From positions 22,682 through 86,681 of the IMG/VR virus record IMGVR_UViG_3300034691_000037: a stretch of 64,000 bases of DNA. One strand, given 5' to 3'. The notes under the pieces were generated by a model, which worked only from the letters and a program-made list of their open reading frames with translations, had not been told where the DNA came from and ran no database searches. Positions 1 to 64,000 of the stretch are shown here, in pieces (the first letter of the stretch is position 1; the number at the start of each line of letters is the position of its first letter). The position numbers and the translations under genes are program-made. The stretch comes from a virus.

Positions 1-38
1 GGAACTGTTACCTAAACAAAAAAAGAACATAAGAAACC

Positions 39-60
39 AGCCAGGGAATTACCCCTGGCT
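39..60 (-). terminator. Rho-independent-type hairpin after the 70-936 gene
   Basis: AGCCAGGG (39-46) pairs with CCCTGGCT (53-60) around a short AT-rich loop and is followed by GTATGC. It lies just past the stop of the minus-strand gene at 70. It belongs to the CATA/TATG-flanked hairpin family seen throughout the window. Confidence 0.7.
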
Positions 61-69
61 GTATGCCAT

Positions 70-936
70 TTACTTGATTTTATAATGTTTGTTGAGCTTA
101 CCGGTAGACCCGGCATTAACGACATGCGCCTGAACCCAAACTTTCAGACCTGACTGATAACGACGAATATGTCCACGCCGTAGGTGCTCACGTCGTTTAC
201 TAATGCCTTCGTCACTCGGGTCGTTTAGGTTAACGGATTTAGCCCCGCTTACATGCACCACTAACTCATGATAATCATCGTAAGGTAACTCCCCAGGTCT
301 GCGGCCTTTTAGTCGTTTCGGGTTAGGTTTAAGTTCAGCGACCACGTTAGAGCAGGCTAGGGCTTCAAGGAGTTCCGCAACCGCTTTAAAAGCCGGCTTT
401 AAGAACAGACCACCAATGGCCATAGTCGCACCTTCAGAACCGCCTATCACCTTACCCCACTCTAAGGCGGCTTTGTGCGTTGGTGTGATCTTGGCATCCA
501 CACCTTTATTAATCAAGGTCCAGGGGAAGGTCATCTTAAATGGCGCTGTGTTCCATTGACCATGCATGTCTTCGTAATGAGTGAACTTTGAAGCCAGTTG
601 AATTTCAAGTTCGCCAGCGTCGGTTTCTCTAGCAAACACAATGTGTCTATCGTACACGTTGCTGATAAACGACATGTTCTCTAACTGGTCGGTGATGTTG
701 ATATCCTTATCCGGACTGATGTCGGATTCGAATTCCAATACGATCATCGGAAAAGGTAAGCGCAGATCAGCTTCTAGTGCATCGCCACCATTATCAAGAA
801 TGATAGCATTTTTCGGCAGGATAAACCGTTGAGCATCTTTATAGGTATCGGTTACGGTTTTAGCAGTTTGTCCTAACTTAGTCTTATCCTTCAAACTAAA
901 CTTTACCAAATCGCGGAACAGATTGAACTCAGCCAT
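70..936 (-). CDS. Phage protein of unknown function with basic RGHxR...VWV C-terminus
   Basis: 288-residue soluble protein with no membrane segment or signal peptide. The last ~40 residues are strongly basic and carry an RGH...R...SG..VWV signature (RGH at about 254-256, VWV at 266-268). I recognise this tail from several phage hypothetical proteins, where it is suggestive of nucleic-acid contact but not functionally assigned. The ATG at 936 follows a leader of about 150 nt, so this gene may start its own transcript. It ends 10 nt before a strong hairpin. Function unknown; only the reading frame is firm. Confidence 0.85.
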   Translation of the reverse strand: MAEFNLFRDLVKFSLKDKTKLGQTAKTVTDTYKDAQRFILPKNAIILDNGGDALEADLRLPFPMIVLEFESDISPDKDINITDQLENMSFISNVYDRHIVFARETDAGELEIQLASKFTHYEDMHGQWNTAPFKMTFPWTLINKGVDAKITPTHKAALEWGKVIGGSEGATMAIGGLFLKPAFKAVAELLEALACSNVVAELKPNPKRLKGRRPGELPYDDYHELVVHVSGAKSVNLNDPSDEGISKRREHLRRGHIRRYQSGLKVWVQAHVVNAGSTGKLNKHYKIK

Positions 937-1087
937 GACACATTCCTTAATATCAAATAAAAAGATACAGCATAAATAAGAAGAAATACCCTTCCCTGTC
1001 CACCGCCCCAGTACGGAACTCAGCTAACCCGTCAAGGCCGCTGGAACTCACCTGGTCAATGGAATTTACGTCGGGAAGGGGTAGAGC
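937..1087 (-). other. 151-nt non-coding leader with nested inverted repeats
   Basis: There is no plausible gene between the hairpin at 1088-1113 and the start codon at 936. Read on the minus strand, CCCTTCCC (near 1074-1081) can pair with GGGAAGGG (near 990-998). This closes a loop that contains CCAG/CTGG and CAGC/GCTG pairings and two direct copies of GAGTTCC. It could be a structured 5' leader or a small RNA. The AT-rich part just before 936 may hold the promoter or ribosome site. Confidence 0.4.
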
Positions 1088-1113
1088 CTGCAACGTGTAT
1101 GCGCACGTTGCAG
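1088..1113 (-). terminator. 10-bp hairpin terminator after the 1152-1451 gene
   Basis: CTGCAACGTG (1088-1097) and CACGTTGCAG (1104-1113) form a perfect 10-bp stem with a 6-nt loop containing TATG, and TATGC follows. It lies 38 nt past the stop of the gene at 1152. Confidence 0.65.
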
Positions 1114-1151
1114 TATGCACCGATATTGATCAGTGCCTTTCTGGTGAGCGG

Positions 1152-1451
1152 TTATCCCGACTCAGGCATTGCAATATGTTTTAGCGGCCGTGATGGATAC
1201 ACTGCCCAATGCAGTGCCCGTACGGTAGCTTTACCGAGCTTGATTTCCGAAGGTCTATTCCAGGTGTTCAGTAAAATGGAAATCATCCCGTGCAGGCCCC
1301 AGAAGCCTACCGTGGAGATAACCACTGGTTTCATGCGGAAGTGAATGGCGGGCTGTACAAAGACGCCCGGCAAACTACCCCGAATGATCCATGACCACAG
1401 GGTTAATGAACAGACCAACAGAGGGATAATCCACCAGAGAAGAATCTCCAT
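1152..1451 (-). CDS. Small membrane protein
   Basis: 99 residues beginning MEILLWWIIPLLVCSLTLW, a clear N-terminal hydrophobic segment. A second weakly hydrophobic stretch around residues 42-62 contains VISTVGFWGLHGMISILL. The ATG at 1451 is preceded by AAGGAAA at good spacing. It is probably an inner-membrane protein of the infected cell. No family recognised. Confidence 0.7.
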   Translation of the reverse strand: MEILLWWIIPLLVCSLTLWSWIIRGSLPGVFVQPAIHFRMKPVVISTVGFWGLHGMISILLNTWNRPSEIKLGKATVRALHWAVYPSRPLKHIAMPESG

Positions 1452-1517
1452 GCAGTTTCCTTACTGTAGGCCAAGTGTGGGTTTTGCATATTAGGGATCT
1501 TGCGGGTATATTGTTAC

Positions 1518-1937
1518 TTACGTTTCAGGGTTGTAGAGGCGAAGTGTTGCGCAGCCTTTGTAGACTTGCGAACCCACCTTGCTCAGGATGTGTGCGTCAT
1601 GGCTGTGACCGGGTTCGATACGCCGCCCTTCGATGAATTGAATGGTTACGTCGTTTGTGGTGAACTTCACGCCGTACGCACGCTCCAACTCCACTAGCGC
1701 TGCCTTTGTGTCGAACTGACCCTTGACTTCAACGATGGGTGAGATGTTCCGAAACAAGGCCGGTAGGCTAACCATCCGGTAAGGTTTGCAAATACTACCA
1801 TCTTCGGTCTGAAAAATAGCATCGTAACCTTGTAACCATTCTTCATGATTGGTGACAGGGGTAACACTAGTCTTACTCAGGTCGACGCCGCACAGATCGG
1901 CGAGCACTTGGAGCTGTTCATCTTTACTGACTAGCAT
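1518..1937 (-). CDS. Hypothetical protein (139 aa)
   Basis: Soluble 139-residue protein. The ATG at 1937 has GGAGAC seven bases upstream and lies 2 nt after the preceding stop, so it is co-transcribed with 1940-2212. The middle contains a phrase FRNISPIVEVKG followed by a segment around AYGVKFTTNDV. I have seen similar FRN...P..EV patterns in uncharacterised phage proteins but cannot name the family. Confidence 0.8.
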   Translation of the reverse strand: MLVSKDEQLQVLADLCGVDLSKTSVTPVTNHEEWLQGYDAIFQTEDGSICKPYRMVSLPALFRNISPIVEVKGQFDTKAALVELERAYGVKFTTNDVTIQFIEGRRIEPGHSHDAHILSKVGSQVYKGCATLRLYNPET

Positions 1938-1939
1938 GT

Positions 1940-2212
1940 TTATCGTCTCCAGACGTATACGTAATGATCGGGGTCGTTATGGACGAAGTGTTTCATGTAG
2001 CTGATTTCGTGAGGGAGTACTGCAAACGTCTTGCCATCAGTACGACCTTCATGACTTACCGAATAGGCAAACTTTCCATCAAGGCTCGACTCCTTGCGGA
2101 CAATCAACTTATCCGCAAAGTTACAAAGTCTTCCGCCCGGACTATCCCCACTTGCAGGCTCGTCAATCTTCCGGACGGCGTACACGACATCATCAGGTTG
2201 ATATTTTGGCAT
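1940..2212 (-). CDS. Hypothetical protein (90 aa)
   Basis: 90-residue soluble protein beginning MPKYQPDDVVYAVR. The start at 2212 is preceded by AAGGACGG. It is rich in charged residues and ends with an aromatic YVYVWRR tail. It sits in a compact minus-strand run with 2 nt to the next gene. No recognisable domain. Confidence 0.75.
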   Translation of the reverse strand: MPKYQPDDVVYAVRKIDEPASGDSPGGRLCNFADKLIVRKESSLDGKFAYSVSHEGRTDGKTFAVLPHEISYMKHFVHNDPDHYVYVWRR

Positions 2213-2244
2213 GTGCCGTCCTTAAGATTTTAATCGCATCGGCT

Positions 2245-2511
2245 TTAGGATCTCCACTTGGCCACAAGTTCGTCCATCAGCATGCAGAATGCCATGCAAA
2301 TAACCGAACCTACAAAGTAAATGATCAAACCAACAATAGCAAAAGGCCAAAAGCCCATGACTAGATATTGCTGTGTTTTAGACAGGCTGATCATCCCCTC
2401 AGTACGGCGATGCTCTAGCCATGGTTCTTTCCAGTGCCTGTATATGTCACTTATCAACAAAGCTGCTGAAGAGGGTATCCAAACAATCAGAAACAGATAG
2501 AGCCAAAACAT
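2245..2511 (-). CDS. Small two-helix membrane protein
   Basis: 88 residues from the ATG at 2511. I prefer this start to one five codons upstream because GGGAG lies 8 nt before it, and it falls just after the upstream stop. Helix 1 is near residues 2-21 (FWLYLFLIVWIPSSAALLI) and helix 2 near 53-75. The loop between is charged. Likely an inner-membrane protein of unknown role. Confidence 0.75.
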   Translation of the reverse strand: MFWLYLFLIVWIPSSAALLISDIYRHWKEPWLEHRRTEGMISLSKTQQYLVMGFWPFAIVGLIIYFVGSVICMAFCMLMDELVAKWRS

Positions 2512-2513
2512 AC

Positions 2514-2678
2514 CTACCGCTCCCATGGTTTCAGACGCCTGCCTGAACGATTGGTTGTGGGCCGTGCATTGATTTTGGCTACGGTTGAATCCCGCTTAGC
2601 CTGAATACGCACCAACCACGCCTTTATATCGGCAATAAAACGCCGGAAATAAAAACCAACATCTTCTTTAGGTTTCAT
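2514..2678 (-). CDS. Small basic protein (54 aa)
   Basis: The ATG at 2678 overlaps the upstream stop in an ATGA junction and has AAGGGGA upstream. This gives MKPKEDVGFYFRRF and a 54-residue, strongly basic product ending RRLKPWER. A longer in-frame reading exists but would overlap the upstream gene by over 100 nt. Function unknown. Confidence 0.65.
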   Translation of the reverse strand: MKPKEDVGFYFRRFIADIKAWLVRIQAKRDSTVAKINARPTTNRSGRRLKPWER

Positions 2679-3250
2679 GCATTCCCCTTGTCTTGGTATG
2701 TCAAGGAGAAGCCGAGACGTACGAGCTGCGCCGACAAATGATCGATGAGGACATCTGGTTCCGTACCCCTCGCCGTAGATAGCGTATAGCACACGGATTC
2801 TTTTCGGGACGGATGCTTCAGGTTCATGATCACACCAATCGACTCGGCACCGATGACGTCATGGAGCTCGCCTGCGATCTCTACAGACCCGAGTGTGTGG
2901 ATCTTTATACTTGGATCAGGCTTAACGACAGGGAGGCTCAGATCAAACATGAAACCATCAGGTTTTATAACACTTTCATCAGGATGTCTGACATGCGCCG
3001 GATACACCAGCTTGTAGAACGGCGTTGGCGTGTTGAGCTGGAACAGGAAGTTATCCACCAAATAATCGGCATACGCAACGTTAGGTGGGATGGTGTGAGC
3101 AATCCTGGTATTGCGGTCAACCAGCGCATAGTCGAGCTTATCACGCTTCTTTGGTACGTGGATGATCACCCGCATGTGATCAGTCATCCCACGATGATTA
3201 ACGAAATTGGCCAGGTGGACGAGGATAGTCGGGTTAGTGCTGGAAAGCAT
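2675..3250 (-). CDS. Hypothetical protein (191 aa)
   Basis: 191-residue soluble protein. The start at 3250 has GAGGAA eight bases upstream and lies 12 nt after the preceding stop. Its 3' end overlaps the next start by ATGA, so it is translationally coupled. No motif recognised; composition is balanced, without membrane or coiled-coil character. Confidence 0.8.
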   Translation of the reverse strand: MLSSTNPTILVHLANFVNHRGMTDHMRVIIHVPKKRDKLDYALVDRNTRIAHTIPPNVAYADYLVDNFLFQLNTPTPFYKLVYPAHVRHPDESVIKPDGFMFDLSLPVVKPDPSIKIHTLGSVEIAGELHDVIGAESIGVIMNLKHPSRKESVCYTLSTARGTEPDVLIDHLSAQLVRLGFSLTYQDKGNA

Positions 3251-3261
3251 GTTTAGGTTCC

Positions 3262-3822
3262 TCAGTGGGTAAGTGCGGAGAGGAAATTCGAACTCGATTT
3301 CCAGCGCAGGTAAGTGACCTCACGTTCACGAGCACGTTCTTTAACGCGGCTCTTCGTTTTGCGCTCTGCCTTGCCGTCATCGTAATACGCCCACTCTTCA
3401 GACTCAGGAGTGGTATAACGATAGTCCATTAACTTCGGCAAACCGTTGTCTGCGGTAATCGACAAAGTTCGACTACCGGTGAAGGTGGACGTCGAACTTG
3501 GCTTGAAGAGAAGGTAGCCAGATCCGTTAATCGTAGCTGATGAAATATCCACTTCGGACAAAGGGATGTTCGCCATGGCCGTTTGGTTAACCAGATCGAG
3601 TAACCGCTTTGGTTCAATTTCGTTAAAGCCAAGCGCTGGTTGTCGAGGGATGGAATAATTCGACAATACCTCGAACAGATGTCCAATCAGTGAAAGGTTC
3701 CCACGTCCCAACTTCTTGATCAGCAGAGGTTCGATGGATCGCAAGTTGCCATCAAGGAGCCCCTTGACCAGATAACCGGTATGGATGCCGACTTGGCTAA
3801 GGTAGATCTTTTTCTTACGCAT
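3262..3822 (-). CDS. Hypothetical protein with basic C-terminal region (186 aa)
   Basis: Begins MRKKKIYLSQVG. It has a Ser/Thr-rich centre and a highly charged stretch near residues 150-170 (KAERKTKSRVKERAREREV) that suggests nucleic-acid or membrane contact. It is 2 nt from the Nudix gene upstream and probably shares its transcript. No family recognised. Confidence 0.75.
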   Translation of the reverse strand: MRKKKIYLSQVGIHTGYLVKGLLDGNLRSIEPLLIKKLGRGNLSLIGHLFEVLSNYSIPRQPALGFNEIEPKRLLDLVNQTAMANIPLSEVDISSATINGSGYLLFKPSSTSTFTGSRTLSITADNGLPKLMDYRYTTPESEEWAYYDDGKAERKTKSRVKERAREREVTYLRWKSSSNFLSALTH

Positions 3823-3824
3823 GA

Positions 3825-4547
3825 TTAGATTCCTTCGATACCAAAGACTTTGGCGATGTTGAGATAGGGAAGCGATGGGCCATTTTCCATAGCCGGGTAT
3901 CGTTCAAGAATACGCCAGCCTTGCTCCGCCGTGATTCTCTGAGCATGTCGCCAACCTCGCGTCCCATAATCGCCGATTATGAGATACCCTGCTTTAGCGT
4001 ATACATCTGTAACGTATCCAACACACCAAGGATCGCCAGGGTTAGCATCGCTATGACGACTAGCGAATACGTATTCGCCCGGCTTTATATCGTCAGTAAC
4101 TGCCGGAATTGCGATAAGTTGGTGAGCGTAATCTTCACCCGCCATGATTTGTTTCAACAGGAGTGTAAACGGTCTGAAGTGAGGTGTTGGAACTTGGAAC
4201 AATCGTCTCCAATCCCACACACTGCATTTGTCAGGCTCCATTAGTTTGGGTACTGCATCATCGGCAACAGTAGCCTTGACCCATAGCGTGATCCACTGAG
4301 TACCGTCAACAATGTCATCGGTACATGCGAATGGATGGGACACCGACAATAGCTCAAGGCCGGTCTCTTCGAGTACTTCTCGCCGAGCACAGGCTTCTAC
4401 GCTCTCACCATATTCCAACCCACCGCCTGGCGGGCACCATGTATTTGCACCATGACTGCCTTGCCGGATACCTGCTAAGATAGTGTCGTCATCGCACGAT
4501 TCACGACGGATGAGAATAGCGACACCTACTTTAATCTGCCCTGTCAT
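3825..4547 (-). CDS. Nudix hydrolase with extra C-terminal domain
   Basis: A complete Nudix box is visible: G42 then E48, then R56-E57-V-L-E60-E61-T-G63-L. This matches GX5EX7REUXEEXGU and binds the divalent metal that drives pyrophosphate-bond hydrolysis of a nucleoside diphosphate-linked substrate. The Nudix fold occupies about residues 5-135. A further ~100 residues form a C-terminal extension (contains KPGEYVFASRH) that I do not recognise and that could bind substrate or RNA. At 240 residues it is longer than a minimal Nudix enzyme. Phage Nudix enzymes clean up nucleotides or act on NAD-like or capped molecules; the substrate here cannot be read from sequence. Confidence 0.9.
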   Translation of the reverse strand: MTGQIKVGVAILIRRESCDDDTILAGIRQGSHGANTWCPPGGGLEYGESVEACARREVLEETGLELLSVSHPFACTDDIVDGTQWITLWVKATVADDAVPKLMEPDKCSVWDWRRLFQVPTPHFRPFTLLLKQIMAGEDYAHQLIAIPAVTDDIKPGEYVFASRHSDANPGDPWCVGYVTDVYAKAGYLIIGDYGTRGWRHAQRITAEQGWRILERYPAMENGPSLPYLNIAKVFGIEGI

Positions 4548-4853
4548 CTAAACCTCTTCTTTACCAATCGGTGGTTTCCAGCCGCACTGGGCCTGGACTA
4601 ATTCCCATACGCCAGAACCCTGGTTATACTTAACGCGTGGTTTTGTAGCTTTTAGCTCTTCATTCAAACGCGCGATCTCGAAGTTGAGATGGTCGATCTC
4701 TTGTTCAAGGTTATGGATAGCCAGATCCACGATTGGTTTTACCCGACTGTAATACTGGTTTCCCGTTAAGTCTTCATGGGAGGGACCACCGCAAAAGCGA
4801 TCCATGGCGGACAACTCGTAAAGGGTTGATGGCCAGTTGATTTTAGTTCTCAT
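4548..4853 (-). CDS. Hypothetical coiled-coil protein (101 aa)
   Basis: 101 residues; about residues 45-72 (IVDLAIHNLEQEIDHLNFEI and onward) show a heptad-like Leu/Ile pattern consistent with a short coiled coil. Its start overlaps the upstream stop (ATGA). It abuts the Nudix gene directly, so the two are likely co-translated. Confidence 0.75.
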   Translation of the reverse strand: MRTKINWPSTLYELSAMDRFCGGPSHEDLTGNQYYSRVKPIVDLAIHNLEQEIDHLNFEIARLNEELKATKPRVKYNQGSGVWELVQAQCGWKPPIGKEEV

Positions 4854-5251
4854 TCGAGTACCATTAATAGAAGAACTTGGGGTGTAGAGATAAACAGAGA
4901 TGTGGGCGACGAGGATGGTCTGATAAACAGTGGCTTTACTCCAGCCACATCTTCAACCATCTTCATCAGTTCCGAAAGCGCTCTCAGCGAATAACCGGCC
5001 GGTAACATTTCGGACATTTCATGAATGGCCTCATCGTAAGACAAGTAAGTGTCAGGGAACGCGGATGCTGCGTCTTCCTTAAGGAAATGATCCGGTACTT
5101 GTACAGGGACCATAAGGTTGATGGAAGTACCCGCATCCTCTTTCTTTTCTTTAATAAGGACATGTTGAGCTTCGCTGGTAGTGTTAAGGTCGTCCAGCTG
5201 TTTGCGAAAGCGCTCAATCAGGGCAATCTCGTTAGCATTGAAGTTGTTCAT
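4850..5251 (-). CDS. Hypothetical protein (133 aa)
   Basis: The start is chosen at 5251 (MNNFNANEIALIERFRK), where AGG lies 8 nt upstream. The longer reading begins inside the terminator hairpin at 5284. The N-terminal half is acidic and helical. It is the first gene after the 5283-5309 terminator, so an unseen promoter must lie in the short gap or transcription reads through. Confidence 0.75.
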   Translation of the reverse strand: MNNFNANEIALIERFRKQLDDLNTTSEAQHVLIKEKKEDAGTSINLMVPVQVPDHFLKEDAASAFPDTYLSYDEAIHEMSEMLPAGYSLRALSELMKMVEDVAGVKPLFIRPSSSPTSLFISTPQVLLLMVLE

Positions 5252-5282
5252 AAATAAACCTAGTTGTGTAAAAAAAGAAAGC

Positions 5283-5309
5283 ATATAGCCGGGGCACTGC
5301 CCCGGCTAT
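5283..5309. terminator. Strong hairpin with CATATA/TATATG base
   Basis: A perfect inverted repeat reads CATATAGCCGGGG then CACTG then CCCCGGCTATATG, with a T-run on the minus-strand side. It separates the exported-protein gene (5321-6217) from the next gene. Confidence 0.8.
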
Positions 5310-5320
5310 ATGTCGCACAG

Positions 5321-6217
5321 TTACTTCACCGCTGCTGCTTGACGCACGTTACGCACGATGGCCTTGTCGACGACGGTCTGAAGAAGCTCAGCGTCGTTTT
5401 CGTCCATGCCTTCGAAGAACGCATTGTTGTACACGAACTGAGCACGCAGGCAATAGGTGTCCGGCCTCAGTGTGGTGGAGGTTTCGATACCGTTGGTCGA
5501 AAGAACTTCACAGGTCACGTACAGCGGATTGGAATTCGAGTCCTTGACTTTCTTGAAAGCACTGACATCGATCTCGCCGATGCGCAGGTCTTCTTTGAAC
5601 TCACCGGTAATTTCACCAGAGATCTTGCCTTGACGGCCGACGTAGATCAAACCAGCGATAGGGATGTCAATACCGCCTTTACGGATCTTGCCTTCAGCAG
5701 CAGCCTTGGCGGCCCAGCGCCAGTTCTTGAACCCGACGATGTTCAGATCTTTGTAGTCTTTGTCGATATTGCCGAAGTTACGCAGGGTGACTTCAGCGCC
5801 GGAGCCGTCAACAATGGCAACGCCCATGTTCTTGTAGTCGCTATCAGACAGGTCGGCAAAGTCTTTGACCTTGCTATTCTTGCCATGAATCCAGTAGATC
5901 GCTTCCTGGTGGGCATCGGTAGTGGAGATGTCGGTCGGCATCGGACGCGAGGTTACCGCATCGTTTTGCAGGATCGCGATATCACATTCGCCGGACTTCA
6001 GGCGGGTAGCGGAATCGACGGAACCTTTGGTGTTGACGAACTTGACAACTACCAGACTTTTGGAGTTGGACTGGATCTCGGTACCAACAACCTGGCCGAT
6101 CTGGCTGTAATAGCCTTCAGCAGCGCCGGTGCAGAACTTCAGCTCTTTGGGTTCAGAGGCAAGTGCCCCGAACGAGATGGCCATCAAGGCCAGGACAGCG
6201 TAGAACATTTTCTTCAT
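5321..6217 (-). CDS. Secreted TAXI/NMT1-like periplasmic solute-binding protein
   Basis: Residues 1-21 (MKKMFYAVLALMAISFGALA) are a classical Sec signal peptide with an ALA cleavage site. The mature part opens KELKFCTGAAEGYYSQIGQ and continues with KGSVDSATRLKSGECDIAI. These match the family pattern of TAXI-type TRAP transporter binding proteins (TGG..G.YYPIG..., then T.GS.EN...L.SGE.D.A). At 298 residues it has the normal length of that family. It would act in the periplasm, binding a small molecule or masking a host receptor. No transporter membrane subunit is nearby, so an uptake role is not supported; it stands alone between a terminator and small unknown genes. Two Cys residues in the mature chain may form a disulfide. 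SD AGGAAG precedes the ATG at 6217. Confidence 0.8.
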   Translation of the reverse strand: MKKMFYAVLALMAISFGALASEPKELKFCTGAAEGYYSQIGQVVGTEIQSNSKSLVVVKFVNTKGSVDSATRLKSGECDIAILQNDAVTSRPMPTDISTTDAHQEAIYWIHGKNSKVKDFADLSDSDYKNMGVAIVDGSGAEVTLRNFGNIDKDYKDLNIVGFKNWRWAAKAAAEGKIRKGGIDIPIAGLIYVGRQGKISGEITGEFKEDLRIGEIDVSAFKKVKDSNSNPLYVTCEVLSTNGIETSTTLRPDTYCLRAQFVYNNAFFEGMDENDAELLQTVVDKAIVRNVRQAAAVK

Positions 6218-6245
6218 CGTCTTACTTCCTAGTGGGTATTGCGGG

Positions 6246-6482
6246 TTATTGTTTAATGGTTACAGGTACGCCAAGCATTACAAGACCTTCCAGCAATGAC
6301 TGCGGTTGTTGGTCTTTTGGCAATGCCCGCACTTCGGCAATACGATTTTCCAACTCAACTGCTGCGACGTTGTAGGCAGAGTAGTTGGGAACCGGTTCAG
6401 GTTTAAGCCAAGCAACGCCGGCCGCTTGAGCCCGCATTCGTTTATAGAGCGCCATTGCGTCAAGCTGAAAACTACTGGACAT
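6246..6482 (-). CDS. Hypothetical protein (78 aa)
   Basis: 78-residue soluble protein. The ATG at 6482 has GGGGG seven bases upstream. It contains PVPNYSAYNVAAVELENRIA and a predicted helical centre. It lies between the tandem-duplicated pair upstream and the secreted protein downstream, with a 28-nt gap to the latter. No family recognised. Confidence 0.7.
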   Translation of the reverse strand: MSSSFQLDAMALYKRMRAQAAGVAWLKPEPVPNYSAYNVAAVELENRIAEVRALPKDQQPQSLLEGLVMLGVPVTIKQ

Positions 6483-6490
6483 CTAACCCC

Positions 6491-6817
6491 CTATTGGGCA
6501 CCAGGGGTTTTACACATGGTGATGATAAGCTGTTCGATCAACTCATCCGCCTTATGTAAATCCTCTGTAAATATTGTTTCAACAAAGCCATCGCTATCAA
6601 GGGTACCGGCAACCGCCTTCGCGCCAATCAGTGCAGCGTACAGACTAAACTCCCAAGAGGAATTGCCGAATGGTCGCTTGCTGTCAAAGTTTGACTTAGC
6701 TTGCCACAGAGTAAACAACAAGCTTTGAAGGTAATTGCGGATAGACGATTTAGGACCACCCTTTTCAAACTGCCATTCGAGATCAAGCAGTTCATCATGA
6801 GTTATCTCGGTTGCCAT
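6491..6817 (-). CDS. Tandem-duplicate hypothetical protein, copy A (108 aa)
   Basis: Clearly paralogous to the gene immediately upstream (6802-7194). Shared blocks are LLDLEW, then R..L..LL.TLW, FDSK.P.GNS.W, Y.AL..AKA..G, and I..MC.TP near the C-terminus. The shared W-x-F and FDSK...GNS.W cores suggest a compact helical domain. It overlaps copy B by 16 nt, so translation is coupled. Function unknown. Confidence 0.8.
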   Translation of the reverse strand: MATEITHDELLDLEWQFEKGGPKSSIRNYLQSLLFTLWQAKSNFDSKRPFGNSSWEFSLYAALIGAKAVAGTLDSDGFVETIFTEDLHKADELIEQLIITMCKTPGAQ

Positions 6818-7194
6818 GATTCCGCCAAGGTTTTAGCACAGTCGGGAGTCGAGCACATGGCTGTGATCAGACCCATTGTGATATCGGAAGCCTTCTTGAC
6901 ATTACCGTCACCACGTTCCCAGCCGAACATGGTTTCGTCAATATCACCTTCAATGGCTTTAGCGGCTACGAGAGCTTCGTAGAAGTCAAGCTGCCAACCA
7001 CTATTACCCCACGGCCATTTAGAATCAAAACTCTCACCCCTTTCCCAAAGGGTCAGCAACAGATGCTTAAGGAAGTCACGGATACGGACTTTACCTACAT
7101 CACGGAAATCCCACTCGAAATCGAGCAACTCCGGATTCTCGCAAACAAGCGGTGCTGGTACGAACCGCACGCCATTGATCAGAACTTCAGTCAT
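6802..7194 (-). CDS. Tandem-duplicate hypothetical protein, copy B (130 aa)
   Basis: Paralog of the following gene. It carries the same LLDFEW, LLLTLW, FDSKWPWGNSGW, AKAIEG and AMCSTP blocks plus an N-terminal extension of about 20 residues. It overlaps the upstream gene by 8 nt. Duplication in place with divergence is seen directly; the role is unknown. Confidence 0.8.
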   Translation of the reverse strand: MTEVLINGVRFVPAPLVCENPELLDFEWDFRDVGKVRIRDFLKHLLLTLWERGESFDSKWPWGNSGWQLDFYEALVAAKAIEGDIDETMFGWERGDGNVKKASDITMGLITAMCSTPDCAKTLAESWQPR

Positions 7195-7771
7195 TGTCTT
7201 TCACCCGTGACTGGTGAACGATGTCGTCCTGGATAACATCGTAGTAAATCTGTATATCCAGGAGGTACTTACGATCCTGAGTATAAGCCTGGACCGCGTA
7301 GTGGTTCTGTTCAGGCTCACCGTCGAGACAGGTCACGAGATGATAAGCCTTGAATGCGTTTACTGCACCACGCACCAGAGCCGCAGCTGCACCAGTATCG
7401 TTCTGGTTGATGTCCTCAATCATGAAGAGGAACTCATCCATCGTACCAGCATCTACAAATTCCTGATGGAGCTGAGGAACGTCACGACGGGTAGCCTGGA
7501 CTGAAAGGAACGGTTCAGGTTCTCCACGGACCTGACTGTTCCAGAGCACCGCGACGGAGTCATCCGTCTTGACGCAAGTGGCGACATAGTCAGGATGCTG
7601 CAGTCGGTAGTCTGCTTTTGCAAACTCTTCTTGAAGCGATATCACCAGCGACCAAATGGGAAACTCGGCATGCATGCCGGCCAGGTCGTTGAGTACGTGC
7701 ATCTGGCTGAGTTGGAACTTAGTAGCCAAGTCCAGCAGTCGTTTTTCTTCAAACTTATTAACGGTGCTCAT
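7187..7771 (-). CDS. Hypothetical protein (194 aa)
   Basis: 194-residue acidic soluble protein beginning MSTVNKFEEKRLLDLATKF. Start and upstream stop overlap as TAATG. It has no transmembrane segment or familiar motif. Part of the compact minus-strand operon running from about 10.7 kb to 5.3 kb. Confidence 0.8.
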   Translation of the reverse strand: MSTVNKFEEKRLLDLATKFQLSQMHVLNDLAGMHAEFPIWSLVISLQEEFAKADYRLQHPDYVATCVKTDDSVAVLWNSQVRGEPEPFLSVQATRRDVPQLHQEFVDAGTMDEFLFMIEDINQNDTGAAAALVRGAVNAFKAYHLVTCLDGEPEQNHYAVQAYTQDRKYLLDIQIYYDVIQDDIVHQSRVKDND

Positions 7772-8523
7772 TAATCGTCCGCCACTTTAGGACCCTGAGT
7801 AACGCTGACAACGCCACTGGCGATCAGCGCGCTCAAAGGCACAGGTTGCTTGTAGTTCATGGTTTCGTTCTGACGGGCTTCTGCTTCACGGTACTTAGGT
7901 ACCCAATGCGGGAAGTCCAGACCGGTCAGCATTTCAAGGTCAGCGTGGATATAGCCCACTACAAACCACTCGTAGCCTTCATCGAGCTCAGCTACCAGGG
8001 TAATGTATGGTTTACCTGTCTTCGGATCGGTCTCAAACCCGCTGGCCGCAAACTGGTGAAACCCAGGACGGTCGGAGAAACGGTGAACAAAGCTGAAATC
8101 AAGCAAATCGTCTTTCGACGTAGCGATGACGTTTTGGCAATCAGCATCAACGTAAGCCGGAAGGTGCTGAACCAGACGGAACGTCTTACCTTCTTGCCGG
8201 GCCTTTTCTTCGGCCATTTGTTCAGGGTTGGCAATGACCAGGACTTTACCTTGCTCCGGCAATGAAATAGTCGTACCGTCGAGAAGCATACGTGCATGCA
8301 TCAGCTTGGTCACTATTTTGACCATGCTTTCCATGACCGCAGTGTGGACATCATTATGTTGAATATGAGCGGTGTGCCATTGATGCACAGCGCCGATGGA
8401 GATGGTGGTCGCTAAGATTGCGACCGTATGCCGCTCATTATCCCGGCCGTTGAACTTGTGTTCGACCGAGGTGATCCAAGCCAGCAGATCTTCCCACTTA
8501 TAAATGCAGATTTTTTCGAGCAT
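7771..8523 (-). CDS. Hypothetical protein (250 aa)
   Basis: 250 residues; the ATG at 8523 has AAGGGG upstream. The N-terminal half is His-rich (HTVAILATTISIGAVHQWHT then HIQHNDVHT) but without a HExxH or other metal signature. No family assigned. Confidence 0.8.
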   Translation of the reverse strand: MLEKICIYKWEDLLAWITSVEHKFNGRDNERHTVAILATTISIGAVHQWHTAHIQHNDVHTAVMESMVKIVTKLMHARMLLDGTTISLPEQGKVLVIANPEQMAEEKARQEGKTFRLVQHLPAYVDADCQNVIATSKDDLLDFSFVHRFSDRPGFHQFAASGFETDPKTGKPYITLVAELDEGYEWFVVGYIHADLEMLTGLDFPHWVPKYREAEARQNETMNYKQPVPLSALIASGVVSVTQGPKVADD

Positions 8524-8534
8524 GGTTAAACCCC

Positions 8535-9041
8535 TTACGATGTCAGGATGTATTTCATATTGTCTTCTGTGAGCATCTTTTGGATCTCAAGAAGTTTTGT
8601 CGGGACTGAAAACTTATCGCCTAGTTGATCGCGGATTACTGTCAGGGCAATGGCATCTTCAATCCGAATAGCCTTAACCTCTGTAGCCGCACAGGTCTTT
8701 GCAACAACATGAGTGTCTCGCTGCGTCAGAAGGGTTACGTGCTCTGCCAGATAAGGGCCAAGCTGAGCCCAGTTCCGCGTAGGTTCCCAGCGACCGTTGA
8801 TCCTTGAGTCAGGACCCTCATGCCATAGCTTCCATTCAAGATCTACGATCACGGCCGGTTTCTCCATGCAGTGGAGCAACTTAGCATTGTTACCAGGATA
8901 AGTGCCATCGTGCATGTTGAAGATAGGCGTGTCCTTAGTGGCAGCAGCAAGCGCCCAATCGAGTACCACGCCGGTCAGTAGCGGATCGTTGTAACGAAGA
9001 ACCGTCAGATCAAGATCTGGATCATCTTCAGAGTACTTCAT
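8535..9041 (-). CDS. Hypothetical protein (168 aa)
   Basis: The start is set at 9041 (MKYSEDDPDLDLTVLRYNDP), with AAGGGG upstream and just beyond the preceding stop at 9055. The longer in-frame reading overlaps that gene and lacks a ribosome site. The N-terminus is very acidic. No domain recognised. Confidence 0.75.
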   Translation of the reverse strand: MKYSEDDPDLDLTVLRYNDPLLTGVVLDWALAAATKDTPIFNMHDGTYPGNNAKLLHCMEKPAVIVDLEWKLWHEGPDSRINGRWEPTRNWAQLGPYLAEHVTLLTQRDTHVVAKTCAATEVKAIRIEDAIALTVIRDQLGDKFSVPTKLLEIQKMLTEDNMKYILTS

Positions 9042-9054
9042 GCATTGCCCCTTA

Positions 9055-9723
9055 TCAGTAAAGGTATTTGCCGTGCGTGGTGTAGATGCTGAAAACATCC
9101 AGATATTCCTTGATCTCAGCAGCTCGCTGTTTCGACCAGGCCCACGCAGGTAAGGTACTGTGACAAGTAACTACCGTATTTTCATGCATGTCCAACTCGA
9201 CATTAAGAGCCTGTGCGGATTTACCATGACATACATGTTGGCACATTGCGTCAAATTGTGCCTTTGTCAGAGGCTTGCTGCCGTATTCCTGATCGATCGG
9301 AACACTAGCAGTAATCGCTTTACCGTAAGGACTTGGCTGATCATCCTGCATCCTCATCTTGGCCATGAGGTTCAGTTCCCACGCGGCCGGCTTTACAGTG
9401 TGAGCAGTCAGCAACTTACCAGCGCCCATAGCGTGCGCTGTAGTGATCGCAATTGCTTTGGCCACCTCATGCGTCACGTCATGACACAGAAAGCGCTGAT
9501 CAAAATCACCGGCGCTTACAGGCGCATAGGCGTTGAGGAACTCGCGCAGAGCATAGTTGTTGATACGGTGAGTGCGCTTGGCGAAGTCGTTCATATACGC
9601 AATCATGGACGACACGTCATACGCGGACGGGGTCAGTGTGGTGAGTACCAGATGAAACAGACCCGTAGCGCGATGAGTTAGCACTACCACGCAATAAGGT
9701 TTATCTTTGTGGATGATACTCAT
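9055..9723 (-). CDS. Hypothetical protein (222 aa)
   Basis: 222 residues beginning MSIIHKDKPYCVVVLTHRAT. It contains several His and Cys residues (for example AMCQHVCHGKSAQAL) with no zinc-finger spacing that I trust. It is coupled to the upstream gene by a 4-nt ATGA overlap. Function unknown. Confidence 0.8.
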   Translation of the reverse strand: MSIIHKDKPYCVVVLTHRATGLFHLVLTTLTPSAYDVSSMIAYMNDFAKRTHRINNYALREFLNAYAPVSAGDFDQRFLCHDVTHEVAKAIAITTAHAMGAGKLLTAHTVKPAAWELNLMAKMRMQDDQPSPYGKAITASVPIDQEYGSKPLTKAQFDAMCQHVCHGKSAQALNVELDMHENTVVTCHSTLPAWAWSKQRAAEIKEYLDVFSIYTTHGKYLY

Positions 9724-10130
9724 TTCTTACCCTCAAAGAACGCTTTGAAGACATCGCTGACTGGCTCCTTACTGCCCGGCGCAAGGTCGTGGAAATGCAC
9801 TTCATTGATGACAGTGATGTGTGGTTTTCGGTCTGTCAAAGAACCCCGCTCGGCGCGACTGATGGTTTGAAACTTAGGTAAGTCGATCACCTGAGCTACG
9901 CCGTAAGTCGCACGACGGTTGTAGAGATCGATGTACTCTTCCAGCTTCGGAAGATTACGTTCTGCACGTAGACGCGCAGGATCATCAGGAGGGGAGTGTT
10001 TGATCAAGTCGCGCATCTCTTCCAGTTCTTCTTTGGCTTCGATACCGCTAGTGCCAGCGTAGACATGGCTGATCAGTTTCATTTCTTGTTCCAGCGTTAA
10101 AGCCAGTGATTCTTCAGCGTCGTTGCTCAT
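9720..10130 (-). CDS. Hypothetical acidic protein (136 aa)
   Basis: The start at 10130 (MSNDAEESLALTLEQEMKL) forms an ATGA overlap with the upstream stop and has GGGGATC before it; the longer reading lacks a site. Helical and highly charged in the first 75 residues. No family recognised. Confidence 0.75.
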   Translation of the reverse strand: MSNDAEESLALTLEQEMKLISHVYAGTSGIEAKEELEEMRDLIKHSPPDDPARLRAERNLPKLEEYIDLYNRRATYGVAQVIDLPKFQTISRAERGSLTDRKPHITVINEVHFHDLAPGSKEPVSDVFKAFFEGKK

Positions 10131-10708
10131 ACACGATCCCCTTGAATGTAGCATGATTGTCCAGGTTTGTGAATAGCATCGCCTTTAACGCGCTGCACAC
10201 CCAGATCGGCAATAGTGCCAGAGAAGCCTTTGTTTTCAAACAGCTGTACTTTGAAGTACAGCAGATCGAGGCCGAGCACGTTCATTACCGAATGACCTGC
10301 CGATCGCTGCAATTCGTATTCGCTATTTAGCGCCCAGAATCGGTCCTGTTTGATTTCTTCACCAGCCTTCTCAGCGGTGAGGCCTTCGTACATCAGCATC
10401 CGCTGCTTTGAGTTCATCAGCGTGATCTGCACGGGATAAGCTTCATCACCCACTACGACCATAGCGGGATGACCATCTTCGGCAAACTTCTCACCCAGGA
10501 CTTTAAACTGAGCGTAGAGGGATTCGAGGTATTCGAAGTGCTCGTTGTAGTCTTCGGCATCCAGGATGGGTTTGATGATATCATCACGGACTTGGTTACA
10601 GCAGAACTTACGGAACCGTGTGATGACCTTCTTGAGTTCTTTACGGTCAGTGTGGAATGCAAAAATTAACGCGAGGCGTTCCATTGCGGAAGTGGCATTA
10701 TACATCAT
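10127..10708 (-). CDS. Hypothetical protein (193 aa)
   Basis: 193 residues beginning MMYNATSAMERLALIFAFH; either of the two adjacent ATGs could be used, with GAGTAAG upstream. Helical, mixed charge, no signal or membrane segment. First gene after the terminator at 10737-10759. Confidence 0.8.
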   Translation of the reverse strand: MMYNATSAMERLALIFAFHTDRKELKKVITRFRKFCCNQVRDDIIKPILDAEDYNEHFEYLESLYAQFKVLGEKFAEDGHPAMVVVGDEAYPVQITLMNSKQRMLMYEGLTAEKAGEEIKQDRFWALNSEYELQRSAGHSVMNVLGLDLLYFKVQLFENKGFSGTIADLGVQRVKGDAIHKPGQSCYIQGDRV

Positions 10709-10736
10709 GACTTACTCAAAAATACAAAAGGTAAAA

Positions 10737-10759
10737 CGCTCACGGCTTGTCCGTGAGCG
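10737..10759 (-). terminator. 9-bp hairpin terminator
   Basis: CGCTCACGG (10737-10745) and CCGTGAGCG (10751-10759) form a perfect stem with loop CTTGT, followed by CTATG. It lies 9 nt beyond the stop of the 10768-11055 gene. Confidence 0.75.
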
Positions 10760-10767
10760 CTATGTTG

Positions 10768-11055
10768 TTACTTCTCGAATGGTGCGTAGATACCGAGGTT
10801 AGCACCACCTTCGATATCAATCAGTACTGCCATTCGGCGCTCACCACTGACGTAGGTTTCCTTTACAAGCGACACCTCGCAGTTCTTCAGCGTCTCGCCG
10901 CTCTGGTCGGCGATCAACATCATCTCAAGACCATCTGCCAGATACTCGTAAGCAGGGCAAGGGTTTTCTAGCAGATAGAGATTTAGTTGATGACAGCCAA
11001 GCTCACCCACTACTGTCGTGAACGTTTCACGATCAAACGAAACTTTAACTGACAT
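10768..11055 (-). CDS. Hypothetical protein (95 aa)
   Basis: 95-residue soluble protein beginning MSVKVSFDRETFTTVVGEL; AGAGGC lies upstream of the ATG. Mixed alpha/beta character with no recognised motif. Last gene of its transcript, ending at a strong hairpin. Confidence 0.75.
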   Translation of the reverse strand: MSVKVSFDRETFTTVVGELGCHQLNLYLLENPCPAYEYLADGLEMMLIADQSGETLKNCEVSLVKETYVSGERRMAVLIDIEGGANLGIYAPFEK

Positions 11056-11066
11056 GGGAGTAGCCT

Positions 11067-11354
11067 CTATTTACTGCGGATTGATTTGATGGTGATAGTT
11101 TCATCAGAATCTGGGAAGTTGATGTCTAATACATACCGCCAAAGGCCGTCTGGGGATGTTGACTTCATCAACAGGTAAGTCACATCCCGAGGATTTTCCT
11201 CATCAGGGCCGAAGGTGTGGACGATCGAGAACCAGCGAGCAACCGAGGCGCTTTGTTCGGTTCCTTCGTTAGTCAAATCTTCAAGTAACCCATGAAGAAA
11301 TGTTAAACCTCTACCGGAACGAACCGTTTCAGCCCCTGGCGTAACTTCCATCAT
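11067..11354 (-). CDS. Hypothetical protein (95 aa)
   Basis: 95 residues beginning MMEVTPGAETVRSG. GGAGG lies seven bases before the first of two ATGs. It overlaps the upstream gene's stop by 4 nt. No relation to the next 95-residue protein is visible. Function unknown. Confidence 0.75.
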   Translation of the reverse strand: MMEVTPGAETVRSGRGLTFLHGLLEDLTNEGTEQSASVARWFSIVHTFGPDEENPRDVTYLLMKSTSPDGLWRYVLDINFPDSDETITIKSIRSK

Positions 11355-11650
11355 TTAAGCACCTCCTCATCAGGCAGGGCAATGGTGTCATCCACATCGC
11401 TGGCCGCACTGGCCATGTGCTGAGCGATAAACTGCGCTGGCGCAAACTCAGCCTTGCTGGAGGCGAAGCTGTAGAGCGCCAGCGTTACCATCCAGTCAGG
11501 TTCATTGCCGACGTTCATCAGCAAGTCGGCAATGCGGTTAAGCAAAGCCTCTTCACCGATTTCGAAGACGTTGACCTTTTGAGCTTTCAAGGCGTTGTGC
11601 TTGGCCAGCATTGCTTTGTTGAAGATTTTGAGCTGTTTGCTGAGAGACAT
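11351..11650 (-). CDS. Hypothetical protein (99 aa)
   Basis: 99-residue helical protein, basic at the start (MSLSKQLKIFNKAMLAKHNA) and acidic at the end (DVDDTIALPDEEVLK). Coupled to both neighbours by short overlaps. No recognised domain. Confidence 0.75.
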   Translation of the reverse strand: MSLSKQLKIFNKAMLAKHNALKAQKVNVFEIGEEALLNRIADLLMNVGNEPDWMVTLALYSFASSKAEFAPAQFIAQHMASAASDVDDTIALPDEEVLK

Positions 11651-11985
11651 TACTTACCATCCTTAAATTTGCGGTCCCAGTTGATCTCTTTAGACCATTC
11701 TGGCTTATTGGTTACAGGGCGTTCTTGCTTGCGGTAGTAGTCGCCGATAGGGACCCTGTGCAAGACCACACCTTCATTCATGAGGATCACCTCATCACGA
11801 AACAGATCACCTGGATGCTGCACGGTGCCGTGATGGAGTTGGATCACATCGCTTTTGTTCTCGCCCATCTTTTCGATGAACTCTGCCACATGGGCACGCG
11901 TCAGGTAGTCGTTCTGGCGGAAGTTTTCTAAAGCCTTTCTTACCAACTCTTCGCCATTGGCGACGGTAACAGAAAGAGTAGCCAT
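11650..11985 (-). CDS. Hypothetical protein (111 aa)
   Basis: 111 residues beginning MATLSVTVANGEELVRKAL and ending with a basic KEINWDRKFKDGK tail. Soluble, no known motif. It sits directly downstream of a single-span membrane protein gene. Confidence 0.75.
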   Translation of the reverse strand: MATLSVTVANGEELVRKALENFRQNDYLTRAHVAEFIEKMGENKSDVIQLHHGTVQHPGDLFRDEVILMNEGVVLHRVPIGDYYRKQERPVTNKPEWSKEINWDRKFKDGK

Positions 11986-11992
11986 GATAACC

Positions 11993-12541
11993 TCACTTAC
12001 ATAAAGCCGCGTGAGAAATAGCCGCAGCCTTCTTGTTGATGATGAAGGTGTACGAATCAGCAGGCTTCAGCGCCGCAGTCCCTCGTTCACCTTCCGAAAC
12101 AATGGTGACAACGGGTTGCTCGCTACCCTTACTGCTGACGATAACCATGCCGGTACCCCTCACGTCGATCAGGGTCTTTTCAGAAATACTGGACTTGTCG
12201 ATACTGCGCCACCCCAGCACATCCATGAACGGATAGCTGTAGGTACGAGTACCTGTGATGCTGTATCCGCCGACATCCATCTCACAGGTACGGAAGTCGT
12301 TCAGATAGCCTTTCGTGGAGGTGCTGTAAGCGTAGTAGCCTCCAGCACCGATTACGACGATTGCGAGAACCAGCGCTACAGCAATCGTTCGATAAAGAAT
12401 ACGTTTTGCCGCCTTAGCACCAGCGCGGACAGTCATTAAACTACGGGCACGCAAACCAGCATCCAATTTTTCAGGATGGGCTTCTGCCGCTTGTTCAAGA
12501 GTCAAAGAATTGCTATTACCAGTTTCAACGAGGGTTGTCAT
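11993..12541 (-). CDS. Single-span membrane protein with periplasmic C-domain
   Basis: The start is taken at the ATG 12541, with GGAG upstream; the longer reading would use TTG. In the 182-residue product, about residues 50-70 (TIAVALVLAIVVIGAGGYYA) form a transmembrane helix. The basic segment before it (RAGAKAAKR) predicts an N-in, C-out topology with a ~110-residue exported beta-rich domain containing two Cys. Function unknown; an envelope-modifying or exclusion role would be conjecture. Confidence 0.8.
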   Translation of the reverse strand: MTTLVETGNSNSLTLEQAAEAHPEKLDAGLRARSLMTVRAGAKAAKRILYRTIAVALVLAIVVIGAGGYYAYSTSTKGYLNDFRTCEMDVGGYSITGTRTYSYPFMDVLGWRSIDKSSISEKTLIDVRGTGMVIVSSKGSEQPVVTIVSEGERGTAALKPADSYTFIINKKAAAISHAALCK

Positions 12542-12580
12542 TGCGACTAACTCCAAAAGTTTAAAAGTGTGCTGCTCGGT

Positions 12581-12907
12581 TTAACGACTAGGGGTTAAGC
12601 TGGTTACCAACTTCTCAAGAAGAGTTTTCTTGACAGTGATTGGTTTGTTCTCATCCAAGATGCGGATGACGGTATTGCGGCAACGCTGGTCACGTAAATC
12701 AATACGTGATAGTCGGCGCCGCGCATGTGCGATATCGCCATCGGCAGAAATGACAGTAATGTCTTTAAAGCCCGCGTGCTCCAGAGTTTCTTGAATCAGC
12801 GCGGCGATCACCGTTTTACCTGCACGATTAGTACCACGCAGTTCGATCTCGATCTCAAGTCCATCTACTGGTTCATTCTTAACGACCGTAACTTTGCGAA
12901 TGGTCAT
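12581..12907 (-). CDS. Small P-loop protein
   Basis: 108 residues with a Walker A-like GTNRAGKT at positions 25-32 after a beta-strand (LEIEIELR), which is the normal arrangement of a P-loop NTP-binding site. No Walker B pattern is obvious and the chain is far shorter than typical kinases or ATPases. It may be a minimal nucleotide-binding protein or a regulatory remnant. Confidence 0.7.
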   Translation of the reverse strand: MTIRKVTVVKNEPVDGLEIEIELRGTNRAGKTVIAALIQETLEHAGFKDITVISADGDIAHARRRLSRIDLRDQRCRNTVIRILDENKPITVKKTLLEKLVTSLTPSR

Positions 12908-12918
12908 CTGTGATTCCT

Positions 12919-13446
12919 TTAAGCAGCTAGCTCGATTAAGTCCTTACAGGACACGCCGTTCTCGACATGCAGTTCCAACAGGGTCAGCAACATGTCTTTA
13001 CTGAAAGCACTGAGCTGCGGCAGTACAGACTCATCGTCACCCGCGAGTAACGCGATGATAGTACCTTTAACAATACCGGCGCCAATGAACATACCGGCCG
13101 CCATTGCAATGACAGCAGGACTACCTTCAGAGAAGTCCAGAAGGTTTTTCGAAATGTGATTAATGTTATCAGTCGACATGGAAAGATGACGGACGTGGTT
13201 AGCGATATGCGCGGTCTTAACGAGCATGACCATTGCCTCTTCGGTACCTTCGAAGATCGTGATGTCAATACAGCCCATGACCTCAGTCTGTACAACAACG
13301 CGCGTTGGCGTGACTTCCATCAACTGTCCGCCGAAGCCCAGCTCGCAGCTAATGAGTACGTTAAGCGACTTACTTAACGTCCAGTCATGAATGCTGTTGT
13401 AAACGTCACCACCACCTTTGTTGCGGTTTTGAGTTACTGTGATCAT
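12919..13446 (-). CDS. Hypothetical protein (175 aa)
   Basis: 175 residues; a Gly/Ala-rich segment near 113-131 (VIAMAAGMFIGAGIVKGTII) could be a membrane-associated helix. Overlaps the upstream gene by 4 nt. No family recognised. Confidence 0.75.
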   Translation of the reverse strand: MITVTQNRNKGGGDVYNSIHDWTLSKSLNVLISCELGFGGQLMEVTPTRVVVQTEVMGCIDITIFEGTEEAMVMLVKTAHIANHVRHLSMSTDNINHISKNLLDFSEGSPAVIAMAAGMFIGAGIVKGTIIALLAGDDESVLPQLSAFSKDMLLTLLELHVENGVSCKDLIELAA

Positions 13447-14033
13447 TCTTTAGCATCCTTTTTCGTTACTGTTTCGTGAAGCCACTCACTTTCTTCAGCG
13501 ATTACCGCGTAATCGAGGACAACTGTAACAAGCTTCAACTTGCAGGGACTCAAGAGCTGAGTGACCAGCTTGCGACTTTCTGGGTCGAAATTATAAACGG
13601 GGGCGACCCAGCCCTTTCCCAACAACCACTTGACGCCCGTCCACCAGATCCGCGCCATTGGCTGCCTGTTAATAAAAGGCTGTGCGGCGACTTCTTCATC
13701 AACCTTTCTGATGGCGGCTTCCGTAAACGGTTGTATAAGGTGAGGTACCGCCAGACTGGAATACCGATACTCTACTACTTTCTTCGGGTCATCGCAGGTA
13801 ACAAGGATGCTGTAGATCGAACAACAAACTTCAGTTGTACCATCCCCGATTTCAAGAACCGTATTGGTCAGCCATGCGCCATGGACGTGGTTACGATAAT
13901 CTTCCAGGGCGTAAGCAACAGCCTCCCAAAACTCTGACGGCTTTTCTACCAACTGTTGTTTAATCACATTGACGATAACATCAAAGCGCGCGGATGCCTC
14001 TTTAATGTAACGCCGTGACTCAAGACTTAACAT
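13443..14033 (-). CDS. Hypothetical protein (196 aa)
   Basis: 196-residue soluble protein starting MLSLESRRYIKEASARF, with AGGGAGG upstream. It is the first gene downstream of the promoter-like element at 14060-14074 and probably heads the transcript running to about 10.77 kb. Function unknown. Confidence 0.8.
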   Translation of the reverse strand: MLSLESRRYIKEASARFDVIVNVIKQQLVEKPSEFWEAVAYALEDYRNHVHGAWLTNTVLEIGDGTTEVCCSIYSILVTCDDPKKVVEYRYSSLAVPHLIQPFTEAAIRKVDEEVAAQPFINRQPMARIWWTGVKWLLGKGWVAPVYNFDPESRKLVTQLLSPCKLKLVTVVLDYAVIAEESEWLHETVTKKDAKE

Positions 14034-14059
14034 TTTCTACCTCCCTTAATGAGCATGTG

Positions 14060-14074
14060 TCAAGTTAGTAATGT
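14060..14074 (-). promoter_or_regulatory. Putative phage promoter element ACATTAC-NN-ACTTGA
   Basis: The minus strand reads ACATTACTAACTTGA, ending 26 nt before the start codon at 14033. The same core precedes several other transcript-leading genes (33770, 30412, 32488, 40729). It resembles the phiKZ early-promoter core TATATTAC as I recall it. Confidence 0.5.
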
Positions 14075-14104
14075 AGGACTAGCCGCTGTTTACTTCTGCC
14101 AACC

Positions 14105-14569
14105 TTAACGTTGCCAGTGTTTAGCAGGCTTACCTTGGCGGTTGACACCCGTTGGACTTACCGGCGGTGGGCGGCGCGGTTCGAGGGGGCGTACTTTCCG
14201 AACATTTCGGAACTGAGTAGGTTCACCACCTGTAAGGAAATGGTTAGCGTAAAGGTTATAGTTAGCACCACCCACTAGGATGATTTCTTTCTGCCGAACC
14301 TTTTCCTCGTGCAGAATCACGCCAAAGCCCATCTTCTTCAGAACCGCATGATACTTATCGATATCTTTAGAGAAAATGACCGGCGTGTCCTTATAGAGGT
14401 CCTGCATTTCTTTCAGGATCTGCTCCTTTGGAACGCTATCAGGATCTGAATAAAACATGATCACTACTTCCGCACCGCCGGTGGCCGTAGCCACAGTCAG
14501 TACATCACGCTCATTATCCACCCAATAGTCAATGAGTGGATCAAACCCATGGTGCTTAACAAATCCCAT
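14105..14569 (-). CDS. Hypothetical protein (154 aa)
   Basis: 154 residues with a basic, proline-rich C-terminus (VRPLEPRRPPPVSPTGVNRQ). The N-terminal part looks alpha/beta (VLTVATATGGAEVVIMFYSD). It is followed by the promoter-like element at 14060-14074. No recognised family. Confidence 0.75.
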   Translation of the reverse strand: MGFVKHHGFDPLIDYWVDNERDVLTVATATGGAEVVIMFYSDPDSVPKEQILKEMQDLYKDTPVIFSKDIDKYHAVLKKMGFGVILHEEKVRQKEIILVGGANYNLYANHFLTGGEPTQFRNVRKVRPLEPRRPPPVSPTGVNRQGKPAKHWQR

Positions 14570-14579
14570 GTTGCTCTCC

Positions 14580-15083
14580 TTAAAGCAATTCAGCGTCAGC
14601 CAAGACGCCTATGATCTCACCGAAGCCCGGCATTGCCATCAGGCTACGCGTAGGGTTGATGGATACGTCACACGCCTGAGCAAGGTTGATAGGCAGCTGT
14701 GTGAGACCACCGTACAGGTTCTTGTAGACCAACTTCATGTTACTGCAGAACACTACGAAGTGGTCATCACCCAATGCAGGAACCGGTAATACGATCATCT
14801 CACAGATCTGTTCTTGGGTTAGTTTAAACCCCAGGAGGTTAGGGCGATCAAACGGATTGATGCTCATGATACTACTTGTTTTCTCACTGACGCTTCCAGG
14901 CCGTAGGTCCAGTTCGAGCGGTGGGTAGAACGGACGGAACTCAAGATCGCGGTTCAAGGCATCTGTGAGTGTGTCGCCTTCGACCAAACAAAACAGATCG
15001 GTGGATGAATCAAACTTGATGCAGGTGTACAGATAAGGCACGCCCAAAGACTGTTCAACAAGCGCTACTTTAAACTGTTGCAT
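14580..15083 (-). CDS. Hypothetical protein (167 aa)
   Basis: The start at 15083 (MQQFKVALVEQSLGVPYLYT) has a strong AGGAG; the longer reading runs into the terminator-like hairpin near 15114. Mixed alpha/beta and soluble; the centre contains VLPVPALGDDHFVVFCSNMK. Function unknown. Confidence 0.75.
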   Translation of the reverse strand: MQQFKVALVEQSLGVPYLYTCIKFDSSTDLFCLVEGDTLTDALNRDLEFRPFYPPLELDLRPGSVSEKTSSIMSINPFDRPNLLGFKLTQEQICEMIVLPVPALGDDHFVVFCSNMKLVYKNLYGGLTQLPINLAQACDVSINPTRSLMAMPGFGEIIGVLADAELL

Positions 15084-15113
15084 TTCAATACTCCTAAAAA
15101 AAGAATTAGAAAA

Positions 15114-15147
15114 GACCCGCAGAGGCCGAAGCCCCCGCGGATGGGTC
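15114..15147 (-). terminator. UUCG-loop hairpin after the exported-protein gene
   Basis: On the minus strand GACCC...GCGGGGGC, loop TTCG, GCCTCTGC...GGGTC pairs with two G-U wobbles and a 4-nt bulge. It overlaps the stop of the 15146-15478 gene. The stable UUCG tetraloop forms only in the minus-strand transcript. Confidence 0.55.
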
Positions 15148-15478
15148 AAAGCTGGCGAGGTATTTGAGTACCCACTTTCTGCATGCAGCTGCGCCAGAAC
15201 TCGTCCGTATTAGACATGTTCTCAAAGAATACCTTTTTCAGATAGTCCTTAGTCATGGGGAGCATGTCGGTAAGGCCATCCATCTTTTTGTATTCAGGTC
15301 TGCCTAACACTGCGATTACAGTTTCGTAATCAATCTCGCCACGGGCATCGATAGCCCCTTGGATAACCTCTTCACTTTTCACACAATCGTCTTCAGTGAC
15401 AGTGTGCATGTTAGAAGGCAACGATGCATGCGACATAACTGACACAAGCATCATTAAAATAAACAGCACTGGTTTCAT
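15146..15478 (-). CDS. Small secreted protein
   Basis: 110 residues. The first ~19 (MKPVLFILMMLVSVMSHAS) are a signal peptide with cleavage after SHA. The mature ~91-residue domain has two Cys that may pair in the periplasm (one near residue 32, one near 99). It overlaps the upstream membrane-protein gene by ATGA and may work with it at the envelope. No family recognised. Confidence 0.75.
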   Translation of the reverse strand: MKPVLFILMMLVSVMSHASLPSNMHTVTEDDCVKSEEVIQGAIDARGEIDYETVIAVLGRPEYKKMDGLTDMLPMTKDYLKKVFFENMSNTDEFWRSCMQKVGTQIPRQL

Positions 15479-15837
15479 TTTCCGGCAGCCTTCTTCAGCT
15501 TATTAACCTGGGCGGTGAACTTCTTGAGTTCTTTAACGACGGCTTCGCGCTGCTCACGCGAACCGGCAACTGGATCGATACCGTCCAAATACGCTTTGAA
15601 CAGTTCTTTCATTTTGCCGATTTCTTCCTGGACGGATTCCAAGATAGTCGGCGACTCCTGCAGCAGCTCTTCGAACTGATCGTGCAACTCACGATAGCTT
15701 TCAGTCTGCAGATGATGGAATGCCACCGCCGAAGCGATAGGTTCTTCCGACTTGGCAACAGCCTTGCCCATGTAGTAACCGACCGCATAGATAGCGGTAG
15801 CAGCACCTACATTAGCGACGAAGCGATAAAAGGACAT
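15475..15837 (-). CDS. N-terminally anchored coiled-coil protein
   Basis: 120 residues. About residues 5-25 (RFVANVGAATAIYAVGYYMG) form a Gly/Ala-rich membrane segment, and about 45-118 are strongly helical and charged, consistent with a coiled coil. Coupled to the secreted protein downstream. Function unknown. Confidence 0.75.
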   Translation of the reverse strand: MSFYRFVANVGAATAIYAVGYYMGKAVAKSEEPIASAVAFHHLQTESYRELHDQFEELLQESPTILESVQEEIGKMKELFKAYLDGIDPVAGSREQREAVVKELKKFTAQVNKLKKAAGK

Positions 15838-15875
15838 GGGGTGGTTCTCCCAATGGGTGAGTGAAACGGCATACA

Positions 15876-15898
15876 GCCAGCGAGTAAAACCCGCTGGC
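15876..15898 (-). terminator. Hairpin terminator after the 15909-16217 gene
   Basis: GCCAGCG (15876-15882) and CGCTGGC (15892-15898) pair around a 9-nt loop, with GCATACA on the outer side as in other hairpins of this window. Confidence 0.6.
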
Positions 15899-15908
15899 CG
15901 CGCTGCAG

Positions 15909-16217
15909 TTAGTCGTCTTGAGCTTGCAGCTCTTCGGACAGGACGATGACGGTGTCTTCGAACTGCATGCCGTCTTGTTCACGGATGCGTACGATGGCTT
16001 CGTCAAGCGCCATGACAACGTTGGCGTTCATGTGGTGAACGTGGTCGGTGACCGGCTTGTTGAGCATGGTGGTGATCACGGACTCCGGACCTTCCTCAAC
16101 GAAGAAGGTTACGCGGGTTTTCAGGCCGGTTTGCAGGCCTTCGTTGAAGAAGTCATGCTTGATGCTGTCGACGAATTGCAGGAGATCGGTAGGTTTCTGG
16201 ATGGTAACAGTCGTCAT
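15909..16217 (-). CDS. Hypothetical protein (102 aa)
   Basis: 102-residue acidic protein beginning MTTVTIQKPTDLLQFVDSIK, with GGAGTTACC upstream. It contains VHHMNANVVMALDEAIVRIR and an acidic tail EELQAQDD. Ends at a hairpin. No family recognised. Confidence 0.8.
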   Translation of the reverse strand: MTTVTIQKPTDLLQFVDSIKHDFFNEGLQTGLKTRVTFFVEEGPESVITTMLNKPVTDHVHHMNANVVMALDEAIVRIREQDGMQFEDTVIVLSEELQAQDD

Positions 16218-16280
16218 GGTAACTCCAAAGTAGGACGGGGTGGTTATCGAAGCAATGATGTATTACTGCTTCTTTTTTGA

Positions 16281-16454
16281 TTAGAATTGCTTGACCGACT
16301 GCTGATAAGGTTGATTCTTATATTCGACATCATCCTCCATGTGGCCGAATTGATGTTTGTTCACACCTGTGACGTCACGCGAACGTACTTTAAATACGTG
16401 CTCGGTAACATCGCGTTCGACGCCGATCTTCAGACCTTCGTCAATTTTCAGTTG
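16281..16454 (-). other. 57 open codons in frame after the TGA of the AAA+ gene
   Basis: Immediately after the TGA at 16455-16457 the same frame stays open for 57 codons to a TAA at 16281. It encodes protein-like sequence (QLKIDEGLKIGVERDVTEHV at the start). There is no ATG near its beginning; the first is 18 codons from its end, with no ribosome site. The stop is TGA followed by C, a leaky context. It is either a readthrough extension giving a 377-residue ATPase or a region opened by a recent nonsense change. Confidence 0.5.
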
Positions 16455-17414
16455 TCAGATAGCGCCACGTCTAACTTTGCTGACGGTGGCCCACACCAGC
16501 GGTTGGCTGTAGACCACAGCGCCTGTTTTGTTTTCGGTAAGCTCCAAGGTCAGCAGGCCTTCTTCGCTCTGATCTAACCAGCCTCGGTAATCAGTGGTAC
16601 TGTTGTTGTACGTCACGTCCTTAACGGTGTAACGAATGTTGACCTTGGCGGGCAGGTTGTAGAATTCGATTTTGTTGATGAAGTCCACAGGTGTCACGCA
16701 CTTGGACAGCAGCTTCTTCATCAGAAGCAGCATATCGAAACTGATAGCGTGGTACTGCGAATACATACGCAGGTACTCAACCAGCTCAGGGCTGTGCTTA
16801 GGGTTGGCTAGCGCGGCAATGATGGTGGCTTCTTTGATACCGTCGTAGTTGATACGGTATTTGAAACGACCGGGGCGGTTCAGCATGGCGTCAACGAATT
16901 CGCGTTCGCTGTTGGCCGTGACGATGAAGAGGATGTTGCGCTTTTCGCTATCGCTGAACAGAGTCAGGACAGAGTTACGTTCTTCGCTCTTGTCGTACAC
17001 CTTGCCAAACTCATCGAACAACACGGCACAAGGGCCGAGCAGGTTGATGATGGTAGAGATGAGACTACCCGGCAATGGCGTAGTGATGTTCAGCACAGGC
17101 CGGCCTGAGTCAAGGACCATATTGCAAAGGTCTTCGGAAAGCATGGTTTTACCCGAGCCCTTCAGACCAACCAGGATCACGCCGACTGGCGAAGTGGTGC
17201 TGTTGTAATCGCTGATGATCAGATCACGGATAGTGTTGTGGTCACCGAGGGGGTCTTTCGGGATTTCGAACTGGGTACGGCCTTTGTACAGGCGAGGGCC
17301 TTCTTCCGACATCATCAGGTTGTAAACTGCGGCTGGCAGCTTATCGACCTTACGGGCCAGGTTAATATCCTGGACCAAATAGTTACTGTCTTGATCGGTA
17401 GTAATCAGGGGCAT
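16455..17414 (-). CDS. AAA+ ATPase
   Basis: 319 residues. Walker A is GLKGSGKT (83-90), Walker B is VLFDEFGK (131-138), sensor 1 is TAN (166-168) and the arginine-finger region is NRPGRF (about 179-184). This is a complete AAA+ core of the remodelling type. The family uses ATP-driven hexamers to unfold or remodel protein or nucleoprotein partners; the partner is unknown. A second AAA+ gene lies 1.5 kb upstream. The reading frame continues past the terminal TGA (see 16281-16454). Confidence 0.88.
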   Translation of the reverse strand: MPLITTDQDSNYLVQDINLARKVDKLPAAVYNLMMSEEGPRLYKGRTQFEIPKDPLGDHNTIRDLIISDYNSTTSPVGVILVGLKGSGKTMLSEDLCNMVLDSGRPVLNITTPLPGSLISTIINLLGPCAVLFDEFGKVYDKSEERNSVLTLFSDSEKRNILFIVTANSEREFVDAMLNRPGRFKYRINYDGIKEATIIAALANPKHSPELVEYLRMYSQYHAISFDMLLLMKKLLSKCVTPVDFINKIEFYNLPAKVNIRYTVKDVTYNNSTTDYRGWLDQSEEGLLTLELTENKTGAVVYSQPLVWATVSKVRRGAI

Positions 17415-17427
17415 TGCAATACTCCGG

Positions 17428-18069
17428 TTAGTTGACTTCCAATGTGATCATTATGCAGCGCTTCTCGCTATACGGGAGCGCGGCAACGTAATAGCCATTA
17501 GCCATTTTAGCAAAGCCATCATTTTCACTGGCTAGCTGATTGATGTTGTTGATAAGGGTCTCTATCTTTGGGTAAGGTAGTTTCTTAGATTTGAAAAACT
17601 CAGCGGGTAGATCTTCAACAGCGGTTATCTCTGACCTTAAGGTCGTGTTTTTAGATTCTTCGACCAGGTTGAAATAGTAAACGGTAATCTTACACGCCTT
17701 AACGTTTGAACTGTCACCTGATTTAGCGGCAGCCTGCATGTCTTTTAACAACATGATTGTAGCGCTAATCAGATAGCAGTCTTTATCGACCTCGTTAGTC
17801 TCCACCCTAACGCCGATAGTTTCATCGAGCCTTAGAACCACGCCCATCAGTACACGTTCAAGGACGCTGACCAGACGGTAAACTAGAATGCCTGACACGT
17901 CCTGCTTGCCACGTTGATGCCAGCACTTTGTTTTTAGCCGGTCAAGTTGCATCCCGTGATCCATCAAAAGAAAATCTTCGCCTACGACTTCGTAACCATC
18001 GACTGCGATGTATTTATCTGCATCCGGCTCAGAGCTTAATGGTTTACGGAATTCAAATACGTTATTCAT
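17428..18069 (-). CDS. Hypothetical protein (213 aa)
   Basis: The start is set at the second of two ATGs (18069, MNNVFEFRKPLSS) because GGGGG lies 5 nt before it. A longer reading from 18093 has no ribosome site. Soluble with no recognised domain. It is 13 nt upstream of the AAA+ gene and likely its transcript partner. A promoter-like element lies at 18113-18126. Confidence 0.75.
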   Translation of the reverse strand: MNNVFEFRKPLSSEPDADKYIAVDGYEVVGEDFLLMDHGMQLDRLKTKCWHQRGKQDVSGILVYRLVSVLERVLMGVVLRLDETIGVRVETNEVDKDCYLISATIMLLKDMQAAAKSGDSSNVKACKITVYYFNLVEESKNTTLRSEITAVEDLPAEFFKSKKLPYPKIETLINNINQLASENDGFAKMANGYYVAALPYSEKRCIMITLEVN

Positions 18070-18112
18070 CATAGCCCCCAAGGCGGTAAACATACTTGAT
18101 AGGGTTTTGGTA

Positions 18113-18126
18113 TCAAGTCACTATTG
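18113..18126 (-). promoter_or_regulatory. Weak match to the phage promoter element
   Basis: The minus strand reads CAATAGTGACTTGA, keeping the ACTTGA half of the shared element but a poor match to ACATTAC. It lies 43 nt before the start at 18069 and just below a terminator, where a promoter is needed. Confidence 0.3.
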
Positions 18127-18129
18127 CGA

Positions 18130-18163
18130 CATACAGGCAGGGCTTAACTGCCCTGCCTGTATG
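18130..18163 (-). terminator. Long hairpin with CATACA/TGTATG base
   Basis: CATACAGGCAGGGC (18130-18143), loop TTAACT, GCCCTGCCTGTATG (18150-18163) is a perfect 14-bp stem. It lies 10 nt past the stop of the 18173-18643 gene. Confidence 0.8.
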
Positions 18164-18172
18164 CTAGAAGTG

Positions 18173-18643
18173 TTACTTACGGGCAATCAAATCGAAGGTG
18201 TACAGATGCTTAACCGACAAGACGTCAGTGATCTCCGGATCGGGTAATTGACATGCAGCACGAATGCTGAAATGGTTGTGCGCTTGGTCAGCGCCTGTAA
18301 TGGTATCGCGCATCACTACGCCGAATGGGCCGTGGGGTCTGATGTCACCGATGATTACCGCCAACCCTGGTGATTGACGGCTTTCGATCAGGCGAATGTT
18401 ACTGGCTTCGCCACAGACACGTTCATTGTTTACAGTGCTGGCCCAGTCAGGGCGTGACAGACCACCGTTCTTTGGAACGCCCATCTCCATGTACATCTTC
18501 TTACCCTGGAGCGCTCTGACAGCCTTACGCAAGCTGTCGTTGAGTAAGTATGTCCGTCCAGTAATGCCGGTAGGTACGCCGACCTCCAGCAAGATTGATG
18601 TCTCTTGGATGGGAGCACCTGTTTGGTTATTGATAAATGACAT
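18173..18643 (-). CDS. Hypothetical protein (156 aa)
   Basis: 156-residue soluble protein beginning MSFINNQTGAPIQETSILLE. The ATG abuts the upstream stop (1-nt overlap). Beta-rich character; no family recognised. Confidence 0.78.
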   Translation of the reverse strand: MSFINNQTGAPIQETSILLEVGVPTGITGRTYLLNDSLRKAVRALQGKKMYMEMGVPKNGGLSRPDWASTVNNERVCGEASNIRLIESRQSPGLAVIIGDIRPHGPFGVVMRDTITGADQAHNHFSIRAACQLPDPEITDVLSVKHLYTFDLIARK

Positions 18644-18903
18644 TAGTTCTGCCCTTGTGGTTCCGCTTCGGCGATAACCGAATAACGCAACCGCGTGTTT
18701 GTAAAACGACCGATCTCGACGATGGTTGACATAGACAGCTTATTCATGTCACCCAAGTAGAGGATTGAGATTTGAGTAAGTGCAATACCGCTCAGTTTAG
18801 ACACCTGACCAAGCGTGTCGCCTGTAGCCCCAAGCTGTACACACTTGGCTTCAAGCAGACCAGTCAGTAATTTACGAAGCATTTCCAGTTCTGGAGTTGT
18901 CAT
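18643..18903 (-). CDS. Putative helix-turn-helix (XRE-like) regulator
   Basis: 86 residues from the ATG at 18903 (GAGGTG upstream; the longer reading would start at GTG). Residues ~32-75 (LGQVSKLSGIALTQISILYL onward to IGRFTNTRLR) fit the pattern of an XRE-type DNA-binding domain: helix, SG-x-x-x-x-x-I recognition turn, then a helix ending in a short basic stretch. It could regulate this small operon. A fold-level call only. Confidence 0.5.
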   Translation of the reverse strand: MTTPELEMLRKLLTGLLEAKCVQLGATGDTLGQVSKLSGIALTQISILYLGDMNKLSMSTIVEIGRFTNTRLRYSVIAEAEPQGQN

Positions 18904-18919
18904 AAACACCTCAAATAAT

Positions 18920-18940
18920 AGGGCGGGACTACCCCGCCCT
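18920..18940 (-). terminator. Hairpin terminator after the second AAA+ gene
   Basis: AGGGCGGG (18920-18927) and CCCGCCCT (18933-18940) pair around a short loop, then GTATG. It lies 11 nt after the stop of the AAA+ gene at 18951. Confidence 0.75.
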
Positions 18941-18950
18941 GTATGTATCG

Positions 18951-20057
18951 TTACTGAGAAAAGCCAACGCCGGTACGTTTGACGATACGGTCTTGGTGCA
19001 TTTCGTGATAGTTCAAAGCTTTCGCCAGGGTCATGGTTTTGTCATCCATATCCACCGATTCCAGTTCCATCATGTCACGCACAGCGTAGGCCTGTTCCTT
19101 CGACAGAAGTTCGAAACGAAGCACGTCGAAGCAACGACCTGGGCGTGTCAGTGCGTCGTCGGTGCCAGAGAGCGACTCCAGGTTGGTGGAGAAGATAATC
19201 TTCACATCACGACTTACAATGCCTTCAGCGGCGTTCAGGACAGCCGACATGTTGTCGTTACCCAGATCGCGAGACATCAGCAGACGGTCAGCGTCCTCAC
19301 AGATTACAACAGACCCTGCTGGACAGCCACGGATGTAGTCGGACAACCCTGGGTTCAGCAGAACATCCTGACGGTCGATCATGCTGATCTTGTCATCCCA
19401 GCCGCGTGCGTCCATCATCTGCAAGATGAAGTTAGACTTACCGGTACCCGGAGGACCAATCAGAACGAGGACGTTAGCCCTGGACTTCGCGAAAGCTGCC
19501 CAGACCTCAGCAGGCGTACGGCCAAAGTACGGGTAGAACAGAGTTTGGTTTTTGATCACGCCGATGGGTGGGATCGTTTCGATCGTCGTCGCAATCGCTT
19601 TGTCGTTCAGTGTCAGACGGCGCAGATGCGGTGTAACGCCTGTATCGATCAGCTCTTTGAATGTATCGCGGAAGTAGTTGACGAATGCATCGGTGCCGAT
19701 GACATCGTACTTGGCCTGAGTGGCGCTGGTGCTTGGATTGACGAAGGCACCGATGATTTCATCCTCGTTGATGATGAGCCGACCCATCAGGGTGCGCATG
19801 AAGCGCAGACCTTGAGGTTTGAGGATACCGTCCAGAACGACCTTGTGAATATGCCGGTCGTTCTCGCCGCCAGTTTTGCCATGGGCGATGTCGGCGGTGA
19901 GGTGCGCTTGCTGAGCATCCCAGCCTTTGCTGGAGAAGAACAGGCGGGAGATGTCGTAGATGTTATCGCCACGTAGCAATGGAAGCTGGTCGTTCCAATG
20001 CTTGATGTTATCGAGGAGGTTTTGACTTACAGGTTCTGGAATGAAATTGAGACGCAT
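18951..20057 (-). CDS. AAA+ ATPase with long N-terminal domain
   Basis: 368 residues. An N-terminal ~180-residue region of unknown fold is followed by an AAA+ core. Walker A is GPPGTGKS (201-208), the Walker B region is VVICEDADRLL (250-260), sensor STN is at 290-292 and the arginine-finger motif RPGR at 305-308. The arrangement resembles the Bcs1/FtsH/katanin-like branch. Likely a protein-remodelling motor. It follows the RKK small-protein cluster by 48 nt and could act on or with those products, which is inference from position only. Confidence 0.88.
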   Translation of the reverse strand: MRLNFIPEPVSQNLLDNIKHWNDQLPLLRGDNIYDISRLFFSSKGWDAQQAHLTADIAHGKTGGENDRHIHKVVLDGILKPQGLRFMRTLMGRLIINEDEIIGAFVNPSTSATQAKYDVIGTDAFVNYFRDTFKELIDTGVTPHLRRLTLNDKAIATTIETIPPIGVIKNQTLFYPYFGRTPAEVWAAFAKSRANVLVLIGPPGTGKSNFILQMMDARGWDDKISMIDRQDVLLNPGLSDYIRGCPAGSVVICEDADRLLMSRDLGNDNMSAVLNAAEGIVSRDVKIIFSTNLESLSGTDDALTRPGRCFDVLRFELLSKEQAYAVRDMMELESVDMDDKTMTLAKALNYHEMHQDRIVKRTGVGFSQ

Positions 20058-20104
20058 GTTAACTCCAACAGGGTTTGTTTAAATTCGATAAATAAGGTTA
20101 GGTA

Positions 20105-20311
20105 TTACGACTTTGTAAAATCTTTGCAACCACCTATGTGTACAGCAAGCATGACCTTATGAAACCTACATTGATCGCCATCAACGAAGTGACCTTCTGT
20201 CCGGAATGGCCGCGACGGACACACGGCATTATCATTGTCGATTGCGCCACTGCCGCCGTCTGGCGATGAAACCCGCGGATCGGCAAATTTCTTACGGGTT
20301 ATGTCCAACAT
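20105..20311 (-). CDS. RKK-family small protein 1 (68 aa)
   Basis: Begins MLDITRKKFADPRVSSPDGG; the start is the ATG at 20311 with GGAG six bases upstream. It shares with six upstream neighbours an N-terminal M-x(3-7)-RKK, then an acidic DGG-type stretch. The rest is divergent and His/Cys-containing. Last of the tandem array and shortest match at the C-terminus. Undescribed family to my knowledge. Confidence 0.7.
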   Translation of the reverse strand: MLDITRKKFADPRVSSPDGGSGAIDNDNAVCPSRPFRTEGHFVDGDQCRFHKVMLAVHIGGCKDFTKS

Positions 20312-20322
20312 ATTCAACTCCG

Positions 20323-20571
20323 CTAAGGCCGGGTGTAATCACAAGAATCACCATGTCCTGAAGCTCTGTTAGCTTGGTCCTTCCTATCGATTTCGGCATC
20401 GAAGATCCAGCCGGCCTTAAATAAATCTGGGTCTGTTCTATCAGCCGGGTGACCTGGCGATAACCACCACGGATCGTTATACCCAATGCCGTCAGGTATT
20501 GTGCCATAACCGCCCTCATCGCCAGGCTTTCGTCCCCGCATGGCTTTCTTACGATGCTGATCAATCGACAT
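20323..20571 (-). CDS. RKK-family small protein 2 (82 aa)
   Basis: The start is set at 20571 (MSIDQHRKKAMRGRKPGDEG), aligning it with its paralogs; the longer in-frame reading overlaps the next gene. It carries RKK at 7-9, DEGG, and a RTDPDLF segment shared with members 3-6. It overlaps the upstream gene by 11 nt. Confidence 0.7.
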   Translation of the reverse strand: MSIDQHRKKAMRGRKPGDEGGYGTIPDGIGYNDPWWLSPGHPADRTDPDLFKAGWIFDAEIDRKDQANRASGHGDSCDYTRP

Positions 20572-20794
20572 GTTCTTTATCCACAGGTCTAAAATCACCA
20601 CCGCGAAAGCGCCTAGTATCTCTATCAATTGAATTGATGAGATTTTCGGGGTCTGTCGCGAAACAACCAAGGCGCCGATTACCGTCATCTGAGAAGTGGG
20701 TGGTTACTCTTTTATTCCTAACTCCGCCCTCATCTTTACTGATCATCAGATGATCGCGAGAGAGAACTTTTTTACGGTATACGTCAGCTGCCAT
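20561..20794 (-). CDS. RKK-family small protein 3 (77 aa)
   Basis: Begins MAADVYRKKVLSRDH, with AGAGGG upstream. It has RKK at 7-9, DEGG, DDGNRR and a TDPENL segment, most similar to member 4 (both have DGNR). It overlaps both neighbours slightly, as expected of a coupled array. Confidence 0.75.
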   Translation of the reverse strand: MAADVYRKKVLSRDHLMISKDEGGVRNKRVTTHFSDDGNRRLGCFATDPENLINSIDRDTRRFRGGDFRPVDKEHVD

Positions 20795-21011
20795 GATGAG
20801 CCCTCTTAAACGGCGCGACGCCGCACACTCTGAACGGATCGAGCTCTCTGGCGGGGGTTAAGACATCCGGATCAAGTTGACCATTGCCTTCTGTGCGATT
20901 ACCGTCGTTGTAGTAATAGTCCCTCATTGTGTCAAGGGGTCTCCCACCATCGGATGATCTGCAGACCCACTCACCCGGCATTGCTTTCTTTCTGTGGTTG
21001 TCGTGACGCAT
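20784..21011 (-). CDS. RKK-family small protein 4 (75 aa)
   Basis: Begins MRHDNHRKKAMPGEWV, with GGGAG eight bases upstream. RKK at 7-9, SSDGGRPLDTM, NDGNRTEG and LDPDVL are the shared landmarks. The start region lies within an inverted GGGAGT...ACTCCC. Confidence 0.75.
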   Translation of the reverse strand: MRHDNHRKKAMPGEWVCRSSDGGRPLDTMRDYYYNDGNRTEGNGQLDPDVLTPARELDPFRVCGVAPFKRAHHGS

Positions 21012-21016
21012 GGGAG

Positions 21017-21271
21017 TTACTCCCGAGTGTAATTGGACAAATCTATTTTTTCTCTAGCCGCTTCAGCATCTTCTAGGCGAATAATGTCAAGATCAGGTTC
21101 GGTGGTGTAGTTTCCTTCGACAACGTGCCACTGCCTCATTACAAATTTCGCCTGATTAAAGTCACCGGAACGGTGAGTATCGTCAGTCATGGTTTCCCGA
21201 CCCGTGGATTCAGAAAACCAATGACAACGAGGTATATGCATCCATTTCTTTCTATCGTTACCTATGTCCAT
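21017..21271 (-). CDS. RKK-family small protein 5 (84 aa)
   Basis: The start at 21271 (MDIGNDRKKWMHIPRCHW) is an ATG with GGGAG upstream; an alternative GTG two codons earlier is too close to that site. It shares EPDLDIIRLEDAE and the terminal NYTRE with member 6, showing recent duplication of that pair. Confidence 0.8.
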   Translation of the reverse strand: MDIGNDRKKWMHIPRCHWFSESTGRETMTDDTHRSGDFNQAKFVMRQWHVVEGNYTTEPDLDIIRLEDAEAAREKIDLSNYTRE

Positions 21272-21276
21272 CCACA

Positions 21277-21516
21277 CTACTCCCGAGTGTAGTTCAATAA
21301 AGTGTGACGCTGGTTTACAAACTCAGCGTCCTCCTTACGAAATAGATCAAGATCGGGCTTATCGGTATACACGCCGTCGATGATGTAACCCTCTTTCATG
21401 TCAGAATAACTATAGTCACCCATGAAGTTACTGTGGTCATCAACCGTTTCCTGCCCTAACTCCATAACCAAATAAAAGCGGGATGCAGGCTCTTTCTTTC
21501 TGTCCATATCGTGCAT
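21277..21516 (-). CDS. RKK-family small protein 6 (79 aa)
   Basis: Begins MHDMDRKKEPASRFYLVMEL. Near-paralog of member 5 (KPDLDLFRKEDAEF and terminal LNYTRE). An internal ATG three codons in is possible. No strong ribosome site is visible, so it may be coupled. Confidence 0.78.
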   Translation of the reverse strand: MHDMDRKKEPASRFYLVMELGQETVDDHSNFMGDYSYSDMKEGYIIDGVYTDKPDLDLFRKEDAEFVNQRHTLLNYTRE

Positions 21517-21532
21517 AATGAATTTTATCTCA

Positions 21533-21724
21533 TTAAGACTTCATGTCACAAAAACTACTGAACATGTATACGGGAGTGAACCCACTCAGGAAGCCACCGC
21601 CATCCCTATCCGTAGGAACTCGCTGATAGGGCTGCTTGTAGTCCATTATTGTCGACCTTCCACCACCATCTTCATTAAGGCTTGGCATTTCTTCTTTCTT
21701 ACGTTCTATATTTAACCTGTCCAT
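21533..21724 (-). CDS. RKK-family small protein 7 (63 aa)
   Basis: The start at 21724 (MDRLNIERKKEEMPSLNEDG) has an excellent GGAGGTG at 7 nt; the long reading upstream crosses the terminator at 21796. It has RKK at 9-11 and two DGGG runs, with an aromatic, Met/Cys-rich end. First gene of the array after that terminator; ACATCAT on the minus strand near 21753 may be part of its promoter. Confidence 0.72.
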   Translation of the reverse strand: MDRLNIERKKEEMPSLNEDGGGRSTIMDYKQPYQRVPTDRDGGGFLSGFTPVYMFSSFCDMKS

Positions 21725-21795
21725 AGACACCTCCAGGACGTTCTCTATTACCATGATGTATTGCCGTAGACTTTTACAGCGATCTAACCCATACG

Positions 21796-21829
21796 GCATA
21801 TAGGCAGGGCGTACGCCCTGCCTATATGC
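21796..21829 (-). terminator. 15-bp perfect hairpin with GCATATA/TATATGC base
   Basis: GCATATAGGCAGGGC (21796-21810), loop GTAC, GCCCTGCCTATATGC (21815-21829). It separates the RKK array from the gene at 21831-22091 and nearly touches that gene's stop. Confidence 0.85.
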
Positions 21830-21830
21830 T

Positions 21831-22091
21831 TTACGCAAGGTCCATTTCATTCATCAAGACCACTAAGGGTATTGTTGTAAGCTCCTTTAAGGGACTGTCC
21901 TTCTCGCTACCAATGACCACTCCCGACTCCAGGTGCATGTAGCCGTACCAACCATGTTTAATACGCCTAATTAGCAGTCCAGAATCGGGATGGCTACCCT
22001 GCACCTCGTAGAGTAACCGATCACTGTCGTTGGGTATGACGAACCTATCCCCAACTAATAGACGATGTCGATTGACCCGTATGGTTTCCAT
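21831..22091 (-). CDS. Hypothetical protein (86 aa)
   Basis: 86 residues, beginning METIRVNRHRLLVGDRFVIP with a beta-rich, small-barrel-like character (VQGSHPDSGLLIRRIKHGWY). Single-gene transcript between two terminators. No family recognised. Confidence 0.75.
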   Translation of the reverse strand: METIRVNRHRLLVGDRFVIPNDSDRLLYEVQGSHPDSGLLIRRIKHGWYGYMHLESGVVIGSEKDSPLKELTTIPLVVLMNEMDLA

Positions 22092-22134
22092 CCCGCAATA
22101 CCTCTGGAAGGCTCATGTCATTAACACAAAAATA

Positions 22135-22176
22135 AAAATAAAGCATAAAGTCAGCCTTTCGGCCGACCTATGCTTT
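22135..22176 (-). terminator. GAAA-loop hairpin terminator
   Basis: On the minus strand AAGCATA...GTCGGCC, loop GAAA, GGCTGAC...TATGCTT pairs with one G-U wobble. The stable GNRA loop forms only in the minus transcript. It lies just past the stop of the 22192-22680 gene, and the outer arms again are GCATA/TATGC. Between this hairpin and the start codon at 22091 I see no other feature. Confidence 0.7.
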
Positions 22177-22191
22177 ATTGATCACCTGCAG

Positions 22192-22680
22192 TTATTCAGG
22201 CTGTGTGGCCACAAATACTTCAGCCGGTACGGTGAGATCGACCGCGGTGAGTCCCCGACCGTGGACCGCACCATCCGCCAAGTCAGACCGGGCTTTCATG
22301 AAGCCGATGGTGTCGTGTTGGTGGTCGTGTAGTTCATGACCACCAACTGTCTTATCGGCAGGGGTGCGTGCCGATACAACGGCGAACTCGCCACGGCGCA
22401 ACCCGCCATCATCAACTGGCACCAATCCCAGATCTTCAGCCGTCTGAACGTATTTGGTCCGACCGCGCTGTAAACCCAGGTCTTCGGCAGTCTGGGCGTC
22501 CAGCATGTCCGACACTGGCTCGGATGTACCCGGAGTGCGACCATACGTCACGTTATCAGGCAACAGCGATGGGAGCAGCATGCGGTTCTTGGCATTCAGC
22601 TCTTCCAGTTGCCGATGCATTTCGTACTGTGCGTTGTGACGTTCAACTGCTTGTTGCTTGCGGACTTTATTACGACTCAT
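22192..22680 (-). CDS. Hypothetical protein with duplicated QTAEDLGL motif (162 aa)
   Basis: 162 residues. The basic N-terminus (MSRNKVRKQQAVERHNAQYE) is followed by a helical segment, then two copies of QTAEDLGL about 16 residues apart near residues 63-86, and a His-rich part (GGHELHDHQHD). The repeated octapeptide suggests a short binding motif present twice. Function unknown. Confidence 0.75.
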   Translation of the reverse strand: MSRNKVRKQQAVERHNAQYEMHRQLEELNAKNRMLLPSLLPDNVTYGRTPGTSEPVSDMLDAQTAEDLGLQRGRTKYVQTAEDLGLVPVDDGGLRRGEFAVVSARTPADKTVGGHELHDHQHDTIGFMKARSDLADGAVHGRGLTAVDLTVPAEVFVATQPE

Positions 22681-22695
22681 GACAATATACCTTTA

Positions 22696-23007
22696 TTAAC
22701 GTTCGAGATGAACCGTGTGGGGCAGGTAGCCGAAACACGTTCCGATAGAGTTCTTATCCAGCTTGATATATTCCTCCCAAGCCAGTTCGATGCGCGCATT
22801 ACTCAGATACACTATCTGAACGTGGTCAGGTGAGATATGGCTGATCCCATACACCACGTACCCATGCTGACAAATGAGTTTAGTAAATGAACCCGCTACA
22901 GCGTGCGCAGGGACCTGAACAACACCATGCTCGTTCGTGACCGAGTGGTGGTCAACAATCACGGGTTCGTACGCGATTGGAAGATCCGACCGTCTGAAGT
23001 TGATCAT
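22696..23007 (-). CDS. Hypothetical protein (103 aa)
   Basis: 103 residues beginning MINFRRSDLPIAYEPVIVDH; beta-rich with several His. It overlaps the upstream stop by 4 nt. The central part (YGISHISPDHVQIVYLSNAR) is hydrophobic but not a membrane helix. No family recognised. Confidence 0.75.
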   Translation of the reverse strand: MINFRRSDLPIAYEPVIVDHHSVTNEHGVVQVPAHAVAGSFTKLICQHGYVVYGISHISPDHVQIVYLSNARIELAWEEYIKLDKNSIGTCFGYLPHTVHLER

Positions 23008-23483
23008 TGCACCACCTTCCGTCGTTCGGCTTCTTCTTTCTCAAACTTCTTGCGGTTGTAATCGTTGAAGTCATCAATCGACATGAAGCAGCTTGGGATG
23101 GCGTGGACACACCGATGTCCCGCATCCTGAATTATCTGCGCACAGATCCCGCGTTTAACTTGCCGGGATGGGCCAACGACCAATACCACATAGGCCTTTG
23201 TGATTTCGTACAGGTTTCGGATAACGAAGACTACTCGTTTACCTTCCCACTCATCAAGAAATGCCCGGACGGCTCGCTTTTCTTCCTTGATATCCACGGC
23301 CTCAGACAGGAGTTCCTGCTCTCGCTGTATGCGACGCCAGTAGTTAAACTTACGGACGTGTCGGTCAATCTTTGCAACCTCCTTGGCTGGAAGTGCGTGC
23401 AGCTTACCGCGAGCAGCGTTGATCAACGATTCGTAATGCTCGGTCGACATTACAACCTGGTGGTGGTCTTTATTCTCTTTCAT
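23004..23483 (-). CDS. Hypothetical protein (159 aa)
   Basis: 159 residues, with a helical charged N-terminal half and an alpha/beta C-terminal part (VVFVIRNLYEITKAYVVLVV) ending in a basic helix (NRKKFEKEEAERRKVVQ). Coupled by overlaps to both neighbours. Function unknown. Confidence 0.75.
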   Translation of the reverse strand: MKENKDHHQVVMSTEHYESLINAARGKLHALPAKEVAKIDRHVRKFNYWRRIQREQELLSEAVDIKEEKRAVRAFLDEWEGKRVVFVIRNLYEITKAYVVLVVGPSRQVKRGICAQIIQDAGHRCVHAIPSCFMSIDDFNDYNRKKFEKEEAERRKVVQ

Positions 23484-23854
23484 GCTGCGGCGTCCTCTTC
23501 ATCATCCTCTTTAACCTCTGCGTCACGAATACCAACGCCGACGTCTTTGGTGAGGAAGCTCTGCAGATCCTGGGAGATACGAGATGCCAGGATTTCAGGT
23601 TCACGCTTATCCGCGAAATAGATCATGAGATCAGTCTTCAGGTACTTGCGCTTCTTGTTGTAAACTGCAATCAGCTTAAGATCAATGCCGATGCGTTCAA
23701 GCATCGAGATCCTTTCAGCCATCGGCAGACGACCTGCAACCGTTTCTTTCTTGCTGAAGAACCAGGTGTACAGGGCGAGGATGGCCGCAGCGTAATCCTT
23801 GTTTACCAGTTCGGCTTGGGCTTTTTCAAACATAGCTGTGTCACTTTTGCGCAT
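23480..23854 (-). CDS. Hypothetical protein (124 aa)
   Basis: 124 residues, helical, with a highly acidic C-terminus (EVKEDDEEDAAA). Contains YNKKRKYLKTDLMIYFADKR in the middle. No domain recognised. Confidence 0.75.
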   Translation of the reverse strand: MRKSDTAMFEKAQAELVNKDYAAAILALYTWFFSKKETVAGRLPMAERISMLERIGIDLKLIAVYNKKRKYLKTDLMIYFADKREPEILASRISQDLQSFLTKDVGVGIRDAEVKEDDEEDAAA

Positions 23855-23875
23855 GATAAATCTCCAGGGCGTGTG

Positions 23876-24100
23876 TTATTTAGAGGCGTCTGACTTAGCA
23901 CGCATCCAGCAAAGTCGGTAGGTGGAATCGAGGTGGTCTTGACCATGACCTTTAGCGCGTTCGAACTCAACACACTTATCCATGCTGGCCACAACCGTAT
24001 TGCCGACATCCCGCTGATGAATCCAGTGGGGCGTCACGATTGTTACGAATACAACAAAGAGGATGAGTAAGATAACTGATCCCCATGCACGAGCTGACAT
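23876..24100 (-). CDS. Small membrane-anchored or secreted protein (74 aa)
   Basis: Residues 7-26 (GSVILLILFVVFVTIVTPHW) are a membrane helix or uncleaved signal anchor. A ~45-residue exported tail with two Cys follows (C38 region and C66 region). The start overlaps the stop of the phosphatase gene. Function unknown. Confidence 0.75.
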   Translation of the reverse strand: MSARAWGSVILLILFVVFVTIVTPHWIHQRDVGNTVVASMDKCVEFERAKGHGQDHLDSTYRLCWMRAKSDASK

Positions 24101-24534
24101 TACTTCTCCTTTACTTGAACCAGTTTTGTCTTTACTCGGTCTAGCTGGGCGATGAGCAATTGACGGAAGACCAGCACGTTATAACCGACCATGTCAGTCC
24201 TTAGATCACCATGGGGTTTAAGCGTATACCCCAGATGCTCAACCATGAACTTTGCTACTGCTGCGGAACGGCTGATACCTGCTTCGCAGTGAATGACGAT
24301 ATCCTTATCACCTTGATCTTCGAGCCACACCAGCACCTTCAGCGCCTTCAGATAGTCGAACATGACGTAAGAGTTATCAATCAGCTCTTCGACATCATCA
24401 ATCTCCAAGCGATGCCGACCTGGGTGGCTTTTTGCAAACTCGTCTTCCTGATTGGGATCGCCAATGCTGAGCAGGGAATACTCACCAGTGAGCTGACCAA
24501 CAAACACACGAGGGATATACGTTACAGACGGCAT
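24100..24534 (-). CDS. Dual-specificity/tyrosine-type protein phosphatase
   Basis: The signature HCEAGISRS (HCX5R) is present with catalytic Cys83 and Arg89 (144-residue numbering from the second ATG; AGGAGG lies just upstream). It follows a beta-strand KDIVIHC as in the fold. An Asp pair near residues 46-47 (LEIDDVE) could supply the general acid. At ~144 residues it is a minimal DSP-like enzyme, removing phosphate from protein, nucleotide or RNA 5' ends. In a phage it may alter host signalling. Physical target unknown. Confidence 0.88.
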   Translation of the reverse strand: MPSVTYIPRVFVGQLTGEYSLLSIGDPNQEDEFAKSHPGRHRLEIDDVEELIDNSYVMFDYLKALKVLVWLEDQGDKDIVIHCEAGISRSAAVAKFMVEHLGYTLKPHGDLRTDMVGYNVLVFRQLLIAQLDRVKTKLVQVKEK

Positions 24535-24542
24535 CATGCCTC

Positions 24543-24794
24543 CTAGAAATTAGAAATCGCATCAACCTTAGCGGTCAGCTCTTTAATGTACTGTGCTAAA
24601 GTTATCCACGAGGATGAGGGTTCGTGGGTGGTTCCAACAGCGCCATAGAAAGTCACAATGGCTGGGTAGATGCGTTTAGCTTCACCATCAATACCCCGCC
24701 AGTCTTCCTCATCCAATCTATTGATACAGCCGTTGTTCGTAAACGCCTGTTCTGCCGCGGCTTTAAAACTTGCTTCGTTTGCCACCAGATACAT
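24543..24794 (-). CDS. Hypothetical protein (83 aa)
   Basis: The start is uncertain. The ATG at 24794 (MYLVANEASFKAAAEQAFTN) overlaps the previous gene by 31 nt and has no ribosome site; a TTG 11 codons upstream has AAGGGA before it. Helical, soluble product. No family recognised. Confidence 0.6.
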   Translation of the reverse strand: MYLVANEASFKAAAEQAFTNNGCINRLDEEDWRGIDGEAKRIYPAIVTFYGAVGTTHEPSSSWITLAQYIKELTAKVDAISNF

Positions 24795-25164
24795 GCGGCG
24801 TTCGAGGTGTCGAAACTTTACTTCCAAGGTCAAGTCCCTTCTTACGGCGGTTGGTATTAGACATGCGTGCATGAGGCATGTAACCGGCTACTTGAAAATA
24901 TTTGTTCTTCAAATAACCCAAGGGTTTTAGTCCCTCGCTGGCCATGATCAGAGTACCGGCTTTTGTATTAAGCGTGCCCATCAGAGTACCAGCCGCAAAC
25001 TTGTTATCGACAGTAACGAGCAGAAGTTTCTCAGACCCTTCGCCAGTGGTCGTTGTTTTGATACCGCTGTTAATGATTCGAATACTGCGGGCGATCTTTT
25101 TACCGCCTTTCAGCTGCTTGTAGCGAACGAAGACAATTGATTCAATGGAAACTGCAGTATCCAT
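24763..25164 (-). CDS. Hypothetical basic protein (133 aa)
   Basis: 133 residues, beta-rich in the first 100 and strongly basic at the end (SNTNRRKKGLDLGSKVSTPR). The tail suggests nucleic-acid binding. It lies 2 nt after the preceding gene. Function unknown. Confidence 0.75.
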   Translation of the reverse strand: MDTAVSIESIVFVRYKQLKGGKKIARSIRIINSGIKTTTTGEGSEKLLLVTVDNKFAAGTLMGTLNTKAGTLIMASEGLKPLGYLKNKYFQVAGYMPHARMSNTNRRKKGLDLGSKVSTPRTPHVSGGKRSKF

Positions 25165-25166
25165 GA

Positions 25167-25589
25167 CTATTCCTCAATCATTTCAGGGTCTAGGCAATGC
25201 AGCGTACCGCGACCAATGTGGTCCAGGCAATGCGTCTCGATGGTTACGAAATAGCAGGACTCCTGTCCGATCTTGATCTTACCTGTGGCCTTGTTACGAG
25301 ACATCTTGACGGCAGCATTAATGCTTGCTGTCATTGAACCTTCGAAGTGCTCGGGCTTTTCGCACTCTACATCGATGAAGATCTGCTTGACGCCCTCTTC
25401 CTGAACAATGCCATAGTTCAGGATCGTGCCGACACGTTTAGGATGGGTTTCCATCGAGTGTTCTTGTTCAGCAATGAACGCATAGATACCCACCCAGCCT
25501 GTAGCGCGAAGCTTTGACACAATCTCTTCAACCGGACGGGCTGTGGGAACATCGCCTTTGATGTGAGGACTGAGTAGAAAACGCTTCAT
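25167..25589 (-). CDS. Hypothetical protein (140 aa)
   Basis: 140 residues beginning MKRFLLSPHIKGDVPTARPV. Alpha/beta pattern with a central EGVKQIFIDVECEKPEHFEG. No known motif. Tightly linked to its neighbours. Confidence 0.75.
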   Translation of the reverse strand: MKRFLLSPHIKGDVPTARPVEEIVSKLRATGWVGIYAFIAEQEHSMETHPKRVGTILNYGIVQEEGVKQIFIDVECEKPEHFEGSMTASINAAVKMSRNKATGKIKIGQESCYFVTIETHCLDHIGRGTLHCLDPEMIEE

Positions 25590-25600
25590 GAAGATTTCCT

Positions 25601-25972
25601 CTATCGTTTAAGAATAAGTTTCAGACCCAAGTCGGTAACAAACCCGATATTGTCATGAACGATAGGAAGATCCTTTTCGTAGAACAGAACCCCTCCGCAG
25701 TTGGCCTCAAGCAGACGGTGGAAATCGGTTGTCTTTTCCCACTTATCTTTAATCTGCTCATTGATATCGGTATCTACACCGTGACCCCAAACGGTTCCTT
25801 GAGCGTTCCGGCCATTTCGAGCCCTGAGGTTACTAAGGATATACTCTGGGATGGTATTCCCGCCTGGTACGCGAGAACACTGCATTGACCGACCGTTTAT
25901 GTACTTCTCGACCGACTCCATGTTGCTTTCGCAATCGCCCTGAGTGGTCCACCAGATATAAAGCTTGGGCAT
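25601..25972 (-). CDS. Hypothetical protein (123 aa)
   Basis: 123 residues beginning MPKLYIWWTTQGDCESNMES. Contains a GTVWGHGVDTDINEQIKDKW segment. No family recognised. It sits directly downstream of thymidylate synthase across a small hairpin. Confidence 0.75.
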   Translation of the reverse strand: MPKLYIWWTTQGDCESNMESVEKYINGRSMQCSRVPGGNTIPEYILSNLRARNGRNAQGTVWGHGVDTDINEQIKDKWEKTTDFHRLLEANCGGVLFYEKDLPIVHDNIGFVTDLGLKLILKR

Positions 25973-25992
25973 ACATCTTTCCTTAATAGGGG

Positions 25993-26008
25993 GCCTCGTC
26001 CTTGAGGC
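25993..26008 (-). terminator. Short hairpin after thymidylate synthase
   Basis: GCCTC (25993-25997) and GAGGC (26004-26008) form a small stem preceding a CCCCC run on the minus strand. Weak, and lacking the CATA/TATG base; may only attenuate. Confidence 0.35.
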
Positions 26009-26016
26009 ACTGATCG

Positions 26017-28239
26017 TTAACGGGCGATTGGCATCACCTTTGTGTTCGGTACAGGATCATAACCCGTAATAGCAAAGTCATCGATCGTGAAGTCATCGAT
26101 GCTGGACACTTTGCGGGTAATGTGCAGTTGTGGATTATCATTTTGATAGTCGGTGTAGATAACCTCGTCGACCAGGGCGGTTTGTGAATTGTAGATGTGG
26201 GAGTCGACCCCCATGATGAACATCTCACGGGCCTCCATACCGACCACTTCAGCCACCATGCGGGTCAGCACAGCGTACTGAGGCGTGTTGAAAACGCCGC
26301 CAGCTGGCACATCCCAGCTGCGTAGTACCACAGCAATGCTGAGCCAACGTGTAGGAACGCCTTTGATGACAGCAAACTCTTGAGCCCACTTCAGGTAAAG
26401 CGCATCATTAGAGTCTTCCTCGGACGTCGCTAAAGCGACGTCTTTGAAGTGCCCGATGTACTCGCCAGTCAGATCGAGCTTGGCAAAGTCTTCCTCAAAG
26501 TCGCGAAGGTCTTTCTCGTGGCTGATGAACTGGAAGTACAGGTGGCACGGCTCAAGTGCTGCTTGCCAGTTTGTGCCTGGGTTGCAGGAGGTCACGTAGA
26601 TCCGCCGGCTATCAGGATCTTTCTTAAGCATGTCGATAGCGTTCTGCAGCTGATCGATTTCTCGATGTACTACAATGGAGCCACAGTGAGCATTCACCAT
26701 GTACTCGTTGTCAGGACTACCTGGAGATACATCAGTTACGTGAACGTAACCCTGCTTTTCAAACTGCGGCCATTCGTCCCGATGAATCAGTTGCGTATCT
26801 TGGTAACGTCGCCATTGCGGGCCGTAAGCACCCTTACCAATATCTGCGTCAATCAACTTGTACTGACTGATACCCAGCTCTGTCAGCGTGATACCCAGGC
26901 AGGCTGCTACGATGCTGCGGATATCGACCTTCTGGAACTTATCGTCTTTGAAGATCTCAATCTTGACAAGTTCCCCCGCTTCCAGGATAGACTTACCTGT
27001 AGCGTTCTCCGCAAGGTTTTCCCACGGTTCATCGATCACTGCGTTGATCTTGTCCCACTTTTCTTTGTCGTTCTTGGAGACACGGTTCAGACGAGTCTGG
27101 AGAGATACGGGCTTCACCGCAGGGTGTGTGATTTCAGAAGGAACGTTGTGCTTTGTCAGCCAGTCACTGATCTGGTCAACTTCGGATTGGAACAAGTCCC
27201 AAGGTCCGGTAATTGACGGACAGAGTTCCACGTTCAACTCAGCATAAGTGTTACTGGCCGTATCGCGAACCAAACCTTCTTTAAAATCGCAGAACTCGTA
27301 CAGCTTCCGTTCCAGACCTTGTGCATGGGCCTTTTTGATACGGTCAAGGAAGCCGATAATCGTTGGTTTCGGCACTTCAGTTGTAGGTATGCCGATAGTG
27401 GTTAGTACTTTACCGATACCTACTTCTTTAGTACCAGAAATAGCTACGGTTTCAATCTGGCCGTTTTGAACAACTTTGATTAACGTAGGTTCATCACCTG
27501 TGTTAACTTTGTTGTACAAGACCGAAAACGCAATCCCGTTAACTAAACCCCAATGTTCAACATTGTCTTTAGGGATAAGGTCCAAACGTTCTTGTAAGGT
27601 GAGGGTTCTTCCGCCGGCCTTTTGGTTGATATAGCCACAGCCCAGATCTTTGATAATCCAGCAACCAAGCAGCAGTGCTTGGAAGCGAGTCATGGTGACC
27701 TTCAATGAGCCGTTCTTTACATTGATGTTGACATCCTGAGGGTCAACCGGATAGTCTTTACCGGAGAACTCTAAATCAATGATCGGTTGCCATTCGCACT
27801 TTGGAATCCCCGAAAGGATAAGGGCGCTTTGCAGCTCATCGAAAGAAGGCCTGGCCGGAATGGATTGAAACAGCGTTGTGAACGGCAAGACACCATGGGC
27901 ATCGACGTACATGTCGGCCAGTTCATCGATGTTGTACGGTACAGGTTCTTCGTACTTGTCAGTGCCCGGAATGAACCAGCTGTCCCAGATGCCGACGTTG
28001 TTATCTTTCAGGTACTTGATGCTGGAACTGCCCGACACGAACCAGAGCATCTCGTGGATGAACTTCTCTGGGCGGATAACGCGCAGCGATGTGATCGGCA
28101 GACGGTTATTGCGCAGGTCATGACGCATCCAACCCGCCAGCGCTGAGAGGGTACCCACGCCGGTACGATCGCCTTTGTCCAGGCCGTGTTGGTTAATGAA
28201 GCGATAAATGTCTTTGTACTGACTATCAATTGCTCGCAT
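26017..28239 (-). CDS. thyA: Thymidylate synthase with ~380-residue internal insertion
   Basis: The start is taken at 28239 (MRAIDSQYKDIYRF), with AAGGAA upstream, giving 740 residues against ~264 for E. coli ThyA. Core motifs are DRTG (24-27), GIWDSW (83-88), YGPQWRR (472-478), DSRR (543-546), catalytic Cys565 in LEPCH, RSWD (640-643) and FN651 in VFNTPQYA. The Asn points to dUMP rather than dCMP. The enzyme would make dTMP from dUMP and methylene-tetrahydrofolate. An insertion fills about residues 90-468, where most family members have about a dozen residues. It contains a repeated module (TLQERLDLIPKDN near 214 and SLQTRLNRVSKND near 379). A second ~45-residue insertion follows the catalytic strand. 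No intein end motifs are visible. Confidence 0.93.
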   Translation of the reverse strand: MRAIDSQYKDIYRFINQHGLDKGDRTGVGTLSALAGWMRHDLRNNRLPITSLRVIRPEKFIHEMLWFVSGSSSIKYLKDNNVGIWDSWFIPGTDKYEEPVPYNIDELADMYVDAHGVLPFTTLFQSIPARPSFDELQSALILSGIPKCEWQPIIDLEFSGKDYPVDPQDVNINVKNGSLKVTMTRFQALLLGCWIIKDLGCGYINQKAGGRTLTLQERLDLIPKDNVEHWGLVNGIAFSVLYNKVNTGDEPTLIKVVQNGQIETVAISGTKEVGIGKVLTTIGIPTTEVPKPTIIGFLDRIKKAHAQGLERKLYEFCDFKEGLVRDTASNTYAELNVELCPSITGPWDLFQSEVDQISDWLTKHNVPSEITHPAVKPVSLQTRLNRVSKNDKEKWDKINAVIDEPWENLAENATGKSILEAGELVKIEIFKDDKFQKVDIRSIVAACLGITLTELGISQYKLIDADIGKGAYGPQWRRYQDTQLIHRDEWPQFEKQGYVHVTDVSPGSPDNEYMVNAHCGSIVVHREIDQLQNAIDMLKKDPDSRRIYVTSCNPGTNWQAALEPCHLYFQFISHEKDLRDFEEDFAKLDLTGEYIGHFKDVALATSEEDSNDALYLKWAQEFAVIKGVPTRWLSIAVVLRSWDVPAGGVFNTPQYAVLTRMVAEVVGMEAREMFIMGVDSHIYNSQTALVDEVIYTDYQNDNPQLHITRKVSSIDDFTIDDFAITGYDPVPNTKVMPIAR

Positions 28240-28471
28240 TTCTACGTTCCTTAAATTTGCGCCAAGGGGCTGCGTTGAAGAGTCGGCGTACGCCGTATGT
28301 CCGAACCATGCCAACGGCGGCAAAGATCACTACCATGGAAAGGTTATCGTGAAACTGGACGTTTATGCCGTACCAAGGAAATATCACGAGTTGTGTAAGG
28401 ACGCCTACAGCAAGACCAATCACGGTACCGGCTACCGTTTCTATTAATGACGCAACTTTAGTCTGTTGCAT
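28226..28471 (-). CDS. Small two-helix phage membrane protein
   Basis: 81 residues. MQQTKVASLIETVAGTVIGL leads into a first helix with VLTQLVIFPWYG, then a second near DNLSMVVIFAAVGMVRTY, then a basic RRLF end. This matches a widespread small phage membrane family (I recall it as DUF7220) in pattern and length. It overlaps the thymidylate synthase start by 14 nt, so the two are translationally coupled. Role unknown. Confidence 0.8.
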   Translation of the reverse strand: MQQTKVASLIETVAGTVIGLAVGVLTQLVIFPWYGINVQFHDNLSMVVIFAAVGMVRTYGVRRLFNAAPWRKFKERRNASN

Positions 28472-28492
28472 ATCTATCCTCTAAAGGGCAAA

Positions 28493-28512
28493 AAGCACGA
28501 GCCGAAGCCCGT
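28493..28512 (-). terminator. UUCG-loop hairpin terminator
   Basis: The minus strand reads GCACGGGC, TTCG, GCTCGTGC. The one mismatch in the plus strand becomes a G-U wobble in minus RNA, so the structure is built for the minus transcript. Just past the stop of the 28522 gene. Confidence 0.7.
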
Positions 28513-28521
28513 GCCTTATTG

Positions 28522-29211
28522 TTAAACCTGGGCGGAGATAGCACCGCTACGAAGGTCAGCCGTTGTCAACCCGGCGAGGATGATAGCCGACCAGCTTTCG
28601 AAGTTATAACCGGTGTCGGAGATGGCATCGACATCAACCCAATGAGGATTGAGGATTTGATTTTCGTTCGATGTGGCTGTGCACTCGGCACTAACGAACA
28701 AGATGCCGAACAGGCCGAGATGGTAACGACCTACATCGTTACTTGGATCATAAATCAACCCAAGGAAGCGAAGCTGTGAAGGGGTTTCAGAAAGAGTTAC
28801 TTCTTCACTGTTCTCGCGTTTCGCGCCAGCAACGGCGGTCGCGTATAAGTTCAATGAGTCATTGCTGTTGTAAACCACATCAGCGCGATCTGGATGACCG
28901 CCGATGCCGATGGAATGGTTTTCGGACAGGCGGGACTCTCCATTACCCTTTTTAGGTCGCTGATAAACGAGGAACTCAAACCGCTTGGCTTCGCCGCCGA
29001 TGTGCGTTACGCGAACAACCGCGTTGTAGTTGATTGGATGCAACTTGGTACGGTCGTTTTCCAGCAACTCACGCTCCTGGACCGAACCGAACCGAGATAC
29101 GTCTTTAAGAAACTGACGCACATCCATTTCGATCAGACCTTCGGCGTTAGCAGGCAGTCGATAGAACACTTCGGCTTTGTCGATTGCGATTGTAACTTCA
29201 GGCTTTGCCAT
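28522..29211 (-). CDS. COG4112-like Nudix-fold protein
   Basis: 229 residues. The middle shows FLVYQRPKKGNGESRLSENH then SIGIGGHPD, followed by AGAKRENSEEVTL and a GLIYDPSNDVGRYHLGLFGI segment. These correspond to the COG4112 branch of the Nudix superfamily (Y.R..K.GE.RL...S.GIGGH..., REL.EE, VG..HLG). The Nudix box is degenerate (RENSEEV for REUXEEXGU), so metal-dependent activity may be weak, altered or lost. It sits between thymidylate kinase and thymidylate synthase, consistent with a nucleotide-related job. Called by motif recall only. Confidence 0.7.
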   Translation of the reverse strand: MAKPEVTIAIDKAEVFYRLPANAEGLIEMDVRQFLKDVSRFGSVQERELLENDRTKLHPINYNAVVRVTHIGGEAKRFEFLVYQRPKKGNGESRLSENHSIGIGGHPDRADVVYNSNDSLNLYATAVAGAKRENSEEVTLSETPSQLRFLGLIYDPSNDVGRYHLGLFGILFVSAECTATSNENQILNPHWVDVDAISDTGYNFESWSAIILAGLTTADLRSGAISAQV

Positions 29212-29245
29212 TAAAGGACTCCGGGATGTTTATTAAGTAAGTTGA

Positions 29246-29914
29246 TTAATTGAGAACCAGTGGTTTGATCAAAGGCCCGTGTTTACGATCCCACGCTCTT
29301 GCCACTTCTTCACAGATCTTTTCATTGATGACGTCGATTGACTGATCGGCATCGATGATGACGTAAGTGGTCGGAGAGTTAGGTTGATGTGCCAGTTTCA
29401 CGAAGTGTTGCTGAGCGGCAATGTAGTAATCACGCCCCTTTCCTTCCATCCGGCAGCTTTCACCACGTTCACCAGCCCGAGCAAACGCCTTATCGATGTC
29501 CATTACAAACACAAACGTCAAATCAGGTTCGGTATCACCAACCACGGTTTTACGAAGTGTTTGAAGAAACGCCTGATCCAATTTACCGCCGGCCATCTGG
29601 TAAGCTTCTGTGGAGTCAGCGAAACGGTCACAGAGAACAATCTTATTCTCAGCCAAATGGGGACGGATAACGTTTGTCAGATGAAGTTCACGGGCCGTGT
29701 AAAACAACATAGCTTCAGCCACCGTGGAGATGGTTTCATCTTTGTGGTACTTTATAATGTCACGCAACTGCATTGCCAGCTGAGTACCACCTGGTTCAAA
29801 GGTACGAGTAACTTCAAGAGTTCCCTTCTCGTAGCGATCGGCGGTCATCTCCCGCTGAGTAGTCTTGCCGGTGCCGTCAATACCCTCGAATGCTACAAAC
29901 AGACCTTTATGCAT
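29246..29914 (-). CDS. tmk: Thymidylate kinase
   Basis: 222 residues, family-typical length. P-loop is GIDGTGKTT at 11-19, FEPGG near 39-43, the DRF motif (LCDRFADSTEAYQ) near 95-106 and a lid region with Arg residues (RAGERGESCR). It phosphorylates dTMP to dTDP with ATP in the cytoplasm. With the synthase 1 kb downstream it forms the dTTP supply line for phage DNA. All key motifs look intact. Confidence 0.95.
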   Translation of the reverse strand: MHKGLFVAFEGIDGTGKTTQREMTADRYEKGTLEVTRTFEPGGTQLAMQLRDIIKYHKDETISTVAEAMLFYTARELHLTNVIRPHLAENKIVLCDRFADSTEAYQMAGGKLDQAFLQTLRKTVVGDTEPDLTFVFVMDIDKAFARAGERGESCRMEGKGRDYYIAAQQHFVKLAHQPNSPTTYVIIDADQSIDVINEKICEEVARAWDRKHGPLIKPLVLN

Positions 29915-29925
29915 GCTACGTACCC

Positions 29926-29956
29926 CTGCCGATAGATTTTGTTATACGATCGGCAG
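29926..29956 (-). terminator. Hairpin terminator after the Arc-like gene
   Basis: CTGCCGAT (29926-29933) and ATCGGCAG (29949-29956) form an 8-bp stem with a 15-nt AT-rich loop, between the Arc-type gene and thymidylate kinase. Confidence 0.45.
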
Positions 29957-29975
29957 CGTTATTAACAAGTTACCA

Positions 29976-30383
29976 TTACGTGCAAACGAAAGGCTGGAGA
30001 TGGCTAATTGGGGCGCTGGGTTTATTGCCATCGAGCAGATCCAAGTCTACCCAAATGGTACCATCATCAGCCTGATCGAAGTCAAGGATAACACCCACCT
30101 TCTTAATATCGAGACGGTAGCAGACCAGCATGCCAGTGCGTGGCGTCCAGGCGTCGACCACCGGCATTGACTGACCGGACTCTACGTCAATATTGATCGC
30201 TGGGTTGTTTTTCTTTTGATCTTCCATGATGCTTGCTTCAAGCCGCGCAATCATTTCAGAGTTCATGCTACGGTGACTCCCGCGCGCGCATTCAGCAAGT
30301 ACCTCACGCATACCGTCTGGCAGACGCAATACAAACTTATCAGCGGTGCGGGAAGAATAGATAACTTTATGATTCGGACGCAT
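29976..30383 (-). CDS. Arc-family ribbon-helix-helix DNA-binding protein
   Basis: The start is at 30383, with AAGGAACTC upstream; earlier codons in frame cross a terminator. Of 135 residues, about 12-52 ([20 protein letters not shown] then [15 protein letters not shown]) match the Arc/Mnt pattern F.LRLP..MRE.....A...RSMN.E...RLE, with the beta-strand that enters the DNA major groove followed by two helices. The remaining ~80 residues form an unrecognised C-domain. Probably a transcriptional repressor, possibly of its own unit; the promoter-like element is 28 nt upstream. Confidence 0.85.
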
Positions 30384-30411
30384 TGTAGAGTTCCTTGTGA
30401 TGTGATATAAG

Positions 30412-30426
30412 TCAGTTGGATAATGT
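30412..30426 (-). promoter_or_regulatory. Putative phage promoter element
   Basis: The minus strand reads ACATTATCCAACTGA, a close variant of ACATTAC-NN-ACTTGA, ending 28 nt before the Arc-like start and just below a terminator. Confidence 0.45.
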
Positions 30427-30448
30427 ATTACTGTACAACACTTGACAG

Positions 30449-30483
30449 CATAGAGCCAGCTCCATTGCGGAGCTGGCTCTATG
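30449..30483 (-). terminator. 15-bp perfect hairpin
   Basis: CATAGAGCCAGCTCC (30449-30463), loop ATTGC, GGAGCTGGCTCTATG (30469-30483). It nearly touches the stop of the ParB-like gene at 30487 and carries the CATA/TATG base. Confidence 0.85.
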
Positions 30484-30486
30484 TGT

Positions 30487-30762
30487 TTATTTGACTTCAG
30501 GCAGCTGCGAGACCATCGCTTTAGACACAACGACAGCAGGTATAGTTTTATCCCCAGCTTGAATTGCCTTCACAACTCTGTGAAACCCGTCCATTGTGAC
30601 AAACTTACCCGGCTCGTATTCTGTAACAACAACCGGGATAGATTTATCGGAGCGATCCACGCGCGCCTGGTCTATCTTTTCATCCTTTAACATCCACTTG
30701 AGTTTTGATAATTCAAATGGGTGCGATTTAGCTCTAGCTGTCATGTACAAAAGGTCGTCCAC
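30487..30762 (-). CDS. Small ParB/Srx-like domain protein
   Basis: 91 residues. The part from about residue 37 ([20 protein letters not shown] then [20 protein letters not shown]) fits the ParB-nuclease/sulfiredoxin-like core, whose signature is a DG.HR loop after two strands. There is no partner ParA or DNA-binding HTH, so it is a stand-alone core. The family includes CTP-binding switches and nucleases; which applies is unknown. An internal ATG at residue 7 is also possible. Confidence 0.7.
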
Positions 30763-30842
30763 TCTATAGACCTTTCCCTGATGCCTGAACGTACTATCAC
30801 TTCCTTCTTTGTAGGGTCCTTTACTTTCCTTAGCGTAGGACC

Positions 30843-31838
30843 CTACATCTTTACCGATTTGTTAATCAGTTCTTCGCAACCATTACGGATCTTGGCTACG
30901 ATGCCATTGAGCTCATCTTCGTATTCGTATTCGTAGAAGTCGCCGGCGCATGGGAAGAGGTTCAGCATATCTCCCCAGATGTGATCATCATCCGGGTACT
31001 TGTTCGACCACCATTTGGTTTCATCCGTGTCGTCTAACGTCCACAACAAATCGTTATCTTCATCATCTGTAAAAGTATCGCTATCCACGCGAAACAGATG
31101 AGGGAGTAATGAAAGGACTTTTTTAACTTGGCCTTTAGTAAGCGCATTCATGTAATGCGGGCTTTGACCTAAGCCATCGACTGCAAACTTATACCCATGT
31201 TCGAGTTTGGTCGTGCCGATAGCCAAGATGAATTTAGGTGGTGAGATTGCATCCAGTTTACGCTTAGCCGTGGCTGTAGCTTTGACCGCATAGTCGAGCG
31301 CGGCCTTTGGCTCCAGTGTTTCGCATTTCTTGTAGATCGTGTGCATTTCACCCGCGTAACTCGCGCGTGCTTTAAAGAACTGTTGCGCGTAGTTGGTGAT
31401 TTGTGAAACACCGTTTTCAAGATCGCTCAACCAAGTGCGTTCATTAAAATGACGCAGCAGCAAATGGTTGTTAATGTTCGGAGTATCGATCTTACCTTCC
31501 TTTAATACGATCTCATCCAGAAGGTGTGCATCCTTAAACAGCTTCTTGACGTAGTTGAGTTCGACTTGCTGTGGCGTGCCTTTGATTGACGCATCAGACC
31601 CAAAGAACTTACCGAAGAAAGAGCTCAGGCTTTCCATGGATTCAGTGTGTTCTTTCTTTTTCTTTTCAAATTTATCAGGCAGGTGGTAAAACCACTTCGG
31701 GTCTTCCTTCTTCTTTTTCTCGTCAGCTTCGTGCCATTCTTTAGCAACCTTCTGATCGATCCCCTTCTTCTTTGCAAAGTCCGCATTCATAGCGGCAAAC
31801 ATCATGAGCTTATATTGCTTAATGCTGGAACTGGGCAT
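30843..31838 (-). CDS. Hypothetical protein with Lys-rich N-terminal third (331 aa)
   Basis: The start at 31838 (MPSSSIKQYKLMMFAAMNAD) has AAGGAC upstream. Residues ~18-70 are extremely Lys/Glu rich (DEKKKKEDPKWF, KFEKKKKEHTE), suggesting a charged helical arm. A mixed alpha/beta body and an acidic C-terminal region follow (DDEDND, YEYEYEDE). No family recognised. It could be a virion or nucleoid-associated component. Confidence 0.8.
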   Translation of the reverse strand: MPSSSIKQYKLMMFAAMNADFAKKKGIDQKVAKEWHEADEKKKKEDPKWFYHLPDKFEKKKKEHTESMESLSSFFGKFFGSDASIKGTPQQVELNYVKKLFKDAHLLDEIVLKEGKIDTPNINNHLLLRHFNERTWLSDLENGVSQITNYAQQFFKARASYAGEMHTIYKKCETLEPKAALDYAVKATATAKRKLDAISPPKFILAIGTTKLEHGYKFAVDGLGQSPHYMNALTKGQVKKVLSLLPHLFRVDSDTFTDDEDNDLLWTLDDTDETKWWSNKYPDDDHIWGDMLNLFPCAGDFYEYEYEDELNGIVAKIRNGCEELINKSVKM

Positions 31839-31870
31839 ATCGCTGTCCTTAAACAAAAAAAAGAAGGGGA

Positions 31871-31902
31871 GATGTGTGGGGACCCGGAGGTCCCCGTGCA
31901 TC
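31871..31902. terminator. Hairpin between 31.84 and 31.91 kb
   Basis: GGGGACC and GGTCCCC pair around CGGA. The outer arms GATGTGT and GTGCATC pair through G-U only in the plus-strand RNA. It follows the stop of the membrane-protein gene at 31906. Confidence 0.6.
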
Positions 31903-31905
31903 TTA

Positions 31906-32268
31906 TTACTTGGAAAAGTATTGCATGGCTGTGAAGCCGAAGTATTTGTAGTTTTTGTACTCCGTACCGTTACCGAAATGCACAGCCAGTTGTACGACCC
32001 AGCTGATGACCCAGGTGACGAAGAACAGAGCGGTGTAGCCAGGTACTGTGAAGATCCAGGCGAACAGGATCAGACTCAGAATGACGAACACATTCCAGAG
32101 CGCGGTTTCGCGGTTCAGGCCGCCGACAGTGAAAGTCAGGGAAGCGCAAACTTCCATGATGGCGTCGGTTGGCTTCATGCCTTTCTTAACGAAGTAGTAC
32201 GCGCTGACGATGAACAGGGCGTACATGGCAAGGGACATTGCAACGAGGATGGTATCGAAAGTAGTCAT
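31906..32268 (-). CDS. Three/four-helix membrane protein (120 aa)
   Basis: The start at 32268 (MTTFDTILVAMSLAMYALFI) has AGGAGG 8 nt upstream; the upstream in-frame ATG has no site. Hydrophobic segments lie near residues 6-26, 37-47 (weak), 58-76 and 80-97. Likely an inner-membrane protein. It leads into a run of three tiny membrane or exported proteins upstream. Confidence 0.8.
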   Translation of the reverse strand: MTTFDTILVAMSLAMYALFIVSAYYFVKKGMKPTDAIMEVCASLTFTVGGLNRETALWNVFVILSLILFAWIFTVPGYTALFFVTWVISWVVQLAVHFGNGTEYKNYKYFGFTAMQYFSK

Positions 32269-32328
32269 TTGTGTGTCCTCCTGGGACATGTATACATTAG
32301 ATCAAAAGGGTTGGGGTATTGCGGGGTG

Positions 32329-32451
32329 TTACTTCGTCAGCTTCTCGATGCCTTTATTCACCAAGTCGCGTTCACGAACCTGATCGAGGATGATGAAGGT
32401 TACAACGAGCACGGTGACGGATACTGCGATACGGCCAATTACGTTCAACAT
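32329..32451 (-). CDS. Tiny membrane protein (40 aa)
   Basis: MLNVIGRIAVSVTVLVVTFI opens a single transmembrane helix followed by a charged tail (DQVRERDLVNKGIEKLTK). The start at 32451 has TAGGAG seven bases upstream. Preceded by the promoter-like element at 32488-32503. Too short for routine gene finding but well supported by site, spacing and composition. Confidence 0.75.
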   Translation of the reverse strand: MLNVIGRIAVSVTVLVVTFIILDQVRERDLVNKGIEKLTK

Positions 32452-32487
32452 GGTAATGCTCCTAGGTAAACCAAAAGATGGATCACA

Positions 32488-32503
32488 TCTACGTTCGTAA
32501 TGT
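32488..32503 (-). promoter_or_regulatory. Putative phage promoter element
   Basis: The minus strand reads ACATTACGAACGTAGA, a variant of ACATTAC-NN-ACTTGA, ending 36 nt before the start of the 40-residue membrane protein. Confidence 0.45.
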
Positions 32504-32532
32504 ATCAGTGAAACTTATTTCAATCGTTTTTT

Positions 32533-32661
32533 TTACCGCTGAGCGAATGCTGCATGTGCAGCTTGTGCCTGACCTGCTTCGTCAAACACACCGCTGCCAA
32601 TACCGACCGCGCCAACAACGCCCATTACCAAACCGAATGCCAGCATTTTGAATTGTTTCAT
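32533..32661 (-). CDS. Tiny secreted or membrane protein (42 aa)
   Basis: MKQFKMLAFGLVMGVVGAVG begins a signal-peptide-like or membrane segment, then an Ala/Gln-rich tail (AGQAQAAHAAFAQR). The start at 32661 has AAGGAG upstream. It is not related by sequence to its tiny neighbours. Confidence 0.72.
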   Translation of the reverse strand: MKQFKMLAFGLVMGVVGAVGIGSGVFDEAGQAQAAHAAFAQR

Positions 32662-32672
32662 GTGTATCTCCT

Positions 32673-33155
32673 TTATGCCATTTTACGGCTGTTAAGAAAA
32701 CCCAGGCGCTCAAGCGACTTGGCTAATGCGTTGATGTTGCGTTCGGAGTTGTTGACGCCGTTGTCGACTTCACAACGGAGCGTGTAGGTGTAAACAAGTT
32801 CACCTTCTTCGTAGTGGTTACGGAGTCGGCTTATTTCTAAGGTCGTGGTGTGATGGATATCTACCATGCCTTCGTTCGTGAGTACCTGTGAACCCAAGAA
32901 CTTACACCACCACTCGTAGATAGTGGCGATAGTGCGTTCAGCGGCTTCTGTGCTAGCATGCAAGGAGACGTACATCACGTCCCTTCCCGACTCAGTAGTA
33001 TCGACATGCCCAGCGCAGCAGTTCGAAGTAGCCAGGTCCGGAACGGAGTTGATGGCCCTACACAGTTGCCACATGCCTTTATCAAAAAGCGCTGGGTCCA
33101 GCTTTGTAAACTCAGCCTTAAGCTTAGCAACGTACTTCGTACTTACTGTGAACAT
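32673..33155 (-). CDS. Hypothetical protein with SNCCAGH motif (160 aa)
   Basis: 160-residue soluble protein. INSVPDLATSNCCAGHVDTT in the N-terminal third resembles the T-x-x-C-C/S-GH motif of some uncharacterised bacterial and Tyw3-like proteins, where Cys and His may bind metal or form an active site. The C-terminal half is alpha/beta. Function not assigned. Confidence 0.78.
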   Translation of the reverse strand: MFTVSTKYVAKLKAEFTKLDPALFDKGMWQLCRAINSVPDLATSNCCAGHVDTTESGRDVMYVSLHASTEAAERTIATIYEWWCKFLGSQVLTNEGMVDIHHTTTLEISRLRNHYEEGELVYTYTLRCEVDNGVNNSERNINALAKSLERLGFLNSRKMA

Positions 33156-33175
33156 GACGATACTCCCTGTGGGTG

Positions 33176-33195
33176 TGAGGGGCTAATGCCCCTCA
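33176..33195 (-). terminator. Hairpin terminator
   Basis: TGAGGGGC (33176-33183), loop TAAT, GCCCCTCA (33188-33195); follows the stop of the 33206-33328 gene. Confidence 0.65.
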
Positions 33196-33205
33196 TTGGT
33201 ATTGA

Positions 33206-33328
33206 TTAAGAGGCCGGGGTCCTGGGTTCGAGCTTGGCAGTATGCAGAGCCAGGTTAGTCTCGTTCTTGAGGCGGGAGATATACATCCCGAGACAGAGGC
33301 CGAGGGCGAGGAACATTAAGTTTCTCAT
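33206..33328 (-). CDS. Tiny membrane protein (40 aa)
   Basis: MRNLMFLALGLCLGMYISRL is a membrane or signal segment followed by a hydrophilic tail ending TPAS. AGGAGG lies 8 nt before the ATG at 33328. Same size class as the two tiny proteins downstream. Confidence 0.75.
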   Translation of the reverse strand: MRNLMFLALGLCLGMYISRLKNETNLALHTAKLEPRTPAS

Positions 33329-33354
33329 GGGTTTATCCTCCTACGGATAGAGTG

Positions 33355-33735
33355 TTACAGGGCGAAGGTTTCGTGTTCCAGGATGTAGTCAGCAACCAGG
33401 ATCGCAGGGAAGAGGATGTTGGAGCTGATCAGCCCGCGCTTATCTTCCATTTCACGCAGACCTTCTTCAAAGGCTTCTTGCGGAGCTGGCATCAGATGCC
33501 AGTCTTCGATCGTGGTGCCGTGAGCCAGGAACTCAGGCTTGAAGAACTGCAGGATGTCGTGCATGAGGGTCAGGTCAGCTTCGGTGAGATTGTTCTCATC
33601 GTAGCCAGACATTTCCATGAGCTTGTCACGCATGGCCTTGATTTGTTTCAAGGCATCAGTGTGAACGACGATGTCGTCCGCACCTTTGGTCAGGTTTTCA
33701 GCCAGCATGGTTTTCAGGTTAGTGATAGTGATCAT
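33355..33735 (-). CDS. Hypothetical protein (126 aa)
   Basis: 126-residue, mostly helical acidic protein beginning MITITNLKTMLAENLTKGAD, with AAGGAGG upstream. It is the first gene after the promoter-like element at 33770-33784 and leads a transcript into the tiny membrane genes. No family recognised. Confidence 0.8.
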   Translation of the reverse strand: MITITNLKTMLAENLTKGADDIVVHTDALKQIKAMRDKLMEMSGYDENNLTEADLTLMHDILQFFKPEFLAHGTTIEDWHLMPAPQEAFEEGLREMEDKRGLISSNILFPAILVADYILEHETFAL

Positions 33736-33769
33736 GTTACAGTCCTCCTTAGGACATTAGTGGTGGTGT

Positions 33770-33784
33770 TCAAGTACGCAATGT
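33770..33784 (-). promoter_or_regulatory. Putative phage promoter element
   Basis: The minus strand reads ACATTGCGTACTTGA. It keeps the full ACTTGA half and differs from ACATTAC by one base. It ends 34 nt before the start at 33735; an AT-rich tract lies just upstream. Confidence 0.5.
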
Positions 33785-33823
33785 GTGACTGTAGATTTTT
33801 TAAATCGAATTTATACGGCATAA

Positions 33824-33844
33824 CACCAGCCATTACGGCTGGTG
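33824..33844 (-). terminator. Hairpin overlapping the ligase-fragment stop
   Basis: CACCAGCC (33824-33831), loop ATTAC, GGCTGGTG (33837-33844); the stop codon of the 33833 gene sits inside the loop. Confidence 0.65.
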
Positions 33845-34225
33845 GTATTGAGATATGCTACAAGGAACGCATTTGATCAGTAACTTGCGACTATGGTTAA
33901 TGTCTAGAGGTGAATCGCATTGTGGGCATCGGGTAGGAATGATCACAGGCGATGCAGTAGTGGGTCTGTAAATAAGGTTTAGGTTATCGTCAACAACATC
34001 GCCTAACAGTAGGTTCTTTTTAAACAGCACGTCTGTGTTTGCAAGATAAATGACGCGACATGGATCTGGATCATTCGTTTCATTATAAAGGATGCATAAG
34101 GGTTGAAGGTTTCCGTATTCAGTTACAGCAAAACCAATATCGTCTAGAATGTAACTATCTGAGACAAACGATAAATTGCTCAAAGGGATGTCGTACACCA
34201 AATTAGCGAGCGATGCATCTGACAT
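33833..34225 (-). CDS. Stand-alone OB-fold plus zinc-finger piece of an NAD-dependent DNA ligase
   Basis: 130 residues that parallel the middle of LigA. An OB-fold-like stretch contains CRVIYLANTDVLFKKNLLLG, compared with LigA's S.ATLHN.d.i...dvr.GD. It is followed by IPTRCPQCDSPLD and KLLIKCVPC, giving a C100-x2-C103-x15-C119-x2-C122 zinc site. The adenylation domain (KxDG) and the HhH and BRCT domains are absent. It could be one subunit of a split ligase, a DNA-binding adaptor, or a remnant. It lies at the left edge of the divergent region opposite the head-protein cluster. Confidence 0.65.
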   Translation of the reverse strand: MSDASLANLVYDIPLSNLSFVSDSYILDDIGFAVTEYGNLQPLCILYNETNDPDPCRVIYLANTDVLFKKNLLLGDVVDDNLNLIYRPTTASPVIIPTRCPQCDSPLDINHSRKLLIKCVPCSISQYHQP

Positions 34226-34346
34226 GGTGGCTGTATCCTTCGATCTTATGTGGTGGTCATACAGCTAGTTGTCTTGGTGATTAATGACTACGTACTATTA
34301 AACGAATAACGACCGAACATATCTCAACCGCTCTAGGGGAACTTGC
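34226..34346. promoter_or_regulatory. Divergent intergenic region ahead of the head-protein cluster
   Basis: 121 nt between divergent genes must contain promoters for both directions. GCTGTAT (34231-34237) and ATACAGC (34260-34266) form an inverted repeat. AGGGGAA stands before the ATG at 34347. I see no copy of the ACATTAC element, in keeping with a different (late) class for the plus strand. Confidence 0.4.
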
Positions 34347-35642
34347 ATGACCACTCTTACCGCCCAACTTGGCCGTCGCTCGGCTAACCATAACAAGGCC
34401 GCAGTAGCAGCATCGGCTCTGAGCCTGGAAAGTGACATCGTCGATCTGGTTGATGAAAGCAACACCGCTATCGACGAAGTGTCCGACGTATCCACCCAGA
34501 TCACCACAGCCTCCGATGACATCGTCGCCAGCAGCACTGGCGTTGATAGCCTGTCGGATCTGGTCGATAACACCGTAGATATCTATGGCGAAACTGGCAT
34601 TCCTGAGGATGCCGCTAAACAACTGGAGGTATCGGTTGAAGCCATCCTGCGCGTGATGGGCCACCCTGGTGGTTTCTCCACCATCCTTCCATCGATGGAA
34701 GCCTGCGCCACTCCGGTCCAGTATTCGACGGAAGCCGAAGAGAAAAAGAACGGCGTGGTTGGTCGTATCTGGGAATGGATTCAAAAGATCTTCGGCCAGT
34801 TGGTTGATTTCGTTGGCGGTCTGGTCGATAAGATGCGCAACTCCACCGAATCGCTGTCCAAGCTTACCGGCAAGCTGAAAGAAAAAGTATCAGCTCTGGA
34901 AGGCGAAGAAGCCACGGGTGAAGTTTCCCTCGGCGGCTATGGTAAGTTCTGCAGCGCAACCTCGCCTGGCGCAACCCTCAGCAATACCGGCACTAGCTTC
35001 AAGGCATTCGTCAACAAATGGGAAGGCTACTTCGGTGCCCTGTTTACCAATGAATTGTCTAAAAAATCACTGAAGGACCCTGAAACCGCTGGCGCTACTT
35101 TCGCCGCCATGATGGAAGCGGAAGCTAAAAAACTACCCGAATGGAAAAGCGTTAAAGTTACTTCTTTCCATTCTTTGGAAATCGCACCGGGTTCGAATGC
35201 CGAAAATCCACTGATCGGGGCTAAAGCTTCCGTCAAGATCGATGGTGAAAACAAGCAAAGCAAATGCCCCGCGCTGACCAAAGCAAACATGATGGAGGTG
35301 CTGAATGCCACCGCCGCATTGCTGGAGGAAGTAGCCGCAACTGCGAAAGACTTCGACAAATACAAAACTAATCTGAGTCACCTTAAGAGCACCGGGCTCT
35401 TAACGCGTGTTAATAGCGCTGCCGTCGGGATCAATCCCAACAATGGCCCGCTGGTACGCCAGATGGCGAAAAAGATGGGTGTTACGGGTCAGGTCTTCCA
35501 AAGCCTCGCGCGCATCGGCATCGACGGCCTGGGGCAGTCGGTCCCTGCCGTATTGGATATCGTCCGCGCCAACCTGACCTACGTCAACAAGTCAGCTGCT
35601 GCGCACGGTAAGGCCAAACCTGCTGAAAAAGCAACCGCCTAA
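34347..35642 (+). CDS. Inner-head-type virion protein, paralog 1 (431 aa)
   Basis: First of eight paralogs. The N-terminal ~129 residues form an acidic propeptide-like region with S-x-E sites at SLES (about 26-29), PSME (near 118) and YSTEAEE (127-129). They are followed by an amphipathic membrane-seeking segment (GVVGRIWEWIQKIFGQLVDF). The remaining ~270 residues hold a conserved HSLEIAPGSNAENPL block. phiKZ-type prohead proteases cut after S/A/G-x-E, and phiKZ inner-head proteins are paralogous and processed, so I infer a packaged inner-body protein. Ala/Lys-rich C-terminus. Confidence 0.8.
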   Translation: MTTLTAQLGRRSANHNKAAVAASALSLESDIVDLVDESNTAIDEVSDVSTQITTASDDIVASSTGVDSLSDLVDNTVDIYGETGIPEDAAKQLEVSVEAILRVMGHPGGFSTILPSMEACATPVQYSTEAEEKKNGVVGRIWEWIQKIFGQLVDFVGGLVDKMRNSTESLSKLTGKLKEKVSALEGEEATGEVSLGGYGKFCSATSPGATLSNTGTSFKAFVNKWEGYFGALFTNELSKKSLKDPETAGATFAAMMEAEAKKLPEWKSVKVTSFHSLEIAPGSNAENPLIGAKASVKIDGENKQSKCPALTKANMMEVLNATAALLEEVAATAKDFDKYKTNLSHLKSTGLLTRVNSAAVGINPNNGPLVRQMAKKMGVTGQVFQSLARIGIDGLGQSVPAVLDIVRANLTYVNKSAAAHGKAKPAEKATA

Positions 35643-35691
35643 TTACAGCCGCAGGGGGTCTTCGGACCTCCTGCCTCTTTGAGGTATTCAC

Positions 35692-37029
35692 ATGACTACT
35701 GTTTCTGCAATGCTGGGTCGTCGGACCATCGACAACTACGGCATCCAAATCCAACGCGCTGCTGCTCAGCGAGAAGCCAGTTTCGAAAGCGATATGGCGG
35801 AGCTGGGGAGCGACCTCGACGCACAAATCGCCGAGCATGATGAAGCAGTTGGTAATGTTTCTGCCGCATCTGACGACATCGTTAAAAGTACCAATGGCGC
35901 TGAAGGGCTATCCGGTCTGATCGACAATACTGTCGCTATCTACGGCGAGGCTGGTATTCCAGAAGACGCTGTCGGCGTGTTGGAGGTTTCGGTTGAGTGC
36001 GTATTGCGCTCGATGGGGATGAAAATTCCTACTAGCACAGTGCTGCCTTCCATGGAAGGTAAATCCCGTTCCCAGTATTCGACGGAAGCCGAAGAAAAGA
36101 AAGAAGGCATTATAGCCCGCATCTGGGAAATGATCAAAAAAGCCTTTGCTGGTTTCGGTGAGTTCATCACCAGCATGCTGGCGAAGCTGCGTAACAACAT
36201 CAATGCGGTCCAAGCATACAGCAAACGTGTGCGTGAACGTGTTGACGCTACTCAAGGCGCCACTCCATCGGGTGACGTAAAACTGGGCGGTGACGGCAAC
36301 CTGACTAAGTCGGGTGAAGCCTCGCAGATCGTGAACACCACCCACACGGACTATAAGAAGTTCGTACAGGATTGGGCAGCGCATTGGGACAGTCTGATCT
36401 CCCAGGCTAACGTTGACGCGCTGGCATCGGGTGGGTCCGAACGTCTGAAACCGATGATCACTGGCAACACGGCCAAGCTGCCGAGCTCGTTGAAGTGGCC
36501 AGTTACCCCATTCCACACCCTGGAAATCACGCCTGGTTCTGATGCTGAAAACGCATTGGCTGGCGCTAAGGCCAAAGTGGTGTCCAATGAAGCCACTGCA
36601 AAAGAAACCTCGTTCACACATCTCTCCATCGAACAGATGAAACAGACGCTGGATTCGGTTGATGCGGTTCTGCTCGACCTGACCACTGTGGAGAAAGATG
36701 TTGCCAAGTGGAACGATACGCTGAGTAAAATGCGTAACGTCGGCCGTGTGGGTAACGTTGCTGGTGCCATCAGTGAGAAGTTGAAATCGCAAGGTGAGGG
36801 CGAAGCGGCAACTCTACGTAAAGCCAGCCAGGCCTTGTCCGGTGGTAGCCGTGTGGCATTGGACGGTTTCAGCAACACTTCCGGACCTGTCATGAAGGTG
36901 CTCCGCGCCAACCTGGTTTATGTGGCGAAGTCTGCCAGCGGCTATGGTAAAACAGCAGCGGCCGAGAAGCCGGCTGAGAAACCTGAAGAAAAACCAGCTG
37001 AGAAGCCAGCTGATAAAACCGGGGAATAA
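35692..37029 (+). CDS. Inner-head-type virion protein, paralog 2 (445 aa)
   Basis: Closest relative of paralog 1, with the same LGRR start, ASFES (30-33), PSME and YSTEAEEKK (STE at 130-132), then ARIWEMIKKAFAGFGEFI. The C-domain has the block FHTLEITPGSDAENALAGAK. It differs in a Pro/Lys/Glu repeat tail (AEKPAEKPEEKPAEKPADK), a flexible charged extension. GAGGT precedes the ATG. Confidence 0.8.
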   Translation: MTTVSAMLGRRTIDNYGIQIQRAAAQREASFESDMAELGSDLDAQIAEHDEAVGNVSAASDDIVKSTNGAEGLSGLIDNTVAIYGEAGIPEDAVGVLEVSVECVLRSMGMKIPTSTVLPSMEGKSRSQYSTEAEEKKEGIIARIWEMIKKAFAGFGEFITSMLAKLRNNINAVQAYSKRVRERVDATQGATPSGDVKLGGDGNLTKSGEASQIVNTTHTDYKKFVQDWAAHWDSLISQANVDALASGGSERLKPMITGNTAKLPSSLKWPVTPFHTLEITPGSDAENALAGAKAKVVSNEATAKETSFTHLSIEQMKQTLDSVDAVLLDLTTVEKDVAKWNDTLSKMRNVGRVGNVAGAISEKLKSQGEGEAATLRKASQALSGGSRVALDGFSNTSGPVMKVLRANLVYVAKSASGYGKTAAAEKPAEKPEEKPAEKPADKTGE

Positions 37030-37031
37030 TC

Positions 37032-38213
37032 ATGGATAGCGTATTGCAAAGGTTAGCAATTCGCGGTGTCGTTCGTCGCAGTGAACAGAGCCTGGAAAGT
37101 GACATCGTTGATGCCGCTGATTACTGTGATGCGCAGCTTACTTGTTTAAGCGAACTTTCGCTAAGTTCGTGTGTAGAAGCAGATGGGATTGTAGACGTTA
37201 TCGAAGGCCAGGATGGTCTCGACAACATCATGCAGCAGTTTGCCGACAATCACGTCAACACGGACGTTACAGAGGCTTTTGCACAACAACTGGCTGTCTC
37301 AGTTGAGTCTTACCTCAGAGCCGCTGGTATCAATGTAGGTATCCGTAAATGGACGCCTTCATTTGAATCATCGACTCAATACAGCGCTGAACTAAAGGAT
37401 ACACGTAAAACCGCAGCAGCTGGAATTGGTAAGTGGTTAGCCGATGCGCTGCGTAAGGTCATGGACATGATCAAACGATGGTGGGGTCAGTTGACGGGCT
37501 CTGTTACGGCTGTGCGGACGTATGTCGATAAAGTATCGGCTAAGGTCAAAACCCTAAAGGGTGAAGCGACCAATAACGACCCTGTTAAGTTGGGGGCTTC
37601 TGCCAACTACCTTACCGACCGCCACGGTGCCATTGCAAAGCCCGATAAGCAGCTTGCAGAGTCCGATTCATTGTTCTCCGACTTCCTTCAGGAATGGTAC
37701 GGTCTGTTTGATAAAGAGACCCACATTCTTAAAAACCTTCCTCCTCTTAAATCAATCAAAATCGATTTCGCGGTAGGGCAGGCGCTGGAAGTGAAGCCAG
37801 GCAGTGGAGCGGGTAACCTCACAGGCGCTAAGGTCAATGTCGTCAAGACGCTGAAGGCCGCTAAGTCCGAAGGTCCTCTTCTTTCGCTGACTGACATGGA
37901 ACACGGCATCAACGCGGCTAAAGATGCATTGGTCTCGTTCGCTAAACTGGATCAGGAAATTGATCGCCTTGACGCGCTGTCTAAAAGCTCCGCTAAGGAA
38001 GCTAGTGCTCAAGCCGACCACTACACTGACAGTGAAGCCGGACGTGCCTTCAGCAAGCGCTCACGAGATCTGGTAAAGGCCTTTCAGCTCTGCAGTAACG
38101 GTCTGACGCATGTGAGTCCGTTTTACTTGAAAACCATTCGGGCGTGTGTTGAATATGTCGCCATCTGCACACGTCGCTACGCTACATCAGCACAGGATAA
38201 AACCCCATCATGA
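37032..38213 (+). CDS. Inner-head-type virion protein, paralog 3 (393 aa)
   Basis: More divergent copy, 2 nt after paralog 2. SLESDIVD (20-27), PSFES (near 110-113) and YSAE (118-120) retain the processing pattern. The amphipathic stretch is ADALRKVMDMIKRWWGQL. The C-domain keeps ALEVKPGSGAGNLTGAK. Overlaps paralog 4 by 4 nt. Confidence 0.78.
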   Translation: MDSVLQRLAIRGVVRRSEQSLESDIVDAADYCDAQLTCLSELSLSSCVEADGIVDVIEGQDGLDNIMQQFADNHVNTDVTEAFAQQLAVSVESYLRAAGINVGIRKWTPSFESSTQYSAELKDTRKTAAAGIGKWLADALRKVMDMIKRWWGQLTGSVTAVRTYVDKVSAKVKTLKGEATNNDPVKLGASANYLTDRHGAIAKPDKQLAESDSLFSDFLQEWYGLFDKETHILKNLPPLKSIKIDFAVGQALEVKPGSGAGNLTGAKVNVVKTLKAAKSEGPLLSLTDMEHGINAAKDALVSFAKLDQEIDRLDALSKSSAKEASAQADHYTDSEAGRAFSKRSRDLVKAFQLCSNGLTHVSPFYLKTIRACVEYVAICTRRYATSAQDKTPS

Positions 38214-39451
38214 GCATCGTTCATCAAAACGCCCTGGAGATCGCGGCGGCGCAAGCGGTCTTGGAAGATAGTCCTACCGAAGTGGTGATGGACGATATTG
38301 TCGATTCCACTACCGCCATTCAGCAAGCCGCTGACCAAGTTGGTGAGATCAGCCGTAACGTTGAGGAGATGAGTAACGTCGCCTCTTCGGTCGAGAACTA
38401 CACCACCCGCTTTCTGGAACAAGTCAGTGCTGAAAGCTGGACTCCTCGCCTGGCCCATCAGTACCAGGTTGGTATGGATGCCATCCTGCGTACCTGCGGT
38501 GTGTCTGTTCCGGCCGGTGTGTATGCTGCATCATTCGAAGCTGCAGGTGTCACGCAGACCAACGAAGAGAACCGTAAGGAAACCAAAGGTAAGTCTGAGG
38601 GCGTGATCAAGCGTCTGTGGACGTCCTTCCTTGAGATGATCACTCGTCTGTGGGATGGTATCCAGAACTTCATTGCCTTCTTGGGCGCGTCTACCGGTAA
38701 GCTTAACAAGCTGGCCGATAACATCAAAGCGCGCGTTACCAAAGCCCGCGGTGAAAGACTGACAACGACATCGCACAGCATGCATCCTGGCCCGTGGTCC
38801 GTGTACCTGACCGAAGGTATTGGTGGCCGCGGTGTAAAGATTTACAGCGACCCTGTCAAGGCTATTCATGCGATGACGGCCAAATCCATTGGGTTTACTG
38901 AGGAATGGTACAAGAACTACCTCGACTCTGTGAAGGCGATGGCTGGTGCTAACTTTGCTTCATTAGCGGACATGGATGACTCCAGCTTTGACGATGAAGT
39001 GAAACGTCTGCTGAACCCTAAGTTGGCCAGCTTTAACGGTGATTGGCCGTGTGGCCACAGCGTATCCGTAGACCGCGACGGAAGCCATCCAGACAAGTTC
39101 ATTCTGGAAGTGAAGTCGGGTAAACACGACCTGACCGAGGTTCCGTTGCTGACCTTTGATCAAATGGAGTCTGTGGCTCACGAAATCAAAGAGACCGCTA
39201 AGTACATCACTCATGAAGTTAGTCGATTCCAGAGCGGTAAGGCTGAGATCAACACCATGAAGAAGATGATGGAAAGCGCCATCAAAAATGGTGAGAAGCC
39301 CATCAACTCCAAAGTGGTATCTCTGGCGGGTTCTTTGATGGACGGCATGATGGAAGGTCCTCGCAAGATCCTGCCGCTGCTTGGCACCTGCTGCGTGAAT
39401 GCGGCTAAGCACGTTACCGAGTCGTTGACTATGTACTCTGCAGCGAAGTAA
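38210..39451 (+). CDS. Inner-head-type virion protein, paralog 4 (413 aa)
   Basis: The most divergent of the plus-strand tandem. The N-terminal region has ALE (8-10) and ASFEAAG (SFE at 108-110) as candidate sites, then a segment VIKRLWTSFLEMITRLWDGI like the others. The C-domain contains HSVSVDRDGSHPDKF where its paralogs have H.LEI.PGS. ATGA overlap indicates coupled translation of the four-gene set. Ends at a bidirectional terminator. Confidence 0.75.
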   Translation: MSIVHQNALEIAAAQAVLEDSPTEVVMDDIVDSTTAIQQAADQVGEISRNVEEMSNVASSVENYTTRFLEQVSAESWTPRLAHQYQVGMDAILRTCGVSVPAGVYAASFEAAGVTQTNEENRKETKGKSEGVIKRLWTSFLEMITRLWDGIQNFIAFLGASTGKLNKLADNIKARVTKARGERLTTTSHSMHPGPWSVYLTEGIGGRGVKIYSDPVKAIHAMTAKSIGFTEEWYKNYLDSVKAMAGANFASLADMDDSSFDDEVKRLLNPKLASFNGDWPCGHSVSVDRDGSHPDKFILEVKSGKHDLTEVPLLTFDQMESVAHEIKETAKYITHEVSRFQSGKAEINTMKKMMESAIKNGEKPINSKVVSLAGSLMDGMMEGPRKILPLLGTCCVNAAKHVTESLTMYSAAK

Positions 39452-39465
39452 CAAAAAAAAGACAG

Positions 39466-39498
39466 CATACACCTGCTCCCATCGGGAGCAGGTGTATG
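39466..39498. terminator. Bidirectional 15-bp hairpin between convergent genes
   Basis: CATACACCTGCTCCC (39466-39480), loop ATC, GGGAGCAGGTGTATG (39484-39498). An A8 run on the left serves as the U-tract for the minus strand; TATGTCGC follows on the right, as at 5309 and 56766. Confidence 0.88.
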
Positions 39499-39504
39499 TC
39501 GCAA

Positions 39505-39957
39505 TTATGCCGCATGTTTAGATGCGTAGGACAGATTCGTTGATCTACCAAGGTCTGCGTAGTGGTACCTGAACGACCCATCGTTCGGATGCAGCACTCG
39601 CATTTTCACCTTACCTTCGTGGATTCCCCACCCAACGAAAGTTTCGGCTACGGTTGATACGACGTCACGTACATCGTAATCAGGCTTCTCATCGCAGCTA
39701 CCAATGATCTCGTACTCGTATTTGCCGCGCCAGACAAATCCAAGTCGAAACTCTGTTTGAGTAAATGCGTGTTCATTCAGCACGATATCAAGTGCTGACT
39801 CGGACTGCGCTAATGGTGCCAGTAGAGATTTCTGTACGGCCAAGCTACTGCTGTCCATAAGCGTCTCAGCGCATGCTTGCACAGAACGAGTGTCCTGCGT
39901 CAGTAATGCACAAATCGCTAGTGTGGTTGTTACATCGAGTCTTTCACGAGTTTGCAT
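39505..39957 (-). CDS. Hypothetical protein (150 aa)
   Basis: 150 residues; helical N-terminal half, beta-rich C-terminal half (FRLGFVWRGKYEYEIIGSCD). Convergent with the head-protein cluster. No family recognised. The ATG at 39957 lies 42 nt after the preceding gene. Confidence 0.78.
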   Translation of the reverse strand: MQTRERLDVTTTLAICALLTQDTRSVQACAETLMDSSSLAVQKSLLAPLAQSESALDIVLNEHAFTQTEFRLGFVWRGKYEYEIIGSCDEKPDYDVRDVVSTVAETFVGWGIHEGKVKMRVLHPNDGSFRYHYADLGRSTNLSYASKHAA

Positions 39958-39999
39958 GTTGCCGTGCCTCTTTTCGAGTAGTTTGAATCCCCAGTTGTG

Positions 40000-40656
40000 T
40001 TATTGGCGTATTAGCAATGCTTCTTTGGCACTGGCTAACTCTGACTTTCTTATTCTGACAGTTACGGTAACTTCCGCTTCAGGCCATTTAAGTACAAGAT
40101 CTTGCATGACGGCTAGTTGAATTTCTTCAGCCAACGTATCTGGATAATCGGCATCAGGTGGTCCTGTAAGATCAAGCGTTGTGTAAGAGATTAGCTCATT
40201 TGGAAATTCGAGGATTATCTGCACATGTGCAAGTGTTTCGCCGGTTTCCAATTTCAGCAGTTGTAATTCGCCCTCCTCGGACATGAACGTGTAATAGCTT
40301 TTGTCGATCTGCTCGATCATTGCAAGCAGTGTAGAGGAATCGGCATTCAGTGAATGCTTGTAATAACTCTGTAAGGCTGTAGAAGGACGCCCAAGATCCC
40401 CAAGGTCTAAGGTGTACGAATCAACGGGTTTAACGATACCGCGGTTTAGAAGTATCTCAGAGAGCTTTATAAGCACCTCTTCGGACTTAACGATACCTTC
40501 GTTTCGAATGCTACCCAAGATTTGTTGGTGGTCGAACTCCTTGAGTACTAAAAATTGCCTTCGGCGTAATCCTCCCTCAGCGCCATAGACAATCAAGTTG
40601 ATCAACGCGCCGGGCTTAACCGGACGGTTTGCTGGAGATAGTGCTTTGTTCATCAT
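40000..40656 (-). CDS. Hypothetical protein (218 aa)
   Basis: 218 residues beginning MMNKALSPANRPVKPGALIN; alpha/beta and soluble. AAAGGC lies seven bases before the first ATG. A promoter-like element is found 72 nt upstream. Function unknown. Confidence 0.78.
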   Translation of the reverse strand: MMNKALSPANRPVKPGALINLIVYGAEGGLRRRQFLVLKEFDHQQILGSIRNEGIVKSEEVLIKLSEILLNRGIVKPVDSYTLDLGDLGRPSTALQSYYKHSLNADSSTLLAMIEQIDKSYYTFMSEEGELQLLKLETGETLAHVQIILEFPNELISYTTLDLTGPPDADYPDTLAEEIQLAVMQDLVLKWPEAEVTVTVRIRKSELASAKEALLIRQ

Positions 40657-40728
40657 AGTGTTGCCTTTTGCGGTGAAACATTATCATCGGCTGTTCCCTG
40701 ATGGGCTGAACAGGTTATAGTGGTTTTA

Positions 40729-40742
40729 CAGTATCGTAATGT
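40729..40742 (-). promoter_or_regulatory. Putative phage promoter element
   Basis: The minus strand reads ACATTACGATACTG, matching the ACATTAC half exactly. It lies between the terminator at 40773 and the start at 40656. Confidence 0.4.
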
Positions 40743-40772
40743 GTTGCTAAGAATAGTTTCGATAGCATAATG

Positions 40773-40800
40773 GCATACCTGGCTAAAGAGCCAGGTATGC
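40773..40800 (-). terminator. 12-bp perfect hairpin with GCATA/TATGC base
   Basis: GCATACCTGGCT (40773-40784), loop AAAG, AGCCAGGTATGC (40789-40800); 9 nt past the stop of the 40810 gene. Confidence 0.82.
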
Positions 40801-40809
40801 CACCAGTGA

Positions 40810-42219
40810 TCAGATTGCGCCCATCTCTGGTGCCGGGGATAACGTACCCCCATTTTTCAAGTACATCAAATAAGCAGGGTCGAGGCGGTCAACTGCAAGC
40901 AGCAATGACGTCTTAGCACGATGCCGTGAAGCAATCATGCCGCGCCCTTCCAACTCGTAGCTGTGATACGCTTCTAGCAACACCCCATTCATCGTTTGGA
41001 CATCACCCGCGTATTCGAAGATGATCTCGGTAGGCATCCCTGGAACGATGAGATCCGGATTGCTCCTGATCCAAGGTACCAATACGTAGACCACGGATCT
41101 AGCTGCCAATTTACTGGCTTCCAGATAAACGTTAGTGGTTGGGTCCGACCCCCTAGCCGTGTTCTGACCATTACCTACAACTGTGGTAATGAACTCATTC
41201 ACGTTCTGACTACGGGACATGGTGAACTTGTTATCCTTTACAGTACCATTGTCGCCAATGATCTTACTAGCGTCCATAAACCGAACGCCGTTACCTTGGA
41301 TATTCAGCTTACCTGCCGTGTCATCGATGACTTTTGAAATACCTGCTGACAAGATCATCAGCTTACGGCCTTTTACCAGCCAGGTTCTGTCAATCATCAT
41401 CGAATGACGACTAGGTGCCAAGATTACAGTTAGCAGTTTCTTCGCTGTCTGAGTTCTTGAAGTGTCGTACATCGGCCAGGTGTAAATGCAACGACCTTGG
41501 ATATAGAAGCCAAGCCCTGTTGAATAAATACCCCCCGCTTTGTTCTGAATGTAATCGGCCAGTTCAAGGATAGGGGTATTATCGGGGATGACCACATGAT
41601 CCCTTGGGTTGTTGTTGTTAGCCGAAACCAGATCAAACTGATTAATGGTTTCCTCTAACCCAAGTTTTAACGTCTTGATCGCACTGGATACGAAACCTTC
41701 CAATATCGTCCAAGGTGGTCTGGCCCGGCCAATAAATCCGATACTCTGGCTGCGCAATTGCTGCACCGCCACTTCCTCCAACACGAACTGAGTGTGGATG
41801 ATGGAGAACCGATCGGCGGTATCAGTGTCCTGCATAGCCGCATTGGAACCAGACTCAGCAGTACTGTCGGTGTTGTCACCCATGTACGCCTTATAGGTCC
41901 TTACCGAAACAGGCATCGAACTGATCATTACACCATCTTCAGACGCCGGAGCTTTGCTGATAGTGATCCGAAGATCATCAGAAAAGGGCACGATGCTGTT
42001 CATCATCGTACCGGCACCAAACGTCAAGACGATAGAATGGTCATCCATGTAAGCCGTCCGGTAAACCCGCGCAACGTCGATCCTGATGATCTGGTGCGGG
42101 GTGTATTCCTTACCACCTGCGTGAACCACCACACTGATGACGAAGTAAGGACTGCCATCAGCTGCAAGTATCGGACCGACGTCTTCCATTAACGCCGATG
42201 ATTGCAGTTCAGTTGCCAT
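40810..42219 (-). CDS. Putative tail/baseplate virion protein (469 aa)
   Basis: 469 residues, beta-rich, with no membrane segment. The pattern of an N-terminal beta domain, a middle with ILELADYIQNKAGGIYSTGL and a C-domain with GMPTEIIFEYAGDVQTMNGV resembles phage baseplate hub (gp27/gpD-like) proteins at a very general level. It lies in a block with three other large unknown proteins typical of phiKZ-type baseplate regions. Assignment rests on position and style rather than a clear motif. Confidence 0.5.
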   Translation of the reverse strand: MATELQSSALMEDVGPILAADGSPYFVISVVVHAGGKEYTPHQIIRIDVARVYRTAYMDDHSIVLTFGAGTMMNSIVPFSDDLRITISKAPASEDGVMISSMPVSVRTYKAYMGDNTDSTAESGSNAAMQDTDTADRFSIIHTQFVLEEVAVQQLRSQSIGFIGRARPPWTILEGFVSSAIKTLKLGLEETINQFDLVSANNNNPRDHVVIPDNTPILELADYIQNKAGGIYSTGLGFYIQGRCIYTWPMYDTSRTQTAKKLLTVILAPSRHSMMIDRTWLVKGRKLMILSAGISKVIDDTAGKLNIQGNGVRFMDASKIIGDNGTVKDNKFTMSRSQNVNEFITTVVGNGQNTARGSDPTTNVYLEASKLAARSVVYVLVPWIRSNPDLIVPGMPTEIIFEYAGDVQTMNGVLLEAYHSYELEGRGMIASRHRAKTSLLLAVDRLDPAYLMYLKNGGTLSPAPEMGAI

Positions 42220-42829
42220 TAGTGAGCTCCATGAATCGCTCGATAGCGTCCAACGTAGCTACCGATTTAGGAATCACATTTTTCTTCTCAGCAGTGCGGC
42301 CATCATTGATCCTGAACACAGGGCGGGAAGTAAACCAATTGCCCAGATTGTTACCTGGGGTTTTCTTCTCAAGGTCTGGATCGAACGCCATGGCCGTACC
42401 GCGGATTCGGGTAGCGAACTCAGCCATCTGTCTGAAGTCTTCTAGCTCTGGAGCATCGTACCGAAGGTTAGTACGCATCTCCGCCAAGTGGTTTTCCAAA
42501 TGCGCCAGGATGCGCTTATAGATCTTCACCGGAATCTGCGGGTCGGGGAATGTGATGTCAGCCCCTTCAATGAACTGCGTGATGATCGTCCAGATGGTAC
42601 CACCTGTTGAGATCATCTCCGCAGCCGCGGCTTCAACGTCTTGAGCGTTCGAAGCGCCAATAACCGACTCGCCCATCCGGTTATTCATTGCTCGGAAGTG
42701 AGCGCCATCCAAGGAGTACAGATGCACTTCAGCTTTGTCGAAGATGTAATACGCTGTGGTTTTTGGAACGTGTCTGTTTTCCAGACGTCTGAACCCATTC
42801 CCTAATCCTTCAAGCGTCATTGTTCTCAT
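42209..42829 (-). CDS. Structural-block hypothetical protein (206 aa)
   Basis: 206 residues, helical, overlapping the downstream gene by 11 nt and lying 1 nt after the upstream gene. Contains FIEGADITFPDPQIPVKIYK. Its tight linkage to three large virion candidates suggests a structural or assembly role. No family recognised. Confidence 0.6.
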   Translation of the reverse strand: MRTMTLEGLGNGFRRLENRHVPKTTAYYIFDKAEVHLYSLDGAHFRAMNNRMGESVIGASNAQDVEAAAAEMISTGGTIWTIITQFIEGADITFPDPQIPVKIYKRILAHLENHLAEMRTNLRYDAPELEDFRQMAEFATRIRGTAMAFDPDLEKKTPGNNLGNWFTSRPVFRINDGRTAEKKNVIPKSVATLDAIERFMELTNGN

Positions 42830-42830
42830 G

Positions 42831-44183
42831 TTACAGCACTCCAGGCGCCAATTTAATCAGTGTTAGGATAATCGGAGTGTAATAGAAACGCTCCAGGTTA
42901 TCGAACCGGGTTGAATATTCAGCAAGGTCCGCCAAATCGGTTAGGTCGATAGCCTCACCTTTCATCCGATGCTGGACCATGCGCTCAAGCATGGAGACTT
43001 CACCATCACCCTCGTAGAACTCTTTAGAGAAGACGTAATAGTCATCGCACAGAATCCGCTTGATGTACTTGCCGTAAGTGGGCGCTGGCTCAGTACCACC
43101 TTTTAACAGCTGCGGAAGAATAGCCCGCATGTGCGGATTCTCAACGCCAGCTTTGAGCAATGGCATTACCGCGCCGACTATACCGATTGGGTGGCTGACA
43201 GAGAAGCTAATGTCAGACGCCGACATGACTTCACGAATCCCTGAGTAGAACACAGAGTGCAGTTTAGGGATTGTGCGGTACATGTCAACAGACCGCAGGT
43301 TAAAATGCCGTGAGCAGCTGTACAGGAGCTCGTAGTCACGTTTAGCGATCATGTCGTAGAGGGACAGTTGATCACTGGTCAGATCCGCACTGCAATCGAG
43401 CTCAATCACCCGGTGCATGTCTTTGTGCATGTCGGTGCTGATGGTGCGACGCAAGAACCGAACCAAGTTAGGGTCATACGTCGAATCATTATTCATCGGC
43501 AATGTAAAGGTGGAGAACCGAGGATTGAAGAAGCTCTTGAAATACAGGTTGATCAAACGACGGTACGAATTATTCAGGCGCTTGATGCTGTTAACTTCGG
43601 CACGGGTCAGCAACGGCTTTAAGTTGTTACGCATGTTCTCACGGTCAAAGTAAACCGTTTCGACTGTGCGCTCCTCCAAGGCTGCCATGGTTTCGGCATC
43701 AAGGAACTTAATTGCCTTCCACTCAACCTTGTGCGGGGATTCCTCGTAGATACCGAGCTTTACAGGGTTGTACATGGCAAACAGTACGTTACGCCCATTA
43801 CCCATGTCAGCAATGAACAGCGTACCGTTGTTAGGTACGACGCACGGATAGACGGTACCACCGCCCGTTGAATCAAATCCGTTAGCCTCGCCTACAACCT
43901 GGGTGTTGGTAATGGTCGAATCAACAACCAGTTCAAACCCTTTCACCAACCTGTAGTTGCCGTAAGTGGCCAATGTGTCAGCACTGAACGAACCTACAGT
44001 GGAATCACGACCTGTGGTTTCCAGCAGCAGATCGACGGCCCACTTCTCGCCCTGATAGAACGTGGAGAGTGCGCTGTACTGCTGCTTGCGCGTATCAACG
44101 ACCGGGCCTTTGAAATCTTCTTTGGCGATCGTTAACGAAGGCACTTCTTTGGCGACTTCGTTTTCATCATCAATATACGGCAT
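42831..44183 (-). CDS. Structural-block protein (450 aa)
   Basis: 450 residues; acidic N-terminus (MPYIDDENEVAKEVPSLTIA), beta-rich first half, helical second half with many aromatic and Arg residues (NNSYRRLINLYFKSFFNPRF). Probably a virion (baseplate or tail) component by its place in the cluster. No named family. Confidence 0.6.
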   Translation of the reverse strand: MPYIDDENEVAKEVPSLTIAKEDFKGPVVDTRKQQYSALSTFYQGEKWAVDLLLETTGRDSTVGSFSADTLATYGNYRLVKGFELVVDSTITNTQVVGEANGFDSTGGGTVYPCVVPNNGTLFIADMGNGRNVLFAMYNPVKLGIYEESPHKVEWKAIKFLDAETMAALEERTVETVYFDRENMRNNLKPLLTRAEVNSIKRLNNSYRRLINLYFKSFFNPRFSTFTLPMNNDSTYDPNLVRFLRRTISTDMHKDMHRVIELDCSADLTSDQLSLYDMIAKRDYELLYSCSRHFNLRSVDMYRTIPKLHSVFYSGIREVMSASDISFSVSHPIGIVGAVMPLLKAGVENPHMRAILPQLLKGGTEPAPTYGKYIKRILCDDYYVFSKEFYEGDGEVSMLERMVQHRMKGEAIDLTDLADLAEYSTRFDNLERFYYTPIILTLIKLAPGVL

Positions 44184-44185
44184 GC

Positions 44186-45916
44186 TTAATCCTCTGCCTT
44201 AGTTCCGCGTTTAGTCATCACCGCCAACCATTGAACCCAGCGGCCGCCAACCCAGTGATACGTCCCACCGCCACCACCAGGGCCACTGCCTGGCACACCA
44301 CCGCCTGGGAACGAACCATCGCCGCCGTTGCCGCCGATGCCACCTGTCCCAGGGATTGAACCACCGGGAAGGTTATCGTTACCAGGTCCTGGACGTGTGG
44401 TATTTGAACCACCTGTTCCATCGTTTGCTGGATTGCCATCGCTACCACGACCGTGGTCGTACAGATACCCATAAAACCATTTAACGTAATCGCGCGATAG
44501 CCAACCTTCAGACACGTACTTTTCCCTAGCCTTCTCCACATCCAACGCATAGACCATGGATTGAAAGATCTGGAACGTAGCTTCAGGATGTTCCGATATT
44601 CCGATCAGCGCCTCTGGTGTAAAATCGGAATAGAGAGTAGGGAAGTTCAAACGCAAGTGATACTGCTTACGCAAGTCCAATGGGACAACAGTCCGCACAT
44701 TCAGATCTTTGTCGATGGTAAGCAACCGCTCACTCATGGGAACTGAGTCTGAGTACAGTGTAAAAAGTAAACTCGCCCCGCCTTTTCGCCCCAATGTTGC
44801 AAAGGTCGATTTCATGTACGTCAATTGCTCTAACGTAAACCGCACATTAGGGATCTGCTCAAGGTTGATGATATCTTGAGTGTCCTTAGGGTCCAGTGAA
44901 ATCATCCAGGTTGCAGCAGGAACGGTACGTGCTACAACCTTTCGATACCCAGGCATCCATTCGTCCCAATGTGGGAAGCGCATACCTGTAGTAGCTTCGA
45001 GCGGCGGCATTTCATTGCGCTTCAACACTTGGTGCAGAGCCGCGAGGCCAATGCTGCCATTCATTTCCATATCTTCTAATCCGAACCTTCTTTCCTTTGA
45101 GAAATACTGGTTAGAGATCAGAGACTGATGGACCATGAGCGGATACGCAAGATACAGGTGGGTGCATCGGTTGTAACGGATGTTGTACGTGAACTCGATC
45201 TCCCAAGCCGACGACTGGTCTTTCTTCGTCTCTTGAGGGATCTCATCAAATTCAAACCAGCCTGAGATTTCATCCTGCTTAAACGGCACCACCGTTGTGA
45301 GCTTTTCAACATCACCGTCCGGCGCGCCATCTGCCGAGAATTCCATTTTGGCGATCGAGTTAAAGTACTCCGGGAACGATTCCCCGTAGCCTGCGATCTT
45401 TTCCCTTAACGAATGGATCTCTGCTACCAGCGCCAGCACGCCATCATGGATGGGTACGTTGTAATTGATCTCGTGGTGCATCGCTTGGCGATACTCAGCC
45501 TTACGAACGGCTTGCTCATCACGCCATGCCTGCGCTTCACGCCGAGAGGAAGCTCGGTACTTGAAGGTAAGCTGAAGGTTCGATACCAGCATGACAGGGC
45601 GGACACTAAACCCAAGGCGACGATCTTCCAGATACGGAGGTTGGTCGTTAGTGCGAACCGTCTGGTTAGTAATGGATTCGTTCTGTAAGGTATCCTTAGC
45701 CGTAACGATCAGCTGAGACGAACTGTTGAAGTTAATCTCTGTTTCAGCATTAGGTCCACTACCACGTTGCTTGATGCTATCGAATTCATCCATCATGTAC
45801 AATGGCGTGTTTTCGTTAATACCACACACCTTCATGACATCACGAGCGATTTGCGTAGCGACGGGTAGTTGGATGTTTTGATAGTTGACAGCAAGTGGTG
45901 TTGTGATGCGAGGCAT
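44186..45916 (-). CDS. Structural-block protein with glycine-rich C-terminal linker (576 aa)
   Basis: The first ~490 residues are a folded alpha/beta region. The last ~80 are a Gly/Pro/Asn-rich linker (GSIPGTGGIGGNGGDG, GSGPGGGGG) followed by YHWVGGRWVQWLAV, a compact aromatic end. Such linkers are common in phage fibre and tail proteins, with the aromatic end as an attachment or capping motif. First gene after the terminator at 45933. Likely virion protein; exact role unknown. Confidence 0.6.
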   Translation of the reverse strand: MPRITTPLAVNYQNIQLPVATQIARDVMKVCGINENTPLYMMDEFDSIKQRGSGPNAETEINFNSSSQLIVTAKDTLQNESITNQTVRTNDQPPYLEDRRLGFSVRPVMLVSNLQLTFKYRASSRREAQAWRDEQAVRKAEYRQAMHHEINYNVPIHDGVLALVAEIHSLREKIAGYGESFPEYFNSIAKMEFSADGAPDGDVEKLTTVVPFKQDEISGWFEFDEIPQETKKDQSSAWEIEFTYNIRYNRCTHLYLAYPLMVHQSLISNQYFSKERRFGLEDMEMNGSIGLAALHQVLKRNEMPPLEATTGMRFPHWDEWMPGYRKVVARTVPAATWMISLDPKDTQDIINLEQIPNVRFTLEQLTYMKSTFATLGRKGGASLLFTLYSDSVPMSERLLTIDKDLNVRTVVPLDLRKQYHLRLNFPTLYSDFTPEALIGISEHPEATFQIFQSMVYALDVEKAREKYVSEGWLSRDYVKWFYGYLYDHGRGSDGNPANDGTGGSNTTRPGPGNDNLPGGSIPGTGGIGGNGGDGSFPGGGVPGSGPGGGGGTYHWVGGRWVQWLAVMTKRGTKAED

Positions 45917-45932
45917 ACATACTCCTAAACGT

Positions 45933-45966
45933 CATAGAGGGAGGGTCAGCTGACCCTCCCTCTATG
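45933..45966 (-). terminator. Near-perfect palindromic hairpin
   Basis: CATAGAGGGAGGGTCA and TGACCCTCCCTCTATG (45933-45948 and 45951-45966) pair with almost no loop. Nine bases past the stop of the head paralog at 45975. Confidence 0.82.
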
Positions 45967-45974
45967 GTCAGTGG

Positions 45975-47273
45975 TTAGTCCTGGAACACCGACTCTTCTG
46001 CAAGGGTCAGCACCGCATCGATGCGGACGATCAGATCAGTCTGGTGGCGAGTCATCGCCTTGGCGATATCGCCAAGCTCATCAACCAGAGTGTTCTCAAG
46101 ACGAATCAGGCGATGGATGTTGGCATCATGACCATGAACCATCTCCTCGCCCTTCTCATCGAACTTCTGCTCTGTCATCGAATTGATCACACCGCGTAAC
46201 TGTTTAAACGAGTTGTCGGTGGATTTGATGATCTGCTGAAGTTGCGTGGTTTGATGAGTAACCACTTCAGCAATCTGACTCAGCAGGTGTGCGACATCGG
46301 CAGGAGACAAGGATACCGGAGCATCCAAATGTTTCACGATGTCGGCAGCCGTTGGTGGCGATTCGACCAGCACGCAGTTGAGGATACGGGACTTGTGACG
46401 TTCCTCCCTCATCTCGTACTTGGCCTTACCCAGCATATCCGACCCTTGAGCTTTGAGAAGACTTGCAATCTTTGTCGCGTATTCAGAACTGTCAATGACG
46501 GTCTCGCCACGATCAAAGTTATTGATCAGAGCACCCATCAGCTCATTCTTTGCAGCACTGTCGACTTCGAGCATGTATTTCTCAAGCTCGTTGACAATGC
46601 CCAGCGCCACAGTCGAAAACTTCTTCAACTCCTCACCGCCGTTGTGAGCTGTGACGAAAGCATTACCCTCGATCAGCAATTCGCGGACACCCTTGCCGAG
46701 AGACAGAGGTTTACCACCATCACCTTTACGGTTTTTCATTTTGCCCTGAATGCGAGCAATACGATTGTGGAAACCCTGGGAAGTAGTGTTCATCCGAGCA
46801 AAGCCCGTAGCGACTCGCTCAAAGAACTTACCAGCTGCGTTCCACAGGCTTTTAGTGGCCGAGGCTACCCAACTTGCCACACCTTCCATCGATTCGCCTG
46901 TGATGCCATTACCAGCCTCTTGCAGGCGAGGAATGGTGGTGTCAAGCACCTTCTCCGCTTGATCAGCGCCGATGTTGGACAGGCCGATGTAAGTCTGAGC
47001 GTTACCAGGCGTCAGCTTATCGGCATTCTCAAGCGGGGTGGACACTGTACGAATAGCGCTGGTCACATCGTTGATGGTACCCGAATCAACTTTGAGGGCT
47101 TTGAGGTCCTCGACGACATCGATCACTGCGGCGCGGTGTTCACGTACGCTGTCGATATCTTCCTGAGTTACAGCACCTTCGTGAACAGGTTCTGTTGGCA
47201 CTGCAGGTACTTCTGCCGATTCAAGGCTGGCTCCGCTAAGACTGCGTTTGAAGTCACTGATAAATCGAGTCAC
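45975..47273 (-). CDS. Inner-head-type virion protein, paralog 5 (432 aa)
   Basis: Shares the architecture: ASLES (15-19), an acidic 130-residue N-region, GESMEGV (SME at 128-130), then WVASATKSLWNAAGKFFERV as the amphipathic stretch. The helical body ends QTDLIVRIDAVLTLAEESV. Sequence identity to paralogs 1-4 is low; the spacing of S-x-E sites and the helix is what links them. 8 nt downstream of paralog 6. Confidence 0.7.
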   Translation of the reverse strand: MTRFISDFKRSLSGASLESAEVPAVPTEPVHEGAVTQEDIDSVREHRAAVIDVVEDLKALKVDSGTINDVTSAIRTVSTPLENADKLTPGNAQTYIGLSNIGADQAEKVLDTTIPRLQEAGNGITGESMEGVASWVASATKSLWNAAGKFFERVATGFARMNTTSQGFHNRIARIQGKMKNRKGDGGKPLSLGKGVRELLIEGNAFVTAHNGGEELKKFSTVALGIVNELEKYMLEVDSAAKNELMGALINNFDRGETVIDSSEYATKIASLLKAQGSDMLGKAKYEMREERHKSRILNCVLVESPPTAADIVKHLDAPVSLSPADVAHLLSQIAEVVTHQTTQLQQIIKSTDNSFKQLRGVINSMTEQKFDEKGEEMVHGHDANIHRLIRLENTLVDELGDIAKAMTRHQTDLIVRIDAVLTLAEESVFQD

Positions 47274-47281
47274 ACTGTCAC

Positions 47282-48448
47282 CTATTTGTAAGTTTTGATG
47301 GAATCTTCGCAGTAAGCAATACTAGCCCTGACTACGGACATTGAGTTGGAATATAACATACGGGAAGGGTTACCCATCCAATAGGTTAATGCTGAAACTG
47401 TACGACGTACCAGGCTGACATCATGCTCAGTACCTTCCATGTTGTTGGTCAGGTTATTGAGCGACGACTTAGCGTGATTGATGGCGGTACGCACAGGCAG
47501 GTTAGATGCAGACGAAAGACTGCCCAGCACCGATTTAAGGATTTCTGGAATGTGACCAATTTGGTTAGGTCGTAGGACGTCGAAATCAACATGGCTATCG
47601 ATCTTGAGTTCGCTACTTGTAGTCTTCTCATACATCAAGCCGTGAAAAGTAAAACCTGACACACCTTTCTTAAGTAGGTCGGACTGAAGATAAAAAATGC
47701 TGTGGCCACCAAGCAGCGGCTTACTTACCCGAACGTTCGCACGATTGAAACGTTCCTGCGGTGCGGACTGCATGTCAAGATCTTCGGCCACTTTATCAAA
47801 CTTGATCTTCTCGATCAGTTCAACCATTGCGAGCTCTAACATATCCCCTGACTTACCACGTACAGCACCAGGCATGTGAGTGGCTGTTTCGAGCAGGGAG
47901 TGTGTGTAAGTACCCGAGATTACATCAATGGTTTTTTGCAGGTACCTGAGTTCTTGTTCCAACCGGTTGGCTTCGCGGATGTACTTAGCACCCACTCGTA
48001 GGAACTTAGCCTGACGACCCATCGTGATCGTGGAGACGGTCGCTTGCATCCCGCTGGTGGTCGGAACCGCTTTAGCCAATACCGACACCTTACGACCCAG
48101 CCAGATTGCAGCCAGATCTAAAGAGGTAAGGAAATCAAGCACAGCTTTGAAGAACTCAGCAATAGCGCGACCAATGGCTTTAAGCACACCCATCGCGCTG
48201 ACACTCATGGCTTCTTGGCTGTAAGTGAACCCTTCAAGATCCATCGTGGTACCGGCGGTCAAAGCTGACATGACAGGACCTACAGCAGCCCTGAAGTTCT
48301 CAGGGGAAAGTTCCTGAAGCTGACCTAACGCATCGGCCGATTGGATTGAGCGCTGCATGGCTTCAAAAGAACTCTGAAGTGCGCGGTCACATTCCATTAA
48401 ATCAAGCAGTGGACTTTCATCCACTAGACTTGCAAAATTGATCACCAT
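47282..48448 (-). CDS. Inner-head-type virion protein, paralog 6 (388 aa)
   Basis: Shortest member. SSFEAM (SFE at 27-29) and TYSQEAM (SQE at 77-79) bracket a short N-region, followed by VLKAIGRAIAEFFKAVLDFL. The body is helical, ending RASIAYCEDSIKTYK, like the ends of paralogs 1-4 (RANL.YV.KSA). Member of the minus-strand trio. Confidence 0.7.
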   Translation of the reverse strand: MVINFASLVDESPLLDLMECDRALQSSFEAMQRSIQSADALGQLQELSPENFRAAVGPVMSALTAGTTMDLEGFTYSQEAMSVSAMGVLKAIGRAIAEFFKAVLDFLTSLDLAAIWLGRKVSVLAKAVPTTSGMQATVSTITMGRQAKFLRVGAKYIREANRLEQELRYLQKTIDVISGTYTHSLLETATHMPGAVRGKSGDMLELAMVELIEKIKFDKVAEDLDMQSAPQERFNRANVRVSKPLLGGHSIFYLQSDLLKKGVSGFTFHGLMYEKTTSSELKIDSHVDFDVLRPNQIGHIPEILKSVLGSLSSASNLPVRTAINHAKSSLNNLTNNMEGTEHDVSLVRRTVSALTYWMGNPSRMLYSNSMSVVRASIAYCEDSIKTYK

Positions 48449-48487
48449 GGTTGGTGTCCTATTGGTGGGTTATACCATAGAGTACAG

Positions 48488-48517
48488 CATAAAGCGGAGC
48501 CGAAGCCCCGCTTTATG
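48488..48517 (-). terminator. 13-bp UUCG-loop hairpin with CATA/TATG base
   Basis: The minus strand reads CATAAAGCGGGGC, TTCG, GCTCCGCTTTATG; the single plus-strand mismatch is a G-U wobble in minus RNA. It lies between paralogs 6 and 7. Confidence 0.82.
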
Positions 48518-48546
48518 TTAGTCACGATAAGCCGTGTCGCTATGGC

Positions 48547-49860
48547 TTATTCTGCAGCAGCCGCATCAGGCTTTTTCTCTTCGACTTTCTTGCCGTAGGC
48601 GCCCAGGGACGCCTTGCCGAAGTTGTAACCTTGCTTACCGACTTTCGACGCGAAGTCGAGGTAGGTAGGGATGATGGTCTTGCCGGCGTTCAGCGCCTTG
48701 GTCACTTCGGCAACGATGGCACGAGCTTTCTTCGCGCCTTCTTTGTCGTCGCCCTTGATGGCGCTCAGTTTTTTGTCGACCGAGTCCAGCAGATCTTTCT
48801 GAGCCTTCAGAGCAACAGCGCCGGAGTTTTTGGACTCCAACAGGCGAGCACCCAGGCCTTCCAGAGCAGAACCCAGCGCTTCCAGTTCGGCTTTGGTCAG
48901 CGGAGCGGATTTCTCAGGACCGGCTTTCTTTTCAGGACCGGTGATGGTGAACTTGGTGCCAGCCAGAGCCGCAACGCCTTCACCAGCGCCAGGCTTCAGG
49001 GAAGCGGTGTGGCCACCAGGCAGGGCGTGTTCGGAAGACTTGATCGCGCCAGGAGCGGTCAGGCTGACGCTCTTAACGGTCGGAGTCAGCGAAACGCTGT
49101 TGACCCAACGCTGAACCACACCCGACAGTTGAACGAAGCTTTCCAGAGCCGCAGGCTTGTAGCCTTCGTCCACAGCTTTCACGGCGCCGGCAGGGTTGAA
49201 CGAACCACCGACGTTGAGCAGGTTGTAGCCCGACGTTTTCAGTTCTTCTTTCTTCACTTCGCCCTGAAGCTTGGCGGCCAGACGCTTGATCTGGGTGCCG
49301 CCATTCTTGATGGCCAGGCCGGAACGACCGATGGTGGTGAAGAATTCGGTGATGTAGGTCCACACCGCTTTGGCTGCAGCCTTCAGCATGTTCATCAGCT
49401 TGCCGATCAGACCTTCGGTCTTTTCTTCAGCTTCGGTGGTGTAGTCTTCGAAGCGATTGCTTTCGAAGGACTGTTGGATTTCCATCACGGCGCTTTCGTA
49501 GATGCCGGCCGGGATTTGGCGGGCTTCCATCGAGGAGGCGATCAGCTGGTTCAGCAGGGGTACTGCGAAACCGGCCAGAGGGCGGCCAGCGGCGGCTTCG
49601 GTGCTCAGTTGAACCTGGATAGCTTCCAGGCAGTCAACGGCTTCGACGATCTTTTCAGCGGCGGTGTCGTTTTCCAGCATCCGCTCAACTTTTTCAGCGG
49701 TGTCAGCAACGGCTTCTTCCAGCTCGGTTTGGGTTTCGTCGGTTACAACGACGAATTCTTCGGCGCCGACACCGCTGTGATCGTAGTCTTCTTCCGGCTT
49801 CGGGATCTCGCCGGATTCGATCGAGATATGCATCATCGCTTGCATGAAAGCTGTGGACAT
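48547..49860 (-). CDS. Inner-head-type virion protein, paralog 7 (437 aa)
   Basis: The start at 49860 (MSTAFMQAMMHISIESGEIP) has GGAG 8 nt upstream; a further ATG seven codons earlier lacks one. Candidate sites are ISIES (13-16), QSFES (130-134) and YTTEAEEKTEG (TTE at 141-143), the last nearly identical to paralogs 1 and 2. They are followed by GLIGKLMNMLKAAAKAVWTY. Ala/Gly/Lys-rich body, with KPDAAAAE at the end. Strong codon bias and high GC suggest high expression. Confidence 0.8.
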   Translation of the reverse strand: MSTAFMQAMMHISIESGEIPKPEEDYDHSGVGAEEFVVVTDETQTELEEAVADTAEKVERMLENDTAAEKIVEAVDCLEAIQVQLSTEAAAGRPLAGFAVPLLNQLIASSMEARQIPAGIYESAVMEIQQSFESNRFEDYTTEAEEKTEGLIGKLMNMLKAAAKAVWTYITEFFTTIGRSGLAIKNGGTQIKRLAAKLQGEVKKEELKTSGYNLLNVGGSFNPAGAVKAVDEGYKPAALESFVQLSGVVQRWVNSVSLTPTVKSVSLTAPGAIKSSEHALPGGHTASLKPGAGEGVAALAGTKFTITGPEKKAGPEKSAPLTKAELEALGSALEGLGARLLESKNSGAVALKAQKDLLDSVDKKLSAIKGDDKEGAKKARAIVAEVTKALNAGKTIIPTYLDFASKVGKQGYNFGKASLGAYGKKVEEKKPDAAAAE

Positions 49861-49886
49861 GTTGTTGACTCCATTAGACATTAAGT

Positions 49887-49903
49887 GTCGGTTGCATACC
49901 GAC
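49887..49903 (-). terminator. Small hairpin after the 49915 gene
   Basis: GTCGGT (49887-49892), loop TGCAT, ACCGAC (49898-49903). Weak. Confidence 0.4.
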
Positions 49904-49914
49904 TGCGTATACGC

Positions 49915-50430
49915 TTATTGCAGAGCTGAGGCCCGAGAACGGTCGCCTACATATAACTGTAGGGTACTGGACAAGTCATCGACACCTACACGGGTGATCC
50001 AAAGCTGAATCAATGCCTCTGGCTCAATGTTAGCCAGCTCGGTAATGGCCATCAATTCAGACTGGGTGAAAGATGGAGCACGGGCCGTAGTGGCGGCGTC
50101 TTCTCTGATCAGCAATCCGCGATCTTGAAACGACACACGCCGCCGTGTGATGCGGCCCGTCAGGTACATCGCGGTCTCCGCGATGAAGGACTGGACAGAC
50201 CCGCCAATGCGGGTAGCCGGGTCCAGCGCGGCAACGAAGAAGCCGCGAGTGATCGACCATTCCCTGGTCATACTAGCTACCTGATCCAACTCCACTGCAA
50301 AGTTCGGACGGATAGGTGCAATGCGTGCTCGGTAAATATCGCTGACTTCTGGCGACTCGTAAACCGAATCAATTTGCCCGGAGATCGCCAGATACACCGG
50401 GAATCCGCGGTGCGTATAGACGACTGTCAT
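49915..50430 (-). CDS. Structural-block hypothetical protein (171 aa)
   Basis: 171 residues beginning MTVVYTHRGFPVYLAISGQI; beta-rich and soluble. It overlaps the upstream gene by 4 nt. Located between the head paralogs and other virion candidates. No family recognised. Confidence 0.65.
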   Translation of the reverse strand: MTVVYTHRGFPVYLAISGQIDSVYESPEVSDIYRARIAPIRPNFAVELDQVASMTREWSITRGFFVAALDPATRIGGSVQSFIAETAMYLTGRITRRRVSFQDRGLLIREDAATTARAPSFTQSELMAITELANIEPEALIQLWITRVGVDDLSSTLQLYVGDRSRASALQ

Positions 50431-51329
50431 CGGGCACGCTCCTCATAGTCAGAGATCTTCTGACGCAGTACAAACAGCTCACGGTCGTAACCGTCGATGA
50501 CGGCTTCAATCGCGGCGTCTGGGTTACCGTTGCGTCGGTTGCGCAAAGCTTCCAGCCGCATTTCGATGACGCGCTTGTCTTTCAGAGCCCGGTCATAACG
50601 ATCGAGCTCGTAGTTAACCAGCGTGATGCCGATACGGTGAAAGATGCTTGATACGACTGGAATGATACCCAGCTGCAATGGATCGCCCTGAGCACCGGCC
50701 AATGTTGGCGAGTTGCTACCGTCCACATCACCCAGAGTGATTTCAGGCAGGTCGTCCAGCATCGCCATGATGATCTTGCCGTCTTTTGCAAGCAGCAACA
50801 TCACCTTGAAATAATCAGCACGGTGGCGTTGCAAGTACTTCAGTTCAGAAGGCGTCGAAGGGTTGATGTCCGGCTTATCAAAAGCCTCGATCTCACTTTC
50901 AGATGCCGCAATGAAGTTGAAGTTACGCATGCTGTAGTCGGCGAAGAAGTCGAGAAGTTCAACCAGTCTCAAGACGGAGCCCGTCTGATAGGTCACACCT
51001 TCGATATGGATCGTCGATGGTACGTTCTTATCGACGTACTGCTCAATGAGCTCCAGCAGCTTCTGACCGTTACCAATAGCTGTCATGAAGACCAACTTGT
51101 AAGGACCAGCCGCATTACGCACAGCCGATGTCGATTCGGACAACAGCTCCCGGATGAACGTCTTGAAGAAGGTCGATTTAGCTTTACGCTCATCGAGATC
51201 TTCAAAGACGGATTCAGCGGTAGGGCGAAGGATCTCCGAAAACTTACTGGAGATTGTGCGCAGCTTTTCCCGCAGGTCCTTTTTAGTGAACGAGGGGAGG
51301 ATGTTTTTCAGAAACGCTAAGATGTCCAT
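50427..51329 (-). CDS. Structural-block protein with C-terminal coiled coil (300 aa)
   Basis: 300 residues; helical throughout, with a predicted coiled coil near 240-300 (LDRYDRALKDKRVIEMRLEA and onward). The N-terminus (MDILAFLKNILPSFTKKDLR) is amphipathic. Probably a virion or assembly protein by location. Confidence 0.65.
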   Translation of the reverse strand: MDILAFLKNILPSFTKKDLREKLRTISSKFSEILRPTAESVFEDLDERKAKSTFFKTFIRELLSESTSAVRNAAGPYKLVFMTAIGNGQKLLELIEQYVDKNVPSTIHIEGVTYQTGSVLRLVELLDFFADYSMRNFNFIAASESEIEAFDKPDINPSTPSELKYLQRHRADYFKVMLLLAKDGKIIMAMLDDLPEITLGDVDGSNSPTLAGAQGDPLQLGIIPVVSSIFHRIGITLVNYELDRYDRALKDKRVIEMRLEALRNRRNGNPDAAIEAVIDGYDRELFVLRQKISDYEERAR

Positions 51330-51355
51330 GGATGCGGAGTCTCTTTAAAGATGGG

Positions 51356-52621
51356 TTACAGACGACCTGGGATACGGCCTTCCAGATACGAGCGCATGAT
51401 GTCAGTGATATCAGACTTCGCTTCGCCGCTCGACGACTTGACGTCACGGATGGCATAGGTCGCGCTGTTGTCGATGTCACGAGTGTAGATAGTCACGGTT
51501 TCGTGATCAGCGTCCACCACAAAGAGCAGGAGCATCAGACCCTGGTCGAAGATGGATTGACGAGTAGCGAAATCGGACAGGCGGCCGTTCATCAACTCTT
51601 CAGCTTCACGCGCGGTTTCTTTGGAAATCACGGCGATAGAAGAAGCGGCACCTACGGACGGTTCGCCAGTCAGCGCAGTAGCCATCAAAGCCTTGTTATC
51701 ACGCGCTACTGCTTTACGCAGATAGCCGGACTTATCAGCAACTGCCGCACGGCGATAGCGATCAACACGATCTGTTTGGAAGACCAGGTTACGCCAGCCA
51801 GCCAGATCACCCACACGCATCCGCATCCAACGCGCATCCAGGCTGTTATCTTCACCACCCAATGCCAACAGTTCAGCCAACGACACCGGTTCCATGCCGA
51901 TGGTTCTCAGACGGATCTGAATTGGCAGGACCATGCTCTGGCTACCATTGGTAACGTTCACATCGATGACCTGACCGATCGACAGGTCGGATACGTCCTG
52001 GATAGCCTTGGCGGTATTGGTAGCGAATGCCACCGATTGCTTTTTGATTTCTTCTTTAGCCTTTGGATCTTTCGGATCGGAAAGTTTACCGGGCATGGCA
52101 GCTTCGCTGCTGTAGCTTCCAAAGCGTTCCAGACCTTCTCGCTCGTTCGGAAACGGCAAGCCGAATTGATATGACTCAGTTGAAAGCCAGTTCTTACCGC
52201 CGCGGCCTTGCAGGAAGTCAGCAGTCGCTGCTTGCAGGTTGCGGTCCGGAGAGAACTTGTCGATACGGGAAGAAACTTTGATGCCGTCGATGGTGTTGTC
52301 GCTAGCCTGGGCCATCAGGTACAGACAGCTGAAATGACGCTGTGCGATGTTGAGCACATCTTTCGTGTACGGCAAACGAAGCAGACGGCTGTCGATCAGG
52401 GTGTAGGGTTCGACACGCAGAGACGAACCATAGCTGGCCAGGCTCTGACCGGCACCGCGACTCCACGCATTGATGATTGCATCAATGGCTTTGCTGACGG
52501 AGGTGTCAACCAATTTGTCTGCAAGCTTCTCACTTGCCCGGTATGCTAAGTGACCGCCCAGTGCGATACCGCCGATTTTAGCAACAGAACCTGCTGCTGA
52601 AAGAATACTAGAGATACTCAT
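51356..52621 (-). CDS. Structural-block protein (421 aa)
   Basis: The start at 52621 (MSISSILSAAGSVAKIGGIA) has GAGGAG upstream. The Gly/Ala-rich N-terminal ~28 residues may be a membrane-active or export segment. The body contains a beta-rich centre (VIDVNVTNGSQSMVLPIQIR). First gene of its unit, divergent from 52683 across a palindrome. Likely virion protein, unassigned. Confidence 0.65.
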   Translation of the reverse strand: MSISSILSAAGSVAKIGGIALGGHLAYRASEKLADKLVDTSVSKAIDAIINAWSRGAGQSLASYGSSLRVEPYTLIDSRLLRLPYTKDVLNIAQRHFSCLYLMAQASDNTIDGIKVSSRIDKFSPDRNLQAATADFLQGRGGKNWLSTESYQFGLPFPNEREGLERFGSYSSEAAMPGKLSDPKDPKAKEEIKKQSVAFATNTAKAIQDVSDLSIGQVIDVNVTNGSQSMVLPIQIRLRTIGMEPVSLAELLALGGEDNSLDARWMRMRVGDLAGWRNLVFQTDRVDRYRRAAVADKSGYLRKAVARDNKALMATALTGEPSVGAASSIAVISKETAREAEELMNGRLSDFATRQSIFDQGLMLLLFVVDADHETVTIYTRDIDNSATYAIRDVKSSSGEAKSDITDIMRSYLEGRIPGRL

Positions 52622-52652
52622 CGATGTCTCCTCTAACCCCAATTTGTGTTCA

Positions 52653-52668
52653 AAATTACGCGTAATTT
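52653..52668. promoter_or_regulatory. 16-bp perfect palindrome in a divergent intergenic region
   Basis: AAATTACGCGTAATTT is fully self-complementary and sits midway in the 61-nt gap between divergent start codons at 52621 and 52683. Each arm carries ATTAC pointing toward one gene. It could be an operator for a dimeric protein or two abutting promoters. Confidence 0.55.
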
Positions 52669-52682
52669 AGTGAGGCTGGTTT

Positions 52683-53777
52683 ATGGGCGCTGAAACTGAT
52701 TTTTATTACTCGAAGCTAATGCAGTACGTGGCAGACCAACAAGGCCTGTCCGATCAATATGCGGTCATGGATAACATCTCCCGCAGCATGGGTGGGGGTA
52801 GTGAGTACGGCCGTTATGCAGATGTGTTCTACGGTGTTAACCGCTTATCTAACTTAGCGCCACTGCCACTGCATCGTGAGGATCAGGGCCTCGTATTGTT
52901 TACAAGGCCCAATCTCAATTTATCATACGATAACATTGCCACAGTGCGGGATCTGGCAGCGTTATACGTACAAGACCCAACCAGCTATCAATATGCTGTT
53001 CGGATGATGCTTGATACGACGACGTATGGCAGTACACCAAAAGGCAATGACAAGAAGCCAGCCAAGTCTCCTTTGGTCGATCCGCAGATGCCGTATTTGA
53101 ATCTATTCACCAACCTGATTCAAACCATGAGCTCACCGCCCGACATCCAGCTCAACGCCTACCGCTCACCTGAGGGTATGGCAAAAGAAGTCTGGTTGAT
53201 GAACGACAGCATTTCACAGTATAACGGCTACTTCGATTTGACCTGCACCTTTAACAACATTAAAGGTAACGTCATGGGGTTGGCGCTCCACTCGTGGATC
53301 AACTATATCGGTTATCTTCGTACAGGGCCAATCATTCCCCACCCTGAGAGTCGACGTCAGGACAAGATGGATTACTTCACCCGGATCGAGCGATACAAGT
53401 TCGACATCACTGGGCGGAAGATTGAACAATGGTTTCACACCGGTGCCTCGTTCCCAACCAACCTTTCATTAGGTGCGGGGATGGCGTACAACCGTGAAGA
53501 GGGGTACGAGTTTGAAAACAAATCTTACTCTGTTCAGTTTGCCTGTGTAGGGGCTTGCTACAACGACCCTATCCAGCTGTACGAATTCAACCTGCGTATC
53601 TCTCGTGCCAATCCAAACATGGCCGATGATAAACGCAAACAAGTCTACACCAAAGTGGACCGTCAATACATTGCGGCTACTAACTATCATGGTTACCCGT
53701 GGATCAATCTACAAACCATGGAGTTTGAATGGTGGGTGGCCAACGACGATTACGCAAAACTGATTAAAGGGCTCTGA
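52683..53777 (+). CDS. Putative virion structural protein (364 aa)
   Basis: 364 residues, beta-rich and rich in Tyr and Asn, with no signal or membrane segment. Ends EFEWWVANDDYAKLIKGL. Followed after 3 nt by the 982-residue protein, so the pair probably assembles together in the tail or baseplate. GAGG precedes the ATG. No named family. Confidence 0.6.
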   Translation: MGAETDFYYSKLMQYVADQQGLSDQYAVMDNISRSMGGGSEYGRYADVFYGVNRLSNLAPLPLHREDQGLVLFTRPNLNLSYDNIATVRDLAALYVQDPTSYQYAVRMMLDTTTYGSTPKGNDKKPAKSPLVDPQMPYLNLFTNLIQTMSSPPDIQLNAYRSPEGMAKEVWLMNDSISQYNGYFDLTCTFNNIKGNVMGLALHSWINYIGYLRTGPIIPHPESRRQDKMDYFTRIERYKFDITGRKIEQWFHTGASFPTNLSLGAGMAYNREEGYEFENKSYSVQFACVGACYNDPIQLYEFNLRISRANPNMADDKRKQVYTKVDRQYIAATNYHGYPWINLQTMEFEWWVANDDYAKLIKGL

Positions 53778-53780
53778 TAA

Positions 53781-56729
53781 ATGACGATCACCAGCAGTGA
53801 AATTTTAGCCGACATGGCGGCGATTCGTTACGAGCCCACTCGGTTGGCGACGTTGGTCAACGGGTATCTTAACCGAATGTTCGACGGTGAGGAGATGGTG
53901 CTCGACCCTTCGATGCCTTTTCCTTATCTGGAAGAGGTCTCGTTGCTGACGGCATATGCGGCTATCTCTGAAGACCAGAACTTGGACCGACGTCAGTACC
54001 CAGAGACGGCGCAAACTGAACAAGACGTTTACATGCACGCCTCAGATGTGGACTATGAGGGTAACTTCAGCAGCCCAGCCGGCGTGTGGTTTGACATCTA
54101 CGTGGATGAGGCTGAAATCATCAAGTACGCTGTGCAGGTGGGTGATACTGCAACGCGTCGCTTGGTCATGCCTCGGTATACACAGATCACCGTCAACAAC
54201 ATGACGTTTACGTTCCAGTACCCGATCACCTTTATCGTCAAACCTCACGGCGCGATCGATGTGGTGTACGACGGTAGTCAACCATCCCCTCTTCAGACAC
54301 TTGAAGGGAACAAGGTGGATTGGGAATTGGTAACGGTCAACATCACTGAAAACAACAAAGGTCTTGTGCGGCTGATCCGTGTCCGTACCTTTGTTAAGCA
54401 GATGTTGCTGACCACCTACAAGTACAGCCTGGTTGGGTCTAAGGTACTGTTGACCACAGTCCCACTGACTGATTCGTTTTACTACGCTCGTGCGTTTGTG
54501 AATGACAATCAGAATCAGTGGAAAGCCATTAAGACCACCCACAGCCAGCAGGTATTTGACGCTACTGATCCAACCGTGCTTCTGACTGTACTCAATGGTC
54601 AGCTAACCATTGAATTACCCTACGTGTATTACGCGACGGGGTTGGTGACGCACGATATCCGTGTGGACGTTTACACCACTAAAGGTCCTTTGAACGTTAC
54701 TTTGAACGGAATGACTGATAACTCATTCGTCGCAAACTGGCGTGACCTAGATCAAGACGACAACAGCATCTATAGCGCTCCGTTGTCGCAGATGAGCACG
54801 ATCACTGTCATGAGTACAGATACTGTCTCTGGCGGCGCTGCGGCTCCAACCTTTGCAGTACGTCGTCAGCGTATCCAGACCAACGCCACTGGCGCTCAAG
54901 TTGTTCCTATCAGCAATGCTCAAGTAGGGACGACACTCGCCCATCTTGGGTTTGAAGCGTCGATGAACATCGACGATATCAGCCACAGGACCTATCTGGC
55001 AACTCGCGCTATGCCAGATAACACCAAAGGTCAGGTGACCACTGGGATCGACACCGCTGTCGTGACTTACAAGTCGAGCATTACTGACTTGCTGAGCCAT
55101 GCCACCGTGATCGACAATGGGGAGCGGTTCACGGTTACGCCTAAGACGCTCTATCGTTACATTGACGGCGTTTTGACTATCGTCTCTGATGCTGACTTGG
55201 CTAAGCTGTTAGCGCTCTCTGGCGACGCTCTGGTTAACGCTGTAAGTGATGGGACGTATCTGTACACACCTTTGCATTACGTGTTGGATACCGCAGCCAA
55301 TACCTTTAAAGCTCGGCCGTACTTCTTATCGGCACCTGAGATCACATTGGGATCTTACGTCGCCAGTAACGACACGCTCGGTCTCACCATCAGTGCAAGC
55401 ACTACGCGGTCCATCACCCGCACTGAAGAAGGTTACGTGATTCACATTCAGTCGATTTCTAACGACGTGTGGAAAGCGCTGCGGGATGACCAGGTTCATG
55501 TGCAGATGGCGTACATGCCGCCAGGTGAGAAGGACTTGGCCTACATCAACGGTAAACAAATCCTAGTAAGCGGTGAGCGTGTTTTTGAGTTCATCATTAA
55601 GTCTAACTGGGACATTGAGGTGGTCAACGTCAACGATCACCGCCTGATCACCACCAACTTCAATATGTTTGAGCCTATCGAACGGCCATATCCGACCCCG
55701 CTGCTGAATGATTTCTCAATTCTGTGGGCGGTGTCGGATTACGCAGTGGATGGGCTTGAGACGACGGAAGTTGACCGCAAGTTGGGCAAGTTCTTATTGC
55801 CCGATGGTGTGATTGGGGTGTACTACGAAACGCTTCGACTTCACTTGGGTGATGAGCTGACTGGTCTGTGGGCGATGAGCCGAAGCATGATTGGTTTGCG
55901 TAAGTTCATGAAGTACGACGCTGACGTGTACGCCACATGGGAAGCAAACTACTACAAACGTGATGCGTCCGGCAAGTACCCTGTGCTTGAGGAAGATGCT
56001 GAAGGTAATAAAGGTTTGGTCATCGAGTTTGCAAAAGGTGACATCAAACTTAACGCTGACGGTAGCAAGGTTGTGAAGCACGAGAAAGGTTCGGCCATCC
56101 TTGATGAGTTTGGTAACCCAATCATGGAGTCGGAACGTAACATCGAACGCTGGTGGGATATCGTCTTGTTTGACGGCGTCTATCGCTTCGCCACCGATGT
56201 CAACGACATGGAATACAAACGTGATGTTCCTCAGATCCTGGTCGAATGGATCAACGATACATTGGGACCTGTTCGTAAAACCACGTTGGATGAAACCGAC
56301 CTGTTCTTCCAGCCCCGCAACACGCTCAAGTTTGTGGAGTGTTTGGCTAACGATAGCAAACGCATTACTCTGCACACAGCTCAGTTCCTGACGCTGGATC
56401 TGTACGTCAGCAAAATAGTCTACGCGGACAATGACCTTCGTGCAGCTATGCAGACCGCTGCTGTCGCTCAGATTGTAGCGGGTCTGACAGAGGTGTCTGT
56501 AGCGCGGGATGGTCTGGAGACGGCGGTGCGCAATGCATTGGGTGCCGATCTGATCAGTGCCAACTTGAGTGGACTGGGCGGCACTGAGAACAATTTCAGT
56601 ATCGTCACGCTGCTTGATGAAACCGCTCGGTTGTGCTTGGCTAAGTCCATGACCTATCAGGCGGATGGTACCTACGCTGTAATTGATGGCATTGAGGTTA
56701 ACTTCAAGCGCCACACTTCCGGCGAGTAA
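53781..56729 (+). CDS. Large virion protein, possible baseplate wedge component (982 aa)
   Basis: The longest gene here. Beta-rich with repeated domain-like sections; near residues 355-415 a segment VRRQRIQTNATGAQVVPISN leads into DDISHRTYLATRAMP. The C-terminal ~200 residues are helical. Size, position after another virion gene and lack of enzymatic motifs favour a baseplate wedge (gp6-like) or tail-fibre-type scaffold. The wedge comparison is impressionistic; structural prediction would settle it. Ends at a bidirectional terminator. Confidence 0.5.
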   Translation: MTITSSEILADMAAIRYEPTRLATLVNGYLNRMFDGEEMVLDPSMPFPYLEEVSLLTAYAAISEDQNLDRRQYPETAQTEQDVYMHASDVDYEGNFSSPAGVWFDIYVDEAEIIKYAVQVGDTATRRLVMPRYTQITVNNMTFTFQYPITFIVKPHGAIDVVYDGSQPSPLQTLEGNKVDWELVTVNITENNKGLVRLIRVRTFVKQMLLTTYKYSLVGSKVLLTTVPLTDSFYYARAFVNDNQNQWKAIKTTHSQQVFDATDPTVLLTVLNGQLTIELPYVYYATGLVTHDIRVDVYTTKGPLNVTLNGMTDNSFVANWRDLDQDDNSIYSAPLSQMSTITVMSTDTVSGGAAAPTFAVRRQRIQTNATGAQVVPISNAQVGTTLAHLGFEASMNIDDISHRTYLATRAMPDNTKGQVTTGIDTAVVTYKSSITDLLSHATVIDNGERFTVTPKTLYRYIDGVLTIVSDADLAKLLALSGDALVNAVSDGTYLYTPLHYVLDTAANTFKARPYFLSAPEITLGSYVASNDTLGLTISASTTRSITRTEEGYVIHIQSISNDVWKALRDDQVHVQMAYMPPGEKDLAYINGKQILVSGERVFEFIIKSNWDIEVVNVNDHRLITTNFNMFEPIERPYPTPLLNDFSILWAVSDYAVDGLETTEVDRKLGKFLLPDGVIGVYYETLRLHLGDELTGLWAMSRSMIGLRKFMKYDADVYATWEANYYKRDASGKYPVLEEDAEGNKGLVIEFAKGDIKLNADGSKVVKHEKGSAILDEFGNPIMESERNIERWWDIVLFDGVYRFATDVNDMEYKRDVPQILVEWINDTLGPVRKTTLDETDLFFQPRNTLKFVECLANDSKRITLHTAQFLTLDLYVSKIVYADNDLRAAMQTAAVAQIVAGLTEVSVARDGLETAVRNALGADLISANLSGLGGTENNFSIVTLLDETARLCLAKSMTYQADGTYAVIDGIEVNFKRHTSGE

Positions 56730-56733
56730 ACAG

Positions 56734-56766
56734 CATACAGCCCGGCCGCAATGGCCGGGCTGTATG
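56734..56766. terminator. Bidirectional 14-bp hairpin between convergent genes
   Basis: CATACAGCCCGGCC (56734-56747), loop GCAAT, GGCCGGGCTGTATG (56753-56766), then TCGC. Confidence 0.88.
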
Positions 56767-56775
56767 TCGCTTCAG

Positions 56776-57114
56776 TTACTTCCAGCTAAGATCATCGTTG
56801 TAGATAGGTTGCCCACCTCGCCAAAACAGGGGATGGTCATCCTCATGCTCTTCAGAAGGTTTACAGTACCGGCAGCGCTTTTGGTCATTGAACATCAGTA
56901 CGCTAGGATGTCGGCCGCGACACGTCCATTCAAACGGTTTACGAACCTGATCACTTTGGTCCTTGATGGAACCGGCCAACACCCGGAAGAATTCATGTTT
57001 AAACGGATTGTCCGTATCCGAAGCCCGTCTGATTTCTTCCCTCAGCCATTCGTCGTCACCGCCCAGTTTTTGTTTAAAGATACCGCCACTTGCCCAGTAG
57101 TCATGGTCCGCCAT
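56776..57114 (-). CDS. Hypothetical protein with CxxC pair (112 aa)
   Basis: 112 residues; the C-terminal part has WTCRGRHPSVLMFNDQKRC then RYCKP, giving C..C-x2-C spacing that could bind zinc. Directly follows the polymerase gene (0-nt gap). It carries none of the missing polymerase motifs. Confidence 0.75.
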   Translation of the reverse strand: MADHDYWASGGIFKQKLGGDDEWLREEIRRASDTDNPFKHEFFRVLAGSIKDQSDQVRKPFEWTCRGRHPSVLMFNDQKRCRYCKPSEEHEDDHPLFWRGGQPIYNDDLSWK

Positions 57115-58935
57115 TTACGCCACCTCTTTACACAGGTCTTTACGGGCTTCTTCTACCCACACATCCATCGGAAGCATCTTACACGCCATCTGCATGATCT
57201 CAACAGCGTTGACACGACCACCCGACATGTTTACGGCAATCAGTTTGAGATTAGCCTGAGACACGCCATGGATGCGACAAGGTTCGGCCAGTGTTGTTTC
57301 CTTCGCCACGTTCTGGATGATCCCTGCGATAGGGTACGTGGTCTCCACGTCAGCATCCGCGTTGAACATGTGAAGCATGGATTGAACTTCTGGCATGTCT
57401 TCAAACAAGAAGACCCCGGACGCTTCAACGTTGTGTGATGGGAATGCAATAATCCAACCTTCACGACCAGGCAACTTAAGGTCAAGTTGAGTTTTCATCT
57501 CATCGGAGGTTGAGCAGATGATGCGCTTACTTTTCTTCATTACGGAGAAAAGCATGTCCGTGCTGTTGATCCGGGGCTGCGAGTTAAAGTTCGAGTAATC
57601 AAGAGAACCTGCCAGTGTACTGATCTGGCTACTCAAGTCATCGTTCTTTTTGTTCAACACCCATACGCCAATGGAGTCGACGGCGTTATAAGAACCATAG
57701 CGGACTTTGTACTTGTGCTGCATTTCCATGTGCCAGTGAAGCGTCCCTTCAGGGATACCGCTGTCCTCTGTCTCATGGGAAAGCTTACCGATCTTCAATT
57801 GACGGTCAAGAACCGCCCCCAGGTTGTACCCACCCGTTTCTTTACCCTTGGCCTTACGCAACTGCCAATAGATCTGCATCGAGTCCAGGATGCGAAATGA
57901 GGAGGTCGATAGCATAACGTGCCATTGTTCCTGCGGTTCCATTCGAAACGATTTACCCGAGGAAGATTCACGGGTTTCCTTACCTTCGCGAGCTACTACT
58001 TTCCGATACCACGGCGGTACCCGAGGATCTGAGAATGCGTCAGTGACGCTACGACCCGCATATTCAATCGATTCAACCGCACGTTTAAAGTCGAAGAATA
58101 CGTTCCAGCCGGTTACGATGTCAGGTTGCGATAAGTGAAGGTGTTTCAACATCCCGTTGGTAATATCGAAATGCGTTGGCAACATAACGACTTTGAATTC
58201 CAAGTCCAAGATATCGTCTACCCACTGAGGGTATTCGCCTTTCTTGTCTTTGATACCATCCCGTAGTTTCCCGACCCACTGAGGAATGATCTCAGCATAG
58301 TCTTTGCGTAACAGTTCTTCGTAGTTTGGGATGTCTTTCGTCCACTGCTCGTTAGCATAGACGATGACTTCACGATCGTTGACTTCTGACCAAAGGATGG
58401 GGAGTTGTTTGGTCTGATCGATCACCCCATTCACATCGGTCTCAACGTCGATGATCGTTACTTCGTTCGGCTGGAAGGCGTTAGGCCATCTGTCTGTGTA
58501 GGCTTGCTTTAAAAATACTTCAGGACCTGGGTCTGTGCCGTAAAGATAATTACTACGCGCAATCTGACGTAAAGGAAGGCTCGGAGTACCAAAACCAAGT
58601 TTGCTGCAGATCTCTCGACGAAGATTACGCTGCGTGGACTTAAACATGTCAACGCGATCAAGGAATTCAAACTGAATCTTTTCAGGCTGGTTCTTACGAA
58701 AGGCTGGCTTTGTTACCCAGTAAGGTCGTTTGTAGTTCTCTGGAACGATCAGTGTTGGATAACGTTCGCCAGTGTCAAGAGTCACCCACATCTTGGCAAC
58801 AATGGCGTCGTCGTAATTCCCTTCATCTGCGTGTGTGGTGTAAGTGCCATGTTTGATCTCTTTAGAAACAATCCTTTCTTTCGGGATCGTTTTTAAATAA
58901 GCATCAATTTCTTGAGGGGTTTGAAACTTCTTCAT
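57115..58935 (-). CDS. Family B DNA polymerase: exonuclease region and motif A, C-terminal part absent
   Basis: 606 residues. Exo I is IIDVETD (D163, E165), Exo II is GWNVFFDF (N278, D282) and Exo III is YNAVDSIGV (Y416, D420), all 3'-5' proofreading motifs in order. Downstream, DADVETTYP (D529, Y534, P535) matches motif A spacing (D-x4-YP) of the polymerase palm. The chain then ends; motif B (Kx3NSxYG) and motif C (DTDS) are missing here and in the neighbouring gene. So either the catalytic palm is completed by a second gene outside this window, or the family has an unusual arrangement. Single-gene unit, divergent from the metallopeptidase. Confidence 0.82.
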   Translation of the reverse strand: MKKFQTPQEIDAYLKTIPKERIVSKEIKHGTYTTHADEGNYDDAIVAKMWVTLDTGERYPTLIVPENYKRPYWVTKPAFRKNQPEKIQFEFLDRVDMFKSTQRNLRREICSKLGFGTPSLPLRQIARSNYLYGTDPGPEVFLKQAYTDRWPNAFQPNEVTIIDVETDVNGVIDQTKQLPILWSEVNDREVIVYANEQWTKDIPNYEELLRKDYAEIIPQWVGKLRDGIKDKKGEYPQWVDDILDLEFKVVMLPTHFDITNGMLKHLHLSQPDIVTGWNVFFDFKRAVESIEYAGRSVTDAFSDPRVPPWYRKVVAREGKETRESSSGKSFRMEPQEQWHVMLSTSSFRILDSMQIYWQLRKAKGKETGGYNLGAVLDRQLKIGKLSHETEDSGIPEGTLHWHMEMQHKYKVRYGSYNAVDSIGVWVLNKKNDDLSSQISTLAGSLDYSNFNSQPRINSTDMLFSVMKKSKRIICSTSDEMKTQLDLKLPGREGWIIAFPSHNVEASGVFLFEDMPEVQSMLHMFNADADVETTYPIAGIIQNVAKETTLAEPCRIHGVSQANLKLIAVNMSGGRVNAVEIMQMACKMLPMDVWVEEARKDLCKEVA

Positions 58936-59011
58936 GAATGACTCTCGCTCCAGTACCTATTAAATCATAGGCAGATTATGTAGATAACTACCCACTCACT
59001 GGAGTCAGGTC
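58936..59011. promoter_or_regulatory. Divergent promoter region with inverted repeat
   Basis: 76 nt between the polymerase and metallopeptidase starts. It contains CCTAT-TAAATC-ATAGG, an inverted repeat with an AT-rich centre. ACATAATC on the minus strand is a partial match to the ACATTAC element. GGAG precedes the plus-strand ATG. Confidence 0.35.
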
Positions 59012-60310
59012 ATGGGTCAATATAACGAGTCGATGGAAGCAATTGCGTTCCAAATAAACGCTGACCTTCCAAAGGCCATCACCAACATCTTTCAGAAAAT
59101 TCTTGACATAAAAGCGGCCCGACCTGAGACCGATCAACTGCTGGAAGAACTGGGTGCTATCACTAAACAGGCCACAGGTCTGTACATCCTTCCACGATTG
59201 ATGGACGGCCCCCATCACAAAGCCTTTAACATGTTTGTCTTAGACCCGAACTTCAACGCCTTCTCACCCATCAACGAAAAGGCATCGGCGCTGATCGCTA
59301 AGTACGATCTGCAAAACGTTATTAAGCTCGATATCCTTAAAGGGACCATCGATCGCAAGAATGGTCGGGTAACGGGTTTCTACGGCACCATCCCGTTTGG
59401 ATCTGGTGTTAGCCTAGCTATGTTTAATGGCAGCTTCACCGCTAGCGAACTGGCCAGCATGTACGGGCACGAGACAGGTCATGCCTGGGTCATCTGTGAG
59501 TTCTTGGGCCAGACGCTACTGACTAACATGATTCTTGCTGAGCTAGTCGGCCGGATGGATGTACAGACAAGTGACGCTCGTAAATTTGCATTGGCTCGGT
59601 GCGCTCTGCAGCTGGCGGACGCCGATCAGAAGATCCCTGAGAACGTAACCAGCAGTGAAATCACCGCTCTGGTACTTGAAGGTCAGGTCAAGCGGATGCA
59701 GAAAGCCTACAACACCCGCTGGTACGACCAACGTCTTGCGGAGGCTATGTCCGATCAGTTTGCTGCGCGATGGGGCATGGGTAAAGATCTGGTGGTTGCG
59801 CTGGGTAAGTTGGAGCGCGCTAAAGGGTTTAGCGCCGAAGGCGGTTACGACAACATGTGGTTGGGGATCTTGGGTAACTTGCTCAACTTCGTATTGCTTC
59901 CTTACGGTGTTACATTGGCCGCAGGCGGCTCAGCCGCTGTTCTGCAAGTCATCCGCCGGCTGGCTGTTAGCTTTTCGGTGAGCTTCTTCCTAGGTGGTAC
60001 TACCTACGGTCTTAAAGAAGACACCTACCCTCCAATGCGTGCACGGATTCAAGGCATTCGCAATGAGATCGTTCATCTATTAAAGGATCAGCATCTGCCT
60101 AAAGAGGTGCGTGAACGCGCACTGGAAGATCTGAAGGTTATTGATGCTGAAGCAGGGAACGTTCACCCCTTTTCTAACGTTATGACACAGCTCTCTGCGT
60201 ATGTGTTAGATGTGGTATCTGGTAAGCATCACGTCATCGGTGCGAATCAGATGAAAGAAAACCTCGCTAATAATCGCTTTTTTGAATTCTCAGCCACCCA
60301 TCAAAGGTAA
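59012..60310 (+). CDS. Membrane-associated zinc metallopeptidase
   Basis: 432 residues. HETGH (153-157) is a zincin active site: two His ligands and the catalytic Glu. Downstream, E244-AMSD-248 in LAEAMSDQFAARWG has the E-x3-D third-ligand pattern of M48/M56-like peptidases. A hydrophobic stretch near 283-330 (LGNLLNFVLLPYGVTLAAGG onward to VSFFLGG) suggests two membrane helices. Its position beside a small protein and the eighth head paralog in a late-style plus-strand unit suggests a virion or lysis-time enzyme. Peptide substrate unknown. Confidence 0.82.
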   Translation: MGQYNESMEAIAFQINADLPKAITNIFQKILDIKAARPETDQLLEELGAITKQATGLYILPRLMDGPHHKAFNMFVLDPNFNAFSPINEKASALIAKYDLQNVIKLDILKGTIDRKNGRVTGFYGTIPFGSGVSLAMFNGSFTASELASMYGHETGHAWVICEFLGQTLLTNMILAELVGRMDVQTSDARKFALARCALQLADADQKIPENVTSSEITALVLEGQVKRMQKAYNTRWYDQRLAEAMSDQFAARWGMGKDLVVALGKLERAKGFSAEGGYDNMWLGILGNLLNFVLLPYGVTLAAGGSAAVLQVIRRLAVSFSVSFFLGGTTYGLKEDTYPPMRARIQGIRNEIVHLLKDQHLPKEVRERALEDLKVIDAEAGNVHPFSNVMTQLSAYVLDVVSGKHHVIGANQMKENLANNRFFEFSATHQR

Positions 60311-60315
60311 GTCTC

Positions 60316-60759
60316 ATGCTTAACCCGATTGCTGTTCACGGTCACTTCAACAACCTCCCAAGCGGTTTCGATCAGACTTGCCTGCGTCAGCACGTTACCG
60401 TTGTCATTGCCATGGCAGTGGGCAGTGTGGTGCATCTGCCGGGTAACGAAGTCCCGCTCTCTAGCCTGCAGGGTTACTTCTTCGATAACATCGAACAGTA
60501 CCAATCTTGCATGTACGAGATCAACGAGATCATCCCATTCGAGATCGATCGCGCATTGCAGCTGGCGTACAAGATCTATCAGCGCCGTTACGAGATTGCC
60601 TACGACTGTTCGCCGATGGATTTGCTGCATGGCGATAAGTTGTTCGGCTCGGTCTTCAGCAGCCTGGTGCCTGAATTCGACAAGCTGTGTCTCGATGCAG
60701 GCAAGATCACCGAAACGATCAATCTGCTGAAAAGTCAGATTGTAAAAGAAGCGGCTTAA
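60316..60759 (+). CDS. Hypothetical protein (147 aa)
   Basis: 147 residues, helical, with four Cys. AAGGTAAG precedes the ATG, 5 nt after the metallopeptidase stop, so the two are co-translated. Ends NLLKSQIVKEAA. No family recognised. Confidence 0.75.
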   Translation: MLNPIAVHGHFNNLPSGFDQTCLRQHVTVVIAMAVGSVVHLPGNEVPLSSLQGYFFDNIEQYQSCMYEINEIIPFEIDRALQLAYKIYQRRYEIAYDCSPMDLLHGDKLFGSVFSSLVPEFDKLCLDAGKITETINLLKSQIVKEAA

Positions 60760-60794
60760 GGCAGCCTTCTCACGCTAATTAAGAAGGACGAGAA

Positions 60795-62120
60795 ATGACT
60801 ACGGTACCCTTTGAAGACCTCTCGATGGAATCCAGCGAAACCGTCGCTGACGCTGAGTTGTTTGAAAACACCCGTGTAGTGCCTGACAACCCCTTGTATA
60901 CGCAAGATTACAACGACATGGATCTTGTCTTCGCCACCCTCAATGCGGTTGAAGACCGTGGTGTGGTTTGCCGGGATGACATCGAGCGCGTTAAGCACTT
61001 GGCTGAGGTGTACCCAAACCTTAAGAAGATGCTGGCTAAGCATCCCGTAGGTAGTTTCACTCAAGACCCAAGCAACATCAACTACGATGTGTCGACGGAA
61101 GGGTTTATCAAAACCGCCTACAACGCTGTCGTTAAAGTGTTGCGCGATATCCTGAACTTCATCGTTCGTTCATTTACCCGCCTGTGGGAATTCCTCAACG
61201 GTAATGAGCGGCGCACTATTGCAATCGACAACCTGTCTGATCGCGTGCTGGCGGTTCAAGATTACCTGATCCAAGTCGATCGCGCCGTAACGGACCTGCC
61301 CATCACCGATGAGTACCGCAAGCTTCGTCAAGGCGCTATCGAAAATACCCGCCACAACCTGAACAAGACCTGGCGTGAAATCCACAGCTTCTTCATTGAA
61401 CGTCCCGAAGATCGCAATGCTGCATTGAGTGCACTTACGGGTGCGCTTAAAGTTGCCATCCCGCCGTTCATTGAGTCGGTCGATACCTTCATGGATGAGT
61501 TGGTCAAGGCCGAGACCGAAGAGGATGTGAAAGCCGCTATTGCCCAACTGCAAGCTGCTCGCATCACTAACGGTGGTTTGACAAACCTGGCTCAGAGCTA
61601 TGGTTATTCACAAGCCAATGTGCGCCTGGATCAGCGCATGACTCAGTTCCAGTCGGTATCCAACTTCATCCGTGGTTACATGAAGACGTTGGCCAGCCGT
61701 CACAGTCAGTTGAGTAAGGAAGCTTACACTGAACTGATGCTGAAAATGACAATCGAGGATTGGTCTAAAGAGATCATTGAAACGATTAAATGGTCGAGTG
61801 CTAAAACAGGTCCTGTGTTGAATAAGCTGGCTAACTTCAGTGAGACTTCACTGAAACCTGGCCTTGAAGACAGCTACGCCCGTCACCTGACTGCGTTCTT
61901 TGCCAACATCACCTCTACTGTCTCTGCGTTCACTGAACTTGAGCAGGCGCTGGGGATGATGGTTCAAGCCCGTAACGATGCGACGTTGAAGATAGCCGAA
62001 GGTGGACTTGCTACTGCTAAAGTAGTGGACAAGTTCCTGACCGCTAATAAGAGCGGCATCAACGTATCGGGTAACGTTCACATTTCCAAGTACCGTGAAA
62101 ATCTGCGTAAGTTGTTCTGA
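60795..62120 (+). CDS. Inner-head-type virion protein, paralog 8 (441 aa)
   Basis: Separate from the other seven but with the same plan. LSMESSE (SME at 10-12) and YDVSTEGF (STE at 100-102) bracket an acidic N-region, followed by IKTAYNAVVKVLRDILNFIV and a helical body. It lacks the H.LEI.PGS block. AAGGACGAG precedes the ATG. Ends at the terminator at 62127. Confidence 0.7.
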   Translation: MTTVPFEDLSMESSETVADAELFENTRVVPDNPLYTQDYNDMDLVFATLNAVEDRGVVCRDDIERVKHLAEVYPNLKKMLAKHPVGSFTQDPSNINYDVSTEGFIKTAYNAVVKVLRDILNFIVRSFTRLWEFLNGNERRTIAIDNLSDRVLAVQDYLIQVDRAVTDLPITDEYRKLRQGAIENTRHNLNKTWREIHSFFIERPEDRNAALSALTGALKVAIPPFIESVDTFMDELVKAETEEDVKAAIAQLQAARITNGGLTNLAQSYGYSQANVRLDQRMTQFQSVSNFIRGYMKTLASRHSQLSKEAYTELMLKMTIEDWSKEIIETIKWSSAKTGPVLNKLANFSETSLKPGLEDSYARHLTAFFANITSTVSAFTELEQALGMMVQARNDATLKIAEGGLATAKVVDKFLTANKSGINVSGNVHISKYRENLRKLF

Positions 62121-62126
62121 TGCCGA

Positions 62127-62159
62127 CATACACCCCCGGCACTGAGCCGGGGGTGTATG
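62127..62159. terminator. Bidirectional 14-bp hairpin between convergent genes
   Basis: CATACACCCCCGGC (62127-62140), loop ACTGA, GCCGGGGGTGTATG (62146-62159), then C. Confidence 0.88.
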
Positions 62160-62163
62160 CTGT

Positions 62164-62574
62164 TCATGTGCCTTTACTCAACTCCGCCTCAAGTTTCGCC
62201 GTTACCCCCGCGTTGTGCTTCTGAGCTTTACGACCCTCTACTAAATACTCCTCAAGGATATCCAAAGGATACTCAAGTAGCTTAGACAGAGGTTCGTTAG
62301 TCATCTCAGGAATACGACACGCCACCAACTCCCTCATCAAACCACGCAGACGGTTACCTGTCGCCATATCCTCGGCTGGGTGCATACGCATGATTGCCAT
62401 CTGGTTTTCAGGCTTGAAGCCCTCATTCACATGGTCAAACAAGCCGAAGGTCTGGTCGTAAGCTTCCAGAAGAATCAGCCGCTTAGTGCGGTCGTCATCT
62501 GTCTGTGTGTTAAGGATGATGTCGTAGGTGTGCGTGCCCGGCTTATACGGCGAGATACCTTCGCCAAAATCCAT
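62164..62574 (-). CDS. Downstream frame of a probable frameshift pair (136 aa)
   Basis: 136 residues from an ATG at 62574 that lacks any Shine-Dalgarno sequence. The same frame is open for 27 further codons upstream, to the T9 run at 62655-62663, with a TGA just before it. A minus-one slip there would fuse it to the C-terminus of the preceding protein. The product is helical and charged, as in the T part of tail-assembly chaperone pairs. It may be made as a fusion only, independently at low level, or both. Confidence 0.65.
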   Translation of the reverse strand: MDFGEGISPYKPGTHTYDIILNTQTDDDRTKRLILLEAYDQTFGLFDHVNEGFKPENQMAIMRMHPAEDMATGNRLRGLMRELVACRIPEMTNEPLSKLLEYPLDILEEYLVEGRKAQKHNAGVTAKLEAELSKGT

Positions 62575-62615
62575 CGCTACTACGTGATTGATTTTGGCGA
62601 GACCGGTATGTTTAT

Positions 62616-64000
62616 CTACGGTCTGTGTCTTGCTATGCTGCGGCGGAGTAGGGTAAAAAAAAACTCAGACGGGTTGATCGTTACCAATGCTGGGTGATCC
62701 AACTTGATACCTTCGTCTTTGTCGATTGGCTGCTTACACTTCGGACAGTGCACTTTTGGAATGCAAACTGTCGTCAGGGTCATGGCCGCGATGAATTTCT
62801 CCAAAGCGTCGGTGAACTTCTTGGTCAGTTCAGGGTCAGAAGCGAAGTCACGCAGGAAGTCATCGATTTCCCTGTCCGCTTCGAACTGCTGATCAGGCGT
62901 AGAACCTTCTGGTAACAGACGGGTCTGAATCACCTCAGGTTCGGCTTCCAGCTCATCGCCTTGACGCACCACCGCCTCAACCCAGCAGGCATAGGCCATC
63001 ACAGTGGATATCTGCTGAGCCCGCAGCAGATAGTTCTGACGATCTTCTTCACGAGCATTACTGGAGATCAGCTGCTTGGATTCAGCAGTCATGTTATCGA
63101 GCCACGCTGTAGATGTCGACTCGTACTGCGCCAATGTAGGCACACGCAGTTTCAGCCGAACGCCATTACCCAGGTCAATGTAACGGCTAACTTCAGGCCG
63201 CATCTTGGCTTGGTAATTCAGGATGGTCTTGATATCGTGTTGACCGCTACGCTTGGACATGAACCGTTTCTGGTGTTCGTCCAAACGACTATCGAGTACG
63301 ATGACCATGCGGTTGATGTTCAGCAAGTCCGTGATCTCGCCATCGCAGTTAAGTGCAGAGTTAGTGCAATAACGAGTGACAGGGAAACCTTTTGGAAACA
63401 GGCTGAACGCCATGCTGGTGATCATCTGATCGAAGTCAAGCAGGGTGATGATGCTTTTCAGGGTTTTGGGATCAACCGTACCCGCGGTGGTGTTCAAGAA
63501 ATGCTTGATGGCAAAGTCTGCCAACTCACGGTTCAGGAACACTGCCGGTGCTGCAAGCGAATAGCCTGCAGATTCCATGGCCTCCCGTACCTTTTCCTGA
63601 CCGAGCTGCGTATCCAGACCCAATTGAGCCAACGCCCCCGGTGCAATCATTCGTACATGCAGGCCCGAACCCCACATTGGGAACGCAACGCGCTGAGACA
63701 GACCCAGTGCGTCACGCACGGCCATCATGCCGTTACCGTTCTTGGCCGGCTGTACCAAACCCATCATGATGGGGATGTCATCGACCAGTGGACGGTTGGT
63801 GGCAGCTTCACCTTCTTCGATGATATCGCCGATGTGGTTGAATGACACCTGACGAAGGTGTTGCGCAACCTGATTCATGGCCTGCTGTTCAGGTTCGGTG
63901 ATATAGATCTTACCCACCCCATCCAAATCGAGCTGGATGAACTGGTCACGCGGAAGACCCTGGTTGATTTTCGAATAGCGGTCGCGCTGAGCAGCGAAGA
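62616..64000 (-). CDS. T4 gp26-like baseplate/tail-chaperone candidate, 5' end beyond window
   Basis: The frame is open to the window edge (upstream reads FAAQRDRYSKINQGLPRDQF), so the start is not here and at least 461 residues are visible. The C-terminus shows VHCPKCKQPIDKDEG then INPSEFFF. A late CxxC ribbon followed by N/D-P-x-x-FF is the pattern I associate with the T4 gp26-type baseplate/tail-assembly family. The zero frame ends 13 codons after the FFF codons. A T9 run inside those codons is a candidate slippage site linking to 62164-62574. Confidence 0.6.
   Translation of the reverse strand, partial: FAAQRDRYSKINQGLPRDQFIQLDLDGVGKIYITEPEQQAMNQVAQHLRQVSFNHIGDIIEEGEAATNRPLVDDIPIMMGLVQPAKNGNGMMAVRDALGLSQRVAFPMWGSGLHVRMIAPGALAQLGLDTQLGQEKVREAMESAGYSLAAPAVFLNRELADFAIKHFLNTTAGTVDPKTLKSIITLLDFDQMITSMAFSLFPKGFPVTRYCTNSALNCDGEITDLLNINRMVIVLDSRLDEHQKRFMSKRSGQHDIKTILNYQAKMRPEVSRYIDLGNGVRLKLRVPTLAQYESTSTAWLDNMTAESKQLISSNAREEDRQNYLLRAQQISTVMAYACWVEAVVRQGDELEAEPEVIQTRLLPEGSTPDQQFEADREIDDFLRDFASDPELTKKFTDALEKFIAAMTLTTVCIPKVHCPKCKQPIDKDEGIKLDHPALVTINPSEFFFTLLRRSIARHRP
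62655..62663 (-). other. T9 homopolymer slippery site
   Basis: The minus strand reads GAG TTT TTT TTT ACC in the zero frame. Slipping back one base gives TTT then TAC CCT, entering the frame of the 62164-62574 gene without a stop. It is a candidate for ribosomal frameshifting or polymerase slippage; a sequencing length error in the run is the main alternative. Confidence 0.5.

Follow-up and report, generated by a model that had tools for sequence, protein, structure and literature searches.

A conserved -1 slip site in phiKZ-like jumbo phages, probably producing short and long tail-assembly chaperones from one gene

We report that a gene of phiKZ-like jumbo phages very probably gives rise to two proteins, a short one and a long one, by a -1 ribosomal slip at a run of T, and that these are likely to be tail-assembly chaperones. 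The slip is supported by comparative evidence: a conserved site, a conserved frame relation, an open -1 frame, and selection in DNA that has no start codon. The gene was found in a stretch of 64,000 nucleotides of the virus record IMGVR_UViG_3300034691_000037 (hereafter the window). We compared it with 98 distinct relatives, i.e., 21 phage isolates (including phiKZ, 201phi2-1, SPN3US, and Goslar) and 77 IMG/VR loci, which makes 99 loci with the window.

The slip site and the reading frames

The initial annotation had described nine T as three Phe codons of the upstream gene, preceded by a TGA in the -1 frame, which was then open to an ATG and beyond. We read the same arrangement in the window (Table 1). 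The minus strand at the site is ...CCG TCT GAG TTT TTT TTT ACC CTA CTC..., so that the upstream ORF ends with NPSE-FFF-TLLRRSIARHRP and the short product has the C-terminus SEFFFTLLRRSIARHRP. Past the TGA the -1 frame reads FFYPTPPQHSKTQTVDKHTGLAKINHVVAMDFGEG, and the peptide expected across the -1 junction is LDHPALVTINPSEFFFYPTPPQHSK, with ...STFFYFGGLEV... as its phiKZ counterpart. Since the TGA lies directly 5' of the slip, no upstream start in the -1 frame can reach the extension. The contig stops at the end of the window, and the 5' end of the upstream gene is therefore missing. The T9 run is the longest homopolymer of the window, where runs of nine are expected by chance about 0.6 times. 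Hence, its length by itself is no evidence; the evidence is its conservation.

Table 1. Features of the slip gene and of its surroundings in the window.
Feature	Position	Strand	Remarks
Upstream gene, 0 frame, gp26-type (TAC-N-like)	62616..63998	minus	460 aa present; homologue of phiKZ gp77
TGA closing the -1 frame	62665..62667	minus	one codon 5' of the T9 run
Slippery site, T9 run	62655..62663	minus	0 frame TTT TTT TTT (FFF); contains T_TTT_TTT
Extension in the -1 frame	62164..62661	minus	FFYPTPPQHSK...AELSKGT; 165 codons and stop
TAG that ends the short (0-frame) product	62616..62618	minus	12 codons past the T run
First ATG in the -1 frame	62572..62574	minus	codon 29 past the run; likely to be picked by annotators as a separate start
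Hairpin	62127..62159		probably a two-way terminator
phrog_2767 protein	59012..60310	plus	function unknown; possibly a metalloprotease
606-aa protein	57115..58935	minus	matches phrog_3011 (DNA polymerase)

Other elements of the window are the following. Runs of A8/T8 occur at 31855-31862, 32527-32534, and 39453-39460. The hairpin, read from the sequence, has a 14-bp stem (catacacccccggc-actga-gccgggggtgtatg) and separates the slip gene from a convergent plus-strand gene. The phrog_2767 protein has an HExxH motif (MYGHETGHAWV). The 606-aa protein matches its DNA polymerase family with an E-value of 2.5e-140 and has no Pfam polymerase match.

We found no match to the locus among phages with blastn, and searches for related loci gave nothing usable when the query was the window protein by itself or a first broad alignment. 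The same search succeeded with closer sub-alignments. To avoid circularity, the site was anchored on the 0-frame peptide, typically [LIV]xP[ILV]Dxxxx-FF-xL, and not on the openness of the -1 frame; the other frames were inspected afterwards. Each of the 98 relatives has a T run at the homologous place, in nearly every case as the heptamer T_TTT_TTN, and an uninterrupted -1 frame of 151-182 codons past the site. The distance from the site to the 0-frame stop ranges between 10 and 46 codons, and the +1 frame is open for about 25 codons on average. A stop often closes the -1 frame 1-4 codons 5' of the site, as in the window, phiKZ, pEa_SNUABM_54, FBKp24, PS2, Kodama, and sm033.

The two halves of the gene and the fold of the upstream protein

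The upstream protein matched phrog_4585 (E 2.7e-71), and homologues were identified by tblastn in 136 jumbo-phage records. The T9 run falls at the C-terminal Phe-Phe of this phiKZ gp77 homologue. The extension, which we aligned with its relatives, is a homologue of phiKZ gp76.4. The part that follows the ATG matched phrog_12109 with an E-value of 1.9e-13. Since this match begins at position 25 of the profile, an ATG-started version looks truncated. These two PHROGs correspond to the same two halves (phrog_4585 to the phiKZ gp77 side and phrog_12109 to the gp76.4 side), but they are kept as separate families of unknown function with no frameshift link recorded. The gene pair is present in jumbo myoviruses of Pseudomonas, Erwinia, Klebsiella, Salmonella, Vibrio, Aeromonas, Burkholderia, Xanthomonas, Serratia, and Escherichia.

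The suggestion that the upstream protein is gp26-like was borne out by profile-profile comparison and by the predicted fold, not by sequence families. Neither the window protein nor nine full-length relatives matched Pfam PF12322 at E-values up to 1-5, and we therefore do not class the jumbo protein as a member of this family. Pfam scans of both halves revealed nothing relevant. With hhalign, the jumbo profile aligned with the gp26 family with a probability of 80% (E 1.4e-5), or 60% with a smaller set, and the alignment with the family ended at the same terminal Phe-Phe. Comparisons of jumbo profiles with single T4 gp26 or gp51 sequences were not significant and were superseded by the family-to-family comparison.

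We modelled the read-through product of the window with AlphaFold2 (P0003; owing to the way the shift was encoded, it lacks one Phe of the natural product). The pLDDT was mostly near or above 90 for core residues ~100-350 and 380-420, and lower in the extension. Foldseek matched this model to predicted baseplate hub assembly proteins of T4-like phages, including gp26 of Vibrio VH7D, with E-values of 3e-5 to 4e-4, a probability of 1.00, and a TM score to the target of about 0.5-0.6 (0.59 for the match at 3e-5). A search of the PDB gave no match, i.e., there is no solved relative. The upstream protein is thus predicted to have the fold of T4 gp26, a short tail-assembly chaperone.

It could be that the frameshift is real but yields some other factor of jumbo phages that shares the fold. 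We regard this as unlikely. Such a factor would agree with the lack of a Pfam match, with the size of the upstream protein (~480-690 aa vs 208-285 aa for T4-type gp26, a two- to threefold difference), and with the neighbourhood of the gene: within 2-3 kb of it, the records of annotated relatives show RNA polymerase subunits, helicase, and hypothetical genes, and no annotated tape-measure gene. However, the fold and the profile match T4-type gp26 across the core, and the same short/long logic is divided at the same Phe-Phe. Also, gp136 and gp135 carry no mass-spectrometry note in the 201phi2-1 record, where the nearby gp138 and gp139 do, and this weakly fits a chaperone. The fold, the short/long design, and the split at the same residue as in T4 26/51 make a chaperone function the most likely one.

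Start codons and selection in the downstream half

Genome annotations assume two separate genes, with the downstream ORF translated from its own ATG, GTG, or TTG, perhaps by coupling, and under this assumption the open -1 stretch would be incidental. We find this very improbable, because the first start of any of these types can come late in the -1 frame: at codon 60 past the site in pEa_SNUABM_54, 70 in RAY, 87 of 167 in phiKZ, and 153 of 156 in one IMG/VR locus (L066). In the window the first ATG is the earliest start of any kind after the run. The initial annotation held that it lacks a ribosome site, and indeed no SD-like sequence precedes it; its position is not kept among relatives either. 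Overall, start positions in the -1 frame are not conserved, whereas the slip site is. SD-like starts in the first 66 codons of this frame, which would favour separate genes, are present in only 12 of the 99 loci, and several loci have no start there at all. For comparison, the upstream gene's own start is SD-like in 60 out of 98 loci. We searched these loci for homologues arranged as separate genes with clear ribosome sites and found none.

Published annotations place the downstream start inconsistently, and in most of them a gap separates the two genes (75-219 nt in FLC9, Viktualia, DT01, pEa_SNUABM_54, and phiKZ). In nearly all the records examined, the pair is annotated as two hypothetical proteins with no relation to each other, and the second is often truncated. 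For example, gp76.4 of phiKZ (PHIKZ_p26, L011:3438-3940) is annotated with ~80 aa, and the conserved -1 frame encodes 167 residues. Since this frame has no start before codon 87, the gp76.4 record seems truncated. The annotated start of 201phi2-1 gp135 overlaps the upstream stop, as one would expect of separate but coupled genes. We rejected such translational coupling as a general rule because relatives have no start at this place.

To study selection, we took 40 pairs of close relatives, which are not mutually independent, and counted differences in the region that follows the 0-frame stop and precedes the first possible -1 start. Differences at positions 1, 2, and 3 of the -1-frame codons numbered 57, 32, and 135, and single changes before any start were synonymous in 99 cases and nonsynonymous in 17. 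This pattern indicates that the DNA before the first start is under strong purifying, protein-coding constraint in the -1 frame, although it is accessible only to ribosomes that have shifted frame. Changes were about four times rarer in the dual-frame overlap than in the DNA between the stop and the first start. Furthermore, in most phages the residues of the extension that are conserved (FF, P, H..FG) come before any start. Purifying selection and conserved residues upstream of any start are not expected of an independent downstream gene. Together with the arrangement seen in 98 out of 98 relatives, they support the proposed programmed -1 frameshift joining the two frames, for which we see no satisfactory alternative.

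Composition of the slip site

The initial annotation asked whether related phages keep the T run and the frame relation. The run and the frame relation are kept in all 98 relatives, but the length of nine is not: runs are mostly T5 to T8 and often end in C (TTTTTC). Nearly all loci have TTT TTT or TTT TTC as site codons. What is conserved is the slippery T_TTT_TTN at a conserved Phe-Phe, not T9. The codon choice is specific to the site. Phe is encoded by TTT in only 31% of the cases elsewhere in the same genes, vs nearly always at the first Phe of the site; none of the 40 other Phe-Phe pairs in these genes starts with TTT, and T_TTT_TT was not found in frame at any of 51,885 other codon positions.

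The base at position 1 of the heptamer is T in 87 of the 99 loci. In the remaining 12, good pairing would be limited to slippage at the A site or of a single tRNA. Some sites are variants, i.e., CTT TTT ATT in five closely related loci, CTT TTT in JHP1101, and TTT TTG in pEa_SNUABM_54, and these would still permit the Phe tRNA to re-pair one base back. In the CTT TTT ATT subgroup (within L059-L065) the -1 frame is open for 176-179 codons, and a slip would occur on T_TTT_A, of the single-tRNA type. We found no consistent signal of a downstream RNA structure in the 99 loci (mean z-score of -0.36 for pseudoknot-free folding), and an upstream SD-like motif is present in just four of them.

Slippage might also be transcriptional, with the phage RNA polymerase adding or dropping U on T9 to give mixed mRNAs. 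The length of the run makes polymerase slippage plausible in general terms, but the arrangement is kept in relatives that have only T5-T8, and such shorter, often C-ended runs fit this mechanism poorly. The run is also held in codon register as T_TTT_TTN, which is needed by ribosomes and not by polymerases. We consequently give transcriptional slippage very little credit. A sequencing or assembly error in the run, hiding one continuous ORF or two ordinary ones, has a negligible probability. The window, a fragment of a virus record, does contain an error-prone homopolymer; however, 98 other loci, 21 of them from sequenced isolates whose runs are shorter, show an identical frame relation, and such an error is thereby excluded for the family.

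The same Phe-Phe in T4-like phages

T4 gp26 and gp51 are thought to act as short and long tail-assembly chaperones. They are paralogues (both match PF12322 and phrog_150, BLASTP 2e-6) encoded by divergently transcribed genes. T4 gp26 ends with CPECGKTHAHVIRGLKEFFELL, and gp51 runs ~50 residues beyond the equivalent ...VFKLL. The slip position in jumbo phages corresponds to the end of gp26, past which its paralogue gp51 goes on. In T4 itself the Phe-Phe codons are TTC TTT and the -1 frame closes two codons later. The predicted fold and the profile are alike in the T4 and jumbo proteins, as is a C-terminal zinc-ribbon-like CPxC followed by the ...FF that ends the short form. The systems differ in that T4 has two divergent paralogous genes and no slip site, whereas the jumbo phages have a single slip gene, with large insertions and an extension of 151-182 codons compared with the ~50 residues of gp51. 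An hhalign comparison of the jumbo extension with the gp51 tail gave an E-value of 0.009 and a probability of 4.5%, with the stretches 'SLxEFLxLPR' and 'SLxEiExMxPWE' lined up. This is only suggestive of homology.

A T run at the same Phe-Phe followed by a gp51-like -1 extension was found in Vibrio phi-ST2, Aeromonas phiAS5, Caulobacter Cr30, and Stenotrophomonas Moby. Prochlorococcus P-HM2 gp26 also has TTT TT[TC] just before its stop, and all 58 cyanophage loci have the run and the extension, four of them cut by contig ends. None of these phages has a full-length gp51 beside gp26. The extension of cyanophages, FFR[IL]...L..YY..NF.LM..HKYSL.E.ENM.PWEREIY, resembles the gp51 tail. The slip sequence of these T4-like phages is T_TTT_TTC, or T_TTT_TTT in Cr30. 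As in the jumbo phages, the terminal Phe-Phe of cyanophages, phi-ST2, phiAS5, Cr30, and Moby carries a slip sequence and leads into an open -1 frame, but their 0-frame stop comes one codon later and their extension has only 58-70 codons.

Further observations concern the 3' ends of these genes. Those of gp26 in cyanophages and several other T4-like phages (L119-L199, L118, and L200-L203) have TTT TTC (TTT TTT in Cr30) just before the stop. The ORFs annotated as 'gp51' or 'hub assembly catalyst' in these phages (~30-57 aa) are short ORFs that begin inside the -1 extension. In Ackermannviridae, gp26 ends with GTTTTCATCTGA or ATTTTCATTTAA (L117:3675-3870, L204:2290-2465), and the -1 frame has a shared extension, HLIFE[IV]DL[IL]SYF.MCD.LK.HGYS.FEIS..MPWHLDL, that carries no gene annotation.

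Discussion

We propose that most ribosomes would read the 0 frame through Phe-Phe-Phe and terminate 12 codons later, making the short protein of gp26 fold (TAC-N). On some ribosomes the tRNA-Phe on the U run would re-pair one base back, most likely by tandem or single-tRNA slippage, and enter the -1 frame. Reading would then continue to the stop at the end of the extension, yielding a long protein made of the gp26-like part and a C-terminal domain (TAC-NC-like). Other U-rich -1 sites slip by tandem or single tRNA on the U run. The slippage itself, its efficiency, the tandem mechanism, and the chaperone role are inferred. The two products would act as short and long tail-assembly chaperones, like gpG and gpGT of lambda.

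The lambda slip sequence is GGGAAAG. In lambda as in the jumbo phages, the long product has a C-terminal extension. The jumbo system differs by its U-run slip at a Phe-Phe, by a first ORF several times larger, and by the lack of detectable sequence homology. Unlike lambda G/GT, which lies between the tail tube and tape-measure genes, the jumbo gene is not just before an annotated tape-measure gene, judging from annotated neighbours within 2-3 kb. Frameshifted tail-assembly chaperones are well known, lambda gpG/gpGT being one example (Levin 1993; Xu 2004; reviewed in PMC5009743). According to PMC10885494 and PMC12846349, the chaperone genes of T4-like phages were identified by Vladimirov et al. 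2022, and papers citing that work describe T4 gp26/gp51 as short and long TAC genes. Some T4-like phages are described as using two genes, one short and one a longer fusion, in place of frameshifting (PMC10885494), and poly-T slip sites in T4-like TAC genes are mentioned in PMC12846349. The latter also argues for a GTTTTT slip in the TAC of Vandenendeviridae and Andersonviridae. That system, compared here by its description only, resembles ours in being a poly-T -1 slip in a myovirus chaperone backed by the same kind of comparative evidence; it differs by belonging to other phage families and by lying upstream of the tape-measure gene.

The initial annotation also suggested that a slip in this lineage would link the separate-gene and frameshift arrangements. 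The relation to T4 26/51 holds, but the T4-like side of it was already in the literature. We found no report of such a frameshift in phiKZ-like jumbo phages in the open-access literature, and the jumbo slip appears to be a new, unannotated instance of the known frameshifted chaperones. It is distinctive in its unusually large first product, its long extension, and the absence of an obvious stimulator.

On balance, we lean towards an evolutionary scenario in which the frameshift at the Phe-Phe is ancestral and homologous in T4-like phages, cyanophages, phiKZ-like phages, and perhaps Ackermannviridae. In this scenario, the T4 26/51 genes would represent a duplicated pair that took the place of one frameshifting gene at a late stage, and tail assembly in phiKZ-like phages would depend on a recoding event that has gone unrecognised. 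Work on nucleus-forming jumbo phages relies mainly on phiKZ and its relatives as models. If our reading of the slip gene is correct, it would provide these phages with a candidate tail-assembly chaperone, lead to corrected gene models in many genomes, and open the history of the T4 26/51 split to direct tests.
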